IMG/VR virus record: IMGVR_UViG_3300026332_000001 | Location: 1 to 49,802 of that record | Strand: one strand, 5' to 3' | Length of the DNA stretch: 49,802 bases | Source of the DNA: a virus | Shown here: piece after piece, positions 1 through 49,802 of the stretch | Layout: each line of letters starts with the position of its first letter | Numbering within the stretch: the stretch's first letter is position 1 | The notes under the pieces: model-generated | What the model was told of the DNA's origin: nothing | The model's input: the letters and a program-made list of their open reading frames with translations, nothing else | The model's database searches: none | Made by a program: the position numbers and the translations under genes

Positions 1-15
1 CAAGTTAAGCTCCAT
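1..15 (-). CDS. 5-prime end of a gene, possibly TerD-like (partial)
   Basis: An ATG at position 15 on the minus strand opens a frame reading MELNL before the window ends. An AGAGGA ribosome site sits about 7 bases upstream, and the start follows the TerC gene in the same direction. TerD-family stress proteins commonly begin with a short Leu-Asn-Leu strand, and the neighbours are TerC, a TerF-like protein and TelA, so a TerD-type protein is the natural guess. Five residues cannot prove it; the call is inference from context. Confidence 0.3.
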
Positions 16-45
16 TATCAAGTCCTCTTTAAGTAATTTGGTTGA

Positions 46-66
46 GGGGCGTTGTGCCCCCTTTTC
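46..66. terminator. Hairpin between TerC and the next minus-strand gene
   Basis: A GGGGC stem, GTTGT loop and GCCCC stem is followed by CTTTTC on the plus strand. Read on the minus strand, the direction of both flanking genes, the stem lacks a T-run. It may terminate plus-strand transcription arriving from the left, or act only as a processing or stability hairpin after TerC. Confidence 0.4.
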
Positions 67-75
67 AGTGTTGTA

Positions 76-750
76 TCAAGCTTTGCTTGGGTAGATTTTG
101 TAGATGCCAGCAGTGCCTACTACAATCAAACCACCTACCACCTTGGCAAGGATGTGGTTGACAGCACCTACATGGCTCACAAAGAACGGGTCAGACACCA
201 ACATTTCAGCACCAACTACACCGAGCATTGCAGCACCAATCCAGATGATGATTGGGAAGCGATCCATCAGAGTAGCCAAGTATTTCGCACCGTAGACGAT
301 CACTGGAATGCTGAAGACGATACCAGCGATTGCGTAGATTGTCGAGTGTTCAGTACCAGAAGCAGCACCTGCTACAGCCATTACGTTGTCCAGCGAGAGC
401 ATGAAGTCAGCTACGATGATGGTCCATACAGCGCCAAAGATCGTATCCTTCTGTGCTACGTCTGGTTCATCCTCGTGAGAGGTGAGCAAGTTGTAACCGA
501 TGTAGACAAGGTAAGCACCAGCAGCCAGCTTCAGGAATGGAATCCCTAACAGGAAGGTTGCAAACACCAACAGCACAGCTCGTAGTGCGATGGCGCCAGC
601 AGTACCAAACAGGATCGCTTTACCTCGTACACTTACAGCCAGTGTTGCAACAGCCAGAGCGATAACGATTGCGTTATCCAAACCCAGAAGCAGGTCGATC
701 ATTACGATCTTGAAGATTGCAGCGAAGTCAAGCGAAGCTAGAAATTCCAT
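76..750 (-). CDS. terC: TerC/YjbE-family integral membrane protein
   Basis: A 224-residue polytopic membrane protein with about seven hydrophobic segments. It carries the duplicated TerC signature: an LGLDNA motif near residue 22 and an LSLDNV motif near residue 118, both inside membrane helices and both with the conserved acidic Asp. The family (TerC, YjbE, Alx) is implicated in tellurite resistance and metal/manganese handling or membrane stress. It sits directly downstream of a TerF-like vWA protein and TelA on the minus strand, so the three form a ter-type module. Length fits the short YjbE-like subfamily. The function during infection is unknown. Confidence 0.9.
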   Translation of the reverse strand: MEFLASLDFAAIFKIVMIDLLLGLDNAIVIALAVATLAVSVRGKAILFGTAGAIALRAVLLVFATFLLGIPFLKLAAGAYLVYIGYNLLTSHEDEPDVAQKDTIFGAVWTIIVADFMLSLDNVMAVAGAASGTEHSTIYAIAGIVFSIPVIVYGAKYLATLMDRFPIIIWIGAAMLGVVGAEMLVSDPFFVSHVGAVNHILAKVVGGLIVVGTAGIYKIYPSKA

Positions 751-760
751 GTGTTACTCC

Positions 761-1390
761 TTAAATAAATGCTTTGAGGTCGGTGTTCAGAAGGGCTTCG
801 TAGAAGCTATCTGGTGTCACAGCCTTCGGGTTAGGAAGGTAGATGACGCTGACATTCTCGTATGTTTGTGAGATTCTGTCAAGGTATCTTTTATCAACAC
901 CGTTACCAATACCAACTATCTGTACAAACGTGTTCTCCAACGAAGCGAGTTGCTTCTCGAAAGCAGGCTTGTCACCGTTCTCACCATCAGTGATCATGGC
1001 AAGATACACTGGAGTTGGTTTCTTGCCGAAGCTGAAGAAGCCACCCTTGTTCTTACCTTTCAACTCACCAATCGCATCAGCGAAGGCAGTGCCACCATTA
1101 GCACGGACGCCTTGTGCCTTGATATAGGTGCCAGCATCAGCCTCAGTCATGTCAGGATACTTCTTGAAGCTGGTGTTGAAGAAGCCGATTTCCATCTGCC
1201 CATCGTCATCAAACTTCATGGCAGCAGCGAGGAACAGGTCAACGGTATCTTGTACCCAGCCACTACGCAGTTCATCGTCCATACTGCCAGAGATATCAAC
1301 TGCCAGCTTCACAGCCATCTTGGGGACTACAGTGATGTCGGCCTTAGCCAAGTTCAGTTCCAGCGTTTTAGTCAGGTCTAGCAAAGTCAC
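761..1390 (-). CDS. vWA-domain protein, TerF-like
   Basis: A 209-residue protein dominated by a von Willebrand A fold. The metal-ion (MIDAS) motif DISGSM lies near residues 33-38, and ITDGENG near residue 132 supplies the later MIDAS Asp. The pattern matches the vWA domain at the C-terminus of TerF and related tellurium-resistance proteins. It has a GTG start at 1390 with an AGGAG site just upstream, and a promoter (TTGACA/TAGAAT) embedded in the end of the preceding telA gene. TerC follows 10 bases after its stop. Likely a cytosolic scaffold binding other Ter proteins; that role is inferred from the family. Confidence 0.85.
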   Translation of the reverse strand: MTLLDLTKTLELNLAKADITVVPKMAVKLAVDISGSMDDELRSGWVQDTVDLFLAAAMKFDDDGQMEIGFFNTSFKKYPDMTEADAGTYIKAQGVRANGGTAFADAIGELKGKNKGGFFSFGKKPTPVYLAMITDGENGDKPAFEKQLASLENTFVQIVGIGNGVDKRYLDRISQTYENVSVIYLPNPKAVTPDSFYEALLNTDLKAFI

Positions 1391-1414
1391 TCTCCTCTCC
1401 TTTGTTTGCGTGGG

Positions 1415-2551
1415 TTAGATTCTACCGGACTGTTTGAGGGCTGTCAACAATGTTTTCTGGCCTTCTACAATCTGAATAGCTTCTTGCTCACGTTTGATTT
1501 GTGCATCGTTCTCAATGCGTTTAACTTCTACGACAGTCTCCAGAACACGGGACCGAAGGGTTTGCAGTGTCTCATTCGTGATCACCGGAGTGTTCAACGC
1601 TTTAGCACTTTCAATGGCAGAGAGCTTAGCACTATCTGAGCCTTTGATCAAGGTTTTAGTTGCCAAATCACGTACATCACCTGTCAGCTTTACGCTCTTC
1701 TGAGTATCCAGAGTCTGGATGAACAGGGCAAACTCCATCTTAACGATTGGAATCGTTTGACTGATGATATCTTTCAGCGTGCTGATGGTAACACGACTTG
1801 TATCTTGTTGCTGACGAATTTTAGGGCTGTTAAGCTCTGTCATAGCCTTCAAGCGCAACAGGTTGTCCATCTTCAAGCGAAGACGGTTCAGCTTTGTCTC
1901 AGCGTCACGCACTTGCTGAACTTGCATAGCTGCCAAATCACTTGTGAGGTCGATTTCAGGCCAGCTCTTAATCTGGTCATCTACGTAGTCAATCAATTTG
2001 TGAACGTCATTCATCTCATTGACGATCTTCTGGTAGTGATTGAAGTTTTCGTTGTATAGAGACTCCAAATCCTTAACCCACTCTTGCTGAACAGTAATAT
2101 GCGAAGAGATTTTACCCTCCAAACCATCAAAGACATCCTGTGCAGACTTCAAACGGAGGGTCAGGGTTGCCTTGACATCCGTGAAGGTGCGTTGTAGCCA
2201 GCCAACAGCCCCACCCTTCTGCATTTGGGCAGGGTCGAGTTTGTCAATCTCGTTGGTGATACCAGTCAGGATAATACCAAGGTCGTCAAACTTACCAACA
2301 ACCATCTTATCAATGATTTTCTGAGTGGTGAAGCCAATCTCACGACTAACTTGCTCACCAATCTTGTCGATATCAGAGTCAGTCACAATCAGCGAAGGCA
2401 TAGCCACGCCAGATGGTTTCATCATGACGATTGGCGAGTCCACTTGGACAGCAGCCACTGTTGGTTTGTAGATATTTTGTGTAGTCACTTGCTCAGGTTC
2501 TCTATAGCCAACTGGCGCACTTGAAATACCTGCTTTACCGAAAACACTCAT
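1415..2551 (-). CDS. telA: TelA/KlaA-family toxic anion resistance protein
   Basis: A 378-residue largely alpha-helical, coiled-coil-rich protein of the TelA family (tellurite/toxic anion resistance), with the characteristic long helical middle and a PIVKMEF-type stretch near residue 265. I start it at the ATG at 2551, whose A overlaps the upstream stop as ATGA; the longer in-frame extension upstream overlaps the previous gene and has no ribosome site. TelA proteins commonly accompany ter genes, matching the TerF-like and TerC genes downstream. Its biochemical role is not established in the family. Confidence 0.85.
   Translation of the reverse strand: MSVFGKAGISSAPVGYREPEQVTTQNIYKPTVAAVQVDSPIVMMKPSGVAMPSLIVTDSDIDKIGEQVSREIGFTTQKIIDKMVVGKFDDLGIILTGITNEIDKLDPAQMQKGGAVGWLQRTFTDVKATLTLRLKSAQDVFDGLEGKISSHITVQQEWVKDLESLYNENFNHYQKIVNEMNDVHKLIDYVDDQIKSWPEIDLTSDLAAMQVQQVRDAETKLNRLRLKMDNLLRLKAMTELNSPKIRQQQDTSRVTISTLKDIISQTIPIVKMEFALFIQTLDTQKSVKLTGDVRDLATKTLIKGSDSAKLSAIESAKALNTPVITNETLQTLRSRVLETVVEVKRIENDAQIKREQEAIQIVEGQKTLLTALKQSGRI
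1419..1447 (-). promoter_or_regulatory. Sigma-70-type promoter for the TerF-like gene
   Basis: On the minus strand TTGACA (1442-1447) is followed after 17 bases by TAGAAT (1419-1424). It lies in the last codons of telA and about 30 bases ahead of the GTG start at 1390. An imperfect inverted repeat (GGTAGA / TCTAACC) overlaps the -10, and the leader reads CAAACAAAGGAG, as in the promoters at 7774 and 9748. Confidence 0.65.
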
Positions 2552-2748
2552 TCTGTTTCTCTCCGTTTGATAGCACGTTCTAGTGCTGATGTGAGCAATC
2601 TTACACTGTTGGGCCAAGACCCGTCAAGGATTGATTTGTTGTATTCTGCATCAAGACCTTCATCGAGATAGCGATCCAAGAATTCCTCTGATACACCACA
2701 AGCTTTAAGATGTCGTAGGTCTTTGCAGAGTTGGCATTCACACGCCAT
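2548..2748 (-). CDS. Small Cys-containing protein of unknown function
   Basis: A 66-residue soluble protein with a CxxC pair at its N-terminus (Cys3 to Cys8) and a further Cys near residue 17, followed by an acidic helical body and a basic C-terminal tail. The stop overlaps the telA start (ATGA) and its own start overlaps the end of the upstream gene, so it is translationally coupled in the same operon. No family recognised; metal binding is possible but unproven. Confidence 0.7.
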   Translation of the reverse strand: MACECQLCKDLRHLKACGVSEEFLDRYLDEGLDAEYNKSILDGSWPNSVRLLTSALERAIKRRETE

Positions 2749-3115
2749 TGCTCAACTTCCCAATCTCTTCGATCTTGTCACCATGCACCTTGAGAGTACG
2801 TCCATTCAAACCATGACAGAGCAGATAAGAATCACGACCATAGAGATTTGGAAGTTTTTCACTCAGTGGCACGCCATAGTGTGTTGGTTCTTCGTGGCCA
2901 TCTCGTTCTGTTACATATTCCCAACGCTCACCACAGCACTCACAGTAAGCCCGTGCGTCTTCAGACAGATCGTAGAAAATATCATTTGCCTGTTCAGCAT
3001 CCATGGCTTGTACATAAACCAGCGCTGCTACACGGTCATCTTGTATGTGATATCCACCGGAGTTGTTCTGGTAGAACTCATACCACTTTGCACCTTCAAT
3101 TTTAACCGCTTGCAT
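2738..3115 (-). CDS. Unknown protein with a CxCC motif
   Basis: A 125-residue soluble protein. The N-terminal half has predicted alpha/beta character (WYEFYQNNSGGY), and a CECCGERW motif near residues 55-62 followed by HEEPTH could bind zinc. It overlaps the following gene by 11 bases and begins 2 bases after the upstream gene ends, which marks it as part of the early operon. Similar short CxxC proteins are frequent in phage early regions; no function can be assigned. Confidence 0.7.
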   Translation of the reverse strand: MQAVKIEGAKWYEFYQNNSGGYHIQDDRVAALVYVQAMDAEQANDIFYDLSEDARAYCECCGERWEYVTERDGHEEPTHYGVPLSEKLPNLYGRDSYLLCHGLNGRTLKVHGDKIEEIGKLSNGV

Positions 3116-3116
3116 A

Positions 3117-3620
3117 CTAATCCTCCTTCAAATCTGATTGTGGCGTATCTTCTCTTGGGTAGATGAAGACTGCCGGATACCTCATTGATCTTACACTGCC
3201 ATCACAGAAGCTGTCAATCAATCTTTCGTGGATCAACTCACAAGCTTTCATGTATCTCAGTGCCTGACGCTTCCCGATGTTCAACAGATGACTGATTGTA
3301 CTTCCGTTTATCTCTTCAAGGCAAGCGAAACATCTTAATATATTTGCTTTGCTGAGCGGAACACTTCTATCCCCAACTCGATACCAATCTAATCTTGACA
3401 CACCTGATACGAGGTCGTCAACCCACAAAGGCCAGCTATCCTCATCAATATACTTCACCTCCTGAATCTCTGGTAAAATGCAGTTGACAAAAGAGGCGGG
3501 CTTGCGGCCCGCCTTTATTGGCTTGAAGGTATAGAGGGATTTCTCCCTCTTACCAATCAATTTATCAGCATTGCCAGAAATACGAGCATTCATCTGCTCG
3601 ATTTCCAGTTGTGACATCAT
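3117..3620 (-). CDS. Unknown protein with a possible helix-turn-helix
   Basis: A 167-residue protein. Residues about 90-135 (helical, with ISHLLNIGKRQALRYMK) look like a winged helix-turn-helix of the kind found in phage DNA-binding or replication proteins. The ATG-ATG start overlaps the upstream stop. Oddly, the region coding residues about 36-42 contains a GC-rich hairpin followed by TCTTTTG that looks like a rho-independent terminator on the coding strand. DNA binding is an inference from the secondary-structure pattern. Confidence 0.6.
   Translation of the reverse strand: MMSQLEIEQMNARISGNADKLIGKREKSLYTFKPIKAGRKPASFVNCILPEIQEVKYIDEDSWPLWVDDLVSGVSRLDWYRVGDRSVPLSKANILRCFACLEEINGSTISHLLNIGKRQALRYMKACELIHERLIDSFCDGSVRSMRYPAVFIYPREDTPQSDLKED
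3488..3516 (-). terminator. Terminator-like hairpin inside a coding region
   Basis: On the minus strand a GGCGGGC stem, CGCAA loop and GCCCGCC stem is followed by TCTTTTG. It is nearly the mirror of the clear terminator at 12738-12766. It lies in frame within the gene at 3117-3620, so it would cause partial termination there. An AGGAGG site follows about 25 bases downstream, but no ATG, GTG or TTG start in the right frame goes with it. Confidence 0.45.
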
Positions 3621-3940
3621 GCAGGCAGAAGCTCTGGAGTTGGAACCAAAGGGTCTGGCCGTAGGGATACGTCAACGGCTGTACTAGCCTCTTCAATCAG
3701 GTAGTAGCGCTCTTTGTAACGAACGTGACCACCATCAGCGTAGTAGACATGGTACTGGCTCACAGAGGTTTTGGTAGCATTACCCGCACCATCACGTTCA
3801 GCTTTGATGGCTGCAATCTGGGCACTCCCCCCAACAGTGCAGTCTACCCACCAATCATCAACAGTGATTCCAGCTCCCATATCAGTAACTTCAACTAGGC
3901 GACAAATCGTGTATACGATTGTTCTCAAACTTGCAATCAT
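3617..3940 (-). CDS. Hypothetical protein
   Basis: A 107-residue protein with no recognised family. The centre (VSQYHVYYADGGHVRYKERYYLIE) is predicted beta-rich, and the C-terminus is Pro-rich and acidic. It has a GAGGGATTGA-type ribosome site before the ATG and its stop overlaps the next start (TGATG). Part of the early minus-strand operon. Confidence 0.65.
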   Translation of the reverse strand: MIASLRTIVYTICRLVEVTDMGAGITVDDWWVDCTVGGSAQIAAIKAERDGAGNATKTSVSQYHVYYADGGHVRYKERYYLIEEASTAVDVSLRPDPLVPTPELLPA

Positions 3941-3941
3941 T

Positions 3942-4187
3942 TCAATCCCTCAGGTTAGGAGAGGCATAACTTGCCTCAACAATACATTGTATCACGTCCA
4001 TGAGGATATGTACACCGCGATTATAAGAGGCTCCAGTCTCCCAACGAGACTCTTCAACCTTATCAAGGAGGTAGAGTTTATCATTGTCATCAAGAAGATG
4101 GACACCTTGCACGATCTGCTTCTGAAGCGTTTCGAGATAGGCTCCATACTCTTGAGCTTGAGTCTGGGTCATTCCACCATGAGACAT
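3942..4187 (-). CDS. Hypothetical protein
   Basis: An 81-residue, mostly helical, soluble protein. I start it at the ATG at 4187, which has GGAGG six bases upstream and overlaps the previous stop as TAATG. A GTG 18 bases upstream gives a longer form but no ribosome site. No domain recognised; placed between the SLOG-fold gene and another unknown. Confidence 0.65.
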   Translation of the reverse strand: MSHGGMTQTQAQEYGAYLETLQKQIVQGVHLLDDNDKLYLLDKVEESRWETGASYNRGVHILMDVIQCIVEASYASPNLRD

Positions 4188-4759
4188 TACATACCTCCAA
4201 TCCACTTATTGATTCGTTCAAAGTCTTCAGCCTTATTCAGGTTGAACGTCTCGATGCCATTAGCCTTAGCTAGGTTGATCGCTGTAGCAGTCCCGCCTTT
4301 GGGATTGCCATGCTTGTCTAACCGTGTCCATGCTATCAACATCTTGGAGGGCTGGTCAAGCGTTTTCCCCAATACTTGGAATACATTTCGTGTGTGCATC
4401 TTCTTGGCACCACTCTTGCATACATCCCAAGCAGGATGGACAGCCATTGCCATACCCTCAGCGATAGCTTCTGTTTGGAAGTGTATCTCGCTTGGAAGGA
4501 TGTTCAAGCAACCATGTGAATCCCTGTGATGGTCTTCGTAGCCACTCCAAGGGAGATAGATTTCAGCAGGAGTCCAACCATAAGGTTGATCATAACCCAC
4601 ACGCTGGAACATACCACCTTCAAATGCCTGATCAGCGCCTTTGGCCCCACCAGATCGGAGTGTCCAACCCTGAGAAGCGAGGGCATAGCCCACGCTCTCC
4701 ATAAGGTTAAGCACATCACTGGGGGTTTCTCTCGATCCCACACCAGTGTAGTATTTCAT
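4187..4759 (-). CDS. SLOG-fold (DprA/LOG-like) nucleotide-binding protein
   Basis: A 190-residue Rossmann-like protein. It opens with YYTGVGSRETP and continues with LRSGGAKGADQAFEGG, which matches the GS/T-R and GGAxGxD nucleotide-binding signatures of the SLOG superfamily (DprA, LOG, TIR-associated SLOG). It is free-standing and lacks a visible effector domain. SLOG domains bind nucleotides, including NAD- and ADP-ribose-derived ligands in some immune systems. It is close to a macro-domain protein and NAD-synthesis enzymes, so a role in handling nucleotide signals is plausible but inferred. The start at 4759 overlaps the upstream stop (TGATG). Confidence 0.75.
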   Translation of the reverse strand: MKYYTGVGSRETPSDVLNLMESVGYALASQGWTLRSGGAKGADQAFEGGMFQRVGYDQPYGWTPAEIYLPWSGYEDHHRDSHGCLNILPSEIHFQTEAIAEGMAMAVHPAWDVCKSGAKKMHTRNVFQVLGKTLDQPSKMLIAWTRLDKHGNPKGGTATAINLAKANGIETFNLNKAEDFERINKWIGGM

Positions 4760-5070
4760 CAGGACTTCACATTCCAAGTTTCAACTTTGGAAGTGCGTGG
4801 CAGCTCTGGCGGCAGGCCGATGTTAACCATTGCCAGAATGCTCACCTTGACAGTGGACATCGCATCACCAACCATACGACATGGCAGGATGAAGGGACCG
4901 AAGACAGCCTCACCACAAGCCTCACTGAAGTCATTCTTGGTAACACGACGCACTTCTTTGAAACGAATGCTGTACAGGTAGTAGAACACGTAGGTTGCGT
5001 AGACGATGCCATAAGCTACAGCGATAGTGAGCCAGTTGTTCAACAGAAAATCCAGTGCATTACTAATCAT
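4759..5070 (-). CDS. Small membrane protein
   Basis: A 103-residue protein with one strong N-terminal transmembrane helix (about residues 12-33, WLTIAVAYGIVYATYVFYYL) followed by a basic stretch (RFKEVRRVTK) typical of a cytoplasmic loop. The second half has an amphipathic or weakly hydrophobic segment and ends in a short polar tail. The start overlaps the previous stop (ATGA). Function unknown; likely inner-membrane located. Confidence 0.7.
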   Translation of the reverse strand: MISNALDFLLNNWLTIAVAYGIVYATYVFYYLYSIRFKEVRRVTKNDFSEACGEAVFGPFILPCRMVGDAMSTVKVSILAMVNIGLPPELPRTSKVETWNVKS

Positions 5071-5219
5071 AATCTTCCCTCCAGTTTACGCCATACGACG
5101 TCAGTTTGTTTAAGTAGAGCTTCAAGCTCCTTGAATTTTTTAGCCTTGTAAAGCTCCATGGCTTCACTACCCGGAGCGAGCCAATGCCCCGGTTTATACT
5201 CTACAGCGTCACAGTACAT
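5067..5219 (-). CDS. Small hypothetical protein
   Basis: A 50-residue soluble protein with a charged helical C-terminal half (YKAKKFKELEALLKQ). I start it at the ATG at 5219, which overlaps the stop of the tiny membrane peptide upstream as TAATG. A longer frame from 5267 would run through that peptide gene in another frame and has no ribosome site. Function unknown. Confidence 0.6.
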   Translation of the reverse strand: MYCDAVEYKPGHWLAPGSEAMELYKAKKFKELEALLKQTDVVWRKLEGRL

Positions 5220-5290
5220 TATCGTCTGATCTTTTTGCAGAGAACATATACTCCATAACACACACATGCTACACCGATTACTTCAAACAT
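5219..5290 (-). CDS. 23-residue single-pass membrane peptide
   Basis: A tiny frame (MFEVIGVACVCYGVYVLCKK plus three residues) preceded by a perfect AAGGAGG site seven bases before the ATG. It forms one hydrophobic helix with three Cys and ends KKIRR, a classic inside-positive anchor. The ribosome site lies inside the end of the macro-domain gene and its stop overlaps the next start (TAATG), so it is tightly coupled on both sides. Too small for most gene callers; support is the ribosome site and coupling. Confidence 0.65.
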   Translation of the reverse strand: MFEVIGVACVCYGVYVLCKKIRR

Positions 5291-5775
5291 AAATCTTCCT
5301 CCTTCAGCACGTAGATTGTAACATTGAAACGATCACCAAATACCGTATCAATGATTTCAGCAATTGTATCCCAGTCACCACCTCCAAGTCCAGCACCAAT
5401 TTTAGGGAAACCAACATCCCAAAGGTCTTGTCCAGTCAGAAGATCATCACGCATGTCGATCAGTGCATCCTCAAGGGCTTTGTAGTCAGTATAGCCTTTG
5501 GCATCATAGCCATAGTTGAACTGACCGTAGAGGTTATAGATGATACCGATGAAACCATCCTCACGACGATAGGTGCCTACAGAGCTGGAACCCAGCTTGT
5601 TACGATCACCTTTCTCAGTGTATTGATCAGACTCCCAAGCATCTGGGAACCGTGCACGAATCGCCTTAGCCACGCCAGAGTTCATGGTGTTAAAGCAGTT
5701 TGCTTGGTGGCCGATTGCAACTACTTCGCCAGATTCCAGAGCATCACACAGATCACCAACTTTGTATTTAAGCAT
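5278..5775 (-). CDS. Macro-domain protein (ADP-ribose binding/processing)
   Basis: A 165-residue single-domain macro protein. IGHQANCFNTMNSGVAKAIR near residues 21-40 matches the ADP-ribose-binding loop with its conserved Asn and Gly-Val/Ile-Ala pattern. PKIGAGLGGGDW near residues 123-134 is the second ligand loop, as in Poa1/ADP-ribose-1-phosphate phosphatase types. Macro domains bind or hydrolyse ADP-ribose, its phosphate or ADP-ribosylated molecules. It lies a few genes from NAD-synthesis enzymes, suggesting ADP-ribose removal or recycling in infection. The start overlaps the upstream 40-residue gene by 8 bases. Confidence 0.85.
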   Translation of the reverse strand: MLKYKVGDLCDALESGEVVAIGHQANCFNTMNSGVAKAIRARFPDAWESDQYTEKGDRNKLGSSSVGTYRREDGFIGIIYNLYGQFNYGYDAKGYTDYKALEDALIDMRDDLLTGQDLWDVGFPKIGAGLGGGDWDTIAEIIDTVFGDRFNVTIYVLKEEDLCLK

Positions 5776-5890
5776 AGATCGTCTCCTTGAAGTGCTTGGC
5801 CTTCACCATTTCACGTTTGTGATACTTCTCATGAATATCACCAGCCAGTGCAATCATTACCAGTGCAACGATGAAAATCAGAAATTCCAT
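5768..5890 (-). CDS. 40-residue membrane peptide
   Basis: A short frame with an N-terminal hydrophobic helix (MEFLIFIVALVMIALAG), then a charged, His/Lys-rich cytoplasmic tail. AAAGGAGG lies a few bases before the ATG. It directly follows the terminator of the nicotinamide-transferase gene and overlaps the macro-domain gene by 8 bases. A likely inner-membrane micropeptide; function unknown. Confidence 0.7.
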   Translation of the reverse strand: MEFLIFIVALVMIALAGDIHEKYHKREMVKAKHFKETIYA

Positions 5891-5901
5891 AAATCCTCCT
5901 T

Positions 5902-5929
5902 TGAAAAAGAAGCCCCTCCGAAGAGGGGC
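5902..5929 (-). terminator. Rho-independent terminator after the nicotinamide phosphoribosyltransferase gene
   Basis: On the minus strand GCCCCTC, a TTCG tetraloop and GAGGGGC are followed by TTCTTTTTC, 6 bases after the stop. This is a clean terminator separating the transferase gene from the downstream small-gene operon. Confidence 0.85.
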
Positions 5930-5934
5930 GGATA

Positions 5935-7548
5935 TCACTCAGCCAGTTGCCGCTCACGAATGGTGTTCAGTGTCACGCGAGTGATCCACTTGCCATCTCT
6001 CCAGAACACAGCCAGCATATTCTCAGGGCTTGCCTCTTTCTCAGCAGACACATTGTCTTGCAGAGAGAGCGGGTAGCCATCCAGTTCGTGGTCCAGATCA
6101 ACAAACAGACGACCCTTGGCACTCTTCTTGTTGCTGTCAGTCTTTGGAGCTTTGAAGATTGCAACGTCCTTACCTTCGATCACTGCGTTGGTTGCCTTTA
6201 CAGCAAAGCCAAAGGTATCACGTGTGTTGCATTGGTAAGTGTAAGAACCAACACCGAATACAACGTTTGCAGCAGCGAAGCCTTTAGCGGCCAAACGATC
6301 CAGAATCTCCAGAGCACGCTTGGCAGTGATTGAGTCACCATAAATCAGACCAATGTGCGAATCAAGCAGTTTGTGACCAGTCGATGTGATAGTACCACCA
6401 AAAGTATCCCACAGAGTCTCAATTGCACCTTTGTATTCTGCCGAACCAACCACTGCATCAAAGTCACCACAGATAACCAGAACAGGATCACCAGAGTCTG
6501 GACGAACAACCAGTTTACCCGGTTGTGGGCCAAAGCCCTCACGTGCCATGATCACTTCCTTCAGGTACGGGTATCCGCGAGTCAACATACCCCAGAAGTC
6601 GTAAGTGTCGCTGACGTTAGATACAATGCCGTTTGGCACGATACGAGTGATCAGGTCACACACGAACATCACTTCAGCGATCAACCGAGTGTCTTCACCA
6701 GCGTAGGTCATCTTTACCGAAATATCGAAAGCTTCTTGTGTCGGATACTCGTAAACACCGTTAAGAATCTCATTCTCAATTGAGATGATGTTGTTCGATG
6801 TTACGGCGTGCTCTGTAGCTGGAACCGAGATGCCAATCAGGCCAGTTGCATCGTAATATCCTTTTGCGTAGGTGATTGCTGGCAGGGTGTCAGTACCAAT
6901 GAACTGAGTCAAGTGGCCGATACCACTACGTGCAGCGTCTTCAATACCACTCATACCACGCATCGAGAAGTCGTGGCACATAACCGAAACAGTGAAGGCA
7001 TCGTAGCAGCCAGTCAGCTTGGTGTAGTGTTCACAAATCTTACGATATTCACGTGCAATCGTTGCGTTGGTTGCTGTCTTCCAAGTGGTGGTGGACAGCG
7101 GAGTTTCATGGTAGTTCACCAGCCAGAAGAAGTCGTCTTTGGTGTTGGTGATGGTCAGGACAGGAATACCCATCGGAACCAACATACCTTCAGGCAGAGA
7201 GCGGAACTCCAGAGGCAGATAGCCCAGATCGTGAAGAGAAGCCATTTGACCTACGGTCGGCAATTCACGACCCAGATAACCCAGCAGGAATTCCTGATAC
7301 TCTTCAATCACTTTGGCTTTTGGTTGAGTGAAGAAGGTGCGTTCCCAGTTTTCAGCCAGCTCTTGTACAGCAGCTTGACCACCAACCCAAACCAGTTTGC
7401 CATCGTAGAAGGCTGTGCAGTTACGGCGGTGAATCTTGTCAGTGCGTGGGGTCAGGTTACTACCCACTTTGGTAGTACCACGACGATACATTGGGCCGTG
7501 ACCCAGTTTGTAACCATCGGTAGCCAGTTGCATCAGAAAGTTACTCAT
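5935..7548 (-). CDS. nadV: Nicotinamide phosphoribosyltransferase-like enzyme (NadV/Nampt family; Namat candidate)
   Basis: A 537-residue enzyme of the Nampt/NadV family. It has the N-terminal LATDGYKLGH strand, the central SVPATEHAV segment, YDFWGMLT and the phosphoribosyl-binding stretch VVRPDSGDP near residue 355. Nampt makes nicotinamide mononucleotide from nicotinamide and PRPP. In the NARP1 pathway a phage relative (Namat) instead joins nicotinamide to ADP-ribose-pyrophosphate to give NAD+ directly. A PRPP-synthetase-like gene sits two genes upstream in transcription order, which is the NARP1 pairing. Sequence reading alone does not separate the two activities. Its start overlaps the previous stop (ATGA). 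Confidence 0.9.
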   Translation of the reverse strand: MSNFLMQLATDGYKLGHGPMYRRGTTKVGSNLTPRTDKIHRRNCTAFYDGKLVWVGGQAAVQELAENWERTFFTQPKAKVIEEYQEFLLGYLGRELPTVGQMASLHDLGYLPLEFRSLPEGMLVPMGIPVLTITNTKDDFFWLVNYHETPLSTTTWKTATNATIAREYRKICEHYTKLTGCYDAFTVSVMCHDFSMRGMSGIEDAARSGIGHLTQFIGTDTLPAITYAKGYYDATGLIGISVPATEHAVTSNNIISIENEILNGVYEYPTQEAFDISVKMTYAGEDTRLIAEVMFVCDLITRIVPNGIVSNVSDTYDFWGMLTRGYPYLKEVIMAREGFGPQPGKLVVRPDSGDPVLVICGDFDAVVGSAEYKGAIETLWDTFGGTITSTGHKLLDSHIGLIYGDSITAKRALEILDRLAAKGFAAANVVFGVGSYTYQCNTRDTFGFAVKATNAVIEGKDVAIFKAPKTDSNKKSAKGRLFVDLDHELDGYPLSLQDNVSAEKEASPENMLAVFWRDGKWITRVTLNTIRERQLAE

Positions 7549-7745
7549 ACGTTCATCTCCTTGTGTGCTTGTTGAAGTGCAGCAATCAGTTCAGCAATCT
7601 CGTCATCAAAGATATGAATCTCAGTATCTCGATCACCACACTTAATAACTACCTTCCGCCATGTTGGCGTCTCTTCCATCACGGGTACAACTTCAACACT
7701 CAGAAGTGACTGCAAACCTTCACTTGTCTTAATCTCTACGTACAT
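7545..7745 (-). CDS. Small hypothetical protein ahead of nadV
   Basis: A 66-residue acidic alpha/beta protein (VEIKTSEGLQSLLSVEVVP, later HIFDDEIAELIAALQQAHKE). I start it at 7745, where AAAGGAG precedes the ATG; a frame from 7775 has no ribosome site. Its stop overlaps the nadV start, so the two are coupled and share the promoter at 7774-7801. Function unknown. Confidence 0.7.
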   Translation of the reverse strand: MYVEIKTSEGLQSLLSVEVVPVMEETPTWRKVVIKCGDRDTEIHIFDDEIAELIAALQQAHKEMNV

Positions 7746-7773
7746 TGTGTCGCTCCTTTGTTTGTGTGGGGCC

Positions 7774-7801
7774 ATCTTAACAGAATGGCCCGCTGTGTCA
7801 A
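7774..7801 (-). promoter_or_regulatory. Early promoter with operator-like inverted repeat
   Basis: TTGACA (7796-7801) and TAAGAT (7774-7779) with a 16-base spacer on the minus strand, driving the 66-residue gene and nadV. A perfect inverted repeat GGGCCAT (7769-7775) / ATGGCCC (7785-7791) straddles the -10 and spacer, a layout suited to a repressor or activator. The leader contains ACAAACAAAGGAG. Confidence 0.75.
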
Positions 7802-7804
7802 CGA

Positions 7805-8614
7805 CTATTTAGCTGGCTGGCAATAGAAACTAGGGTTCATCATCAGCGGTGCATCTTCAGGCAGATAGCACTGTGGCTGAGCTTGTGAGGCCACTACTTG
7901 GGGCTGTACAACAGGCGCCCCTTGAGCCATCACACCATTGATCTGGTTCTGCTGGTCAATCACACGATCAAGTTTATCCTCGATACGTTGGTCCTGCTTT
8001 GCCTGTTCGATCTGTGAAGCTGAGGCATTGACGGTATGGTTGCTATGATTACTAGTCAAAGCACTATACACCATCAAACCTCCCAACGTTCCAGCGAACG
8101 CAGACCCAAACCCGTTTCCATAACCACCATAGCCATAGTGAGGACCATAATAGCTGTTATAGCTATAACCCCGATTATATCCGTACCCACCATAACCGCT
8201 TCCTCCGTAGTAATTTCGTTGTACAACTACCGTGCGATGCACAGTAACTGGGCTGCTCACAGTGCGGATTGGAGCCTTGTAAGCTGGAGCACTGCTCACA
8301 GTCTTCTTGGAAAACCAACCACCAGACGAAGAGCTTGTCATTGCGGCTGGCTTGCTGCTAGACGACACACTCACAGCAGGACGTGTCACCGTTGGTTGGC
8401 TTGCAGGCTTTGCGAAGCCCAATGACTTCAAACTTGTACTGCTCGATGAGCTTGCCGCCCGTGGAGCGGCTGTAGACTTTGGGGTAGAGAAGCTGCTCCG
8501 AGAACTTGAGCTGTAGCTACCACGGCTACTCGATCCAGAGCTGTAACTGCCAGCCTGAGCGGCAACGCTTAGCATCATCAAAGCACCTAACACACAAGAT
8601 ATAAACTTTTTCAA
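7805..8614 (-). CDS. Exported Ser/Gly/Tyr-rich protein
   Basis: A 269-residue protein with a clear Sec signal peptide (MKKF, hydrophobic core ending AAQAG near residue 22). The mature protein is low-complexity: Ser/Arg-rich (about 22-110), then Gly/Tyr-rich repeats (GYGGYGYN type, about 137-170), then a short hydrophobic stretch (FAGTLGGLMVYSAL) and a Gln-rich tail with two Cys. It would be periplasmic or envelope-associated. No enzyme motif is visible. It has its own promoter inside the end of the neighbouring PRPP-synthetase-like gene. An envelope-modifying or superinfection role is speculation. Confidence 0.7.
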   Translation of the reverse strand: MKKFISCVLGALMMLSVAAQAGSYSSGSSSRGSYSSSSRSSFSTPKSTAAPRAASSSSSTSLKSLGFAKPASQPTVTRPAVSVSSSSKPAAMTSSSSGGWFSKKTVSSAPAYKAPIRTVSSPVTVHRTVVVQRNYYGGSGYGGYGYNRGYSYNSYYGPHYGYGGYGNGFGSAFAGTLGGLMVYSALTSNHSNHTVNASASQIEQAKQDQRIEDKLDRVIDQQNQINGVMAQGAPVVQPQVVASQAQPQCYLPEDAPLMMNPSFYCQPAK

Positions 8615-8624
8615 TTTGAATCTC

Positions 8625-9509
8625 CTACATTTTCACTACAGTGAGTTTAGCGTGTGCCTGTTGCGGCAACGTGTCGGTAGTATAGACATGATCGAAGATA
8701 TCTGTCAACACCCCAACACCTTTTGAGAAGATGCCGTGTGTCACGGCCAGCTCAATAGTATAGTCCAGCTTACCCTGATGATAGCCCGGAGATGCTACCT
8801 CAATCGCCCTTGCTACCTCAATGAAGGTGCGACCACCATCACAAATGTCGTCCAGAACAAGCAGCTTGCTGCCAATCCGAAGGTCTTCAGGGTTCAGAAT
8901 ATCCATACCCAGAATCTTACCATCCGCGAGGTTACGCTTCTTGTTGCAATACAAAACATCCTTGGCTCCAACCAGCTTGGCGAAGTCTTCAGTCTTCTTG
9001 GTCGCACCCATATCAGGAGCAACGATTGTCCACTCACGGAAGCTCGATTTGATCTTGCTGAATGCTTTAGACTGCTCAATCACGAAGCACTTGTCCAAAG
9101 CTGCTACGAGAACGTGGCTGTGAGGGTCTACAACGGTCACTGTGGCGTAGTTCTGTGCGTTGATGAGCCGAGCTACCACTTGCACGCTCAGAGCCTCTCC
9201 AGCGTTGCATACGCGGTCCTGACGGGCATACGGGAAGTACGGAATAGTCAGGTCGATCTGTGCAAGCGGATAGACACGACGGAGTGCATCAGTAGCCAAG
9301 AACATCGCCATCAGTTGGTTGCTGTTCTGAATCTTTGCGTACAGGTCGATACACTTAACACGACCAACGCCCGCTGACCAAGCGTCAACCCCACCAGTAT
9401 TAATATTCACACCAACCTCACCACCCGGAAAGGTCATGATGTCAACAGACACACGATGATTGCTATTCGTATCGAGTGTGTAGAACAGGTTTTCGTTGAA
9501 AACGCTCAT
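8625..9509 (-). CDS. prs: Ribose-phosphate pyrophosphokinase-like enzyme (Prs family; Adps candidate)
   Basis: A 294-residue member of the PRPP synthetase family. IPYFPYARQDRV near residues 87-98 is the conserved catalytic flexible-loop region, DPHS near residue 130 is a metal/ATP site, and LVLDDICDGGRTF near residues 217-229 is the PRPP-binding loop. Classical Prs makes PRPP from ribose-5-phosphate and ATP. In NARP1 phages the related Adps pyrophosphorylates ADP-ribose instead. Pairing with the nicotinamide transferase gene supports NAD+ synthesis in either case. The start overlaps the upstream stop (ATGA). Confidence 0.9.
   Translation of the reverse strand: MSVFNENLFYTLDTNSNHRVSVDIMTFPGGEVGVNINTGGVDAWSAGVGRVKCIDLYAKIQNSNQLMAMFLATDALRRVYPLAQIDLTIPYFPYARQDRVCNAGEALSVQVVARLINAQNYATVTVVDPHSHVLVAALDKCFVIEQSKAFSKIKSSFREWTIVAPDMGATKKTEDFAKLVGAKDVLYCNKKRNLADGKILGMDILNPEDLRIGSKLLVLDDICDGGRTFIEVARAIEVASPGYHQGKLDYTIELAVTHGIFSKGVGVLTDIFDHVYTTDTLPQQAHAKLTVVKM
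8679..8708 (-). promoter_or_regulatory. Internal promoter for the exported protein gene
   Basis: TTGACA (8703-8708) and TATACT (8679-8684) with an 18-base spacer on the minus strand. It lies within the last 90 bases of the PRPP-synthetase-like gene and about 65 bases ahead of the exported-protein start. Confidence 0.55.
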
Positions 9510-9721
9510 AGTGATTTCTCCGCTTGTTTGTTAAAGTATCGACGTACTGCATAACCTCGGGTGATACTCCATACTGTACATGCGATGGTAGCTACAGCAG
9601 AGATTACCACAGGATTGGTGAACAGATGCAATGTTACCATGGTGATCAGAAAACTACCAATGGTTCCGATGAATGTATTCGATAGAGTCTCTTTCAACGA
9701 CTGTGTTTTGGATTGTGTCAT
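9506..9721 (-). CDS. Small two-helix membrane protein (DUF7220-like)
   Basis: A 71-residue protein with two hydrophobic segments (about 17-37 and 40-57) ending in an RGYAVRRYFNK motif. The QSKTQSLKE N-terminus and RxYxxRRxFN end resemble a family of small phage membrane proteins that I recall as DUF7220. An AAGGAGG site precedes the ATG, and the promoter at 9748-9776 drives it together with the prs-like gene, whose start it overlaps. Function unknown. Confidence 0.65.
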   Translation of the reverse strand: MTQSKTQSLKETLSNTFIGTIGSFLITMVTLHLFTNPVVISAVATIACTVWSITRGYAVRRYFNKQAEKSL

Positions 9722-9747
9722 AAAGCCTCCTTTGTGTTTGTAGGCAC

Positions 9748-9776
9748 ATCCTACGGGAGAATGTGCCTAGTGTCAA
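9748..9776 (-). promoter_or_regulatory. Early promoter with perfect inverted repeat
   Basis: TTGACA (9771-9776) and TAGGAT (9748-9753), spacer 17, on the minus strand, upstream of the small membrane protein and prs-like gene. A 9-base perfect inverted repeat, TAGGCACAT (9741-9749) / ATGTGCCTA (9761-9769), covers the spacer and -10. The leader again reads ACAAACACAAAGGAGG. Confidence 0.75.
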
Positions 9777-10166
9777 CTACAGTTTTATAGAGAAGCGGTT
9801 ACTCATTTTCTGCATAGTCTCTTCTGGCACATCATGGATTGAGAAGTGACCATGACGGTTCTCGACAATCAAAACTGTGACAGAATACTGATAAGCTTCA
9901 GCCAACTCAATATAGGGTTTCAACTCCTTCTCAGTTGTAAAGGTGTTGGACACTACGATATTATGCAGATCACCCATAGCTTCTTGAGTTTTAGCTTGAC
10001 ACCATTTGTGAGCATTGTGTACCTCACTTGCTTGCCATCTATACTCATTCTCAACGTAGTGCCACATATCAGCTTCGTAATGTCGAGCTTTAAGACCCCA
10101 AGCTAACATCTTAGCGAATGTAGACTTACCTGAACCCGGCAAACCACGAACGAGGTAGAGGTTCAC
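9777..10166 (-). CDS. P-loop nucleotide kinase (polynucleotide-kinase-like)
   Basis: A 129-residue AAA/zeta-toxin/PNK-type P-loop protein. The Walker A motif GLPGSGKST is at residues 8-16, right after a hydrophobic strand, and a later VIVSNTF segment fits the second core strand. Its short length matches minimal 5-prime kinase domains of phages. It sits in one operon with an RNA ligase and a metallophosphoesterase, so RNA 5-prime end healing is a reasonable role; the substrate is not shown by the sequence. Confidence 0.75.
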   Translation of the reverse strand: MNLYLVRGLPGSGKSTFAKMLAWGLKARHYEADMWHYVENEYRWQASEVHNAHKWCQAKTQEAMGDLHNIVVSNTFTTEKELKPYIELAEAYQYSVTVLIVENRHGHFSIHDVPEETMQKMSNRFSIKL

Positions 10167-10582
10167 AGAAGAATCTTCTCACGTACAATCTCACGTGCCA
10201 TATCTGAAGTAACCAGAGTACGGAGGATAGACTTCAGGTCAGCCCCGATACGTTCACGCTCAGCCCGCAGCTCACGAACGATGATTTCATTGGCAATCGT
10301 TTTGATCGAATCTTCCAGTTCAGCTTTCACTTCACCATCAATCGCAGCCTTGATTGCAGCCTTGATCTTAGGGTCTTTTGCAACCCAACGTGGAGAGTAG
10401 TACGAACCAGAATTCTCCATCATACCCTGAAGACAAGCTTCAACCTTTGCGTCGATACCACGCTTGATGATATCGTCTTTGATGTTGTTTGTGACTTCCT
10501 GACCAATATCAACTTCCAGTTCAGGGTTAGAAGCCAGCAGGTCACGCAGGCTTTGTGTGTCCAAGCGAATCTTAATAGTCAT
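10163..10582 (-). CDS. Helical, highly charged protein of unknown function
   Basis: A 139-residue, Lys/Glu/Ile-rich, mostly helical protein (KAAIKAAIDGEVKAELEDSIK and a C-terminal RELRAERERIGADLKSIL helix) that probably forms coiled coils. It lies between the RNA ligase and the P-loop kinase with overlapping starts and stops (ATGA and TAATG types), so it is co-translated with them. No domain recognised. Confidence 0.65.
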   Translation of the reverse strand: MTIKIRLDTQSLRDLLASNPELEVDIGQEVTNNIKDDIIKRGIDAKVEACLQGMMENSGSYYSPRWVAKDPKIKAAIKAAIDGEVKAELEDSIKTIANEIIVRELRAERERIGADLKSILRTLVTSDMAREIVREKILL

Positions 10583-11484
10583 TATTGTGCTCCCATTTCA
10601 AAGTATTTTTCGATGACAGCTCGACGATCAGCCTCACCCACTGCAATCCAATTATCTTCTGACCACCACCGGGTGATATAATGTACAACACTGTAGAATT
10701 CTTCGTCAATCGTTTTCAAGAATTCTTCCTTGTTGTTGAACATCTGACCCACCTTCTTATCACCCATTCGCATTAAGAACTTCTTTGAGAGGTAGTGTGG
10801 AGACTTTATCTTCATGACAGTTTGACGTGTCTGAGCATCAATCACCATCCAACCCTCATGCTTACACTCTCGCACCATCTCCCATAGCTCACCAAAGGTT
10901 CCACGGAATACCTCTGGACGTTTAGCACCGACCAGTCTAGCAAAATCGTCAAGCTGAGCCTCAGATGCCATCTCACCTTCGTAGGTTGTGTGTTGCATAT
11001 ACCGAGCGCCGATCAGGTAAGCACCAGCTTCTTCCTCAACGATGTGTGGATCAGATGGATCACAGATTTCAAATAGTACTGTGAAATTACAGGCCATGAT
11101 TTCAATACCCGGAAGCTTCTCGATGTACTGGCGAGCCAATACAGAAAAGTCAGAGTCCAGAGAACCAGTTGTCGAGACAACCAACTCACCATTCCAGTAT
11201 CGGCAAGCAGCCATGAAGCCATTCACCTTACGTGGGGCAATGATTGGTGTTGAAGGCCGAAGTTCAGACCCAGTATTGTTCTCATGGTAATTGAACACCT
11301 TCGTGAAAGGCCAGATCACTTTGTTACCAGCATCATCTAACACCATACCACGTGCTTCTACCAGCAGAGGGTCGGTTTCCCAGAGTGCATCATAGAAGAC
11401 CTTACGCGCGTACTTGAAGACCGAGAGGCCGTTCTCATAACGCTTCTGCTTCACTAGCCCAGCTTCAATCAGTCGTTCAAACAT
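10582..11484 (-). CDS. RNA ligase (nucleotidyltransferase superfamily)
   Basis: A 300-residue ligase. The active-site lysine motif is KVNGF near residue 88, within a PRKVNGFMAA segment. Motif IIIa/IV-like strands follow (CNFTVLFEICDP, HEGWMVIDA near 207) and motif V is VMKIKSPHYL near 223. The N-terminal EARGMVLDD and FTKVFNYHEN stretch is typical of T4 Rnl1-type and related phage RNA ligases. It seals 5-phosphate/3-hydroxyl RNA ends, classically to repair tRNAs cut by host anticodon nucleases. The neighbouring P-loop kinase and the large tRNA array fit that role. Confidence 0.85.
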   Translation of the reverse strand: MFERLIEAGLVKQKRYENGLSVFKYARKVFYDALWETDPLLVEARGMVLDDAGNKVIWPFTKVFNYHENNTGSELRPSTPIIAPRKVNGFMAACRYWNGELVVSTTGSLDSDFSVLARQYIEKLPGIEIMACNFTVLFEICDPSDPHIVEEEAGAYLIGARYMQHTTYEGEMASEAQLDDFARLVGAKRPEVFRGTFGELWEMVRECKHEGWMVIDAQTRQTVMKIKSPHYLSKKFLMRMGDKKVGQMFNNKEEFLKTIDEEFYSVVHYITRWWSEDNWIAVGEADRRAVIEKYFEMGAQ

Positions 11485-11485
11485 A

Positions 11486-11707
11486 CTATTGCTCCAGTTT
11501 TACAATGCCTTGGAAGACATTGTATTCATCAATTATCCACTGTTCACCATGTACACCATCTGGAATGGATACACCAGCAAACTCATCACCAACTACAATA
11601 CTGGTTGCCATTACAATGAATGGTGGTTGATCCTTGTGGATCATCAGTGTTCCCGGCATAACATCTGGTAGGTTTCTCTCATCTTGCTCAATCACCATCT
11701 TAGTCAT
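11486..11707 (-). CDS. Hypothetical protein
   Basis: A 73-residue, likely beta-rich protein (MPGTLMIHKDQPPFIVMATSIV) with an acidic character. It begins in a 4-base overlap with the metallophosphoesterase gene and ends just before the RNA ligase. No domain recognised; the context is the RNA-repair-like operon. Confidence 0.65.
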   Translation of the reverse strand: MTKMVIEQDERNLPDVMPGTLMIHKDQPPFIVMATSIVVGDEFAGVSIPDGVHGEQWIIDEYNVFQGIVKLEQ

Positions 11708-12282
11708 TCTCGTTCTCCTGTGTGGTGGTCGTTGGCAACAAACTCTTGCTTAGCCATGTGAATCTTTATTTCAGCCAGAGAGAATACCTGATGATCAGGG
11801 TGGTTGTCAATACCAACATCCAGACGCCGACCACGTGGCTTCATAGATCCGTGGCAATGACCATGCAGGTGCCATGCACCGTGGTGTGCCTTGTTCCAAG
11901 TCTCCAGAGGGTAGTGGAACAGAACAACCTTATTACGTTCGATAGTGATTTCCTTATAGTCGCAAATCTCTTTGACGTGAGCCAGATTAGCTTGTTCGAT
12001 CTTATCCCACAATCCATCTTGACAATGGTTACCTTTGATGAATGTGATATTACCATTCAGCTCTTTGATCAGGTCGATGACCTTCTGTGCACCCTTGCTA
12101 CCAGTGAATACGAAGTCGCCCAGGTGATACACATCATCCATCAGACCCACTAGGGAGTTCCAACGGTTGATAATCTCATCGCGTTGCTCTTCGAATGTCC
12201 AAGGACGATTGCAGTATTCGATGATGTTTTTATGGTCTACATGCAGATCACTTGTAAACCAGATTTGTTTAGCGTCACTCAT
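11704..12282 (-). CDS. Calcineurin-like metallophosphoesterase
   Basis: A 192-residue phosphoesterase with the full metal-binding set: SDLHVDH near residues 11-17, GDF near 56, GNH near 86 and HGHCHG near 140. Single-domain members act as phosphomono- or phosphodiesterases, including 2,3-cyclic phosphate or nucleotide hydrolases. In this operon, next to a ligase and a kinase, it could supply the 3-prime end healing step of RNA repair, though other substrates are equally possible. Confidence 0.85.
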   Translation of the reverse strand: MSDAKQIWFTSDLHVDHKNIIEYCNRPWTFEEQRDEIINRWNSLVGLMDDVYHLGDFVFTGSKGAQKVIDLIKELNGNITFIKGNHCQDGLWDKIEQANLAHVKEICDYKEITIERNKVVLFHYPLETWNKAHHGAWHLHGHCHGSMKPRGRRLDVGIDNHPDHQVFSLAEIKIHMAKQEFVANDHHTGERE

Positions 12283-12719
12283 ACGTACCCTCTCTCCAAA
12301 ATATCCATTTGCTTGATGTACTTGGCAATACGCTTCAAGTTACCTTCTCTGAAGCTGCTTGCCAGATTGAACATAGTATCGCACTTCTTGACTTCAGTTG
12401 CAAGCACTGATCCTAACACTTTATTCATGTAGTCAGGATAAGTCTCACCAGCCACCTTGGTAACACACTGTACCACTTCAGCGATACAAACACCAAACAC
12501 TTTCTCGATGTCTCGGTAGGTGGTTGCTGTGTCTTCAATGGTGTCATGCAGGTAGCAGCAAGCTAAGATTGTGGAACGCAACTCAGGGAATGTGTCACGA
12601 CCTCCAGCGAGCTTTGCAACACCACTCAGGTGAAACATATAAGGATTCTCGCCATATTTCTGACCAACATGAGCAGTGATAGCAAACTGTTGTGCTTGAG
12701 TTACACGATCATAATCCAT
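12279..12719 (-). CDS. HD-domain hydrolase, SpoT/MESH1-like
   Basis: A 146-residue HD phosphohydrolase. It has the SpoT-type N-terminal helix with AHVGQKYGENPYMFHLSGVA (first metal His), then CCYLHDTIEDTATTY, the HD-x-x-ED pattern diagnostic of the ppGpp hydrolase branch. There is no synthetase, TGS or ACT domain, so it resembles small alarmone hydrolases. It may lower (p)ppGpp or a related signal nucleotide during infection; substrate is inferred. The stop overlaps the metallophosphoesterase start. Confidence 0.8.
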   Translation of the reverse strand: MDYDRVTQAQQFAITAHVGQKYGENPYMFHLSGVAKLAGGRDTFPELRSTILACCYLHDTIEDTATTYRDIEKVFGVCIAEVVQCVTKVAGETYPDYMNKVLGSVLATEVKKCDTMFNLASSFREGNLKRIAKYIKQMDILERGYV

Positions 12720-12737
12720 AGTGCCTCCAAATTTTAG

Positions 12738-12766
12738 GGATAAGAAAGCCCGCCTTGTGGGCGGGC
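12738..12766 (-). terminator. Rho-independent terminator
   Basis: On the minus strand GCCCGCC, CACAA loop and GGCGGGC are followed by TTTCTTATC, 7 bases after the stop of the gene at 12774-13196. It precedes the HD-hydrolase gene, giving a transcription break between the two. Confidence 0.85.
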
Positions 12767-12773
12767 AGACATA

Positions 12774-13196
12774 TTACTGCTGAGGCTCGATCAGAGCCAA
12801 CACTACAGCGTTCAGAGGCTTGACCATTACGTCTTGAGTTACAACGTTGCCCTTACGGGTAACAGAGAACTTCACTTTCTCGACCAGCTTGGAAGCCAGA
12901 GCCAGATTCACACCAATAGGAGAGAAGCCAGCTTGGAGCTGGATGCCTTCAGGCAGTGCCATACTCACAGTTTGGTCTTCATTCTGGTACACGGCCCACT
13001 GTGTGTCACGCAGGTTATGCATGCGGACAGCTACAGCCATACCCAGATAACGGTTGCCTTGGTGGTCTTTCTGCTCAGTCACGAAGCGGCCAGTCTTCGA
13101 AGTTTCATCGAGACGGTAGCCCAGAGCGTACATGAAGTTCAGAACAGATCGGACTTGAACTACGGTGGTGTCAACTTTGTTGAATTCTTGTGTCAT
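12774..13196 (-). CDS. Hypothetical protein
   Basis: A 140-residue soluble protein of mixed alpha/beta content, with the middle (RYLGMAVAVRMHNLRDTQWAV) likely forming a beta-sheet. I start it at 13196, where AAGGAG lies 6 bases upstream; a frame from 13220 would overlap the DNA ligase gene without its own ribosome site. A terminator follows it. No family recognised. Confidence 0.7.
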   Translation of the reverse strand: MTQEFNKVDTTVVQVRSVLNFMYALGYRLDETSKTGRFVTEQKDHQGNRYLGMAVAVRMHNLRDTQWAVYQNEDQTVSMALPEGIQLQAGFSPIGVNLALASKLVEKVKFSVTRKGNVVTQDVMVKPLNAVVLALIEPQQ

Positions 13197-13206
13197 TTGG
13201 TTCTCC

Positions 13207-14361
13207 TTATTCATAATCACGGATTACTACGCCAGTCGGGAACTGTGGTAGCAGTGTTCTCTTGTATCGGGTCTGGTAGCTTACAGTGATACCCTTGCTG
13301 ATGTAAAGCTCTTTGTTCTCTAGATACTCAGCTCTTTGAGCCATTGAACCCAGTGTAACAGTGAACGTCCTTTCGTTCAAGTCATTTCTTACTCTAAACG
13401 CAGAGCCATCATCTTTGTTAGGCTCAACATCAAGGATCAAGAACTCGCTGTCAAGGAATTCCTTATACTTCTGAAGGTCAGCAGAACGTTTACCAGACTC
13501 GTACAACCCGATAAAGTTACGTAGCATAATACCTTCGTAGCCCAAGCCCACAGCAACTTTGTGCTTGACCTTCATATCCGCTTCACTAGCGATGTAGAAA
13601 TACTCAGTGATTTGAATATGTGGCGATACTACAGGAATACTGCACAAGCTGTCAAGCTCTTTCACACGTTCAGAGAACGGTTTGTCAGTCACAACGTCAA
13701 AGATGTGGAACTGAAGCTTAGGACGCAGTTCATGGATGTGCTCCGCTTCAACGATAGCAGCGTAGTTATCATCAGAGACAACCTTACTGTACTTACGTCG
13801 AGCCTTGTCAATCTCCTTCTGAGTATCAGTACGCTTTACAGCAGACACAATATCCTGAAGCTCTTCACCATGCACATAGATTTCACCATCCCAGATGTCG
13901 CCATCTTGCATATGGATCGTCAGCAAGGATGCAAGATGAGGGACATCCCACAACTGAGACGTGCGAGACTCAATAGTGACTATGCCATCACGCTTCTTCG
14001 CCAGTGCACGAACACCATCATACTTCACAGAGCCGTAGCATGGATACACTACACGATGACCCTGCTTACGGTAGTCTGCTGCAAGCATAGCCAAGATATT
14101 AAGGTTCTCAAGATCAGTCTTGTTCTCACAGTAGTTCTTGTCTTCTTGCTTCTTGATGCGGGCATTGGCTTCTAGTACAGCCTGCTCGTAGGCGCTACGG
14201 CCTTGCTTACCCTCTGTTATATATTCAACCCTCTCGGTCATCTTACCACCAACCTTACCGTGACTGATTTTGATCTTCGCCTGTGGCGCTTGATCAACAA
14301 CCTCGATAGTCCAAATCTTGATACCGCCCTTCTTGTCTTTACCATACAAAGTCTTGATCAT
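13207..14361 (-). CDS. ATP-dependent DNA ligase with WGR-like N-terminus
   Basis: A 384-residue ligase. Residues about 1-75 resemble a WGR domain (KIWTIEV..., HGKVGGKMTERVEYITEGKQGRS). The nucleotidyltransferase core follows: motif I SVKYDGVRAL near residue 112 with the catalytic Lys, motif III DGEIYVHG near 158, and motif IV YEGIMLR near 274. A C-terminal OB-fold part contains SAFRVRNDLNERTFTVTLGS. It seals nicks during phage replication and repair. The WGR-ligase fusion is seen in some large phages. Confidence 0.88.
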   Translation of the reverse strand: MIKTLYGKDKKGGIKIWTIEVVDQAPQAKIKISHGKVGGKMTERVEYITEGKQGRSAYEQAVLEANARIKKQEDKNYCENKTDLENLNILAMLAADYRKQGHRVVYPCYGSVKYDGVRALAKKRDGIVTIESRTSQLWDVPHLASLLTIHMQDGDIWDGEIYVHGEELQDIVSAVKRTDTQKEIDKARRKYSKVVSDDNYAAIVEAEHIHELRPKLQFHIFDVVTDKPFSERVKELDSLCSIPVVSPHIQITEYFYIASEADMKVKHKVAVGLGYEGIMLRNFIGLYESGKRSADLQKYKEFLDSEFLILDVEPNKDDGSAFRVRNDLNERTFTVTLGSMAQRAEYLENKELYISKGITVSYQTRYKRTLLPQFPTGVVIRDYE

Positions 14362-14678
14362 ACCTTACCTCCTTTCCAGTGCCAAGGACAGTCACTCACG
14401 CGATAACGATCCGCAGTGTGTCCGAACAGTTCGAAGTTGTCCATTCGTGGGCATGTACAGCCTTTGATTTCCAACTGGTAACGGTGGAACTTGGCATCCT
14501 GTGGGAATTTCCAAAGCTTCTGTAGATCAAATTCGATCTTACGTACTTGTGCTTCTGGTGAGTTCCATTCACTTGGATTCGACAGCACAGAGAAGAGTTC
14601 TTCATACTTCTGGTCTAAGCGTTGTCGATCTACAGCAGAGATACCCTGCTTATCAGCTAGTGCTTCATTATAATGCAT
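14358..14678 (-). CDS. Hypothetical protein with Cys/His cluster
   Basis: A 106-residue protein with a helical N-terminal half (RQRLDQKYEELFSVL) and a C-terminal cluster CTCP ... GHTADRYRVSDCPWHW that could coordinate zinc. It overlaps the DNA ligase start by 4 bases and the deaminase gene by 11 bases. No family recognised. Confidence 0.65.
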   Translation of the reverse strand: MHYNEALADKQGISAVDRQRLDQKYEELFSVLSNPSEWNSPEAQVRKIEFDLQKLWKFPQDAKFHRYQLEIKGCTCPRMDNFELFGHTADRYRVSDCPWHWKGGKV

Positions 14679-15069
14679 ACTTCACTACCTCCACGCCATA
14701 TTTGATAAGATATTCCAAGCCCTCTGTTCTACGGTAGGCATCTTTGTATACTACACGACGAACCCCAGCTCTTACAAGCAGTTTGGAGCATTCCAGACAG
14801 GGCGAGAGCGTGACGTACATTGTAGCACCAGAGGTCGATAATCCCTGCTCCAGACATTTCCCCAAACTATTAAGTTCGGCATGTATAACTTCTGGGTTCC
14901 CATCAGGATGGAATTCCCATTCATTAGGTCCACCACTCGCATGCCCGTTGAGGCCGGGAGAAACGATTCCACTTGCCAGTACCAAAGCGCAGCCGACCTG
15001 AGTCCTTGGGCACTTAGATTTAGCAGCGAATGCTTCCGCCGTTTGCATATACGATTCGTCATAGTTCAT
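14668..15069 (-). CDS. Deoxycytidylate (dCMP) deaminase-like protein
   Basis: A 133-residue zinc deaminase of the cytidine/deoxycytidylate family. The HAELNS motif near residue 63 carries the metal His and catalytic Glu, and SPCLECSKLL near residue 92 the two metal Cys. An extra GLNGHASGG loop precedes them. It converts dCMP to dUMP for thymidylate supply, as in many lytic phages. The start overlaps the upstream gene (ATGA). Confidence 0.85.
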   Translation of the reverse strand: MNYDESYMQTAEAFAAKSKCPRTQVGCALVLASGIVSPGLNGHASGGPNEWEFHPDGNPEVIHAELNSLGKCLEQGLSTSGATMYVTLSPCLECSKLLVRAGVRRVVYKDAYRRTEGLEYLIKYGVEVVKYAL

Positions 15070-15260
15070 CTCACCTCCTTATGCCTAAACCTATCTTGAT
15101 ATGTCTTTAATGACATACATTCTAGTGACTCTCTCCAGCTCATGATCCACAAGCCTCGATTAAGGACGGCATAAACCTCACCGTCCCAACCGCCCATCTT
15201 TTCGATGGGCTCCTTCTTGTATGCACACCACGTGCCACAAGGATGTTGGGCGATCCACAT
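15066..15260 (-). CDS. Small hypothetical protein
   Basis: A 64-residue protein rich in Trp and Cys at the N-terminus (WIAQHPCGTWCAYKK), followed by a charged tail. Part of a run of overlapping small genes upstream of the deaminase. A GCCCATC/GATGGGC hairpin lies within it but has no T-run. No family recognised. Confidence 0.6.
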   Translation of the reverse strand: MWIAQHPCGTWCAYKKEPIEKMGGWDGEVYAVLNRGLWIMSWRESLECMSLKTYQDRFRHKEVR

Positions 15261-15481
15261 TAGCCATACACCACAACTGCATTGATAGGTAGAGGCTCTT
15301 TACGCTGGTCATTGTCATCTTTGTGAACCTCTTCCAGATAGCGTTCTGTTAGGTCTTCAATGATGCAGGTGTCAAGACCTTCAGCCTTGAACATCTTGTT
15401 GCAATCACCAAATACAATCTCAACATCACCAACTTCTTTGTGCAATGCGATAGCTTGTGCAATCATATCAAGCAATTTCAT
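15260..15481 (-). CDS. Small hypothetical protein
   Basis: A 73-residue acidic protein, likely alpha/beta (MKLLDMIAQAIALHKEVGDVEIVFGD). It shares a base with the next gene and overlaps the previous stop (ATGA). No family recognised. Confidence 0.65.
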   Translation of the reverse strand: MKLLDMIAQAIALHKEVGDVEIVFGDCNKMFKAEGLDTCIIEDLTERYLEEVHKDDNDQRKEPLPINAVVVYG

Positions 15482-15822
15482 CGTTTCTGTCCTCTGCGAG
15501 TTGCGGTTCCGAAGGCAGGCTTGCTGTCTTCTCCAAGTGGTTTGCCCTTCTGCAAGCGGCTTGTATTTACAGAGTAGCGCCCCTTTCCGTATTCAGTGTC
15601 AACCCATTCTTGAGCTGTTGCACGTTTCGCTGTGTGGATGAACACATAATCACCCATAGCATCTTTGATAAAGAATGTAGCTGGTGGGATGAACTCCCAT
15701 TTGGCGAATTCTGTGTACGATACCAGTGTCACCTTCTGCTTGTCAACCACGTAGGCTGTGTAGATAAGCTCTTTCAGAGCCATCTTGGCAAGCACTTGTT
15801 CCATCAGGCAAACCTTACTCAT
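15478..15822 (-). CDS. Hypothetical protein with basic tail
   Basis: A 114-residue protein. The core (TAYVVDKQKVTLVSYTEFAKWEF) is likely beta-rich, and the last 30 residues are Lys/Arg/Thr-rich and possibly disordered or nucleic-acid-binding. It overlaps neighbours at both ends. No family recognised. Confidence 0.65.
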   Translation of the reverse strand: MSKVCLMEQVLAKMALKELIYTAYVVDKQKVTLVSYTEFAKWEFIPPATFFIKDAMGDYVFIHTAKRATAQEWVDTEYGKGRYSVNTSRLQKGKPLGEDSKPAFGTATRRGQKR

Positions 15823-15973
15823 CGTTCTTCTTCCCTACGGCAGCACCAACGATGTATTTGATCAGCTTGAGCTTGTCTTCTGGCGTAGGTACATAATCCG
15901 AGGTCAGGATCGTGTTGATGGTTAGGAGGGCAATTTCGTTAATCTGAATCTGAAGCTCTGGTACTGTGCTCAT
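15815..15973 (-). CDS. Small hypothetical protein
   Basis: A 52-residue helical protein (TVPELQIQINEIALLTINTIL). I start it at 15973, which has GGAGG 7 bases upstream; an upstream ATG at 15997 would place the start inside the terminator after clpP. First gene of the operon that follows that terminator. Confidence 0.65.
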   Translation of the reverse strand: MSTVPELQIQINEIALLTINTILTSDYVPTPEDKLKLIKYIVGAAVGKKNDE

Positions 15974-15995
15974 AAAAATCCTCCAAACAGTAGGC

Positions 15996-16030
15996 ATAAA
16001 AATGGCCAGCTACTTTTTACGGTGGCTGGC
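15996..16030 (-). terminator. Rho-independent terminator after the ClpP-like gene
   Basis: On the minus strand GCCAGCCAC pairs with GTAGCTGGC (one G-T pair) across an A/T loop, followed by ATTTTTATG. It lies 15 bases after the ClpP-like stop. Confidence 0.8.
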
Positions 16031-16044
16031 TCATGGGGTCCATC

Positions 16045-16650
16045 TTAATCGTCGAACGGGTCTGTGTCAACCACTTCTTCGTCTTCCTGATCATACGCAT
16101 CACGCACAGCTTGGCGGTATTGAGAGTAGGCACACAGGCGTTGAGCAAGCTCTTCACCTTCGAAATAGACCTCACGACCGTCCAACACCTTCAGGATTTC
16201 TTCTTCAGAGAGGAATCCAGTGTAAGACAGACGCACATAACGCTCAATCATCTTGTCGTTGTGAGCAACGTTGGCTTTGATGTGTGGTGCCATACCATAG
16301 TAGCCATAACTTCCTGTGTGTACCATGAAAGACGACATATCGTCAATCTCCCACTCTTCACAAGCTAAGGCGATTGCCGTTCCTGCGGAGGCACAGGTTG
16401 GTCCAATGTAGGCAACTGTGTGTGCAGGACAGCGAGCAATAGCACGACAGAGCATGTGAGCCGTATCAACGGAGCCACCCGGTGTAACAATGTCAATGTG
16501 GATAACATCACGCTCTCCTGCTCCTGCAAACAACTGGAACTCATCTTCGAAGTCATCGACTTCAGTGATAGGACGTGCCAGTCTCAGGTGGTATTCATTT
16601 ACAACATGAGAATTCATCATGATGCGGTTTGGTTTGTTATCTTCAATCAC
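16045..16650 (-). CDS. ClpP-like serine protease
   Basis: A 201-residue protein of the ClpP/crotonase fold. IDIVTPGGSVDTA near residue 52 is the oxyanion-hole Gly-Gly region, GPTCASAGTAIALA near 83-96 carries the nucleophile Ser, and MSSFMVHTGSYG near 108 the catalytic His. The Asp is probably in the later helical segment. ClpP-like phage enzymes often act as prohead proteases, but this phage has a separate XkdF-type protease in its head operon and this gene is in the early arm, so a regulatory or defence-related proteolytic role is possible. It overlaps phoH. Confidence 0.8.
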   Translation of the reverse strand: MIEDNKPNRIMMNSHVVNEYHLRLARPITEVDDFEDEFQLFAGAGERDVIHIDIVTPGGSVDTAHMLCRAIARCPAHTVAYIGPTCASAGTAIALACEEWEIDDMSSFMVHTGSYGYYGMAPHIKANVAHNDKMIERYVRLSYTGFLSEEEILKVLDGREVYFEGEELAQRLCAYSQYRQAVRDAYDQEDEEVVDTDPFDD

Positions 16651-17408
16651 TGTACACCCTCCTTATGAAGTGCGATGATCCATTGCTTACAAGCATCGGA
16701 ACGCTCAATATCGTTGACATGATTGAAGTCTACGAACCCACATTGCAGATTGGTATATTTCTCAGTCATCTGTGTTAGGAACTTTAGACCGCTACGATCC
16801 TTCAATTCGGATTGTCCAACATCACCACTGATCACCATCTTGCAACCCTTACCTTGACGGGTAACGATCTTTACAGCTTCATCAATTGTAATGTCTTCAC
16901 CTTCATCTACAATGAAGAAGCAATTTTCAGCACTGAATCCCTTAACAACTTCAAGAGGTACATACTGGATATTGCCATTCTCAATTGCAGTTTCTAGTCC
17001 ACCAGCAGTCAGGCGGTCACGGAGGATGTTGATAACTGGCATTAGCCACATCTCCATCTTCTCGATTGCAGACCCTTTGAACATTCCGAGAGACTTGCTG
17101 TTGGATACGTTAGGACGAACGAACACGATCTTGTCGATTGTACCTTTAAGGTAGGCATCACATGCCATGACTGTCGGAATGTACGTCTTAGATGTCCCTG
17201 CAAAGCCTGTAGCGATGGTGAGGGGGTTTTCGTTGATAGACTGAATGTACGCACGTTGCTTCTCATTGCGTGGCAGCAGTGGCTTAGTGTTGGCTTGTGT
17301 ACGGCCTTCTTCACGTGCTTCAGTAAACTTAGGCTTGACCTCACGTCCACGTTCTTCCTTCTCTTCCCAACGTTTACCGATAACTTTTGCTTGGTTTCGT
17401 TTAGCCAT
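16647..17408 (-). CDS. phoH: PhoH-family ATPase
   Basis: A 253-residue PhoH-type P-loop ATPase. After a basic N-terminal tail, residues about 67-75 give Walker A (GFAGTSKT), KIVFVRPNV follows, and FIVDEGEDI near 165 is Walker B. SGDVGQSELKDRSG near 195 is the conserved PhoH C-terminal motif. The family is widespread in phages; ATPase/helicase activity linked to RNA is proposed. A good AGGTG-type ribosome site precedes the ATG, after the terminator at 17421-17440. Confidence 0.88.
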   Translation of the reverse strand: MAKRNQAKVIGKRWEEKEERGREVKPKFTEAREEGRTQANTKPLLPRNEKQRAYIQSINENPLTIATGFAGTSKTYIPTVMACDAYLKGTIDKIVFVRPNVSNSKSLGMFKGSAIEKMEMWLMPVINILRDRLTAGGLETAIENGNIQYVPLEVVKGFSAENCFFIVDEGEDITIDEAVKIVTRQGKGCKMVISGDVGQSELKDRSGLKFLTQMTEKYTNLQCGFVDFNHVNDIERSDACKQWIIALHKEGVQ

Positions 17409-17420
17409 TATGCACCTCCA

Positions 17421-17440
17421 TGAAAGCGGGGCGAAGCCCC
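17421..17440 (-). terminator. Rho-independent terminator
   Basis: On the minus strand GGGGC, TTC loop and GCCCC are followed by GCTTTC, just after the stop of the gene at 17447. A compact stem with a modest T-run. Confidence 0.65.
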
Positions 17441-17446
17441 AAACAA

Positions 17447-17839
17447 TTAAGAAGCGAGGTCTGCCAGATGGGCAGCTTCTTCCTCTTTACCGAACGACTC
17501 ATCAGTCGGGATAAGTCTTGCAAGAATATCAATCAACGAATCATTTACTACATCATTCACTTGGTGAGAAGCTACGATCACTTGTTGGAACTCTTCGCTC
17601 TTCATCAGCTTGTCGATGCGTTTGATTGCAGCGAAGTCCACACGTTGTAGGAAAGACTGTCCAACGAGTTCTGTAAACTCTGTCAGGTCTTGCATATCAA
17701 TTAGCTTGTTGGCAAGCTCAGGAGTGAACTCAAAGCCTTGTGCATGTAGGATTGGGAACAGAGCGTTACCCACAGAGTTCTTTGCAAACTCTACGAAGAA
17801 TTCACGTTGTGCTTTGGTTAGACGTTTTGCTTCAGTCAT
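17447..17839 (-). CDS. Hypothetical helical protein
   Basis: A 130-residue, strongly helical, acidic protein (TKAQREFFVEFAKNSVGNALF, later KRIDKLMKSEEFQQVIVASHQ). I start it at 17839 where GGAGG lies 7 bases upstream. It overlaps the next upstream gene by 8 bases and is followed by a terminator. No family recognised. Confidence 0.7.
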   Translation of the reverse strand: MTEAKRLTKAQREFFVEFAKNSVGNALFPILHAQGFEFTPELANKLIDMQDLTEFTELVGQSFLQRVDFAAIKRIDKLMKSEEFQQVIVASHQVNDVVNDSLIDILARLIPTDESFGKEEEAAHLADLAS

Positions 17840-18266
17840 TATATGCCTCCATTTCATTAATTGTTGGTTCAGCTTTCAAAGCCTTCTTTGCAGTGGCTTT
17901 CTTAACTTCTTTTTGTTCGACGGGAGCAGCTTTAGCTGCAATTTCCATCTCAATACTCTTCAGACCTAGTTCATCGAAATAGTGTTTGCCACCATCTTTG
18001 AATGTGTAACCTGCCAGTACATAATTCTCAAGCAGCATCACGAAGTGCATTGGATCATAGTGCTCAACCATCCCAGAGGCTTCAGAAGAGATGATCACGC
18101 CTCCACGGGGCTCACCCTTGAATAGTCGCATTGTGTTGCCGTACAAGCCAAACTGAGGGTATCCAGCATTGCTGTTCTGTACGAGGTAGCCTTGTCCGAT
18201 GGCTTCACAGATGGCCTTGACGAAGACGATAGGATTATGCTCTACTACATCAACGTAGTCGGTCAT
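17832..18266 (-). CDS. Hypothetical protein, first gene of the leftward arm
   Basis: A 144-residue protein. The N-terminal about 100 residues are alpha/beta (FVKAICEAIGQGYLVQNSNAGY, HYDPMHFVMLLENYVLAGYTF), and the C-terminal 40 are a Lys/Ala-rich linker ending in an acidic tail. It is the first leftward gene after the promoter at 18297-18325, with CAGGGAG before the ATG, so it is likely among the earliest expressed. No family recognised. Confidence 0.7.
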   Translation of the reverse strand: MTDYVDVVEHNPIVFVKAICEAIGQGYLVQNSNAGYPQFGLYGNTMRLFKGEPRGGVIISSEASGMVEHYDPMHFVMLLENYVLAGYTFKDGGKHYFDELGLKSIEMEIAAKAAPVEQKEVKKATAKKALKAEPTINEMEAYND

Positions 18267-18296
18267 AGGGTTCTCCCTGTTATTGATTAAGTCCTG

Positions 18297-18325
18297 ATAG
18301 TAACACTGAGAATGTCCTATGTCAA
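18297..18325 (-). promoter_or_regulatory. Leftward early promoter
   Basis: TTGACA (18320-18325) and TACTAT (18297-18302), spacer 17, on the minus strand, about 30 bases ahead of the first leftward gene. It stands back to back with a rightward promoter 5 bases away. Confidence 0.8.
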
Positions 18326-18329
18326 TAGC

Positions 18330-18357
18330 TTGACAGAAAGAATTTATGTGTTAGTAT
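18330..18357 (+). promoter_or_regulatory. Rightward promoter
   Basis: TTGACA (18330-18335) and TAGTAT (18352-18357), spacer 16, on the plus strand. The extended -35 GCTTGACAGAA is shared with the promoters at 19376 and 20964. It would transcribe the structured region at 18361-18630 and the HNH gene. Confidence 0.75.
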
Positions 18358-18360
18358 GGG

Positions 18361-18630
18361 TCATCTGATGGAGAGATATGTCGATTCCACTCACCGGCCA
18401 TCAGGGAACACGCCTATGAAGAGGATGCTACTGGGCAAGCTGAGTCTAATCTGTTTAAAGCGTAGCGACGACACCGTAAGGTGGAATGAACAGAACCTGA
18501 GCGTAAAAGCTCTCCAGCACATGCTGGCCGAATGCAATCTCAATCTACGAGAGGCATAGAAGGTAGACCAAGGTTACGTCTTAGGCGATTAAATTCGTGT
18601 GGCGTTTCCTTGGGACGGTCTACCTTTCCG
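18361..18630 (+). ncRNA. Candidate structured RNA upstream of the HNH gene
   Basis: About 320 bases without a convincing gene follow a good promoter and hold a chain of perfect or near-perfect helices. These are CTGATGG (18365) / CCATCAG (18398); CACC-GTAA-GGTG with a GNRA loop (18472-18483); GAGC / GCTC (18499-18512); CCAGC-ACAT-GCTGG (18514-18527); ATGC..TCTC / GAGA..GCAT (18532-18557); and a long closing stem GGTAGACC (18562-18569) / GGTCTACC (18617-18624) with inner ACGTC / GGCGT pairs. ATTCCAC (18384) can also pair with GTGGAAT (18481), suggesting a pseudoknot or switch. A 67-codon frame crosses it but lacks a ribosome site. I do not recognise the family. Confidence 0.5.
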
Positions 18631-18682
18631 ATACAAAACTCATCTACGAGATAGATCAACAACCAATACAGGAACCAATAAG

Positions 18683-19171
18683 ATGAATATAAAAAGATTG
18701 AAGGAGGTGTTCTATGTAGATTACGAAAATGGATTACTGATTCGTAATGTGCGATGTGGAAGATTCCCTAAAGATAGTGCAGCAGGTTCATCCTCTGCTT
18801 ACAGTAAAGTCTATGTTGACAAAGAACACATCTATGTACACAAGGCAATATGGTCAATCCATCATGGGTATATTCCTGATGAAACCATTGATCACATTGA
18901 CACCAACACAACAAACAACAAAATTGGCAACCTACGCATTGCCACCAGAAGCCAACAGCAGCACAACACAGGCGTAAGGTCTACCAACTCTACAGGGGTT
19001 AAAGGGGTGAGCCTGTGTAAGCTCACAGGACTATATAGAGCAGAACTTAAACTGAATCATAAACGGGTCTTTGATAAAAGATTCAATACAATCGAAGAAG
19101 CTAAGGAAGCCTTGGACATTGCAAGGAGAGAATTTCATGGCGACTTCACCAATAATGGAGAAAAGCTATGA
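18683..19171 (+). CDS. HNH homing endonuclease with AP2 domain
   Basis: A 162-residue free-standing homing endonuclease. The N-terminal part ends in the HNH core: VHKAIWSIHHG (about 53-63), IDHIDTNTTNNKIGNLRIAT (about 71-90). It is followed by an AP2/ERF-like DNA-binding segment (STGVKGVSLCKLTGLYRAELKL and a KEALDIARREF helix). I start it at 18683; an upstream in-frame ATG at 18599 lies inside the structured RNA. Such genes invade phage genomes between functional modules. Its stop overlaps the next start (TATGAG). Confidence 0.85.
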   Translation: MNIKRLKEVFYVDYENGLLIRNVRCGRFPKDSAAGSSSAYSKVYVDKEHIYVHKAIWSIHHGYIPDETIDHIDTNTTNNKIGNLRIATRSQQQHNTGVRSTNSTGVKGVSLCKLTGLYRAELKLNHKRVFDKRFNTIEEAKEALDIARREFHGDFTNNGEKL

Positions 19172-19365
19172 GTCGTTGCAAATCTTGTGATGTACCACTA
19201 CTGAATAATGATAGCCCCGCTTGGAATAGACTCGCACATAAAGAGGAAGACCTTTGTAGTGTGTGCAGAAATCTTGTATACAATTCATACACAGAAAGAG
19301 AGTATGTGTGCGGACGATATCCGACGAACGGAGTGACAACACCACTACCAATCAGAGAAAGTTGA
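19168..19365 (+). CDS. Small zinc-ribbon protein
   Basis: A 65-residue protein with two CxxC pairs (CKSC at residues 4-7, CSVC near 30-33), forming a likely zinc ribbon, and a Thr/Pro-rich C-terminus. Similar small zinc-ribbon proteins are common near late-gene regions of tailed phages. It starts within the HNH stop codon, so its original start region may have been replaced when the endonuclease inserted. Function unknown. Confidence 0.7.
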   Translation: MSRCKSCDVPLLNNDSPAWNRLAHKEEDLCSVCRNLVYNSYTEREYVCGRYPTNGVTTPLPIRES

Positions 19366-19375
19366 TAAATAGGGC

Positions 19376-19403
19376 TTGACAGAAGGTGCAATCATGTTAT
19401 ACT
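19376..19403 (+). promoter_or_regulatory. Promoter for the putative small terminase / tRNA array
   Basis: TTGACA (19376-19381) and TATACT (19398-19403), spacer 16, with the extended GCTTGACAGAA -35. It probably initiates the transcript carrying the gene at 19519 and the tRNAs beyond. Confidence 0.8.
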
Positions 19404-19410
19404 GTTTGTA

Positions 19411-19495
19411 CTTAGAGGGATATTCTCTCATAAAAGTTACGTGAGTGGAGCATATCTGTTTCCTCCTCCTTTCGGGTAGTAAGTCTACCACTCAC
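19411..19495 (+). promoter_or_regulatory. Structured 5-prime leader
   Basis: Just after the promoter, GAGGGATATTCTCTC can fold into a small hairpin, followed by a strong stem GTGAGTGG (19441-19448) / CCACTCAC (19488-19495) enclosing about 39 bases with an inner GTAG / CTAC pair. The enclosed strand contains TTTCCTCCTCC, complementary to a ribosome site such as the GGAG before 19519, so the leader may control translation. Not a known riboswitch as far as I can tell. Confidence 0.45.
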
Positions 19496-19518
19496 AATTA
19501 TTCAGAATGGAGAATAGC

Positions 19519-19836
19519 ATGGAACAGAAGAACAAGGGTGGTCGTCCTACGAAAGCCGAAATGGCAGCAAGAGGGATTACCAAGACAGAATTAGATGTAG
19601 CATTGAAGATTCTTAAAAAGATTTTTGGAAATGCTATTGACACGATGATCGAAATCAGCGATGATGTATCCCTGACGATCAAAGAGAGATTCAGAATGAA
19701 ACAAGAGCTTGTAAATATGTACCACATGCTGTATAAATCTGACATCGCTATTAAGATGCAGCTAGCAAAAGGTGGTGAAGCTCCAGACGAACTTGATGAG
19801 AAGCCATTGGCTCCAGTATTCAACTTCGCTAAATAA
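19519..19836 (+). CDS. Putative terminase small subunit / DNA-binding protein
   Basis: A 105-residue protein. It begins with a basic AT-hook-like KNKGGRPTKAEMAARG segment typical of small terminases and other phage DNA-binding proteins, then helical segments (ALKILKKIFGNAIDTMIEI, LTIKERFRMKQELVNMYHML). I chose 19519 because GGAG lies 6 bases upstream; an ATG 12 bases earlier has no ribosome site. The large terminase is 7 kb downstream beyond the tRNA array, so the small-subunit call is tentative. Confidence 0.5.
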   Translation: MEQKNKGGRPTKAEMAARGITKTELDVALKILKKIFGNAIDTMIEISDDVSLTIKERFRMKQELVNMYHMLYKSDIAIKMQLAKGGEAPDELDEKPLAPVFNFAK

Positions 19837-19840
19837 TAAA

Positions 19841-19916
19841 GGGACGCAGACCGATCGGTTTAGGTATCAGGCTTTTAACCTGAGTTTGCTTGGTTCGATT
19901 CCAAGGCGTCCCACCA
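19841..19916 (+). tRNA. tRNA-Lys(TTT)
   Basis: GGGACGC / GCGTCCC acceptor, anticodon loop CTTTTAA on a CAGG/CCTG stem, GGTTCGATTCC T-arm, encoded CCA. 76 bases; first gene of the array. Confidence 0.93.
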
Positions 19917-19921
19917 AACAT

Positions 19922-20011
19922 AGAGGATTGTCGGAGTGGCTTATCGACCCTGTTTGCTAAACAGGTGAGGCTTAACGGCCTCCACAGGTTCGAATCCTGT
20001 ATCCTCTGCCA
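19922..20011 (+). tRNA. tRNA-Ser(GCT)
   Basis: AGAGGAT / ATCCTCT acceptor, CCTGT/ACAGG anticodon stem with loop TTGCTAA, long variable arm, T-arm CAGGTTCGAATCCTG, encoded CCA. 90 bases. Confidence 0.93.
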
Positions 20012-20127
20012 AGATGATGGGGTCGCAACCTATAAGAAAACGATGCTCTGTGAGGGTTCTGCGGAGTAACTTCTGGCTAATGTAGTCATCGGGGTACGAG
20101 TCCCCACAGGCAACCTTGAGAATTTAT
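20012..20127 (+). other. Spacer with tRNA T-arm-like relic
   Basis: No gene found. A GGGG-TACGAGT-CCCC arm at 20094-20108 resembles a T-arm, followed by ACAGGCAACC, but no matching 5-prime acceptor strand or anticodon arm is convincing. Probably a decayed tRNA. Confidence 0.35.
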
Positions 20128-20217
20128 GGCGAGCTGGCAGAGTGGTTTAATGCAACTGCCTAGAAAGCAGTCGGGTCAGCAATGGCCCCGTGAGTTCGAA
20201 TCTCACGCTTGCCTCCA
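20128..20217 (+). tRNA. tRNA-Ser with AGA anticodon
   Basis: GGCGAGC / GCTTGCC acceptor, ACTGC/GCAGT anticodon stem with loop CTAGAAA, giving anticodon AGA, long variable arm, encoded CCA. 90 bases. An A at the wobble position is unusual for bacterial serine tRNAs, which normally use GGA or TGA for this box. Confidence 0.88.
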
Positions 20218-20223
20218 AACAGA

Positions 20224-20301
20224 TGGCCCTTGGCGCAACTGGTAGTCGCGTCTCCCTCAAAAGGAGTTCTGTTCTCGGTTCGAATCCGAGAGGGTCAACC
20301 A
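20224..20301 (+). tRNA. tRNA-Leu(CAA) with short variable loop
   Basis: TGGCCCT / AGGGTCA acceptor, CTCC/GGAG anticodon stem (outermost T-T mismatch) with loop CTCAAAA, CTCGGTTCGAATCCGAG T-arm, encoded CCA. Only 78 bases: the long variable arm usual for leucine tRNAs is missing. Confidence 0.85.
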
Positions 20302-20306
20302 AACAA

Positions 20307-20380
20307 GCTTCGTTCGTCTAATGGCAGGGCCGCTGCTTTACACGCAGCAGACGGGAGTTCAATTCTCTCACGAAGCACCA
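20307..20380 (+). tRNA. tRNA-Val(TAC)
   Basis: GCTTCGT / ACGAAGC acceptor, GCTGC/GCAGC anticodon stem with loop TTTACAC, T-loop TTCAATT, encoded CCA. 74 bases. Confidence 0.92.
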
Positions 20381-20518
20381 AACACATGAGAAACGCCAGA
20401 CGGGTTCAACTCCCGTATCCTCCGTAATGGGGGATGTTGTTGGTGACAAGCGCCCTCTTATGCTAGAGACAGCCTTGCTCAATACTAGTCAAGGTGAGGT
20501 TGTCTCGGTACTAATTAT
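20381..20518 (+). other. Spacer with orphan T-arm and hairpins
   Basis: A perfect T-arm (ACGGG-TTCAACT-CCCGT, 20398-20414) is followed by ATCCTCC, which can pair only with the downstream GGGGGAT (20428-20434), not with anything upstream. A second stem, GAGACA..CCTTG / CAAGG..TGTCTC, spans about 20466-20506. No gene; probably a tRNA remnant plus a structured spacer. Confidence 0.4.
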
Positions 20519-20593
20519 GGCCGCTTGGCGAAGTGGGAACGCAACCGGCTTTGACCCGGTTATGAGTAGGTTCGATCCCTACAGCGGACGCCA
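20519..20593 (+). tRNA. tRNA-Gln(TTG)
   Basis: GGCCGCT / AGCGGAC acceptor (one G-A mismatch), ACCGG/CCGGT stem with loop CTTTGAC, T-arm TAGGTTCGATCCCTA, encoded CCA. 75 bases. Confidence 0.9.
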
Positions 20594-20596
20594 AAT

Positions 20597-20673
20597 TTGA
20601 TGTTAGCTTAGAGAAGGAAAGCACCGTGGATTAGCTGCGGAAGACGGAGAGTTTCGACCTCCACATCAAACCA
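20597..20673 (+). tRNA. Atypical tRNA-like gene (possible TTA anticodon, suppressor-type)
   Basis: Perfect TTGATGT / ACATCAA acceptor with encoded CCA, GCTT/AAGC D-stem, CCGTG/TGCGG anticodon stem. The loop GATTAGC lacks the universal T33 and would read TTA; the T-arm is out of register (GTTTCGA loop, A-C closing mismatch). Either a degenerate tRNA or a non-translational tRNA-like RNA. Confidence 0.4.
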
Positions 20674-20773
20674 AACAACCTGAAGCTTCAAGCGCCTTGG
20701 GATGTGACAGAGAAACCAACTCTCTGATTGACGCACTGGAGACTGCGTGTTATAAATGTCTCCTTCGAATTAA
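20674..20773 (+). other. Spacer with hairpins
   Basis: No gene. Contains CAGAGA / TCTCTG (about 20708-20728) and GGAGAC / GTCTCC (about 20741-20763) stems, resembling the other structured spacers of the array. Confidence 0.35.
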
Positions 20774-20850
20774 GGGTTACTATTCGGTAATTGGCAACCT
20801 TGGGGATTCCAAATCCTTAGATCGTGGTTCGAATCCACGGTAGCCCGCCA
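20774..20850 (+). tRNA. tRNA-Trp(CCA)
   Basis: GGGTTAC / GTAGCCC acceptor, GGGGA/TCCTT anticodon stem with loop TTCCAAA, T-arm CGTGGTTCGAATCCACG, encoded CCA. 77 bases. Confidence 0.92.
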
Positions 20851-20855
20851 TACAA

Positions 20856-20930
20856 CGTGGATTGGTATATTGGATGTGCAACGCTCTTCTAAAGCGTTTT
20901 AGGTTGGTTCGAACCCAACATCCACGACCA
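20856..20930 (+). tRNA. tRNA-Arg(TCT)
   Basis: CGTGGAT / ATCCACG acceptor, ACGCT/AGCGT stem with loop CTTCTAA, T-arm GTTGGTTCGAACCCAAC, encoded CCA. 75 bases. Confidence 0.93.
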
Positions 20931-20963
20931 AACAAGATAGTGCAAAAGATTTTATTAAAACGC

Positions 20964-20992
20964 TTGACAGAATGTATTTGTCGTGTTCTAAT
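20964..20992 (+). promoter_or_regulatory. Promoter inside the tRNA array
   Basis: TTGACA (20964-20969) with GCTTGACAGAA context and TCTAAT (20987-20992 region) after 17 bases. It drives the 40-residue gene, the HNH gene and the next block of tRNAs. Confidence 0.65.
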
Positions 20993-21026
20993 AACCAAAT
21001 GAAGTTCAATATTAAGGAGAAACGAA

Positions 21027-21149
21027 ATGGCTGCAAAACCATACGATGCTACAAAAGAACATACTCCAGTTGACAAGACCCGCCAGAAAGATGGCAAAGG
21101 TCGTCACCCGAACAAGAATAAACCCGGTAAGCCAGTACGAGCTTACTGA
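21027..21149 (+). CDS. 40-residue basic protein
   Basis: A short frame (MAAKPYDATKEHTPVDK..., ending GKPVRAY) with AAGGAG 7 bases before the ATG and a promoter 40 bases upstream. It is highly charged, rich in Lys, Pro and Gly, and probably unstructured or nucleic-acid-binding. The HNH gene begins with GTG immediately after its TGA, so the two are likely translationally coupled. Function unknown. Confidence 0.7.
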   Translation: MAAKPYDATKEHTPVDKTRQKDGKGRHPNKNKPGKPVRAY

Positions 21150-21578
21150 GTGACAAAACACTGCGTAGTCTGTGATACCACTAAGCAGGTATCAGACTTC
21201 AATAAGAATAAGAGTCGGTATGATGGCCTACAAACCAGATGCCGCTCTTGTCAGAAAGCTCAGAACAATGAAGGCTACCTCACCAATGAGAATCGTAGAG
21301 GCTCAATCAAAACTAGAAATGCTGAGGTTAGAGAATACAACAGAAAGTTGATGAGAAGGTTCAAATCATTCTTTGGATGTCTGGTTTGTAGTGAGAGGGA
21401 GCCAGTAGCTTTGGACCTACATCATATAGATCCATCTGGAAAGGATGCAAACCCGAGTAGCCTTTTAACGTATTCAACCAATACGTTGAAGAAAGAGATT
21501 AGAAAATGTGTCGTTCTATGCTCAAATTGTCATAGAAAGGTTCATGCAGGAATTTTGCAGCTATCGTATAAAGGTTAA
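21150..21578 (+). CDS. HNH endonuclease with N-terminal zinc ribbon
   Basis: A 142-residue endonuclease with GTG start. The N-terminus carries two CxxC pairs (CVVC, CRSC) forming a zinc ribbon. The C-terminal HNH domain has CLVCSERE, LDLHHIDPSG and CVVLCSNCHRKVH, with both metal Cys pairs and the HH/N/H catalytic residues in order. It is a mobile homing endonuclease lodged within the tRNA array. Its last 22 bases overlap the tRNA-Glu gene. Confidence 0.87.
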   Translation: MTKHCVVCDTTKQVSDFNKNKSRYDGLQTRCRSCQKAQNNEGYLTNENRRGSIKTRNAEVREYNRKLMRRFKSFFGCLVCSEREPVALDLHHIDPSGKDANPSSLLTYSTNTLKKEIRKCVVLCSNCHRKVHAGILQLSYKG

Positions 21579-21633
21579 TACGCTGGGCTTTCATCCCAGT
21601 AATGTAGGGTTCGATGTCCCTCTAGCTGCACCA
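21557..21633 (+). tRNA. tRNA-Glu(TTC)
   Basis: GCAGCTA / TAGCTGC acceptor, CTGGG/CCCAG stem with loop CTTTCAT, encoded CCA. 77 bases. Its 5-prime end overlaps the HNH coding region by 22 bases. Confidence 0.9.
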
Positions 21634-21637
21634 ATTT

Positions 21638-21712
21638 GGTCTTATCGTATAACGGTTATTATACTCGCCTGTCTAGCGAGGGAACGGAGTTCGATTCTCC
21701 GTAGGACCGCCA
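21638..21712 (+). tRNA. tRNA-Asp(GTC)
   Basis: GGTCTTA / TAGGACC acceptor, CTCGC/GCGAG stem with loop CTGTCTA, T-arm CGGAGTTCGATTCTCCG, encoded CCA. 75 bases. Confidence 0.93.
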
Positions 21713-21795
21713 AAGCGCAGTCGTCGTCGCAGACTTTAAATGGGATAGTGAGGACCAACACTTAAACACGGATCATGAATTTATAAGGAGCTTCT

Positions 21796-21863
21796 GTGAA
21801 GACGTGTACACTCTGTAATACCGAGAAGCAGTTCACAGAATTCCATAGCAGGTTTGATAGATT
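21796..21863 (+). pseudogene. Truncated zinc-ribbon/HNH endonuclease remnant
   Basis: AAGGAG precedes a GTG start at 21796; the frame reads MKTCTLCNTEKQFTEFHSRF and then runs into tRNA-Thr. This matches the start of the HNH protein at 21150 (CxxC, T-K-Q-x-x-x-F, S-R-x-D). The rest, including the second CxxC and the HNH domain, is missing, so it is a decayed copy cut off at the tRNA. Confidence 0.6.
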
Positions 21864-21864
21864 T

Positions 21865-21938
21865 GCCCTTTTAGTATATTGGTATTACGCGGCCTTTGTA
21901 ACGCTGATAACGCAGTTCGATTCTGTGATGGGGCACCA
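21865..21938 (+). tRNA. tRNA-Thr(TGT)
   Basis: GCCCTTT / ATGGGGC acceptor with one T-T mismatch, CGGC/GCTG anticodon stem with loop TTTGTAA (closing C-C mismatch), T-arm GCAGTTCGATTCTGT, encoded CCA. 74 bases. Confidence 0.8.
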
Positions 21939-21944
21939 AACAAT

Positions 21945-22019
21945 AGTTGCTTGGCCGATTGGATTAGGCAAGGGTCTACGAAGCCCTTTAGAGTGGTTCG
22001 ATCCCACTAGTGACTACCA
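21945..22019 (+). tRNA. tRNA-Arg(ACG)
   Basis: AGTTGCT / AGTGACT acceptor, AGGGT/GCCCT stem with loop CTACGAA, T-arm AGTGGTTCGATCCCACT, encoded CCA. 75 bases. Confidence 0.88.
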
Positions 22020-22025
22020 AGATAT

Positions 22026-22099
22026 GTTGATCTTCGTCTAGAGGATAGGATACCGGCGAGCGAAGCTGGAGACATAGGTTCGACTCCTATAGATCAACA
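22026..22099 (+). tRNA. Atypical tRNA (loop reads GCG; no CCA)
   Basis: GTTGATC / GATCAAC acceptor, a Glu/Gln-like D-arm, CCGGC/GCTGG stem with loop GAGCGAA and a canonical T-arm (ATAGG-TTCGACT-CCTAT). The loop has A instead of T at position 33, and CTT replaces CCA. Formally Arg(GCG), but it may be a pseudo-tRNA. Confidence 0.5.
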
Positions 22100-22195
22100 C
22101 TTATATATGTGGTAATAGCATACACTCCCACGGGTTGACCGACGTGGCAAAAGAGTAGGACAGGGTAAACGTACAGCCTGTTATCGGAAGCCAAT

Positions 22196-22270
22196 TGCCG
22201 GGTAGTATAATGGTCAATACAATCGGCTGATAACCGATGGATGGTAGTTCGATTCTACCTCTGGCAACCA
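22196..22270 (+). tRNA. tRNA-Ile(GAT)
   Basis: TGCCGGG / TCTGGCA acceptor with two G-T pairs, ATCGG/CCGAT stem with loop CTGATAA, T-arm GGTAGTTCGATTCTACC, encoded CCA. The 96-base spacer before it holds CCACG/CGTGG and ACAGG/CCTGT hairpins only. Confidence 0.9.
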
Positions 22271-22276
22271 AACAGA

Positions 22277-22353
22277 TGCGAGATACTTTCAGTTGGTAGA
22301 AGGTTGGCCTCATAAGCCGATATGCCTCGGTTCGAATCCGAGTCTCGCAACCA
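22277..22353 (+). tRNA. tRNA-Met(CAT)
   Basis: TGCGAGA / TCTCGCA acceptor, TTGGC/GCCGA stem with loop CTCATAA, T-arm CTCGGTTCGAATCCGAG, encoded CCA. It lacks initiator features, so it is elongator Met, or Ile if the wobble C is lysidine-modified. Confidence 0.9.
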
Positions 22354-22422
22354 TACATGTGCTCCCCACGTGTACAGCCAGATAGGTGAGCTGTATAAAT
22401 TATAATCCTATCACTAATTTAT

Positions 22423-22499
22423 AGGCAATGATCTGACTAGGTGTTGGTCTGTGACTGTTAATCACAAGATGGGAGGTTCGAATCCTCTATTGCCTGCCA
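22423..22499 (+). tRNA. tRNA-Asn(GTT)
   Basis: AGGCAAT / ATTGCCT acceptor, TGTGA/TCACA stem with loop CTGTTAA, T-arm GGAGGTTCGAATCCTCT, encoded CCA. Preceded by strong spacer stems TACATGTG/CACGTGTA and TATAAATTA/TAATTTATA. Confidence 0.92.
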
Positions 22500-22506
22500 A
22501 TTTAAA

Positions 22507-22595
22507 GCGTCGTGATTTATCTCTGCTGGGACAGAGGCTGGGCTGTAAACCCGGTGTCCATGACTGCGTGGTTCGATTCCGACCATGACGCACCA
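22507..22595 (+). tRNA. tRNA-Tyr(GTA)
   Basis: GCGTCGT / ATGACGC acceptor, CTGGG/CCCGG stem with loop CTGTAAA, long variable arm as expected for Tyr, encoded CCA. 89 bases. Confidence 0.92.
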
Positions 22596-22637
22596 ATTCG
22601 ATTAGGCTTGAGTATATCGCCAATCACAATGTTACAT

Positions 22638-22711
22638 CTCTCGGAAGCGTTACGGTAGCGTACTTTGTTTGGAACGAAGTGGCGGTGGTTCGACTCCACC
22701 CCGAGTGACCA
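22638..22711 (+). tRNA. tRNA-Pro(TGG)
   Basis: CTCTCGG / CCGAGTG acceptor (one T-T mismatch), CTTTG/CGAAG stem with loop TTTGGAA, T-arm GGTGGTTCGACTCCACC, encoded CCA. 74 bases. Confidence 0.87.
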
Positions 22712-22793
22712 ATTTTGTTGAAAAGAGTGTGTTAACCACATAGGTGAAGCATTCGTTACCAATGCCCGTAGGGTACGTCAGCAAACGCGATAT

Positions 22794-22868
22794 GGGCTGT
22801 TAGTGTCAGCGATAGCACACGTGACTTGCACTCACGTAGGAACAGTTTGAATCTGTTACGGTCCACCA
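22794..22868 (+). tRNA. tRNA-Ala(TGC)
   Basis: GGGCTGT / ACGGTCC acceptor with G-T pairs, CGTGA/TCACG stem with loop CTTGCAC, T-arm ACAGTTTGAATCTGT, encoded CCA. 75 bases. Confidence 0.88.
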
Positions 22869-22884
22869 AATTATAGGAGACGAT

Positions 22885-23049
22885 ATGAAAGTTAGAATCC
22901 GTGCACCAAGACCAGAAGATACGAAACGCCACGGAAGGGTTTGTCCATGCTGCGAACGTCTCAACTGGAAGTGCAGGCTTGCTGATAGAGTTGCATTCAA
23001 AGAAGCTCTTGAAGAGATAAGTAATACGCTTGACTGCGAGGCTGTGTAG
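22885..23049 (+). CDS. 54-residue Cys-rich small protein in the tRNA array
   Basis: A short frame with TAGGAG 5 bases before the ATG. The protein has a basic N-terminus (MKVRIRAPRPEDTKRHGR), a CPCC pair at residues 20-23 and Cys at about 30 and 51, then an acidic helix (FKEALEEISNTL). The Cys spacing suggests a zinc-binding fold. It lies between tRNA-Ala and tRNA-Leu. No family recognised. Confidence 0.65.
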   Translation: MKVRIRAPRPEDTKRHGRVCPCCERLNWKCRLADRVAFKEALEEISNTLDCEAV

Positions 23050-23101
23050 TCTGGGACTACCTTCCGGCTGTGACCCACAGCCAGTTCAGTAGAAAGTTAC
23101 T

Positions 23102-23179
23102 GGGGAAGTGACGCAATTAGGTAGACGTATGGAGCTTAGACCTCCAGTGTTGTCGGTTCGACCCCGACCTTCCCCACCA
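23102..23179 (+). tRNA. tRNA-Leu(TAG) with short variable loop
   Basis: GGGGAAG / CTTCCCC acceptor, TGGAG/CTCCA stem with loop CTTAGAC, 5-base variable loop, T-arm GTCGGTTCGACCCCGAC, encoded CCA. 78 bases; lacks the long variable arm normal for leucine. Confidence 0.88.
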
Positions 23180-23187
23180 AACAAAAT

Positions 23188-23259
23188 GCAGGATTGCTCA
23201 AGGTGAGCGCCCAGCCTTCCAAGCTGATGAGGTCAGTTCGATTCTGACATTCTGCTCCA
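23188..23259 (+). tRNA. tRNA-Gly(TCC)
   Basis: GCAGGAT / ATTCTGC acceptor, CAGC/GCTG stem (outer C-A mismatch) with loop CTTCCAA, T-arm GTCAGTTCGATTCTGAC, encoded CCA. Unusually compact D-arm. 72 bases. Confidence 0.88.
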
Positions 23260-23265
23260 AACAAT

Positions 23266-23326
23266 GCGGGCGTCACCCATCCTGTTCGGAGGTGACAAGT
23301 CATCCATGAAGGGACAGCCCGCACCA
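23266..23326 (+). ncRNA. CCA-ended mini tRNA-like element
   Basis: GCGGGC (23266) pairs with GCCCGC (23317), directly stacked on GTCACC / GGTGAC (23272/23291), then a small TCAT-CC-ATGA hairpin, ending ACCA. 61 bases, no anticodon arm or T-loop. It sits exactly where a tRNA would be. Confidence 0.4.
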
Positions 23327-23328
23327 AT

Positions 23329-23407
23329 TTTGAAGATAGCGGTTAAACCCCGACTCTGGGCACCTAATTCGTGACCTGCGGTTCAGTGAGAACATCTTCA
23401 AACTCCA
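23329..23407 (+). ncRNA. CCA-ended tRNA-like element
   Basis: A 9-base closing stem TTTGAAGAT / ATCTTCAAA (23329/23394) is followed by CTCCA. A GTTC-AGTGA-GAAC hairpin lies where a T-arm would be. No recognisable anticodon arm. Confidence 0.35.
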
Positions 23408-23410
23408 TTC

Positions 23411-23486
23411 GCACTCTAAGCTAACTTGGTAGAAGCGCTGGCTTGAAACCCCAGATGACTTGGTTCGATTCCAAGAGTGTGCACCA
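23411..23486 (+). tRNA. tRNA-Phe(GAA)
   Basis: GCACTCT / AGTGTGC acceptor (one mismatch), CTGG/CCAG stem with loop TTGAAAC, T-arm CTTGGTTCGATTCCAAG, encoded CCA. 76 bases; last tRNA of the array. Confidence 0.88.
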
Positions 23487-23488
23487 AA

Positions 23489-23536
23489 TTCAAAGTGTGA
23501 GTGTAAACTCCGAGAGTCAACCGAGCTTTGATACCA
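23489..23536 (+). ncRNA. CCA-ended mini hairpin element
   Basis: TCAAAG / CTTTGA closing stem (23490/23526) followed by TACCA, with an inner GAGT-GTAA-ACTC hairpin carrying a GNRA loop. About 48 bases, too short for a tRNA. Confidence 0.35.
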
Positions 23537-23604
23537 AACACAGACGACTTGCCCACTCGGACATTGCCACGTGCAATCACTGTAAGTCTGTCTTGTCATG
23601 ATGA

Positions 23605-23625
23605 CCCTCCACGTGAGGGTTTTCC
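23605..23625 (+). terminator. Terminator closing the tRNA array
   Basis: CCCTC, CACGT loop, GAGGG, then TTTTCC. It lies after the last tRNA-like element and 34 bases before the first virion gene. Confidence 0.8.
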
Positions 23626-23658
23626 TGTTCCTGCTATTTAAATTAAGGATTATAACAA

Positions 23659-23922
23659 ATGGCAACAGTACCAGATGTAAACCTAACAGGCGTTGCATAC
23701 CAAGACCTATACACTGCCACAGGCATTGTTGCAGGAACAAGTGTGACGATCCAGAACAAAGCTGGCGTTGATGTTTATATTCAGAATATCTCAACTATTC
23801 CATCCTCTGCATCTAAGAATGGACTCCTTCTAAGGCCATATGATATTGTGGATGTGACTGGAGCAATTGCTGGATTGTGGGCTAAAGGAGTTGGCCCAGT
23901 CTCTGTCGAGGTGATCGCATAA
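23659..23922 (+). CDS. Small beta-rich virion-type protein
   Basis: An 87-residue, beta-rich, Ser/Thr/Val-rich protein without charged helices (TVTIQNKAGVDVYIQNIS style), typical of phage surface or fiber-associated proteins. AAGGATT precedes the ATG. Its stop overlaps the start of the fiber gene (TAATG), so the two are co-translated and their products may interact. No family recognised. Confidence 0.6.
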   Translation: MATVPDVNLTGVAYQDLYTATGIVAGTSVTIQNKAGVDVYIQNISTIPSSASKNGLLLRPYDIVDVTGAIAGLWAKGVGPVSVEVIA

Positions 23923-26504
23923 TGGCATTCTCTCTACACGGAACACGTCAAGGCGGATACGCTGTTGGCCCAGTTCAAAACGCATTCGAAGGTGCTAATC
24001 TAGCAGAAGCACAAACTGCACGTGATACGTACTTCACAGCCAACCCTACAAAGCTTGCCGCGTATGATGGCAACCCTTTCTATCTAATTAGACTTTCTTA
24101 TGGTGTGACAACCAATGCTGAATACCGCTCTGGTGGTGTTTGGGTTGATTACACTCCGTTCCTTCAAGGACTTCCCGGTGAAGTTGCTTCTCTTGTAGGT
24201 GTGCCTGTTAATGAGATTCCATACAAGAAGTTGGATGGTACTTTTGCTGGCAGTAATATGCGTGTACTTGATAATGGTAGCTTACTAGCTCCACCAAACT
24301 TTGGTGTTGAGTCTGGGTCTGTGATGTTCGGGGATGTTCTTAAACTCTCTGAGGCTGCTGGATTCCTAGCCATTACAAATAACTTGAATGGCAACAACTA
24401 CACAATCCTCGATTACTACACTCCACGTGACGGTGCGACAGTCAACCCTCATCAGTTTAAACTTAATGGTGCTGAGGTTATCTTCAACGCACAACCTAAC
24501 GATAGCCAAATCCTGACAGCAAATCCTCTGCTAATTCAGTACACTGTACAGCACACAGCCCGTAACAATGCTCTGACATTCCGTGCTAACGCTCCAATGA
24601 CAAACGTTAGAATCAAGATTGCATTGGTTAACAACGGAGTTGTTGCTAAGTATATCCCAAACAAAACTGTGTGGGAGAAGGAAACTGGCGGGCTTACTTG
24701 GACTACAGGTGATAACACATTTGACTTTGAAGACACACCAATCATCTTTAACACAGGCGATTTGATTTCGTTTGAGATTAGGGCTGATAGTGTTTCTATG
24801 AAAGGTTCTGTTTCTGGTACTCCGTACATTGCTTCTACACAACAACAAGGTGTGTTCTATAATGCTGTTATGGAATACAACTACACTCCAGAAGATGTTC
24901 GTGACAAGCTTACCAGCCTAGCTGGTAGCAACCGTCTTGATGTATCCAGCCTGAAGAACGTTGTATTGACCGTAGCAGGCCGCACAGGAGCTATCGCACT
25001 CTCTGCCTCTGATGTCTCTGGACTCGCCCCTGTCGCAACTACAGGAGCTTACAGCAGCCTTTCTGGGTTGCCGCTCATTCCAACCAAGACTTCTGATCTG
25101 ACAAACGATGCTGCTTTCATCACATCTGGTCAAGCTCCTGTGCAAAGCGTTGTAGGACGCACAGGAGCTGTTGTAGTAACACAGACTGACGTTGGGCTAG
25201 CTAACGTTGATAACACGTCTGACGTTAACAAACCTGTCTCCACAGCCCAACAAACTGCGATCAACTTGAGTTTGTCTCAGCACAACGCTGCTGCTGATCC
25301 TCACCCTCAATATACCACAACCGCTGAAGCTGCTTCTGCTGCTCCAGTACAGACCGTGAACAGTCTAACAGGTAATGTTGTATTGACAACAGGGAACATC
25401 TCTGAGGTTGGTAATCTGTACTATACAGATGCAAGAGTCCAAACATATGTAACTGGTGCTGGTTACAATGTAAAGAGTGCTGCAAGTGTAGGAGCTGGTG
25501 CCGCTATATATCAAGCTGACACTGCTGGTGCTTTGTCTTTCCGCTCCATCATTGGAACTGGGGCTATTACAATCACTCAGAATGCTAACGATATTACTAT
25601 CAACACTCCACCAAACGCAATCAACAGCGTTAACGGATTCACTGGTACTGTTGTACTGAATACATCTAACATCACTGAGAACACAAACCTCTACTACACA
25701 GACACTCGCGTAACGAGTTATCTATCTGGATCTGGATACACAGTTAAATCTGTTGCAAGTTCTGGGTCTGGTTCTTCTCTATATGTTGGTAACTCTTCTG
25801 GAGCAGTAAGCCTTCGTTCTGTAATCGCAACAGGTATCGCAACAGTCACTCAAAACTCTAATGACATCACAATCAATGTGCCAGCAAACTTGGTAAGTTC
25901 TGTGAATGGACAACAGGGTGCAGTAGTACTGACAACATCTAACGTAGCTGAAGGCTCTAACCTTTATTATACAGACACACATGTTGGCTCCTACCTGACA
26001 ACTAATGGATATGTAGTTAAGACTCTGGCTTCTGTCGGAGCTGGTTCTTCTCTCGTTGCTAATGTTGGACCTTCTGCGACAATCCGTTCTGTAATAGGTG
26101 CAAACCTGATCACAGTGACACAGAATGCCAATGATATCACTATCAGCAATCCAACTGTTCTCAGTGGAACATACACACCAACACTAACAATGACTGCAAA
26201 CCTTGCGGCAACCACTGCATACGCTTGCCAGTATATGAGGGTTGGAAGTGTTGTAACTGTTACTGGTCGTGTGACCCTTGACCCAACAAACAACGGTCAG
26301 ATGACAAACGTTGAAATCTCTCTGCCAATTACATCCAACTTCACTTTGTCTGAACAGTGTGCTGGTACAAGTGGTTGCCCGGATGTAGCACAGAATGGCG
26401 CTATTCTTGGAGATACGACAAACCACAGAGCTTCTATGCAATATATCGCAGGAACATCTGCTGTAAAAGATCACTACTTTACATTCTCGTACCAAATTAT
26501 CTAA
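23922..26504 (+). CDS. Repetitive fiber protein
   Basis: An 860-residue fiber-like protein. An N-terminal globular part (about 1-330) is followed by fiber motifs (VVGRTGAVVVTQTDVGLANVDN, DPHPQY) and three tandem repeats of about 85 residues (about 475-750). Each runs VNG.xGxVVLxTxNIxE..NLYYTD, then GxGYxVKS, R-S-V/I-I and ITVTQNxNDITI. A C-terminal beta domain with two Cys ends the protein. Repeats like these form trimeric shafts. It sits ahead of the terminase, away from the main baseplate-fiber cluster, so it could be a tail or a head/neck fiber. Confidence 0.8.
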   Translation: MAFSLHGTRQGGYAVGPVQNAFEGANLAEAQTARDTYFTANPTKLAAYDGNPFYLIRLSYGVTTNAEYRSGGVWVDYTPFLQGLPGEVASLVGVPVNEIPYKKLDGTFAGSNMRVLDNGSLLAPPNFGVESGSVMFGDVLKLSEAAGFLAITNNLNGNNYTILDYYTPRDGATVNPHQFKLNGAEVIFNAQPNDSQILTANPLLIQYTVQHTARNNALTFRANAPMTNVRIKIALVNNGVVAKYIPNKTVWEKETGGLTWTTGDNTFDFEDTPIIFNTGDLISFEIRADSVSMKGSVSGTPYIASTQQQGVFYNAVMEYNYTPEDVRDKLTSLAGSNRLDVSSLKNVVLTVAGRTGAIALSASDVSGLAPVATTGAYSSLSGLPLIPTKTSDLTNDAAFITSGQAPVQSVVGRTGAVVVTQTDVGLANVDNTSDVNKPVSTAQQTAINLSLSQHNAAADPHPQYTTTAEAASAAPVQTVNSLTGNVVLTTGNISEVGNLYYTDARVQTYVTGAGYNVKSAASVGAGAAIYQADTAGALSFRSIIGTGAITITQNANDITINTPPNAINSVNGFTGTVVLNTSNITENTNLYYTDTRVTSYLSGSGYTVKSVASSGSGSSLYVGNSSGAVSLRSVIATGIATVTQNSNDITINVPANLVSSVNGQQGAVVLTTSNVAEGSNLYYTDTHVGSYLTTNGYVVKTLASVGAGSSLVANVGPSATIRSVIGANLITVTQNANDITISNPTVLSGTYTPTLTMTANLAATTAYACQYMRVGSVVTVTGRVTLDPTNNGQMTNVEISLPITSNFTLSEQCAGTSGCPDVAQNGAILGDTTNHRASMQYIAGTSAVKDHYFTFSYQII

Positions 26505-26513
26505 GGATAGATC

Positions 26514-26852
26514 ATGGAACACATTGCTGTATGGGGCTCTGATACTAATGGTATCATGGACGGTCCAATCGTTTGGATCGGAACAACTACAACAACAGGT
26601 GGTGCTTGGAGTGTGGATTACTCAGGGGTTGGCTTTACTGAAGTCCCTGTTGTAATGGCAACTTTGATCCTCGCTGCTTCTAATGTATACGACAGAGGAT
26701 TCGCTTCTCTGTCTGCAACACCAACAAAAACTGCTGCATCGGGTTATGGAGTTAGGGGACAAAATCTTCTAGCTCTTGGATCTACAACACGCACTGTACC
26801 TGATGGTACAGTTGTACACGTAATCGCCGTAGGCGAAACATTCACTGCATAA
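26514..26852 (+). CDS. Small fiber/adhesin-like virion protein
   Basis: A 112-residue beta-rich protein (VWIGTTTTTGGAWSVDYSGVGF, VPVVMATLIL) resembling the C-terminal tip domains of phage fibers. AAGGATAG precedes the ATG. It lies 9 bases after the large fiber gene and may be a separate tip or an adhesin attached to it; this is inferred from position and composition. Confidence 0.6.
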   Translation: MEHIAVWGSDTNGIMDGPIVWIGTTTTTGGAWSVDYSGVGFTEVPVVMATLILAASNVYDRGFASLSATPTKTAASGYGVRGQNLLALGSTTRTVPDGTVVHVIAVGETFTA

Positions 26853-26864
26853 GGAAACTATATC

Positions 26865-27083
26865 ATGGCCGTAACACATAATGATCTTGTAAAAGCTGTA
26901 GCCGCTCTCGGCTTCTTCGAATCTGTAGTCTATGGCTACTTCGACAGCGTAGCTGCTAAATCTCAAATTGTTGCACTTACTCCAGTTGCAACGGCTGATG
27001 CCACAGACCTGCCAACAGCAGTAGCTATGGCTAACGCGAACAAAGCTAAAATTAATGCCATCATTGCTGCATTGAAGGCTTGA
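26865..27083 (+). CDS. Small Ala-rich helical protein
   Basis: A 72-residue Ala/Val-rich protein. The C-terminal half (TAVAMANANKAKINAIIAAL) is helical, possibly a trimerisation coil as seen in head-fiber-like proteins. AAGGAAAC precedes the ATG. The last gene before the late promoter; function unknown. Confidence 0.6.
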   Translation: MAVTHNDLVKAVAALGFFESVVYGYFDSVAAKSQIVALTPVATADATDLPTAVAMANANKAKINAIIAALKA

Positions 27084-27106
27084 CATTTAATTTGATATAT
27101 TATACG
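27080..27106 (+). promoter_or_regulatory. Possible upstream late-region promoter
   Basis: TTGACA (27080-27085) with TATACG (27101-27106), spacer 15, overlapping the stop of the previous gene. Weaker than the promoter 35 bases downstream. Confidence 0.4.
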
Positions 27107-27114
27107 CTTAGGGG

Positions 27115-27142
27115 TTGACAACTGACGATTCCGATGTACAAT
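27115..27142 (+). promoter_or_regulatory. Promoter ahead of the terminase/head operon
   Basis: TTGACA (27115-27120) and TACAAT (27137-27142), spacer 16. Expected start near 27149, at the foot of a perfect TAAGAGAG-CAA-CTCTCTTA hairpin (27151-27169), which would sit at the 5-prime end of the transcript. Confidence 0.8.
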
Positions 27143-27179
27143 AATATACATAAGAGAGCAACTCTCTTAACCAAAAACA

Positions 27180-27208
27180 GGGATGTCCCTTCGGGGACGC
27201 CCTTTTAT
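27180..27208 (+). terminator. Promoter-proximal terminator/attenuator
   Basis: GGATGTCCC, TTCG loop, GGGACGCC (one mismatch), then TTTTATATT. It stops transcripts from the fiber genes but also lies downstream of the promoter at 27115, before the terminase start at 27231. Confidence 0.75.
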
Positions 27209-27230
27209 ATTCTGTAAAAGAGGACAGGCA

Positions 27231-28700
27231 ATGGCTGACGATATGGTCTTTGACTTGGACCCTAACGTCATCGGGCCAAAGTCTAGAAAGCAGTATGACT
27301 TCATGCACAGCGAAGCGGACATCACAGTATTTGGTGGAGCGGCTGGGGCAGGTAAAAGTTATTTAGGAGTTATGGACTTCCTTAAACACGTCCAATATCC
27401 AAAATTCCGTGGTTGTATGGTAAGACGTACAACACCACAACTTAAAGGTCCGGGCGGACTCCAAGAGAAAGCCGAAGAACTCTTTAAGCTAATTGATCCA
27501 AAGGTAAGATGGCGTGACAAAGAACACCACTTCGCCTTCTCTAACGGAGCTAAGATTTATCTCCGTCACTTTGAAAACCCAAAAGACCAAGAAAACTTTC
27601 AGGGTTGGGAAGTAAGCCAGTTCCTAGTGGACGAAGGCCAGCAATTCGAAGAGATGATGGTTGAATATCTCACCTCTCGTATGCGTAACCCAAAGTGTCC
27701 AGAAGTTAAACCTCATATGAAAATCACTTGTAACCCTGACTATGGTAGTTTCCTACGTCACTGGTTGGATTGGTGGCTTGACCCAGAAACAGGGATTCCG
27801 ATTCCTGAACGTGATGGTGTCATGCGATTCTTCCTGAAACAAGATGGTAAGATGATGTGGGGTGAATCGAAAGATGAACTGATTGAGAAGTATGGTAAAC
27901 CGCATCTATCTAAAGATCATAAGAATCAAGTTAAGCCCCTCAGCTTCAAATTCATTGCAGCCAACGTTTACGACAACCCAATCCTTTGTAATGCACAGCC
28001 AGAGTATGTTGGTTGGCTAGAAGGTCTTGGTCGTGTTGAGAAAGAACGTCTCCTATACGGAAGCTGGCTAGCACGTGCTGAAGGTACAGGCTACTTCAAA
28101 TCAAACTGGTGCAACATGGTAACTCAACGCGATATCAAATCCATCAAAAGGGTGAGAGCGTGGGATATCAGTGGTACTGTCGAATCTGAAACCAATCGTA
28201 ACCCTGACTGGACTGCTGGTGTTCTCATGAGCAGAAACAAGATGGGTGTATTTACAGTTGAAGATGTTGTTCGTGATCGCCGTCGTCATGGTGGTGTATT
28301 CGAAATGATTCTGGAAACTGCAAGACACGATGGTGATGATGTTCAAATTATCGTTCCATGCGACCCCGGTGCTGCCGGTAAAGCTTATGCTGCCCAACTC
28401 ATCCGTGACTTGGCTGACTATGGTTTCTACGCTCGCATGAAAACAACCAACAAATCCAAAGTCACTCGATTCGCTCCATTCGCTGCAACATGCGAAGCTG
28501 GCAGTGTTGAGATATTGGAAGCTGACTGGACTAAAGACTATCTGATGGAACTTGAACGTTTCGATGGTAGTAAGAATATTAAGGATGACCAAGTGGACGC
28601 CACGTCCGATGCATTCCATGCATTGTCTTCTGAACAATATCTTCCAGACTTCTCAGTTCCTGTAATGACTCAGGCAAACCCATTTGCATTTTATAGATAA
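27231..28700 (+). CDS. terL: Terminase large subunit
   Basis: A 489-residue packaging motor. The ATPase half has Walker A GGAAGAGKSY near residue 35 and Walker B FLVDEGQQF near residue 130. The nuclease half has AWDISGTVES near 306 (first catalytic Asp), VPCDPGAAG near 380 and DDQVDATSDAFHAL near 463. It translocates and cuts concatemeric DNA at the portal. I start it at 27231, just after a GAGGACAG site; an earlier in-frame start at 27183 is inside the terminator stem. Confidence 0.93.
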   Translation: MADDMVFDLDPNVIGPKSRKQYDFMHSEADITVFGGAAGAGKSYLGVMDFLKHVQYPKFRGCMVRRTTPQLKGPGGLQEKAEELFKLIDPKVRWRDKEHHFAFSNGAKIYLRHFENPKDQENFQGWEVSQFLVDEGQQFEEMMVEYLTSRMRNPKCPEVKPHMKITCNPDYGSFLRHWLDWWLDPETGIPIPERDGVMRFFLKQDGKMMWGESKDELIEKYGKPHLSKDHKNQVKPLSFKFIAANVYDNPILCNAQPEYVGWLEGLGRVEKERLLYGSWLARAEGTGYFKSNWCNMVTQRDIKSIKRVRAWDISGTVESETNRNPDWTAGVLMSRNKMGVFTVEDVVRDRRRHGGVFEMILETARHDGDDVQIIVPCDPGAAGKAYAAQLIRDLADYGFYARMKTTNKSKVTRFAPFAATCEAGSVEILEADWTKDYLMELERFDGSKNIKDDQVDATSDAFHALSSEQYLPDFSVPVMTQANPFAFYR

Positions 28701-28709
28701 GGCGGACTA

Positions 28710-30167
28710 ATGGCTAAGAGAAAAGTTGAGAAAGTTGCTGCTCCAATGCCCCGTCTTCGACTTGGAGAAATGGGTGCTATTGGATTAAAACAATACAGTG
28801 GTAATATTGCTGAAGAGAATAGACGTGAGCTTCGTTTCCCAGAAGCCTGTCGTACATTCCGCACTATGTCACAAGACGCTACAATCAAGGCTGCTATCTC
28901 TCTCGTTGAGATGATGATTAGTCGTGTTGATTGGACTGTCGATTTGGGTGTAGAACCTGATGCAGCGATGAAAGCTAGAGGTGCATTCCTTGAAGAAGTT
29001 ATGCACGATATGGATCACAGCTTTGAAGACTTCATTCGTGAAGTAACTAGCATGTACACATATGGTTTTTGTGTTAACGAGAAAGTGTACCGTCGTAGAA
29101 CATACGATGCTGGCTCTTCTTACAATGACAACAAGATTGGCATTAAGAAGCTCCCTGTTCGCTCTCAGGACACAATCTCTCGTTGGGTGTTCAGTGATGA
29201 CGGTCGTGACCTAATGGGTCTTGAGCAGTCTCTGGCGGGCATTCAGAACGGTGATCGTTATGTGAACATCTCTGGTAATGGCATCATCCAAATCCCACGT
29301 AAGAAATTCATGCTGTTCCGTGTAGATGCAAAGCGTGACAACCCAGAAGGCAACAGCCCTCTCCGTGGTTGCTACAATGCTTGGCTCTTCCGTAGACAGA
29401 TTGAAGAACAGGAAGCTATCGGTATCACACGTGATATGAATGGTATGCCAACTCTGTATCTTCCACCACGCTATATGAGCGAAGACGCATCTGATAGTGA
29501 GAAGGCAATCTTCGAATACTACAAGAACGTTATCCGTAACATCCAAATGAACGAACAGTCTGGTCTGATCTTGCCACAAGCATTCGACCCAGAAAGCCGT
29601 CAACCTCTCTTCAAGTTTGAGCTGACTTCCACTCAAGGTGGGAAGATGTACGACACAGACGTAATCATCAAGCGTTGGGACAACAAAATCCTGATGGTGT
29701 TGTTTGCTGATATGTTGAAGATGGGTCAAGACCAAGTTGGATCTTACTCGCTAGCTGGTGCAAAAACAAACATCATGGCGATGGCTATCGAAGCCCGTCT
29801 GAAAGAGATTCAAGACACACTCAACAATGATCTGATCCCACAACTGTTCGCTCTTAATGGAGAAATCCTGACAGCGAAAGAACTGCCTAAGTTCAAGTAT
29901 GGCGATCTGGATGAAGTTGACTTGGATGAATTCTCTAAAGCCATTCAACGTATGGGTAGTGTTGGTGCTCTTGAGCTTGATCGTGATATGGCGAACAAGA
30001 TTCGTGAATCCATTAAGGTTACGCCTAAGGGTGTTGATGAGCCTGTGGATAAACAAGAGATTATGGGTGGTGATAGTCAAGCTGGAAACGGTATGGCGGC
30101 TGGCGGCGGCAACGGTGCTAGCGGTAAACCATCTTCTAGAGACAACGCTGCTGCAAATAACGCATAA
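28710..30167 (+). CDS. Portal protein
   Basis: A 485-residue portal-type protein of the Mu gp29-like (DUF935) kind. It has an alpha/beta N-terminal region with VDWTVDLG, the KVYRRRTY wing, a GYNAWLFRRQIEEQEA-type helix, and long C-terminal helices (MAIEARLKEIQDTLNNDLIP) followed by a Gly/Ala-rich tail. It forms the dodecameric ring at the capsid vertex. Position right after terL and before the protease is canonical. Confidence 0.9.
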   Translation: MAKRKVEKVAAPMPRLRLGEMGAIGLKQYSGNIAEENRRELRFPEACRTFRTMSQDATIKAAISLVEMMISRVDWTVDLGVEPDAAMKARGAFLEEVMHDMDHSFEDFIREVTSMYTYGFCVNEKVYRRRTYDAGSSYNDNKIGIKKLPVRSQDTISRWVFSDDGRDLMGLEQSLAGIQNGDRYVNISGNGIIQIPRKKFMLFRVDAKRDNPEGNSPLRGCYNAWLFRRQIEEQEAIGITRDMNGMPTLYLPPRYMSEDASDSEKAIFEYYKNVIRNIQMNEQSGLILPQAFDPESRQPLFKFELTSTQGGKMYDTDVIIKRWDNKILMVLFADMLKMGQDQVGSYSLAGAKTNIMAMAIEARLKEIQDTLNNDLIPQLFALNGEILTAKELPKFKYGDLDEVDLDEFSKAIQRMGSVGALELDRDMANKIRESIKVTPKGVDEPVDKQEIMGGDSQAGNGMAAGGGNGASGKPSSRDNAAANNA

Positions 30168-30176
30168 GGAGTCACA

Positions 30177-30626
30177 ATGAAATTTGTTGATGCACTTGCA
30201 GAACTGATTGAAAAACACTTCGGAGGCTCCAAGGAGCTTCCTGTAGTGGAAGTTACAAAGGCTCTAGATGATGAACAACGCATGGCATTGTTTGTTGTAT
30301 TGGAACCAGATGTTGTTGACCTTCATGGTGACACCTACTCTGCTGAAGAAGTTGAGAAGGCGTGCCACAGCTTTAACAAGCACTGTCAAACAGCAAACCT
30401 TTTTCACCGTGTAACAACTAAAGACGCTGACATCGTTCAGTCGTACATCACACTAGCTCCTATTACTCTTGAAGGTGGTCGTACCATCGAGAAAGGTACT
30501 TGGCTGCAATGGTGGCACTTCCCAGAAGACAACGCTAACGCTGAGTTGATGTGGAAGGGTGTTAAGTCTGGTGAAATCAATGGCGTCTCTATTGGCGCTA
30601 TGGCTCACGTAGAGGAACTACAATGA
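30177..30626 (+). CDS. Putative prohead serine protease (XkdF-like)
   Basis: A 149-residue protein of the XkdF type. FVVLEPDVVDLHGD near residues 39-52, ANLFHRV near 76, VQSYITLAP near 88, GTWLQWWHF near 106 and GEINGVSIGA near 134 match the family; the His and Ser are the likely catalytic residues. It matures the prohead by cleaving scaffold and capsid. It overlaps the scaffold gene (ATGA), as usual for protease/scaffold pairs. Confidence 0.82.
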   Translation: MKFVDALAELIEKHFGGSKELPVVEVTKALDDEQRMALFVVLEPDVVDLHGDTYSAEEVEKACHSFNKHCQTANLFHRVTTKDADIVQSYITLAPITLEGGRTIEKGTWLQWWHFPEDNANAELMWKGVKSGEINGVSIGAMAHVEELQ

Positions 30627-31273
30627 CAACAGAAGCGAAACGTCGCCTAACTGATATCAGTTTTGAACACGAAGGCGCACACGTTGCCCTTGTTAGCATC
30701 CATCAAGGTGGACCTGCCAATGGTGTTACAACACTGATTACTAAGGCAACCAATAACATTGATCCAGAAGAACTTGAAAAAGCTTTGAAAGGGTCTGAAT
30801 CCAATCTCGAAATTAATACGGAGTCCACTGTGGATACTATTGAAAAGTCTGTACACGAAATCCTACTTGCCAAGGCAGTAGAAGATGCCGTTAAACTGGA
30901 AAAAGCTGCTGGCGAAGCTGCTGTATCCGAACTGCAAAAAGCCCTGCTGGCTCAAGAAGAAGTACTGAAAGCTGCTCAAGCTCAGGTAGTTGTATTCGAA
31001 GAAGCTGCGGCTGTTGTTAAAGTTGAAGCACGTAAGTCTGCTCTAGTTGCTGCTAAAGTTCCTGCTGATAAAGTAGAAGCTGTAATGAAGTCTCTAGCTG
31101 CTCTTGACGACGAATCTTTCTCTGCAACTGTTGAAACGATGAAGTCTCTGGCTTCTGCTGTTGATGCTTCTGATCTTATGCAAGAGTCCGGTGTTCAAGG
31201 AACTGGTGCAGAGTCTCAAGAAGAAGTTGACCGTACTACTGCAATCCTTAAAGCCCGTTACGGCGTTAAATAA
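30623..31273 (+). CDS. Capsid scaffold-like protein
   Basis: A 216-residue protein. The first about 45 residues (RRLTDISFEHEGAHVALVSI) resemble the C-terminal extension of XkdF-type proteins. The rest is Ala/Glu/Lys-rich coiled coil (KLEKAAGEAAVSELQKALL), typical of assembly scaffolds. It lies between protease and decoration/capsid genes and is probably removed during maturation. Confidence 0.78.
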   Translation: MTTEAKRRLTDISFEHEGAHVALVSIHQGGPANGVTTLITKATNNIDPEELEKALKGSESNLEINTESTVDTIEKSVHEILLAKAVEDAVKLEKAAGEAAVSELQKALLAQEEVLKAAQAQVVVFEEAAAVVKVEARKSALVAAKVPADKVEAVMKSLAALDDESFSATVETMKSLASAVDASDLMQESGVQGTGAESQEEVDRTTAILKARYGVK

Positions 31274-31298
31274 TTTACACTCATAGGAGATACATATA

Positions 31299-31676
31299 AT
31301 GGCACAATACGCTGCTGATGTACAACGTCTAAGCAACTGGTTGATCTTTGAAGACGAGCCGGGTACTGGCGTAACACGTGAAGTATTGCTGAAGTCTGCT
31401 GTAAACGCTACGATCACAGGTTCTGTCCTTGACAGCACTGGTGCCCTAGTTGTTGCTGCTACTCTGGCTGATGCTACATACATTCTTATTGACGACCTGA
31501 CTCGTCCTGCCGCCGCCGAATACACTAAGGTGTTGGTACTGGCCCGTGGTCATGCGAAAGTAGGTAAGGCTAAGCTTGTATTTGGATCTGACGTTACGAC
31601 TGACGCCCAACGCAAGACAGCAACTGACAAACTGGCTCTGAAGAATATCTTCGCAGTCGATCAGATTACTTACTAA
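31299..31676 (+). CDS. Head decoration protein
   Basis: A 125-residue beta-rich protein resembling the lambda gpD-type decoration family: a short N-terminal segment, VLLKSAVNATITG, LIDDLTRPA, then VLARGHAKVGKAKLVF. It binds three-fold positions of the mature capsid and stabilises it. Position immediately before the capsid gene, with a TAGGAGATAC ribosome site, supports the call. Confidence 0.82.
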   Translation: MAQYAADVQRLSNWLIFEDEPGTGVTREVLLKSAVNATITGSVLDSTGALVVAATLADATYILIDDLTRPAAAEYTKVLVLARGHAKVGKAKLVFGSDVTTDAQRKTATDKLALKNIFAVDQITY

Positions 31677-31699
31677 TCCCACAAACATAGGAGACTAAA

Positions 31700-32752
31700 A
31701 TGTCTACAGTACAACTTGCTAAGCAGGCAACTCGTAGCTTTGGCAACAACAACTACGAATACACCGACCTGACAGCTCCGCTGTTGATCGTCCCAAACAA
31801 CTGGTTCCTTGGTGAACAACTGGGTATCTTCGCAAAAGAATCCACCAACCAAGAAACAATCACAGTTGAAGAAATCACAACTGGTTACGGTCTGATTAAA
31901 GACGTACACCGTGGCGCTCGTCACACTGTTGTAAGCGATCCAAAACGCAAAATGCACGCCTTCTCCATTCCTCACTTCACCCTTGATGCTTCTATCACTC
32001 CACGTGATATCCAAGGTAAGCGTGCGTTTGGTGTTGAAGAACTGGACACACTTGCTGCCGTGCGTGCACGTAAGCTTGAAGTGATCCGTAAGTCTTGGGC
32101 TGCTACACACGAAACCGCCCTGTGGTCTACAGTTACAACTGGTCTGGCTTACGCTCCTAACGGAAACGTGTCGTACGACTGGTACACTGAATTTGGCGCT
32201 TCTCGTACAACAGTTGACTTCGAACTGAACACTGCTACAACCGACATCATCGCTAAGACTGAGCTGGTCTTCGCTTCTATTCAAGATAACGCTCGTGATG
32301 GTTCTGTCTACGGACAAATCTTCGCTATCGCTTCTCCTGAGTTCTTCCAGAAGCTGATCGGCCACGCAACCATGAAAGCTCTGTGGCTAGCTTACGCTCA
32401 GTCTCCACAAATCCTTCGTGAACGCCTGCAAGCTAGTGGATACGACGCTCGTTACCGCGAGTTCACTATTGGTAACATCACCTACGTTGAATACCGTGGT
32501 GTGTCTCCAGAAGGTGTACGTTACATCCCAAGCGGCGAATGCTACTTCATGCCAACCGATATGGGCGACAACTTCGTTCAATACTTCGGTCCAGCAGATC
32601 ACTTCGACTTTGTTAATACTCAAGGTCAAGAGATGTACGCTTTCGAATACGGTGATAACCGTGGTCAGATGATCGAAATCCAAACCGAATCCAACTTCCT
32701 GAACGTCCTACGTCGTCCACAGTTGATCGTAAAAGGCATCGTTGGTGCCTAA
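31700..32752 (+). CDS. Major capsid protein (E family)
   Basis: A 350-residue protein of the lambda gpE-type capsid family. Recognisable parts include VPNNWFLGEQLGIF at the N-terminus, IPHFTLDASITPRDIQGKRAFG near 92-113, ASPEFFQKLIGH near 214, and a C-terminal DNFVQYFGPADHFDFVNTQG with a family-typical final domain. It forms the icosahedral shell. Strong TAGGAG site; codon use is biased toward highly expressed genes. A terminator follows. Confidence 0.93.
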   Translation: MSTVQLAKQATRSFGNNNYEYTDLTAPLLIVPNNWFLGEQLGIFAKESTNQETITVEEITTGYGLIKDVHRGARHTVVSDPKRKMHAFSIPHFTLDASITPRDIQGKRAFGVEELDTLAAVRARKLEVIRKSWAATHETALWSTVTTGLAYAPNGNVSYDWYTEFGASRTTVDFELNTATTDIIAKTELVFASIQDNARDGSVYGQIFAIASPEFFQKLIGHATMKALWLAYAQSPQILRERLQASGYDARYREFTIGNITYVEYRGVSPEGVRYIPSGECYFMPTDMGDNFVQYFGPADHFDFVNTQGQEMYAFEYGDNRGQMIEIQTESNFLNVLRRPQLIVKGIVGA

Positions 32753-32759
32753 TTGAACT

Positions 32760-32785
32760 GGGGAGCTTTATGCTCCCCATTCTTT
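32760..32785 (+). terminator. Terminator after the capsid gene
   Basis: GGGGAGC, TTTAT loop, GCTCCCC, then ATTCTTTG, a few bases after the capsid stop. Interrupted T-run; probably partial termination to keep capsid mRNA high. Confidence 0.75.
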
Positions 32786-32802
32786 GCTTAGGAGCCTAGA
32801 AC

Positions 32803-33285
32803 ATGCCATACAGCGGACACCCAGCGACAAGTGCTACCGACAGAGTTCGTTTGAATGTTGGTGACGTTTGGCCTGATATGGAATTGCTACACGATGAAGA
32901 CTATCAGTATTTCATCGATAAGTATAACGGCAACGAGAATAGAGCAACCATTGATGCTGCTCGTACCTTGTTGTTTACACTATCTCGATTCACACGTGAA
33001 CGTACTGGTGATATTGAAGTATATGGTGGTGATATCTTTAGTAACTACTACCGTGCTATTGAACTGATGTTGAAAGATCCGAACGCTGCTATTAGCTCGG
33101 CTATGCCTTACGCTGGTGGTATCTCTCGTACTGACATGCACGCCAACAAAATCGACGTTGATAACAACTCTGTTCGTGTTGCAACTGAACGTAGTCACCT
33201 CCGTCTTGGATGTGGTAACTGGCAGTACAACTATGATCAGATGAATTATTGTGGATCAGGTGGTGGTCATGGCCTTCAGTATTAA
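32803..33285 (+). CDS. Head-tail connector protein
   Basis: A 160-residue protein. The N-terminal DRVRLNVGDVWPDMELLHDEDYQYF and the following helices match phage connector/adaptor proteins (gp6/gp15-type), which attach under the portal. It follows the capsid gene, the usual place. The last 17 bases overlap the next gene. Confidence 0.72.
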   Translation: MPYSGHPATSATDRVRLNVGDVWPDMELLHDEDYQYFIDKYNGNENRATIDAARTLLFTLSRFTRERTGDIEVYGGDIFSNYYRAIELMLKDPNAAISSAMPYAGGISRTDMHANKIDVDNNSVRVATERSHLRLGCGNWQYNYDQMNYCGSGGGHGLQY

Positions 33286-33736
33286 GTTTGAGAACAAAAT
33301 CCCAGCCCTCGTAAAGAGGCTGGACAAATTAAATAGTATGGAAGTCGAAGTTGGATTCTTTGAAGAAGATCGTTACGGTCCCGAGAATCATAACTTGCCT
33401 GTAGCTACAGTGGCTGCAATGAACGAGTTCGGTACTAAGCATAACCCGACAAGACCATTCATGTCGGACACATTCTCTGATCGTACAAACCAACTTCTCA
33501 TGGCCGTAGAGATGAGAAGTATTTATCTTGATGTGCTCAAAGGTGGCAACGCCAGTCAGAGACTTATGAAGTCGCTTGGCAAACTTGTTGCTGAACAGAT
33601 GCAGATCACTATCCAACAGTATGCTGCCGCTGGTGGTAACAGTAAGAGAACAATAGAGAGAAAAGGTGGAAGAGATACACCACTTATCGACACAAGCAAG
33701 ATGCTTGAATCTGTTAAGTTCCACATTCACCGCTAA
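33269..33736 (+). CDS. Tail completion / gp10-like neck protein
   Basis: A 155-residue protein. VEVGFFEEDRYGPE near 26-39, VAAMNEFGTKHNPTRPFM near 48-65 and the C-terminal DTPLIDTSKMLESVKFHI are characteristic of the HK97 gp10-type tail completion family. I start it at 33269; the overlap with the previous gene is 17 bases. It helps terminate or attach the tail. Confidence 0.78.
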   Translation: MAFSIKFENKIPALVKRLDKLNSMEVEVGFFEEDRYGPENHNLPVATVAAMNEFGTKHNPTRPFMSDTFSDRTNQLLMAVEMRSIYLDVLKGGNASQRLMKSLGKLVAEQMQITIQQYAAAGGNSKRTIERKGGRDTPLIDTSKMLESVKFHIHR

Positions 33737-33746
33737 GGAGTAACCT

Positions 33747-34115
33747 ATGAGAAATCCCCCACTGCTCCTGACTGGACACACAACGCTTGAGATTACTCGC
33801 CGTGAGGCTGAGATGATCGTCCGAGGGCGTCCAAGCCCCGGTGCTGAAAGCATTGTTGAAGTTGTATGCAACGTACAGCCGGTGCTGAAATCCACAGACA
33901 CCTATCTACTGCCTGAAGCTGATCGTTCCAAGGCTACACTCAAAGTGTATTCTAAGGGCGGTGAGATTAGACAGAGGAAAGAGGGAGTTAACGGACATGC
34001 TGCTGATCGCTTCTATTGGAAGGGTGAGCTGTACGAAGTTATGAAGGTGGTTGAGTATGATATGGGTGTCCTGAATCACTACAAAGCCTTGTGCATGCGA
34101 GTGGAGCTAACCTGA
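33747..34115 (+). CDS. Head closure-type protein
   Basis: A 122-residue beta-rich protein (VCNVQPVLKSTDTYLLPEA, LKVYSKGGEIRQ, FYWKGELYEVMKVVEYDMG) matching the layout of head-closure or stopper proteins. AAGGAGT precedes the ATG, and its stop overlaps the next start (TGATG). The call relies on fold pattern and gene order. Confidence 0.65.
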   Translation: MRNPPLLLTGHTTLEITRREAEMIVRGRPSPGAESIVEVVCNVQPVLKSTDTYLLPEADRSKATLKVYSKGGEIRQRKEGVNGHAADRFYWKGELYEVMKVVEYDMGVLNHYKALCMRVELT

Positions 34116-34684
34116 TGAATATCTATCAAGACCTTGAAGATGCCCTATACAACATCGTAAGCACGTTGCATCCTGATTGGACCATCCTGTTTGCGTATAC
34201 TAACGCTGCTGAACCAACAAACCCTTACGTCTCTATTGATGTTAAGAAGTTGAATCCTTGCGGGCGTGAGTATAGCTCCACACCAACCATTGGTGAAGAT
34301 GGGAGCAAGTTGATTCAAACTACAATTCAAGATCATGAGGCAATGGTGAGATTTGAGTTCATTGGTAAGTACGATGACAATACCACACTTGCTGATATGG
34401 CTCAAAAGCTACAGATCGAATTGAGAACGCCAACTGGATATGAACTACAAGCAGTCAATAGATTGTCTCTGTACAGGCTAACCACGTTGCGTAGGCTTCC
34501 GTTGCCTAGGGATACGGATATGTACATGATCTATCAACTAGATGCGACATTTGCATATGCATCTCAAGTAGTAACTGAACAAGATTATGCCACTGCCATC
34601 AATGGCAGCGGTATTTATCATGATGCGAATCAGCCTCCTGATTACACAATGACGACTCACTTTGAAATCACTCTACCTACTTAG
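34115..34684 (+). CDS. Tail terminator-like protein
   Basis: A 189-residue alpha/beta protein (YQDLEDALYNIV, NPYVSIDVKKLNPCGRE, later VRFEFIGKYDDNTTLADMAQKL) in the position of the tail terminator that caps tube and sheath. I start it at 34115, overlapping the upstream stop; the frame continues 24 bases upstream without a ribosome site. It is just before the sheath gene. Confidence 0.65.
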   Translation: MNIYQDLEDALYNIVSTLHPDWTILFAYTNAAEPTNPYVSIDVKKLNPCGREYSSTPTIGEDGSKLIQTTIQDHEAMVRFEFIGKYDDNTTLADMAQKLQIELRTPTGYELQAVNRLSLYRLTTLRRLPLPRDTDMYMIYQLDATFAYASQVVTEQDYATAINGSGIYHDANQPPDYTMTTHFEITLPT

Positions 34685-34695
34685 GAGAATAACGT

Positions 34696-35979
34696 ATGAC
34701 CGTTCTTACGGATATCATTCAAATCGACATCAGCCGAGAAACCGCTGCTGTCACACAAACAAACTTCAACGTGCCTATGTTCATCTCTGCTCACACTAAG
34801 TTTGCGGAACGTGCACGCACATACTCTAGCTTAACTGCTGTTGCCAATGACTTCAGCATTACTGACAAAGCATACATTGCTGCTCAGAAGATGTTTGGTC
34901 AGGCGCTGAAACCTTCTCAGATCGTTATTGGTAGACGAGCTGTGCCAAGCTCTACAATCAGTATCAGTGCTGCTGTAGTCGGTACATACACAATGACAAT
35001 CGATGGCCTACCATTCACATACGTAGCAACTGGTTCGCCAACTACTATCACGATTGCCGCCGGTATCAAAACTGCCTATAACGTAACCCCAATCGCTGGC
35101 GTAACTGTTACTGACAACCTTGACGGTACTCTGACTGTAGCATCTGCTGTCGGGTACTCTTTGAAAGTCACAACAAACATGACTTACTCTAACGCACCAT
35201 CTACTGAGTCTTGGACTGATACAATCAACGCTATTACAATCGTGAACAACGCTTGGTATGCTGTAATGATTGAATCTCACCTTGAAGCTGACATCTTGAC
35301 AGTTGCTGCTCAGATTGAAGGCATGAAGAAAGTATTTGCTACCTCGTCTTCTGATATCACTATCAAGACAACAGGAACAACTGATATCTTCTCTCAACTA
35401 ATGGATCTTGGATATCAGCGCACATTCGGTGCGTGGTCTGCCACTGCTGACACAGAATACCCAGAAGCTGCATGGGTTGGATTCCAACTTCAAGAGCAAC
35501 CGGGTTCTAACACTTGGGCTTACAAGGCTCTATCTGGTGTTACTGTTAGCTCTCTGAGTGATACAGAGTCTACAAACCTACACAACAAGAACGCTTCTAC
35601 ATACGAACGTGTTGGTGGTCTGAACAGCACAATCGGAGCTAAGATGTTCGGTGGTGAGTGGGTCGACGTAATCATCTTCGTTGACTGGCTAGAAGCCCGT
35701 ATGAAAGAACGTCTGTGGAGCCGTTTGGCTAACAGCAAGAAGATTCCTTACACCGCTGCTGGTGCCGCTATTATCGAAGCTGAGATTCGTGCTCAACTGA
35801 ACGATGGGATTCGTGTAGGTGGTTTGGCTGCTTCTCCAGCTCCAACTGTGTCTGTACCAGATGTTCTAACTCTGTCCACTAACACACGTGCACTACGTAT
35901 CTTTGAAGGCATCACATTCGAAGCACGTCTAGCTGGTGCTATCCACTTCATCAAAGTTCAAGGGACTGTAACCGTCTAA
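34696..35979 (+). CDS. Tail sheath protein (DUF3383-like)
   Basis: A 427-residue contractile sheath protein of the DUF3383 kind. ISRETAAVTQTNFNVPMFIS starts it, followed by the ITDKAYIAAQKMFGQALKPSQIVIGRR segment, an inserted beta domain (about 90-165), the AAWVGFQL motif near 260 and a C-terminal subdomain with VDVIIFVDWLEARMKERLW. It shows that the phage has a contractile tail. Strong expression-type codon use. Confidence 0.9.
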   Translation: MTVLTDIIQIDISRETAAVTQTNFNVPMFISAHTKFAERARTYSSLTAVANDFSITDKAYIAAQKMFGQALKPSQIVIGRRAVPSSTISISAAVVGTYTMTIDGLPFTYVATGSPTTITIAAGIKTAYNVTPIAGVTVTDNLDGTLTVASAVGYSLKVTTNMTYSNAPSTESWTDTINAITIVNNAWYAVMIESHLEADILTVAAQIEGMKKVFATSSSDITIKTTGTTDIFSQLMDLGYQRTFGAWSATADTEYPEAAWVGFQLQEQPGSNTWAYKALSGVTVSSLSDTESTNLHNKNASTYERVGGLNSTIGAKMFGGEWVDVIIFVDWLEARMKERLWSRLANSKKIPYTAAGAAIIEAEIRAQLNDGIRVGGLAASPAPTVSVPDVLTLSTNTRALRIFEGITFEARLAGAIHFIKVQGTVTV

Positions 35980-36009
35980 GGACGGTTCACCCTCCACAGG
36001 AGATAATCA

Positions 36010-36534
36010 ATGTCTACACAACGTCTTGCTACATACGCTCCAAGTGATGTGAGTGTCATTATCACACAAGCGAGCAGCGGCATTGCACACATTATCAGCG
36101 GGTACTCTGAGGACTCCATCGTAAACATCGAATGGACAAGCCCTCGTTACGCACTGTACACTGGTGCTGACAACACAGGAACACGTATCTTCAACGCAAG
36201 TAATTCTGCTACGATGACACTGGCCCTACAACAAACATCTGCATCGAACGACGTTCTGTCTTCTCTGTTTAATAACGATCCACGTAACATTGATGGATTG
36301 TTCTCTATTCAAGTGAAAGATGCCTCTGGTCGTTCTATCTACTTCTCTGACGATGCTTACATTGGTGTACGTCCAAGTGCTGGTTTTGGTAACAGCATGA
36401 TGCACCGTGACTGGGTTATCCAAGCGTTCAACCTTGACGGTTATGCTGGTGGTAACGCTGTAGTTACTCCAGAAGATCAAGCAACCCTTGAAACGCTTGG
36501 TGCAACTCTCGCAGCTAAGTGGCTACAACAGTAA
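36010..36534 (+). CDS. Tail tube protein (DUF3277-like), copy 1
   Basis: A 174-residue protein directly after the sheath. The N-terminal YAPSDVSVIIT pattern, the ASNDVLSSLF motif near 77, and a C-terminal strand (DWVIQAFNLDGY) define a tube-like fold shared with the next two genes. As the first copy after the sheath, with strong AGGAGATAATC site, it is the likely main tube subunit. Confidence 0.82.
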   Translation: MSTQRLATYAPSDVSVIITQASSGIAHIISGYSEDSIVNIEWTSPRYALYTGADNTGTRIFNASNSATMTLALQQTSASNDVLSSLFNNDPRNIDGLFSIQVKDASGRSIYFSDDAYIGVRPSAGFGNSMMHRDWVIQAFNLDGYAGGNAVVTPEDQATLETLGATLAAKWLQQ

Positions 36535-36544
36535 GACACACTCG

Positions 36545-36577
36545 TTAAGGGGCTTCCATTCGTGGTGGCCCCTTTTC
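36545..36577 (+). terminator. Terminator after the first tube gene
   Basis: AAGGGGC and GCCCCTT arms enclose an inner CCA-TTCG-TGG stem, followed by TTTTC. It probably limits expression of the two following paralogues relative to sheath and tube. Confidence 0.8.
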
Positions 36578-36597
36578 TATTTCTCAAGGAGAATCAA

Positions 36598-37104
36598 ATG
36601 GCTTCCTTATCGCACTATTCACCATCTGATGTAACAATGACCATTGCAGGCTTGTACACCGTAACAGGGTATGCTGATGGAACATTTGTTCGCATCTCTA
36701 AAGACACAAGACAAACAACAACCATGAGAGCAATGGACGGAACAATGTGCCGCATTAAATCTCCTGATACTGGTTGGAAAATTGAAATCACACTAGCTCA
36801 GTCTTCGACAGCTAACGACATATTCTCTACATTCTGGAACGTAGACAAAGTTACCGGAATGGGTAAATTCCCCATCTTTGTTAATGATGGAAGTGGTAGC
36901 ACAATGTTCATGGCTGCAACAGCTTGGGTAGAATCCCTACCAGATATTGTGTATTCCAAGAGTATGGAAACCCGCACATGGGTATTCGGAGCAACAGATG
37001 TAATTGTTAACATCGGAGGTAATGATGATGCGGGCGACCTATCCAGTATTCTGGGTCTTGGCGCTTCCGTCTTGCCAATTCTACAAAACTTCCAAATCAG
37101 ATAA
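36598..37104 (+). CDS. Tail tube-like protein, copy 2
   Basis: A 168-residue paralogue of the tube protein: YSPSDVTMTIAG at the start, STANDIFSTFW near 80, and a TRTWVFGATDV strand near the C-terminus align with the neighbours. I start it at 36598 after AAGGAG. Probably a tube initiator or a minor ring linking tube and baseplate; the exact role is inferred. Confidence 0.75.
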   Translation: MASLSHYSPSDVTMTIAGLYTVTGYADGTFVRISKDTRQTTTMRAMDGTMCRIKSPDTGWKIEITLAQSSTANDIFSTFWNVDKVTGMGKFPIFVNDGSGSTMFMAATAWVESLPDIVYSKSMETRTWVFGATDVIVNIGGNDDAGDLSSILGLGASVLPILQNFQIR

Positions 37105-37113
37105 GGAGGCTTT

Positions 37114-37647
37114 ATGTCTGGAAACGTATTGACGTATGACCCAAGTAGTGTTACCATTAGTGTTTGTGGCTACATCGTCACAGGGTTGGTATCTGTCTCG
37201 TTGCAGTGGAAATCTGAAGTGTTCTCTGTTCGTAGAGGTATTCGTGGACAACACACAAGAGTCTACAGCAAGGATAGGCAATCTGTCCTAGTGTTGGAAC
37301 TACTGCCAACATCCGTAACAAATGACCTATTCACATCCATCGTATTGCAAGATGCTGGCAACCATGCTGGTCGTCTGGAGGTACATATGAGGGATACAAG
37401 TGGTACATCTCGTTTCACAACTGTAGATGCATATTTACACACATTCCCTGAGATGTCTTTCAATGCGGAAGGTCTTAGCACTCGCAAATGGGAAATCGAA
37501 ATTCTATCGTTCATTACTGGTTCTGGTAACATTGGTGGTAACGCCCAAAATGGTATCGACATTAATGATATCTTGTCTGGGGCACTGTCTTCTGCTAAAA
37601 GTCTTGTGGCTGATGGTTTGGACGTAGCTCAAGGCTTCTTCAATTAA
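37114..37647 (+). CDS. Tail tube-like protein, copy 3
   Basis: A 177-residue third paralogue: YDPSSVTISVCG at the start, TSVTNDLFTSIV near 70 and STRKWEIEILSF near 128. The C-terminal 35 residues (NDILSGALSSAKSLVADGLD) form an extra amphipathic helix absent from copy 1. AAGGAGG site. Likely another minor tube ring. Confidence 0.75.
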   Translation: MSGNVLTYDPSSVTISVCGYIVTGLVSVSLQWKSEVFSVRRGIRGQHTRVYSKDRQSVLVLELLPTSVTNDLFTSIVLQDAGNHAGRLEVHMRDTSGTSRFTTVDAYLHTFPEMSFNAEGLSTRKWEIEILSFITGSGNIGGNAQNGIDINDILSGALSSAKSLVADGLDVAQGFFN

Positions 37648-37662
37648 TTAGGAGTATTTAAA

Positions 37663-38028
37663 ATGGCTATTCAACAGAAAGAAGTAAACATCCTTGGTGA
37701 CAACTACCTGCTGACACAATTTCCGGGTATGACTGGACTCAAGCTTGGTAAACAACTGATCAAAACTCTTGGCCCATCCTTCGCAGTATTGTCTGCTGGA
37801 GCTGATAATAGTGTCACTGGTGCTCTGAATATTCTATTCGAAAACCTAGATGATAACTCTGAAGCACTGATCATCGCCCTTGTTAGCTCTGCCTCGAAAG
37901 GTAGTGTAGCAATCAACTTCAATAATGAATTCGCTGGTGATTATGCCAAGCTGTTCTTGCTGGTGAAAGAGATTGTGGAGTTTAACTATGGTTCGGTTTT
38001 TCAGATGCTAGGTTCCGGCGTCCTGTAA
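37663..38028 (+). CDS. Tail assembly chaperone, short form
   Basis: A 121-residue protein (VNILGDNYLLTQFPGMTGLKLGKQL) resembling phage tail assembly chaperones, located just before the tape measure. A second frame (-1) is open from 37986 and overlaps its end, the classic G/GT arrangement. A candidate slip site G-GTT-TTT lies at 37995-38001. The short form and the longer fusion coat the tape measure during tail assembly. Confidence 0.8.
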   Translation: MAIQQKEVNILGDNYLLTQFPGMTGLKLGKQLIKTLGPSFAVLSAGADNSVTGALNILFENLDDNSEALIIALVSSASKGSVAINFNNEFAGDYAKLFLLVKEIVEFNYGSVFQMLGSGVL

Positions 38029-38063
38029 ACTCTAACGCGGAGCCACAGACAGGCCATCCTCGC

Positions 38064-38276
38064 TTGCAGAAGGTACAGGATGGCTACACTCAAGACTGGG
38101 AAATCTTCAGGATTGTCACAAGTGACATGAGAGGGTTGCCTAGTTATGTTGAGTTGCAATCTGTCTGCAACGTAGAGGACATCTATAATATCATTGAGAT
38201 GCTTGATGCTAAGTTTGAAATGGATGAGGTAGCACGTATCCAACAAGCACAACAGGCTGCTCAGAACAAACCATAG
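38064..38276 (+). CDS. Tail assembly chaperone frameshift extension
   Basis: This frame is open from 37986 (just after a TAA at 37983) to 38276 and is the -1 frame relative to the chaperone gene. The part from 38064 reads QDWEIFRIVTSDMRGLP... and is helical and acidic, with a Gln-rich end. An ATG at 38064 allows stand-alone translation but has no clear ribosome site, so production as a fusion by ribosomal slippage is more likely, giving a product from 37663 to 38276. Confidence 0.75.
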   Translation: MQKVQDGYTQDWEIFRIVTSDMRGLPSYVELQSVCNVEDIYNIIEMLDAKFEMDEVARIQQAQQAAQNKP

Positions 38277-38285
38277 TGAGGCTAT

Positions 38286-40679
38286 ATGCTACAAGAGGAA
38301 ATTGCTCGCCTAACGGGTACGCTTAAGTTCAACGTAGAAGCCCGACCACTGGTAGCGTTTGAGAAACGTCTTATGGGAGTAATGAACTTGCTCCGTGAGT
38401 TCTCTACGATTGCCAACAAGAAGTTCACAGTGAAGGTTGCCCTTGATAGTAGATCGCTACGAGCACAGATCGACAAGGCGACCAAAGCTAAAATCAGCCT
38501 CACTAATATTGATATCTCTAATGAAGTGTTGTCTGCACAAGGTAAGCGTATTCAAGAGTACCTAGACAAAACTCCAATCCGTTTAAGTAATGTAAAGGTT
38601 GATATCAGTAAACTAGTTGAGCAGAAGAAGTTTGTTAAGACCCTTATGGGTCAGATGCAGATTGATATCCCAATCAAATTTGGCTTCACTGCAATGGAGA
38701 CTGAGCTGCGTCGTGAGATGAAAGCTATTGGTGCACGTAATCCCCTTAAGGTTCATGTCGAGATTAGTCAGACGCAGATGATCCTCAAACTACGTCGTGC
38801 AATCCTAAATGCTCAGAAGAATATTGGTTCTTTGAAGCTCCGTGTAGTTGATCCAGAAGTAAGATTGAAAGTTGACAAGCAACACTTGATCGCTGAAATC
38901 AGATCTGCCATTCAGAACGAGACATTCGATATCCGTATCGGAGCTAGACGTACTGGAGGTAGTGGAGGTGGATTGAGGGCTGAAGGTAGTGCCAGAAGCA
39001 GAGGACAAGTTCACAAAGGCATCTCTGCTATGGAGGGGTTCGCTAGAGCCGCTCTACCGGGCTTAGGAGCTGCGATGGCGTTTGACAAGATGAACGACAT
39101 CAACCAGAAGGTTACGGCTGCTCAGAATAGCTTAGAAGCTGTCTCTGGTAATGAAGCTAACTTCAAATCCAACAGAAACTTCCTAACCAATATGACTCAT
39201 GAGATGGGTCTTAATTTCAGAGATGTTGCACCACAATTCTCTAGTATCTTCCAATCTGCTGCACCCAAAATTGGTGTAGGGGCTACTCAGGATATGTTCC
39301 GTGGTATCATGCAATACGGTACTGTGCACGGTCTTGATAAAGAAGCTATGAAGGGTTCGATGGTTGCTCTTAGCCAGATGTTTGGTAAAGACAAAATCCA
39401 ATCTGAAGAAGCTCGTCAACAGTTCTCTGAACGTATGCCTAACGGTATGGCGATGTTGGCTGAAGCTGCATTCAAATCTAAACAGATCAAGACAAACTCT
39501 GTAGCAGCTTTTGGCGATCTGATGAAAGCTGGTAAAGCTGACCCTGCTAAAATCTTACCAGAACTTGGTAGATTGATGAAGGAAGCCTCTGAACGTAATG
39601 ATGCTTATAAGAAGTCTCTTGATACTACACGTGTAGCGCAAGGTCGAATGAATACAGCCTTCGAAGATAGTGTTGTGATCTTCGCTAAAGGTGGATTCGA
39701 TAAAGGCATGGGCGGATTTTTCAACAAGATGTCTGATGCTATGCAAAGAGCTAAGCCTTTGATTGAGGCTCTTGGTGGTGCATTTGAAATCCTGATCAAA
39801 CCACTGAATGCTGTAATTACATTGATTGGTGATCTTGGTGAAGCATGGCCTAAGATTGCAAAAGCTTTTGGAATCTCTGAGAAAGCACTGGCTGCATTCG
39901 CCACTGGTATTGCATTGTTCATGTTGCCATTTGGTGGATTTATTGCTGCACTAGCTGCTGCGGCTCTGGTTGTTGAAGACTTCGTTACATATTTCAAAGG
40001 TGGTGATAGTGTCTTCGGTACTCTTGTAAAAGATACTCCGGGCGCACAAGCTGCTGTTGATGGTATCAGTAAAGCATTCCAAGGTGTTGTTAACCTGATG
40101 GATAAGTGGCTTGAAAAGAGTGGCTTGCTGACTGATGGTATCGGTAGTATTAAATTCAGTGATGTATTCTTAGCTAGTCTGGAAACAGTTAAATCTGTTC
40201 TAGAAGAGACACTGAGATTGATGACAGCTATTGACCAGTTGATGAATGGAGATACCAAAGGTGCAGGCAAGTCCCTGTCTGACTTCGCTGCTAAGAACTC
40301 CATCTACAACCAAGTATATAACAGACTTGATCACAGTGACAGCCCAACCGAAGGTGACACTGGTCCGGGATTCTGGGGTGGTCTTGGAGATTGGCTAACA
40401 GGTCCAGCATCTAAACGTCAGACTCTAGCACAACGCCTAATGGGCGGTAATGACGCAATGCCACCTACATATTCTGGAACAGTTGATCGTTCTGGTGTTG
40501 GTTCGGCGGGCGTTACAACAGGTCCACTAACACTCAACCTGACTGTTCAAGCACCTGATGGTGTGACTGATCCAGTTCAATTCGCTAGTAGTATTGCACC
40601 ACACTTCGAAACTATGATGGAAGATTACACCAAGAAAGTGTTTGGTGCTGCTAGAGCACAACAAGCAGAGAGGCAATAA
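38286..40679 (+). CDS. Tail tape measure protein
   Basis: A 797-residue protein. Long helical N-terminal region with repeated KVxxDIS / VHVEIS strands (about 1-220), a Gly/Arg-rich linker (about 223-240), a central tape-measure domain (GFARAALPGLGAAMAFDKMN to about 450), one or two hydrophobic stretches near 535-560 (FMLPFGGFIAALAAAALVV), and a C-terminal tail. It sets tail length and is ejected with DNA. Length is modest, implying a tail of roughly 110-120 nm by the 1.5 angstrom per residue rule. Confidence 0.88.
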   Translation: MLQEEIARLTGTLKFNVEARPLVAFEKRLMGVMNLLREFSTIANKKFTVKVALDSRSLRAQIDKATKAKISLTNIDISNEVLSAQGKRIQEYLDKTPIRLSNVKVDISKLVEQKKFVKTLMGQMQIDIPIKFGFTAMETELRREMKAIGARNPLKVHVEISQTQMILKLRRAILNAQKNIGSLKLRVVDPEVRLKVDKQHLIAEIRSAIQNETFDIRIGARRTGGSGGGLRAEGSARSRGQVHKGISAMEGFARAALPGLGAAMAFDKMNDINQKVTAAQNSLEAVSGNEANFKSNRNFLTNMTHEMGLNFRDVAPQFSSIFQSAAPKIGVGATQDMFRGIMQYGTVHGLDKEAMKGSMVALSQMFGKDKIQSEEARQQFSERMPNGMAMLAEAAFKSKQIKTNSVAAFGDLMKAGKADPAKILPELGRLMKEASERNDAYKKSLDTTRVAQGRMNTAFEDSVVIFAKGGFDKGMGGFFNKMSDAMQRAKPLIEALGGAFEILIKPLNAVITLIGDLGEAWPKIAKAFGISEKALAAFATGIALFMLPFGGFIAALAAAALVVEDFVTYFKGGDSVFGTLVKDTPGAQAAVDGISKAFQGVVNLMDKWLEKSGLLTDGIGSIKFSDVFLASLETVKSVLEETLRLMTAIDQLMNGDTKGAGKSLSDFAAKNSIYNQVYNRLDHSDSPTEGDTGPGFWGGLGDWLTGPASKRQTLAQRLMGGNDAMPPTYSGTVDRSGVGSAGVTTGPLTLNLTVQAPDGVTDPVQFASSIAPHFETMMEDYTKKVFGAARAQQAERQ

Positions 40680-41437
40680 TGGCTATCGTACTCCGTAGAG
40701 GAAATGGAGACATTATCTGGTTTGATGCAATCTCGGCGTATGATACAACATACACCTCGACTGTTACGAAGCATCCCGTCGCTACTGGCGGGTTTGTTTC
40801 TGATCACACAACCAAAGATAATGTTGTCCTACAAATCAGCGGTGTCCTTTCTGATGCTGACTTTAACCTCTCTCGCCAGTTGATTGAGGTTAAGGCTGCT
40901 GATGGTACTGACATCTCTAAGAATAAACAATTCACAAACAACACAGTCACAGCTAAACGTGTAGATATCCTTCAGTCTCCAAGTATCAACAAACTACTAC
41001 CTGAAGTCGTTGCACAGTTCACTAAAGACTCTATTCCATATGCTGTCGTATATCCTCAAGAGAAAGCCAAGACTGCACTAGCTGTTAAAGCTGCCTTGAT
41101 TGATATGTGGCGTAAGAAGGAAGAGTTCCAAGTATTAGATATCATCGATAACTCTGTCATTGAACAGTTTAGTCCTTGTATCTTCACACACCTATCCTTT
41201 AAAGAGGATGATACAACTGGTGATGGTGTATTCCCAACAATGACTATTGAGGAAGCGGTGTTTACTGACCTACAGGAAATCTCTGTAAAAATTAAGACTT
41301 CCAACAAAGGACGTAAGACTGGGGCAGTGACTAAGAACCTATTGGACTTACCACCACCAGAGAATAACCCAACTGACTTGAGTGGTAAGAATGCTGGGGA
41401 TGTAAGGAAATCTCAAGCATCGGGAGTAACACAATGA
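40679..41437 (+). CDS. Dit-like baseplate protein
   Basis: A 252-residue protein starting in the tape-measure stop (TAATG). The N-terminal half (WFDAISAYDTTYTSTVTKHPVATGGFVSDHTT) with the VTKHPVETG-like motif matches Dit-like proteins that join tube to baseplate in contractile tails. The C-terminus is polar and probably disordered. Confidence 0.75.
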   Translation: MAIVLRRGNGDIIWFDAISAYDTTYTSTVTKHPVATGGFVSDHTTKDNVVLQISGVLSDADFNLSRQLIEVKAADGTDISKNKQFTNNTVTAKRVDILQSPSINKLLPEVVAQFTKDSIPYAVVYPQEKAKTALAVKAALIDMWRKKEEFQVLDIIDNSVIEQFSPCIFTHLSFKEDDTTGDGVFPTMTIEEAVFTDLQEISVKIKTSNKGRKTGAVTKNLLDLPPPENNPTDLSGKNAGDVRKSQASGVTQ

Positions 41438-41760
41438 CAACAGCAATTGAAATGCCTCTGTACACTGATTTGAAATATCGCTACGGTATTGCACTTGAGG
41501 GGCAGTCTTATCAGTTTACATTCTACTGGAACACAAGATGTTCTCAGTGGCATATGGATATCAGACTAGAAGATCAAACTCCAATCTTGTTGGGGTATGC
41601 TCTTGTACCTCAATATCCAATGTTAGTTGACTACAACCTAGAGGATATCGGCCTGAGCGGTTACTTCACTTTGTTGCCGATCAACACAACAATCTCTAAC
41701 AAGATCACTGAAGGCTCTGACATCATGCCGCAGTTCTTCAGTCTATTCTATATCTATTAA
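41434..41760 (+). CDS. Baseplate plug protein (Pam3 gp18-like)
   Basis: A 108-residue beta-rich protein. Its layout, ALEGQSYQFTFYWNTRCSQWHMDI, then TPILLGYALVPQYPML, fits the small plug family seen in the Pam3 cyanophage baseplate. ATGA overlap with the Dit-like gene. It seals the tube at the hub. Confidence 0.72.
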   Translation: MTTAIEMPLYTDLKYRYGIALEGQSYQFTFYWNTRCSQWHMDIRLEDQTPILLGYALVPQYPMLVDYNLEDIGLSGYFTLLPINTTISNKITEGSDIMPQFFSLFYIY

Positions 41761-41772
41761 CAGGAGCAAATT

Positions 41773-42696
41773 ATGGCACAGAAGGATAGGATTTTCTCCC
41801 TGACAATCGGAGATTACAAGACAGGCAATGGTCTACTACTTGAAAACCCAAAGCCTGATGGTAGTGGTGGGTTCATTGATAATCCTTGGGAAATCAAATT
41901 TGATGTCTCAAAGAGTGCAGACAACAAACGCAACAATGGTAACTCTGCCGTCATCGAGATTTACAACCTATCCGACAGCCAGATTAAACTCATCGAGAGC
42001 GACTACCTTGAGGTGACGTTCTCTGTTGGATATAAGAGTACAGGTGCACACGTACTTGTCCTAGGTAACGTCACAGAGACTTCCACAGTAAAGAGTGGTA
42101 ATGATTATGTAACTCAGTTGAAGATCGGTGAAGGCTACACAGCCCTCAACCATGAGAACCTAGCTAAGATGGTGAGTCCCGGTAAGACAGTGGCTGATGT
42201 GCTTGAAGAAATCAGACAGCAAATGCCGGGTGTTGCCCGTGGAGCTTACACTGGAACAAACCTGAACAACCCCATCATCTTTGGTTGGAGATTGAAGGGT
42301 AGTCCACGTGAGATGCTGATGAAGCTTTGTGAAGCTCAGAATCTGGAATATAATATCAATGCTGGTGTTCTCAATGTCTCTGGTGAGAATGGATTGCTAA
42401 GTAAAGATACACAACTAGCCCCAGTGCTTAATGCAAACACTGGACTGATTGACCTACCATTCTACACATCTGAAACTGGTCGTAAACCTAAGAAGGATAA
42501 GAAGCGTAGACGCGGTGTTCAGTTCAAAGCATTGCTCAATACTGACATTGTTCCCGGCAAGATTGTAAAACTGGAATCCAAGTGGATCAGTGGGTACTTC
42601 CGAGTGAACACAGCACGATTCAGTGGAGACTTCCGTGGTAACGAATGGTATGTAGAATGCTTCTGTTCTGAAGTGGTAGCGGAGGATTTGACATGA
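41773..42696 (+). CDS. Baseplate hub protein
   Basis: A 307-residue gp27/gpD-type hub. The order is a beta domain with AVIEIYNLSDSQIKLI near 60-75, a second tower of strands (VLVLGNVTETSTVKSG), a helical LEEIRQQMPGVARG segment and a GVLNVSGENG near 210, plus a basic KPKKDKKRRRG insert near 240. It forms the trimeric hub holding the spike. The next gene starts inside its stop (ATGA). Confidence 0.8.
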   Translation: MAQKDRIFSLTIGDYKTGNGLLLENPKPDGSGGFIDNPWEIKFDVSKSADNKRNNGNSAVIEIYNLSDSQIKLIESDYLEVTFSVGYKSTGAHVLVLGNVTETSTVKSGNDYVTQLKIGEGYTALNHENLAKMVSPGKTVADVLEEIRQQMPGVARGAYTGTNLNNPIIFGWRLKGSPREMLMKLCEAQNLEYNINAGVLNVSGENGLLSKDTQLAPVLNANTGLIDLPFYTSETGRKPKKDKKRRRGVQFKALLNTDIVPGKIVKLESKWISGYFRVNTARFSGDFRGNEWYVECFCSEVVAEDLT

Positions 42697-43475
42697 TTCA
42701 TTCGGATTTTATGGATATCATCAGAACACAGTTTCAGATTGATATATCACAGATTCATACAGCGATCCCTTGTAAGGTGATCAATGTCTATGGTGACAAT
42801 GAACAGCAGAAGATTGATGTTGTTCCTTCTGTTGACAACCTAATGAGAGATGGTAGTGCAGAACCAAGCATGCAAATTCTTGGTGTACCTGTTATCTTTC
42901 CGGGTAGTGCAACTACACTGATCAGCTTCCCAATTAATGTTGGTGATACTGTATATTGTGTGTTTTCACAACGTAGCACTGACAACTTCAAGATTGGATC
43001 TGGTGAGCCAACTATTGCAAACGATGCTAGGAAGTTTTCTGATCAAGATGCTGTAGCCATTCCCGGTCTGTTCCCATTCTCTAAGAGTTTGAACAACCCA
43101 CAGATTCGTAAATTCCCTCATGACTCTAATCGTGACTTGTGTATTGCACACAACATTGCATCTGGAACTGAAGTGAATATCATCCTCAAACAGAGTGGCG
43201 ATATGCTCGTTAATACTGAAGAGTCTGTAACAGTGAACTGCAAGACCGGTGTCATGAATGCAACTGAGTCATACACAATCAACACTCCAACTTTGAATAT
43301 CAACTCCAACACTTTGAATATGAATGTGACCTCCACAACTTGGACAGGCAACATTACTCATTCTGGAAACTACACTCAAACTGGTACATCCACATTCAAC
43401 GGTATTGTATTCGCAACCCACAAACACACAGGCGTCACTCCGGGTGGTGGTACTTCTGGTGGACCAACAGCATAA
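42693..43475 (+). CDS. Baseplate spike (gp138/gp5-like) with metal-binding tip
   Basis: A 260-residue spike. An OB-like N-terminal domain of the Gp138 kind (IPCKVINVYG to about 125) is followed by a beta-helical repeat (NTPTLNINSNTLNMNVTSTT) and a C-terminal HKHTGVTPGGGTSGGP tip, the HxH apex that binds iron in membrane-piercing spikes. It punctures the outer membrane, which supports a Gram-negative host. Confidence 0.85.
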   Translation: MIHSDFMDIIRTQFQIDISQIHTAIPCKVINVYGDNEQQKIDVVPSVDNLMRDGSAEPSMQILGVPVIFPGSATTLISFPINVGDTVYCVFSQRSTDNFKIGSGEPTIANDARKFSDQDAVAIPGLFPFSKSLNNPQIRKFPHDSNRDLCIAHNIASGTEVNIILKQSGDMLVNTEESVTVNCKTGVMNATESYTINTPTLNINSNTLNMNVTSTTWTGNITHSGNYTQTGTSTFNGIVFATHKHTGVTPGGGTSGGPTA

Positions 43476-43486
43476 GAGGATTTATT

Positions 43487-43852
43487 ATGGATTTGCTACT
43501 AGACACAACAACAGGCGATCTGGTCTTTATTAACGGTAAATGTCCTGTAACACAACTGCAAGCAGACGTTGTAGCCCAACGTCTTCGCATCAAACTCTAT
43601 ACATTCTATGGAGAATGGTTCTTGAACACCACAATCGGTGTCCCATATATCCAACAAATCTTTGGTAAGGTGAGAAGCAAACCTACGGTTGATCTTATCT
43701 TCCAAGGATTGATTGCTGCTGATCCGGGTGTGATTGAGATAATCTCATTCACCTCTGAGATTAGCACAAATCGTGGATACACAATGACCTTCTCTGTTCG
43801 TGTTGCTGATAATACAGCATCCCTACCAATTACAATTTCCATCGGAGGTTAA
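43487..43852 (+). CDS. Baseplate wedge protein (gp25-like)
   Basis: A 121-residue protein. ADVVAQRLRIKLYTFYGEWFLNTTIGVPY near 25-53 has the gp25/W-type EWF..GxP signature. I start it at 43487 after AAGAGGA; a longer frame from 43340 overlaps the spike gene. It connects wedge and sheath at the baseplate. Confidence 0.85.
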   Translation: MDLLLDTTTGDLVFINGKCPVTQLQADVVAQRLRIKLYTFYGEWFLNTTIGVPYIQQIFGKVRSKPTVDLIFQGLIAADPGVIEIISFTSEISTNRGYTMTFSVRVADNTASLPITISIGG

Positions 43853-43854
43853 AC

Positions 43855-45312
43855 ATGGCTGGTCTTTCTCGCCAAGGTCTAGAAATCAAAACGTTGGATG
43901 ACGTTCTGACTGACTATAAACTGAATGCTGCATCCATCTTCTCTGACTTGGTTCCTGCTGGCGACGTTGTAGACGTTACTGATGATGGTGCTCTTGGTCG
44001 TATGATTGGTGTTATCGCCCCTGCTGAAGCATCCATCTGGGAAGCCCTACAGCAAGTCTTTGACAGCTTCAGCCCAACAACTGCTATCGGTGTAGCTCTA
44101 GACAATATTATTGCCTTGAGCGGCATCACGCGACTTCCTGCAATGGCTACACGTGCACAGGTAATCTTGGAAGGTGACTACAACATCACAATCAGCTCTC
44201 CACAAGGTAAAGCTTATAGCTCGTCCACTCAACGTGTATTCAGTATTGCCAACCCTGTAGTTATGAACCTAACCAACGCATCTGGTGTTGGTATCTATCC
44301 GAATACTGTTGCCAACAGCACAGACTACCGATTCAGTTACAGTGTTGACGGGGTCAACTTCCTAGATGCAATCTACCACTCTCCATCGTCTGGCACCACT
44401 GCTCAGGTAATTCTGGATGGTGTTCAGAATAAAGTTGACACTTTATTCGGTTCGACCTTTACAACTTACCAATCTAGTGGTAGACTATACATTACTAGGA
44501 CCGATCCATTCCAGATCGCCACCTTCACCGTGAGCATTAACTTGAATGTTCAGAAGGTGAGAAAGCTTGGCATCGCTGTCGATGATACTGTTGGACCATT
44601 CCCACAAGAAGCTCTTGCCATCGACACCATCTCTGTACCTATTCAGGGTTGGGATTCTGTCTCTAACCCTGTAAAAGCTACTACAGGTCGTCTGACCGAG
44701 ACTGATGAAGAGCTTCGTGAGCGCTTCCGTAACTCTAAATTCTTCCAATCCCAAAACATTCTTGAAGGTATCCTTGATGCCCTTCGTAACGTCGCTGGAG
44801 TTGTAGATGTTGTTATCTATGAGAATGATACGAACGCGACAGACATTAACGGTGTTCCGGGTCACAGCTTCTTGCCAATCGTTCTAGGTGGCTTACCATC
44901 TGACGTTGCACAGGCTATCTGGGGTAACAAACCTACAGGTATTCCATCTGTTGGGACTACGACGGTACAGATCACAGATAGCCAAGACATCCTCCACAAT
45001 ATCTCTTACAAACAGCCGACTGAAAGTCCAGTGTATATAACTCTGTCGATCACCGACCTTGGCTTTATGCCGGGCGATGCTCCAGCCCAGATCAAACAAA
45101 ACTTGGTTAACTTCTCAGATAGCAACCTGTTCATCAGCACTGACGTAATTTACTCTCGTCTATATACTCCAATCAACGCCGTTCCCGGTTTCACAGTCAA
45201 CTCTCTGAAGATTGGACTTGCACCTTCCCCGACAGGAATGGTGAACATCCCTATTGCATTCGACGCAGTTGCTTCTATCTCTGCTGACAACATCATTATT
45301 ACAATCGTTTAA
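43855..45312 (+). CDS. Baseplate J-like wedge protein
   Basis: A 485-residue protein of the baseplate J/gp47-like family: an N-terminal alpha/beta arm (DVTDDGALGRMIGVIAPAEASIWEALQQVFDSF), the characteristic ATTGRLTETDEELRERFRNS near 275-295 followed by ILEGILDALRNVAGV, and a C-terminal beta region. It forms the wedge that surrounds the hub and binds fibers. ATG two bases after the gp25-like stop. Confidence 0.9.
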   Translation: MAGLSRQGLEIKTLDDVLTDYKLNAASIFSDLVPAGDVVDVTDDGALGRMIGVIAPAEASIWEALQQVFDSFSPTTAIGVALDNIIALSGITRLPAMATRAQVILEGDYNITISSPQGKAYSSSTQRVFSIANPVVMNLTNASGVGIYPNTVANSTDYRFSYSVDGVNFLDAIYHSPSSGTTAQVILDGVQNKVDTLFGSTFTTYQSSGRLYITRTDPFQIATFTVSINLNVQKVRKLGIAVDDTVGPFPQEALAIDTISVPIQGWDSVSNPVKATTGRLTETDEELRERFRNSKFFQSQNILEGILDALRNVAGVVDVVIYENDTNATDINGVPGHSFLPIVLGGLPSDVAQAIWGNKPTGIPSVGTTTVQITDSQDILHNISYKQPTESPVYITLSITDLGFMPGDAPAQIKQNLVNFSDSNLFISTDVIYSRLYTPINAVPGFTVNSLKIGLAPSPTGMVNIPIAFDAVASISADNIIITIV

Positions 45313-45323
45313 TAGGAGGACTT

Positions 45324-46058
45324 GTGTCCGAACTCAATCCATTTGTGAATGAAGAGTTCCTGAATGTGGCACGCTCGCGTGTCACAGAACAATTCAAACA
45401 GAAGCCAGTATATGATAGATATTTGCAGCTCCTACTCTCGGGTAAGATTGAACTGCAAAACACTATCCAAGATACAATGCAACTCCGCTCCATTGATACT
45501 GCGGTAGGTGTACAGTTAGATGTTATTGGTGAGATTGTAGGTCGTCCACGTGGCCTTGTAACCTCTGACATCTTCTACTACTTCGGATTCGAAGGTGCAG
45601 CTCAAGGTGAATCTTTCGGTTCGACCACTGACCCTACAGTCGGCGGACAATGGTACTCGTTGGATGCCCCAGTTGGCATCAGCCGTGAACCATCTGACGA
45701 AGAGTACAGAATCATTCTTAAAGCGAAGATCATCAAAAACAGAACACTCGCAAGACCAGAAGACGTTATTAACGCTTACAAGTTTCTATTCGGAGCTGGC
45801 ACTGTAACCATTGAAGAACTTGGCCCTGCTCAAGTGCGTATCGGGATTGGTAAGATCCTGAACAACGTAGAGCGTGGATTGCTATTCGACCTTGGTGGTG
45901 CGGGAACACTACTCCCAAAACCAATTGGTGTCAGTTACGTATATTCTGAATTCCAATCTGGCAGGGTTTTCGCCACAGAAGGCTTCCCCGGTGCCATGGG
46001 TCCGGGCGACCTAAACGATCCGTCTGTTGGCGGGGTCCTATCTAATCTAATCACATAA
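45324..46058 (+). CDS. Baseplate/tail protein (DUF2612-like)
   Basis: A 244-residue protein with a GTG start after AGGAGG. The N-terminal DVIGEIVGRPRG near residue 72 and DEEYRIILKAKIIKNRT near 130 match the DUF2612/gpI-like group that links wedge to fiber. The C-terminus (FATEGFPGAMGPGDLNDP) is an extended tail. Confidence 0.8.
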   Translation: MSELNPFVNEEFLNVARSRVTEQFKQKPVYDRYLQLLLSGKIELQNTIQDTMQLRSIDTAVGVQLDVIGEIVGRPRGLVTSDIFYYFGFEGAAQGESFGSTTDPTVGGQWYSLDAPVGISREPSDEEYRIILKAKIIKNRTLARPEDVINAYKFLFGAGTVTIEELGPAQVRIGIGKILNNVERGLLFDLGGAGTLLPKPIGVSYVYSEFQSGRVFATEGFPGAMGPGDLNDPSVGGVLSNLIT

Positions 46059-46068
46059 AGGAACAAAC

Positions 46069-48591
46069 ATGGCTGATATTCTTAAATACGACATGACGGA
46101 TCTTTGGGCATCCTCTGGCGACAAAGTAGCCCCAGATGCTTCTAAAATCCACGCTGGGTGGGGTGTTGAAGTTGTTCCCCGTCAGTGGTGGAACTGGTTT
46201 GAAAACCGTCAAGATCAGAACATTGCTTATATGCTTCAGAAGGGTTTCCCTGAATGGGATGTTACAACTGAATACATCATCAACAAATCTTACGTACAGC
46301 GTAATGGTGTTGTTTATAAAGCAGTAGCTACAAATACAAACGTTGACCCTGTATTGCTGACAAGCTGGGTCCGTGCATTTATTGATTACACAGTGGCTAA
46401 CGACGCATTGGGTACAATCACTCCCGCTGCTGACCGCCTTCCTTACTTTAACGGTGCAAACACTGCCACGTACACAACACTGACATCGTTCGCTCGCACT
46501 TTACTAGATGATACATCTAGTGCTGCTGCTCTAACAACCCTCGGTGGACAAACACTCAACTCCAACTTGACAGCTTTGTCTGCTGTCTCTGCTGCTACTA
46601 ACGCACTTCCGTACTTTACAAGCACAACTGTTATGGGTGTGGCAACCTTGACTGCTTATGGCCGTTCTTTGATTGGTGTCGCAGATGCTGCAACTGCTAG
46701 AACAACGCTTGGTCTGGGTAACGTTGCAACATTGAACATCGGTACAACAACAGGTACTGTGGCTGCTGGTGATGATAGCCGTATTGTTAACGCGTTGCAA
46801 AAAGGTAATAACCTGAGCGAGGTAACTAACGCAGCCACAGCTCGTACTAACATCAGTGCACAAACGCTCAACAATAACCTTACAGCTCTTTCTGGTATCA
46901 CTGGTGCAGCAGACCTTCTGCCGTACTTTACTGCTGCTGGCGCCATGACCACTACCACTATGACTGCATTTGGTCGTAGCGTAGTGGCTGCTGTGGATGC
47001 TGCAACCGCACGTACAACTTTGGTTGCTGCTAAAAGTGGTGCCAACACTGACATTACCTCCCTCTCGTCTGTGACGCTGAATGGTACAACTGTTCTTGGT
47101 AAATTCACTGAGTCGCTGGTTACACTCGCTTCAGCCACAACCACAGACATCGGTTCCGCTGCTGGCAACGTGATCACTGTTACAGGTACAACCACTATTA
47201 CAGCACTCGGCACTGCACCTGCTGGTACACGCAAGCAAGTGAGATTCGCTGGTGTTCTGGTTCTGACTCACAGTTCTTCTGTGTTGTCTCTTCCAACAAC
47301 AACTAACATTACCACTGCTGTAGATGACGTGGCGGAATTCCGTAGTCTTGGTTCTGGTAACTGGTTCTGTACTGAGTATAACCGTGCAAATGGCCAGCCT
47401 CTGGCCGTTGTTAGCGTTGCTCAAGGTGGTACAGGTGCTACGACACAAGCAGCAGCTCTCGCCGCACTGCAAGGTGTTGGTTATGATACTAAACTGGTTC
47501 TGCCACACTACCAGCAGGGACAACTGCACAACGTACTGGTTCACCAGTTAACGGTATGGTTCGCTACAATAGTGATTCAACTCAGTTCGAAGGGTATCAA
47601 GGAGGGGCTTGGGGGTCAACTAGGGCCAACTCCTAACGGAAGAAACCGTATCATCAATGGTGATTGCCGTGTTGCCCAACGGGGTGCTAACGGAGTTTAT
47701 ACTAACGGCGTGGCAGGATACGGTGGTCCTGACCGCTTCCTCGGCAACAACGCTGGGGCTGGTGGACAATTCACCCAATCGCAAGGAACACTAGTTGATG
47801 GCGTTGTTACTAAGAACTGCGTAACCCAGACTGTAAACACAGTGGTGTCTGACCTATCCACTACAAAATTCTGGTCCGGTATCCTTCAGTTTATCGAGGG
47901 GGTTAACTGCTATGACTTGGTTGGTCAACCCATCACTATCTCGTTCCTATTCAAGGCGAGTGTAGCTGGCACATATAGTGTAGCTGTGCGGGATAGCACA
48001 GGGGCATACTCATATATCTCGACATTCACAGTTTCCTCTAACGTTGTTACTAAGGTTATTGTCAACGTTCCGGCAATTCCGTCTGGGGCTAGTATCCCAA
48101 ATACTTCTGCCATTGGTATGTCTGTTTGGATTGGGGCACAAAACACTGGCACATATGTAACATCTACGCTCAACACATGGCAGAATGCTAGCTACATTGT
48201 AGCCAATACACAAACCCCATGGGGGTCCACATCTGGAGCCACTATTTCGGTTGCTGATCTTCAACTTGAAACTGGTACTGTGGCTACGCCATTTGAACGT
48301 AGAAGTTATGAACATGAGCAACTATTATGCCAGCGTTACTATAGTCTTGCATTCGCCAGTGCTAGATTTACGGCATCAGCAGCCAGTCAATACAGCAACA
48401 CCCCGATCTACTGGCCAAGCATGAGAGCAACACCTACGGTTGCCCTGCTTGTAGCTGGCACCAGCAACCTAGCAACCTCTGTAGCAGCCACTGCTGCTGG
48501 ACTCAGTGCTGGCCGTTTTGAACTTATCAGCTCTGCTTCTGGAGACTCATACGCCTTGAACTATCTGTACTCCCTGTCCGCCGAACTCTAA
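46069..48591 (+). CDS. Long tail fiber protein
   Basis: An 840-residue fiber. The N-terminal about 110 residues (DLWASSGDKVAPDASKI, WNWFENRQDQNIAYML, WDVTTEYI) form a baseplate-attachment domain also found in the next fiber gene. A shaft follows of AATARTTLGLGN / LPYFT repeats (about 125-330), then a carbohydrate-binding-type C-terminal module (NGRNRIINGDCRVAQRG at about 524, then a jelly-roll-like part to 840). The stretch coding residues about 478-518 reads poorly in this frame, while the -1 frame gives a typical fiber motif, so two compensating frameshifts are likely. Confidence 0.88.
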   Translation: MADILKYDMTDLWASSGDKVAPDASKIHAGWGVEVVPRQWWNWFENRQDQNIAYMLQKGFPEWDVTTEYIINKSYVQRNGVVYKAVATNTNVDPVLLTSWVRAFIDYTVANDALGTITPAADRLPYFNGANTATYTTLTSFARTLLDDTSSAAALTTLGGQTLNSNLTALSAVSAATNALPYFTSTTVMGVATLTAYGRSLIGVADAATARTTLGLGNVATLNIGTTTGTVAAGDDSRIVNALQKGNNLSEVTNAATARTNISAQTLNNNLTALSGITGAADLLPYFTAAGAMTTTTMTAFGRSVVAAVDAATARTTLVAAKSGANTDITSLSSVTLNGTTVLGKFTESLVTLASATTTDIGSAAGNVITVTGTTTITALGTAPAGTRKQVRFAGVLVLTHSSSVLSLPTTTNITTAVDDVAEFRSLGSGNWFCTEYNRANGQPLAVVSVAQGGTGATTQAAALAALQGVGYDTKLVLPHYQQGQLHNVLVHQLTVWFATIVIQLSSKGIKEGLGGQLGPTPNGRNRIINGDCRVAQRGANGVYTNGVAGYGGPDRFLGNNAGAGGQFTQSQGTLVDGVVTKNCVTQTVNTVVSDLSTTKFWSGILQFIEGVNCYDLVGQPITISFLFKASVAGTYSVAVRDSTGAYSYISTFTVSSNVVTKVIVNVPAIPSGASIPNTSAIGMSVWIGAQNTGTYVTSTLNTWQNASYIVANTQTPWGSTSGATISVADLQLETGTVATPFERRSYEHEQLLCQRYYSLAFASARFTASAASQYSNTPIYWPSMRATPTVALLVAGTSNLATSVAATAAGLSAGRFELISSASGDSYALNYLYSLSAEL

Positions 48592-48600
48592 TAGGAGATT

Positions 48601-48954
48601 ATGATGTACAAACTAACAGAAACTAACAGCATCCTACGGATTGCGGATGGGGCTCAGATCCCTTGTGATCCTGATAACTCAGACTACGCCCGTTATCTGG
48701 CGTGGCTCGATGAGGGGAATGAACCACAATCGTGCTTCACTGAAGAAGAGCTGGCAGCTAAAGCTGCCATCCCAGCTCGTATCTTACGTGATGCTGAACT
48801 GGCAAGATCTGACATTCAACTCTTGAAGATCCAAGATGGTGATACCAAACTAGGGACACAAAAGGCTTGGCGAGATTATCGTAATGCACTTCGTGACTGG
48901 CCTAGCACTGACAGCTTCCCAGAAGTGATGCCAGATGCCCCAGATACTAAATAA
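48601..48954 (+). CDS. Tail fiber assembly-like protein
   Basis: A 117-residue protein placed between two fiber genes. YARYLAWLDEGNEPQ near residue 30 and the C-terminal AWRDYRNALRDWP are typical of fiber-assembly/chaperone proteins (Tfa-like, XkdW-like). TAGGAGATT precedes two adjacent ATGs. It probably helps fold or trimerise the upstream fiber. Confidence 0.72.
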   Translation: MMYKLTETNSILRIADGAQIPCDPDNSDYARYLAWLDEGNEPQSCFTEEELAAKAAIPARILRDAELARSDIQLLKIQDGDTKLGTQKAWRDYRNALRDWPSTDSFPEVMPDAPDTK

Positions 48955-48958
48955 ACAA

Positions 48959-48982
48959 TAGGGGCTTTATGCCCCTTCTTCT
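48959..48982 (+). terminator. Terminator between fiber genes
   Basis: GGGGC, TTTAT loop, GCCCC, then TTCTTCT, a few bases after the fiber-assembly stop. The loop is the same as in the post-capsid terminator. Confidence 0.75.
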
Positions 48983-48996
48983 ATTGGAGAAGGTAT

Positions 48997-49802
48997 ATGC
49001 CTAACATTACAAAACCAGCCAACCTCAGTGCAATCTGGGCTACTGGTGGTACAAAAATTGATCCGGGTAGCGCCAAGTATAACATTGGTTGGGTAGTTCA
49101 ACTCCCACCATATGAATACCAGAACTGGGTTGACAACCGTCAGGACCAAGCTATTGCTCACATTAGTCAGCATGGTATTCCTGAATGGGACGCGGTCACA
49201 GAGTATCAAGGACTCCTAAGCTATACACAAGGGTCTGATGGCATCATCTACAAATGTATTGCAACCAACACAAACAAAGACCCGTCCAACATCCTTAACG
49301 CTGCATACTGGTCCAGAGCATTTGAAACTTATGGGAGTGTTCAAGTCGTAAGTGACGCGCTTGCTGTACACATCAATAACTACCAAACTCTAGCTAACAT
49401 CGGCAACGTCGCTGGTGCACGTACAAACTTGTCTGTCTACTCCAAATCTGAAAGTGATACTCGCTTTGCTGGTTTGAATGGTAGTGCATCTCAAGTGTTT
49501 AACGTTGCTATAGCTACACAGCCAGAGCATGCCGTACGTCTTGGTCAGGTTGCTGGATTGCTTACACAAGCAACAGAGTCCACACTTGGTGTTGTTAAAC
49601 TGGCAACCAGTGGTGTGACTGAAACTGGCACTGATGATCTAACAGCAATCACTCCTTTGAAAGCTAGCACTGTCTACCTGAAGAAGAGTGGCAACCTTGC
49701 TGGACTCACTAACACAGCAACAGCTCGCTCCAACCTTGGGCTTGGTACTGCTGCTGTAGCTCCTGCTACGCAGTTCTTACAGACTGCAAGCAACCTATCA
49801 GA
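48997..49802 (+). CDS. Second tail fiber protein (partial, runs off the window)
   Basis: An open frame of 268 codons from an ATG preceded by GGAGAAGG, without a stop before the window ends. The start (LSAIWATGGTKIDPGSAKY, YQNWVDNRQDQAIAHI, IPEWDAVTEYQG) is a clear paralogue of the first about 110 residues of the fiber at 46069. Fiber shaft repeats follow (QPEHAVRLGQV, ATESTLGVVKLAT, LTAITPLKAS, ARSNLGLGTAA). Both fibers probably attach to the same baseplate protein with different receptor tips. Confidence 0.85.
   Translation, partial: MPNITKPANLSAIWATGGTKIDPGSAKYNIGWVVQLPPYEYQNWVDNRQDQAIAHISQHGIPEWDAVTEYQGLLSYTQGSDGIIYKCIATNTNKDPSNILNAAYWSRAFETYGSVQVVSDALAVHINNYQTLANIGNVAGARTNLSVYSKSESDTRFAGLNGSASQVFNVAIATQPEHAVRLGQVAGLLTQATESTLGVVKLATSGVTETGTDDLTAITPLKASTVYLKKSGNLAGLTNTATARSNLGLGTAAVAPATQFLQTASNLS

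Follow-up and report, generated by a model that had tools for sequence, protein, structure and literature searches.

What lies behind the rightward promoter at the point where gene direction switches in an Otagovirus-like Pseudomonas phage was the question raised by this locus. The window, that is, the whole stretch of DNA analyzed, is a fragment of such a phage, the 49.8-kb record IMGVR_UViG_3300026332_000001. The original prediction was that two sigma-70-type promoters only 4 bases apart stand at the switch and that the rightward one leads into a candidate new structured RNA. Both sites were present, with 4 bases between their -35 boxes, and the pair was found to be conserved in relatives. 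The leftward site, TTGACA-17-TACTAT on the minus strand (18297 to 18325), is placed for the minus-strand genes, and its TGTCAA box is kept in relatives; the rightward site, TTGACA-16-TAGTAT on the plus strand (18330 to 18357), has a predicted start at approximately 18364. The leftward neighbors, all on the minus strand, were ClpP-like, PhoH, DUF7375, and one unknown gene, the outermost start among them being at 18266. Rightward, the order was promoter, RNA element, an HNH_3/AP2 endonuclease gene (PF13392; 18683 to 19171, plus strand), small genes, and tRNAs, of which ARAGORN detected 21 in the window, the first at 19841. The predicted HNH/AP2 and tRNA setting was accordingly correct for the window, with the endonuclease gene at 18683, and did not prove general: in most relatives genes other than HNH_3/AP2 come after the RNA element, and distant members lie beside other genes altogether. 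The endonuclease gene is an optional neighbor outside the conserved unit. Further along, a strong promoter-like site at 19376 to 19403 (TTGACA-16-TATACT, 11/12) precedes the tRNA cluster and a small gene at 19507, and a gap of 116 bases between two tRNA-Ser genes (20012 to 20127) ends in a tRNA-like stretch, GGGTACGAGTCCCCACAGGCAACC, that was not called as a tRNA by ARAGORN or Rfam.

Folded by itself, the window sequence was only modestly better than its shuffles (z = -2.05, with 8/200 shuffles equally good), and the argument therefore rests on comparison. The 2-kb region was matched by 184 GenBank phage records, every one except one named as a Pseudomonas phage, with homologous DNA in the genera Otagovirus, Flaumdravirus, and Pakpunavirus; the nearest relative of the window's element was found in phage Ep020, at 85.5% identity. 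In the relatives, the blocks GGAGAGATATGTC, CACTCACCGGCC, GAAGA, CTGA, and GGAATGA were conserved, and the intervening stretches varied in a base-pairing manner. Across 23 sequences, the 24 named core pairs showed standard pairing in 92.6% of cells, compared with 67.4% when shuffled, and a covariation score of 0.553, compared with 0.157. Two-sided changes were observed in 19/24 of these pairs, a count reached by 0/500 shuffles; such shuffle-based counts are inflated by the kinship of the phages, which was addressed with a slide control and with distant members. When the partners were moved by 1 to 3 columns, the covariation score was 0.14 or lower. With 55 members aligned to the model, 94.4% of cells were paired (59.0% when shuffled), the covariation score was 0.791 (0.190), and two-sided changes were found in 23/24 core pairs, although this alignment was fitted to the structure, which makes the 23-sequence test the cleaner of the two. 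In the 3' half, two-sided changes occurred in 16/32 predicted pairs. The structured stretch proposed behind the rightward promoter was thus borne out by covariation in relatives.

The element is about 290 bases long and was placed by comparative sequence at 18364 to 18655 on the plus strand, with an approximate 3' limit; the end originally given, 18630, fell short, since the element reaches about 18655. GNRA loops and a U-G pair that is conserved in P2 mark the plus strand as the RNA strand. A deeply conserved scaffold consists of P1, P2, and P3, after which come P4 to P7. P1 (18365 to 18404; 18365-18371 pairs with 18398-18404) encloses a conserved internal loop, AGAGAUAUGUC / CACUCACCGG, and its 7 pairs were formed in 98% of cells, 5 of them with two-sided changes and 2 invariant. 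P2 (18412 to 18436; 18412-18415 with 18433-18436) has GAAGA conserved in its loop and two-sided changes in 3/4 pairs, and P3 (18450 to 18494; 18450-18455 with 18489-18494) has such changes in 5/6 outer pairs. Inside P3, an inner hairpin (18472-18475 with 18480-18483) is capped by GUAA, and GGAAUGA is conserved at 18483-18489. P4 (18499-18502 with 18509-18512) and P5 (18514-18518 with 18523-18527) together span 18499 to 18527 and are followed by the P6 hairpin (18532 to 18557; 18532-18535 with 18554-18557 and 18538-18541 with 18549-18552). The large hairpin P7 extends from 18560 to 18626, with an outer helix of 18560-18569 and 18617-18626, and two-sided changes occurred in both its outer and its inner pairs. 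A pseudoknot between 18384-18390 and 18481-18487, also proposed originally, can form 7 bp in the window and was not kept in relatives, 35/37 of which have 0 to 4 pairs; judged by these sequences, it is a coincidence of the window only. The absence of a supported gene held as well: the 67-codon frame at 18356-18559 was open in the window only and was broken by stops and frame-changing indels in 17/17 aligned relatives. Hypothetical-protein calls overlie the RNA in several records (L003 to L027; VCM_00140, UGL61247.1, XYH45406.1), several of them on the opposite strand, and are probably spurious.

As anticipated, no RNA family could be named. At the gathering score, Rfam 15 returned tRNAs alone in the whole window and nothing in nine distant loci, the ROOL, GOLLD, group I intron, and tmRNA models being unmatched in both; a lax Rfam search gave one chance-level match (SCARNA18, 18.6 bits) and none in L108 and L043. 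ARAGORN detected no tRNA or tmRNA at 18364-18655 or in the nine distant loci, and a tRNA/tmRNA likeness suggested by the UCACCA end of distant members was rejected on that result. ROOL and GOLLD are also large structured phage RNAs of unknown function near tRNA clusters, but the element is only ∼290 nt long, occurs twice per genome, contains a duplicated variable sequence, and has many members away from tRNAs. The T4 stable RNAs C and D, likewise from a phage tRNA cluster and of unknown function, differ in that the T4 record gave no covariance-model match. A group I intron is improbable because the element lies between divergent or consecutive genes, interrupting none, in all loci read. The OMEGA guides of IscB/TnpB bear a resemblance only, in combining a scaffold with a variable segment that has a DNA copy beside the RNA gene; the matching tract of the element is just 7 to 14 nt, its loci are fixed, and IscB/TnpB were absent among the scanned neighbors (HNH_3/AP2, helicase, NinG, primase, and portal). 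The PAK_P3 transcriptome paper describes other sRNAs (PMC4933390). The sRNA1 and sRNA2 of PAK_P3 and the annotated sRNA1 of PAK_P4 (KC862299, KC862300) are likewise small RNAs of related Pseudomonas phages, encoded at the genome end that carries the tRNAs, but they measure about 80 to 135 nt and occupy other loci, PAK_P3 lacks the element family, and their similarity to the element was limited to chance matches of 7 to 11 nt. A literature search by core motifs and by topic, incomplete in coverage, found no paper on the element. The reading as a new structured RNA is supported by covariation in relatives, by the negative Rfam result, and by a reading frame that is not conserved, and we regard an independent structured noncoding RNA of a new family as very probably real.

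Distribution was examined with a covariance model built on the P1-P3 core, the E values of which are rough. Exactly two copies, A and B, were found per phage record of ∼92 to 99 kb examined, and a single copy each in the partial JHP record and in two contigs of 35 and 60 kb. The family is present in PAK_P1, PAK_P2, PAK_P4, JG004, KIL3, and phiPsa374, and A and B occupy fixed orthologous positions in about 20 phages. The window contains A alone, B usually lying some 30 to 40 kb further along the genome, past the window end; the B copy of PAK_P4 is at L041 2545-2870, with an RNA ligase gene close by, and other B positions include W12:C1:28511 and W05:C1:59852. Neither this second copy per genome nor the duplicated variable sequence described below figured in the original prediction. 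The sole prior RNA annotation found for the family was a 13-base ncRNA feature, "sRNA," within the B copy of YS35 (MF974178.1, 39883-39895; L039 2654-2666). A first distant pattern scan gave 71 matches, of which the covariance model rejected about half as members. IMG/VR contigs, one Armatimonadetes-bin contig, and Vibrio breoganii phages yielded divergent members, which keep the scaffold and the repeat and have genes for a helicase, primase, NinG, portal, or homing endonuclease nearby. The idea of a partner gene common to all was rejected when the ORFs near 26 elements were clustered, as helicase, NinG, and primase recur in some distant phages only. The PAK_P3, FelixO1, and T4 records yielded no significant covariance-model match; in PAK_P3 (84225-84709; L198 40726-41210), a small CxxC gene is preceded by divergent promoters in a comparable location, and a simple hairpin takes the position occupied by the RNA in relatives.

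Within P6, the element carries a variable sequence that is repeated behind P7. In the window, this is ATCTACGAGA, at 18543-18552 (copy 1) and 18642-18651 (copy 2) on the plus strand, the only exact copies in the record; copy 2 may fall outside the RNA because no terminator was identified at the 3' side of the element. The repeat is 7 to 14 bases long, is present twice per element, and varies between lineages, relatives having AGCGTCATGAG, AGTGTCATGAGA, ATCCGCAGAATACA, ATCCAGCAG, ATCCCCAAG, GTTTTGGATAG, AGCAGCACA, AGTCATATATT, TAGAGCAGT, CATCCGGCATTA, and others. The same placement was observed in most of 51 elements, with more than 25 clearly different sequences. Because the automatic search was free to take the best repeat over widely varying offsets, no individual case is strong, and the weight lies on the uniform location and on the diversity of the sequences. 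Five of the 51 elements were set aside because their best repeat was located elsewhere, among them L031 and L093, in which a repeat with mismatches is visible by eye; 43/46 scored elements reached a score that 5% of mismatched copy pairs attain. The A and B copies of one phage usually bear different repeat sequences, so that the match is required in cis, and at a given locus the repeat differs even among closely related phages. Single-base steps occur in both copies of the repeat, and near-matching copies (KIL3 A, L052, L068, and Vibrio 1.082.O) look like intermediates; a difference of one or two bases separates the copies in a few elements (L031 and Vibrio 1.082.O). To our knowledge, stepwise coevolution of two direct-repeat copies in one RNA gene is a feature of no described RNA class. 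In a distant subfamily (L046, L055, L076, L101, and L103), the corresponding segments appear complementary rather than identical, for example, GTGTAAGAATC and GATTCTTATAC in L076. Exchange of one P6 strand between the two copies fits some members and was rejected, as the shared part is the loop and not the stem in PAK_P2 B and others.

The reading that we favor, with a probability of roughly 0.75, is that the window element is the A copy of a new, independent structured phage RNA family whose P6 hairpin presents a repeated, lineage-specific sequence. Such independence has to be weighed against a cis-acting 5' leader of the rightward early operon, similar to a riboswitch, attenuator, or antitermination element, with no free RNA. 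The number of sigma-70-type sites, 6 found versus 5.3 expected, is by itself not above chance. However, the end of the -10 box lies 4 to 6 bases upstream of the RNA core for almost every A and B copy in the ∼90-kb phages, so that transcription is predicted to begin at the foot of P1; for KIL3 A, the simple promoter scan picked a different site. The B copies likewise carry back-to-back promoters, and the depositors of PAK_P4 marked the same divergent pair as putative promoters. The element appears to be transcribed from a sigma-70 promoter of its own, although the PAK_P4 record, in which sRNA1 is annotated from RNA-seq, has no ncRNA annotation at the locus, which counts against the favored reading. 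An early-type promoter start, with small genes following within about 30 to 100 nt in many phages, would suit a leader, as would the precedent of HK022-like phages, which carry two cis-acting put RNAs just behind their early promoters. The put RNAs resemble the element in being two structured RNAs per phage directly after early promoters, but the element is larger, has another structure, is conserved beside unrelated genes, and in distant phages has no sigma-70-type site directly upstream in the promoter scan. PAK_P2 B and JHP have an extra TTGACA-17-TAGAGT site right behind the element, and the gene that comes next is on the opposite strand in some distant phages, indicating that the element is not just a single gene's leader. 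Genes of unrelated kinds come after A, B, and the distant copies, and a matching direct repeat would not be expected of a leader; this explanation is considered unlikely.

The duplicated sequence could alternatively be one seed in two copies, in a loop and in a single-stranded tail, of a trans-acting regulatory RNA whose pairing target is an mRNA of the phage or the host. This is doubtful to a similar degree. The presence of the same sequence in both places fits, and JHP B (L018 1544-1810) has an additional ATCTGCAT within its P6 region, giving three copies in one element. Antisense matches to the seed, however, were not enriched in the phages' own genomes (eight phages; 3.7 9-mers versus 2.9 in other genomes), and a sequence that shifts between close relatives at one locus would hardly be expected of a conserved host target. 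Less probable still is that recombination or slippage around the large hairpin homogenized the copies, which would then be functionless in themselves. Slippage occurs readily at short direct repeats that flank a large hairpin, but template switching at an imperfect palindrome yields inverted, not direct, identity. In distant members, moreover, the flank 5' of the copies is fixed but different, GGCTCCG versus TCACCA, and a further fixed difference, CTCAA versus ACTC-A, accompanies a core that is alike, which argues against simple homogenization. A mobile or self-splicing element carried with HNH genes and akin to OMEGA guide RNAs or group I introns is very improbable. Endonucleases of the HNH/AP2 or another homing type are neighbors in the window, L043, L052, and L071, but most copies have no adjoining endonuclease, Rfam matches and gene interruption are absent, and the A and B positions are fixed.

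For the favored reading, an independent RNA family, a mechanism can be outlined. The P6 hairpin presents the lineage-specific sequence of 7 to 14 nt that is repeated after P7, and the scaffold may be bound by a host or phage protein. The P6 sequence would act by base pairing, in which case one complementary strand must accept both copies; we put action through pairing of the duplicated sequence at somewhat less than an even chance. A complementary partner for the repeat was not found within the RNA (613, versus 641 ± 33 for swapped repeats). With no third complementary segment, the remaining candidate partners are the strand of DNA that faces copy 2, a trans-acting RNA that has a short seed, and a protein, the latter two of which would escape the partner searches made. 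The DNA strand is the single most likely of the possible partners, and is proposed tentatively, at low probability. Behind the RNA's own gene, the P6 loop would pair with the template strand of the DNA at copy 2 and could form an RNA anchor or an R-loop, for example, for a local replication start or transcription control. Pairing with the DNA template strand is favored over a trans RNA target met by two seeds because the match is cis specific, no complementary RNA partner was found, and the 5' flanks show a fixed difference; cis identity and exclusion are what point to this step. Both GC skew (in seven genomes) and gene direction switch at copy A. The skew is not proof of an origin, as gene direction turns there too, and the two are compatible with a role in replication without showing one. 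A self-addressed RNA, whose loop pairs with the DNA strand behind its own gene and so marks a fixed spot, two per genome, is quite unlikely; the marked spot would serve replication, recombination, or cutting, with address and reader evolving in step.

These data point to a new RNA family, with strong covariation support, in well-studied Pseudomonas phages, where apart from the YS35 feature it had not been annotated as RNA. The matching copies offer a clean test of function in which the match is broken and then restored. The presence of two copies per complete genome tested suggests that the RNA is important for phages that are used or proposed for therapy and crop protection.
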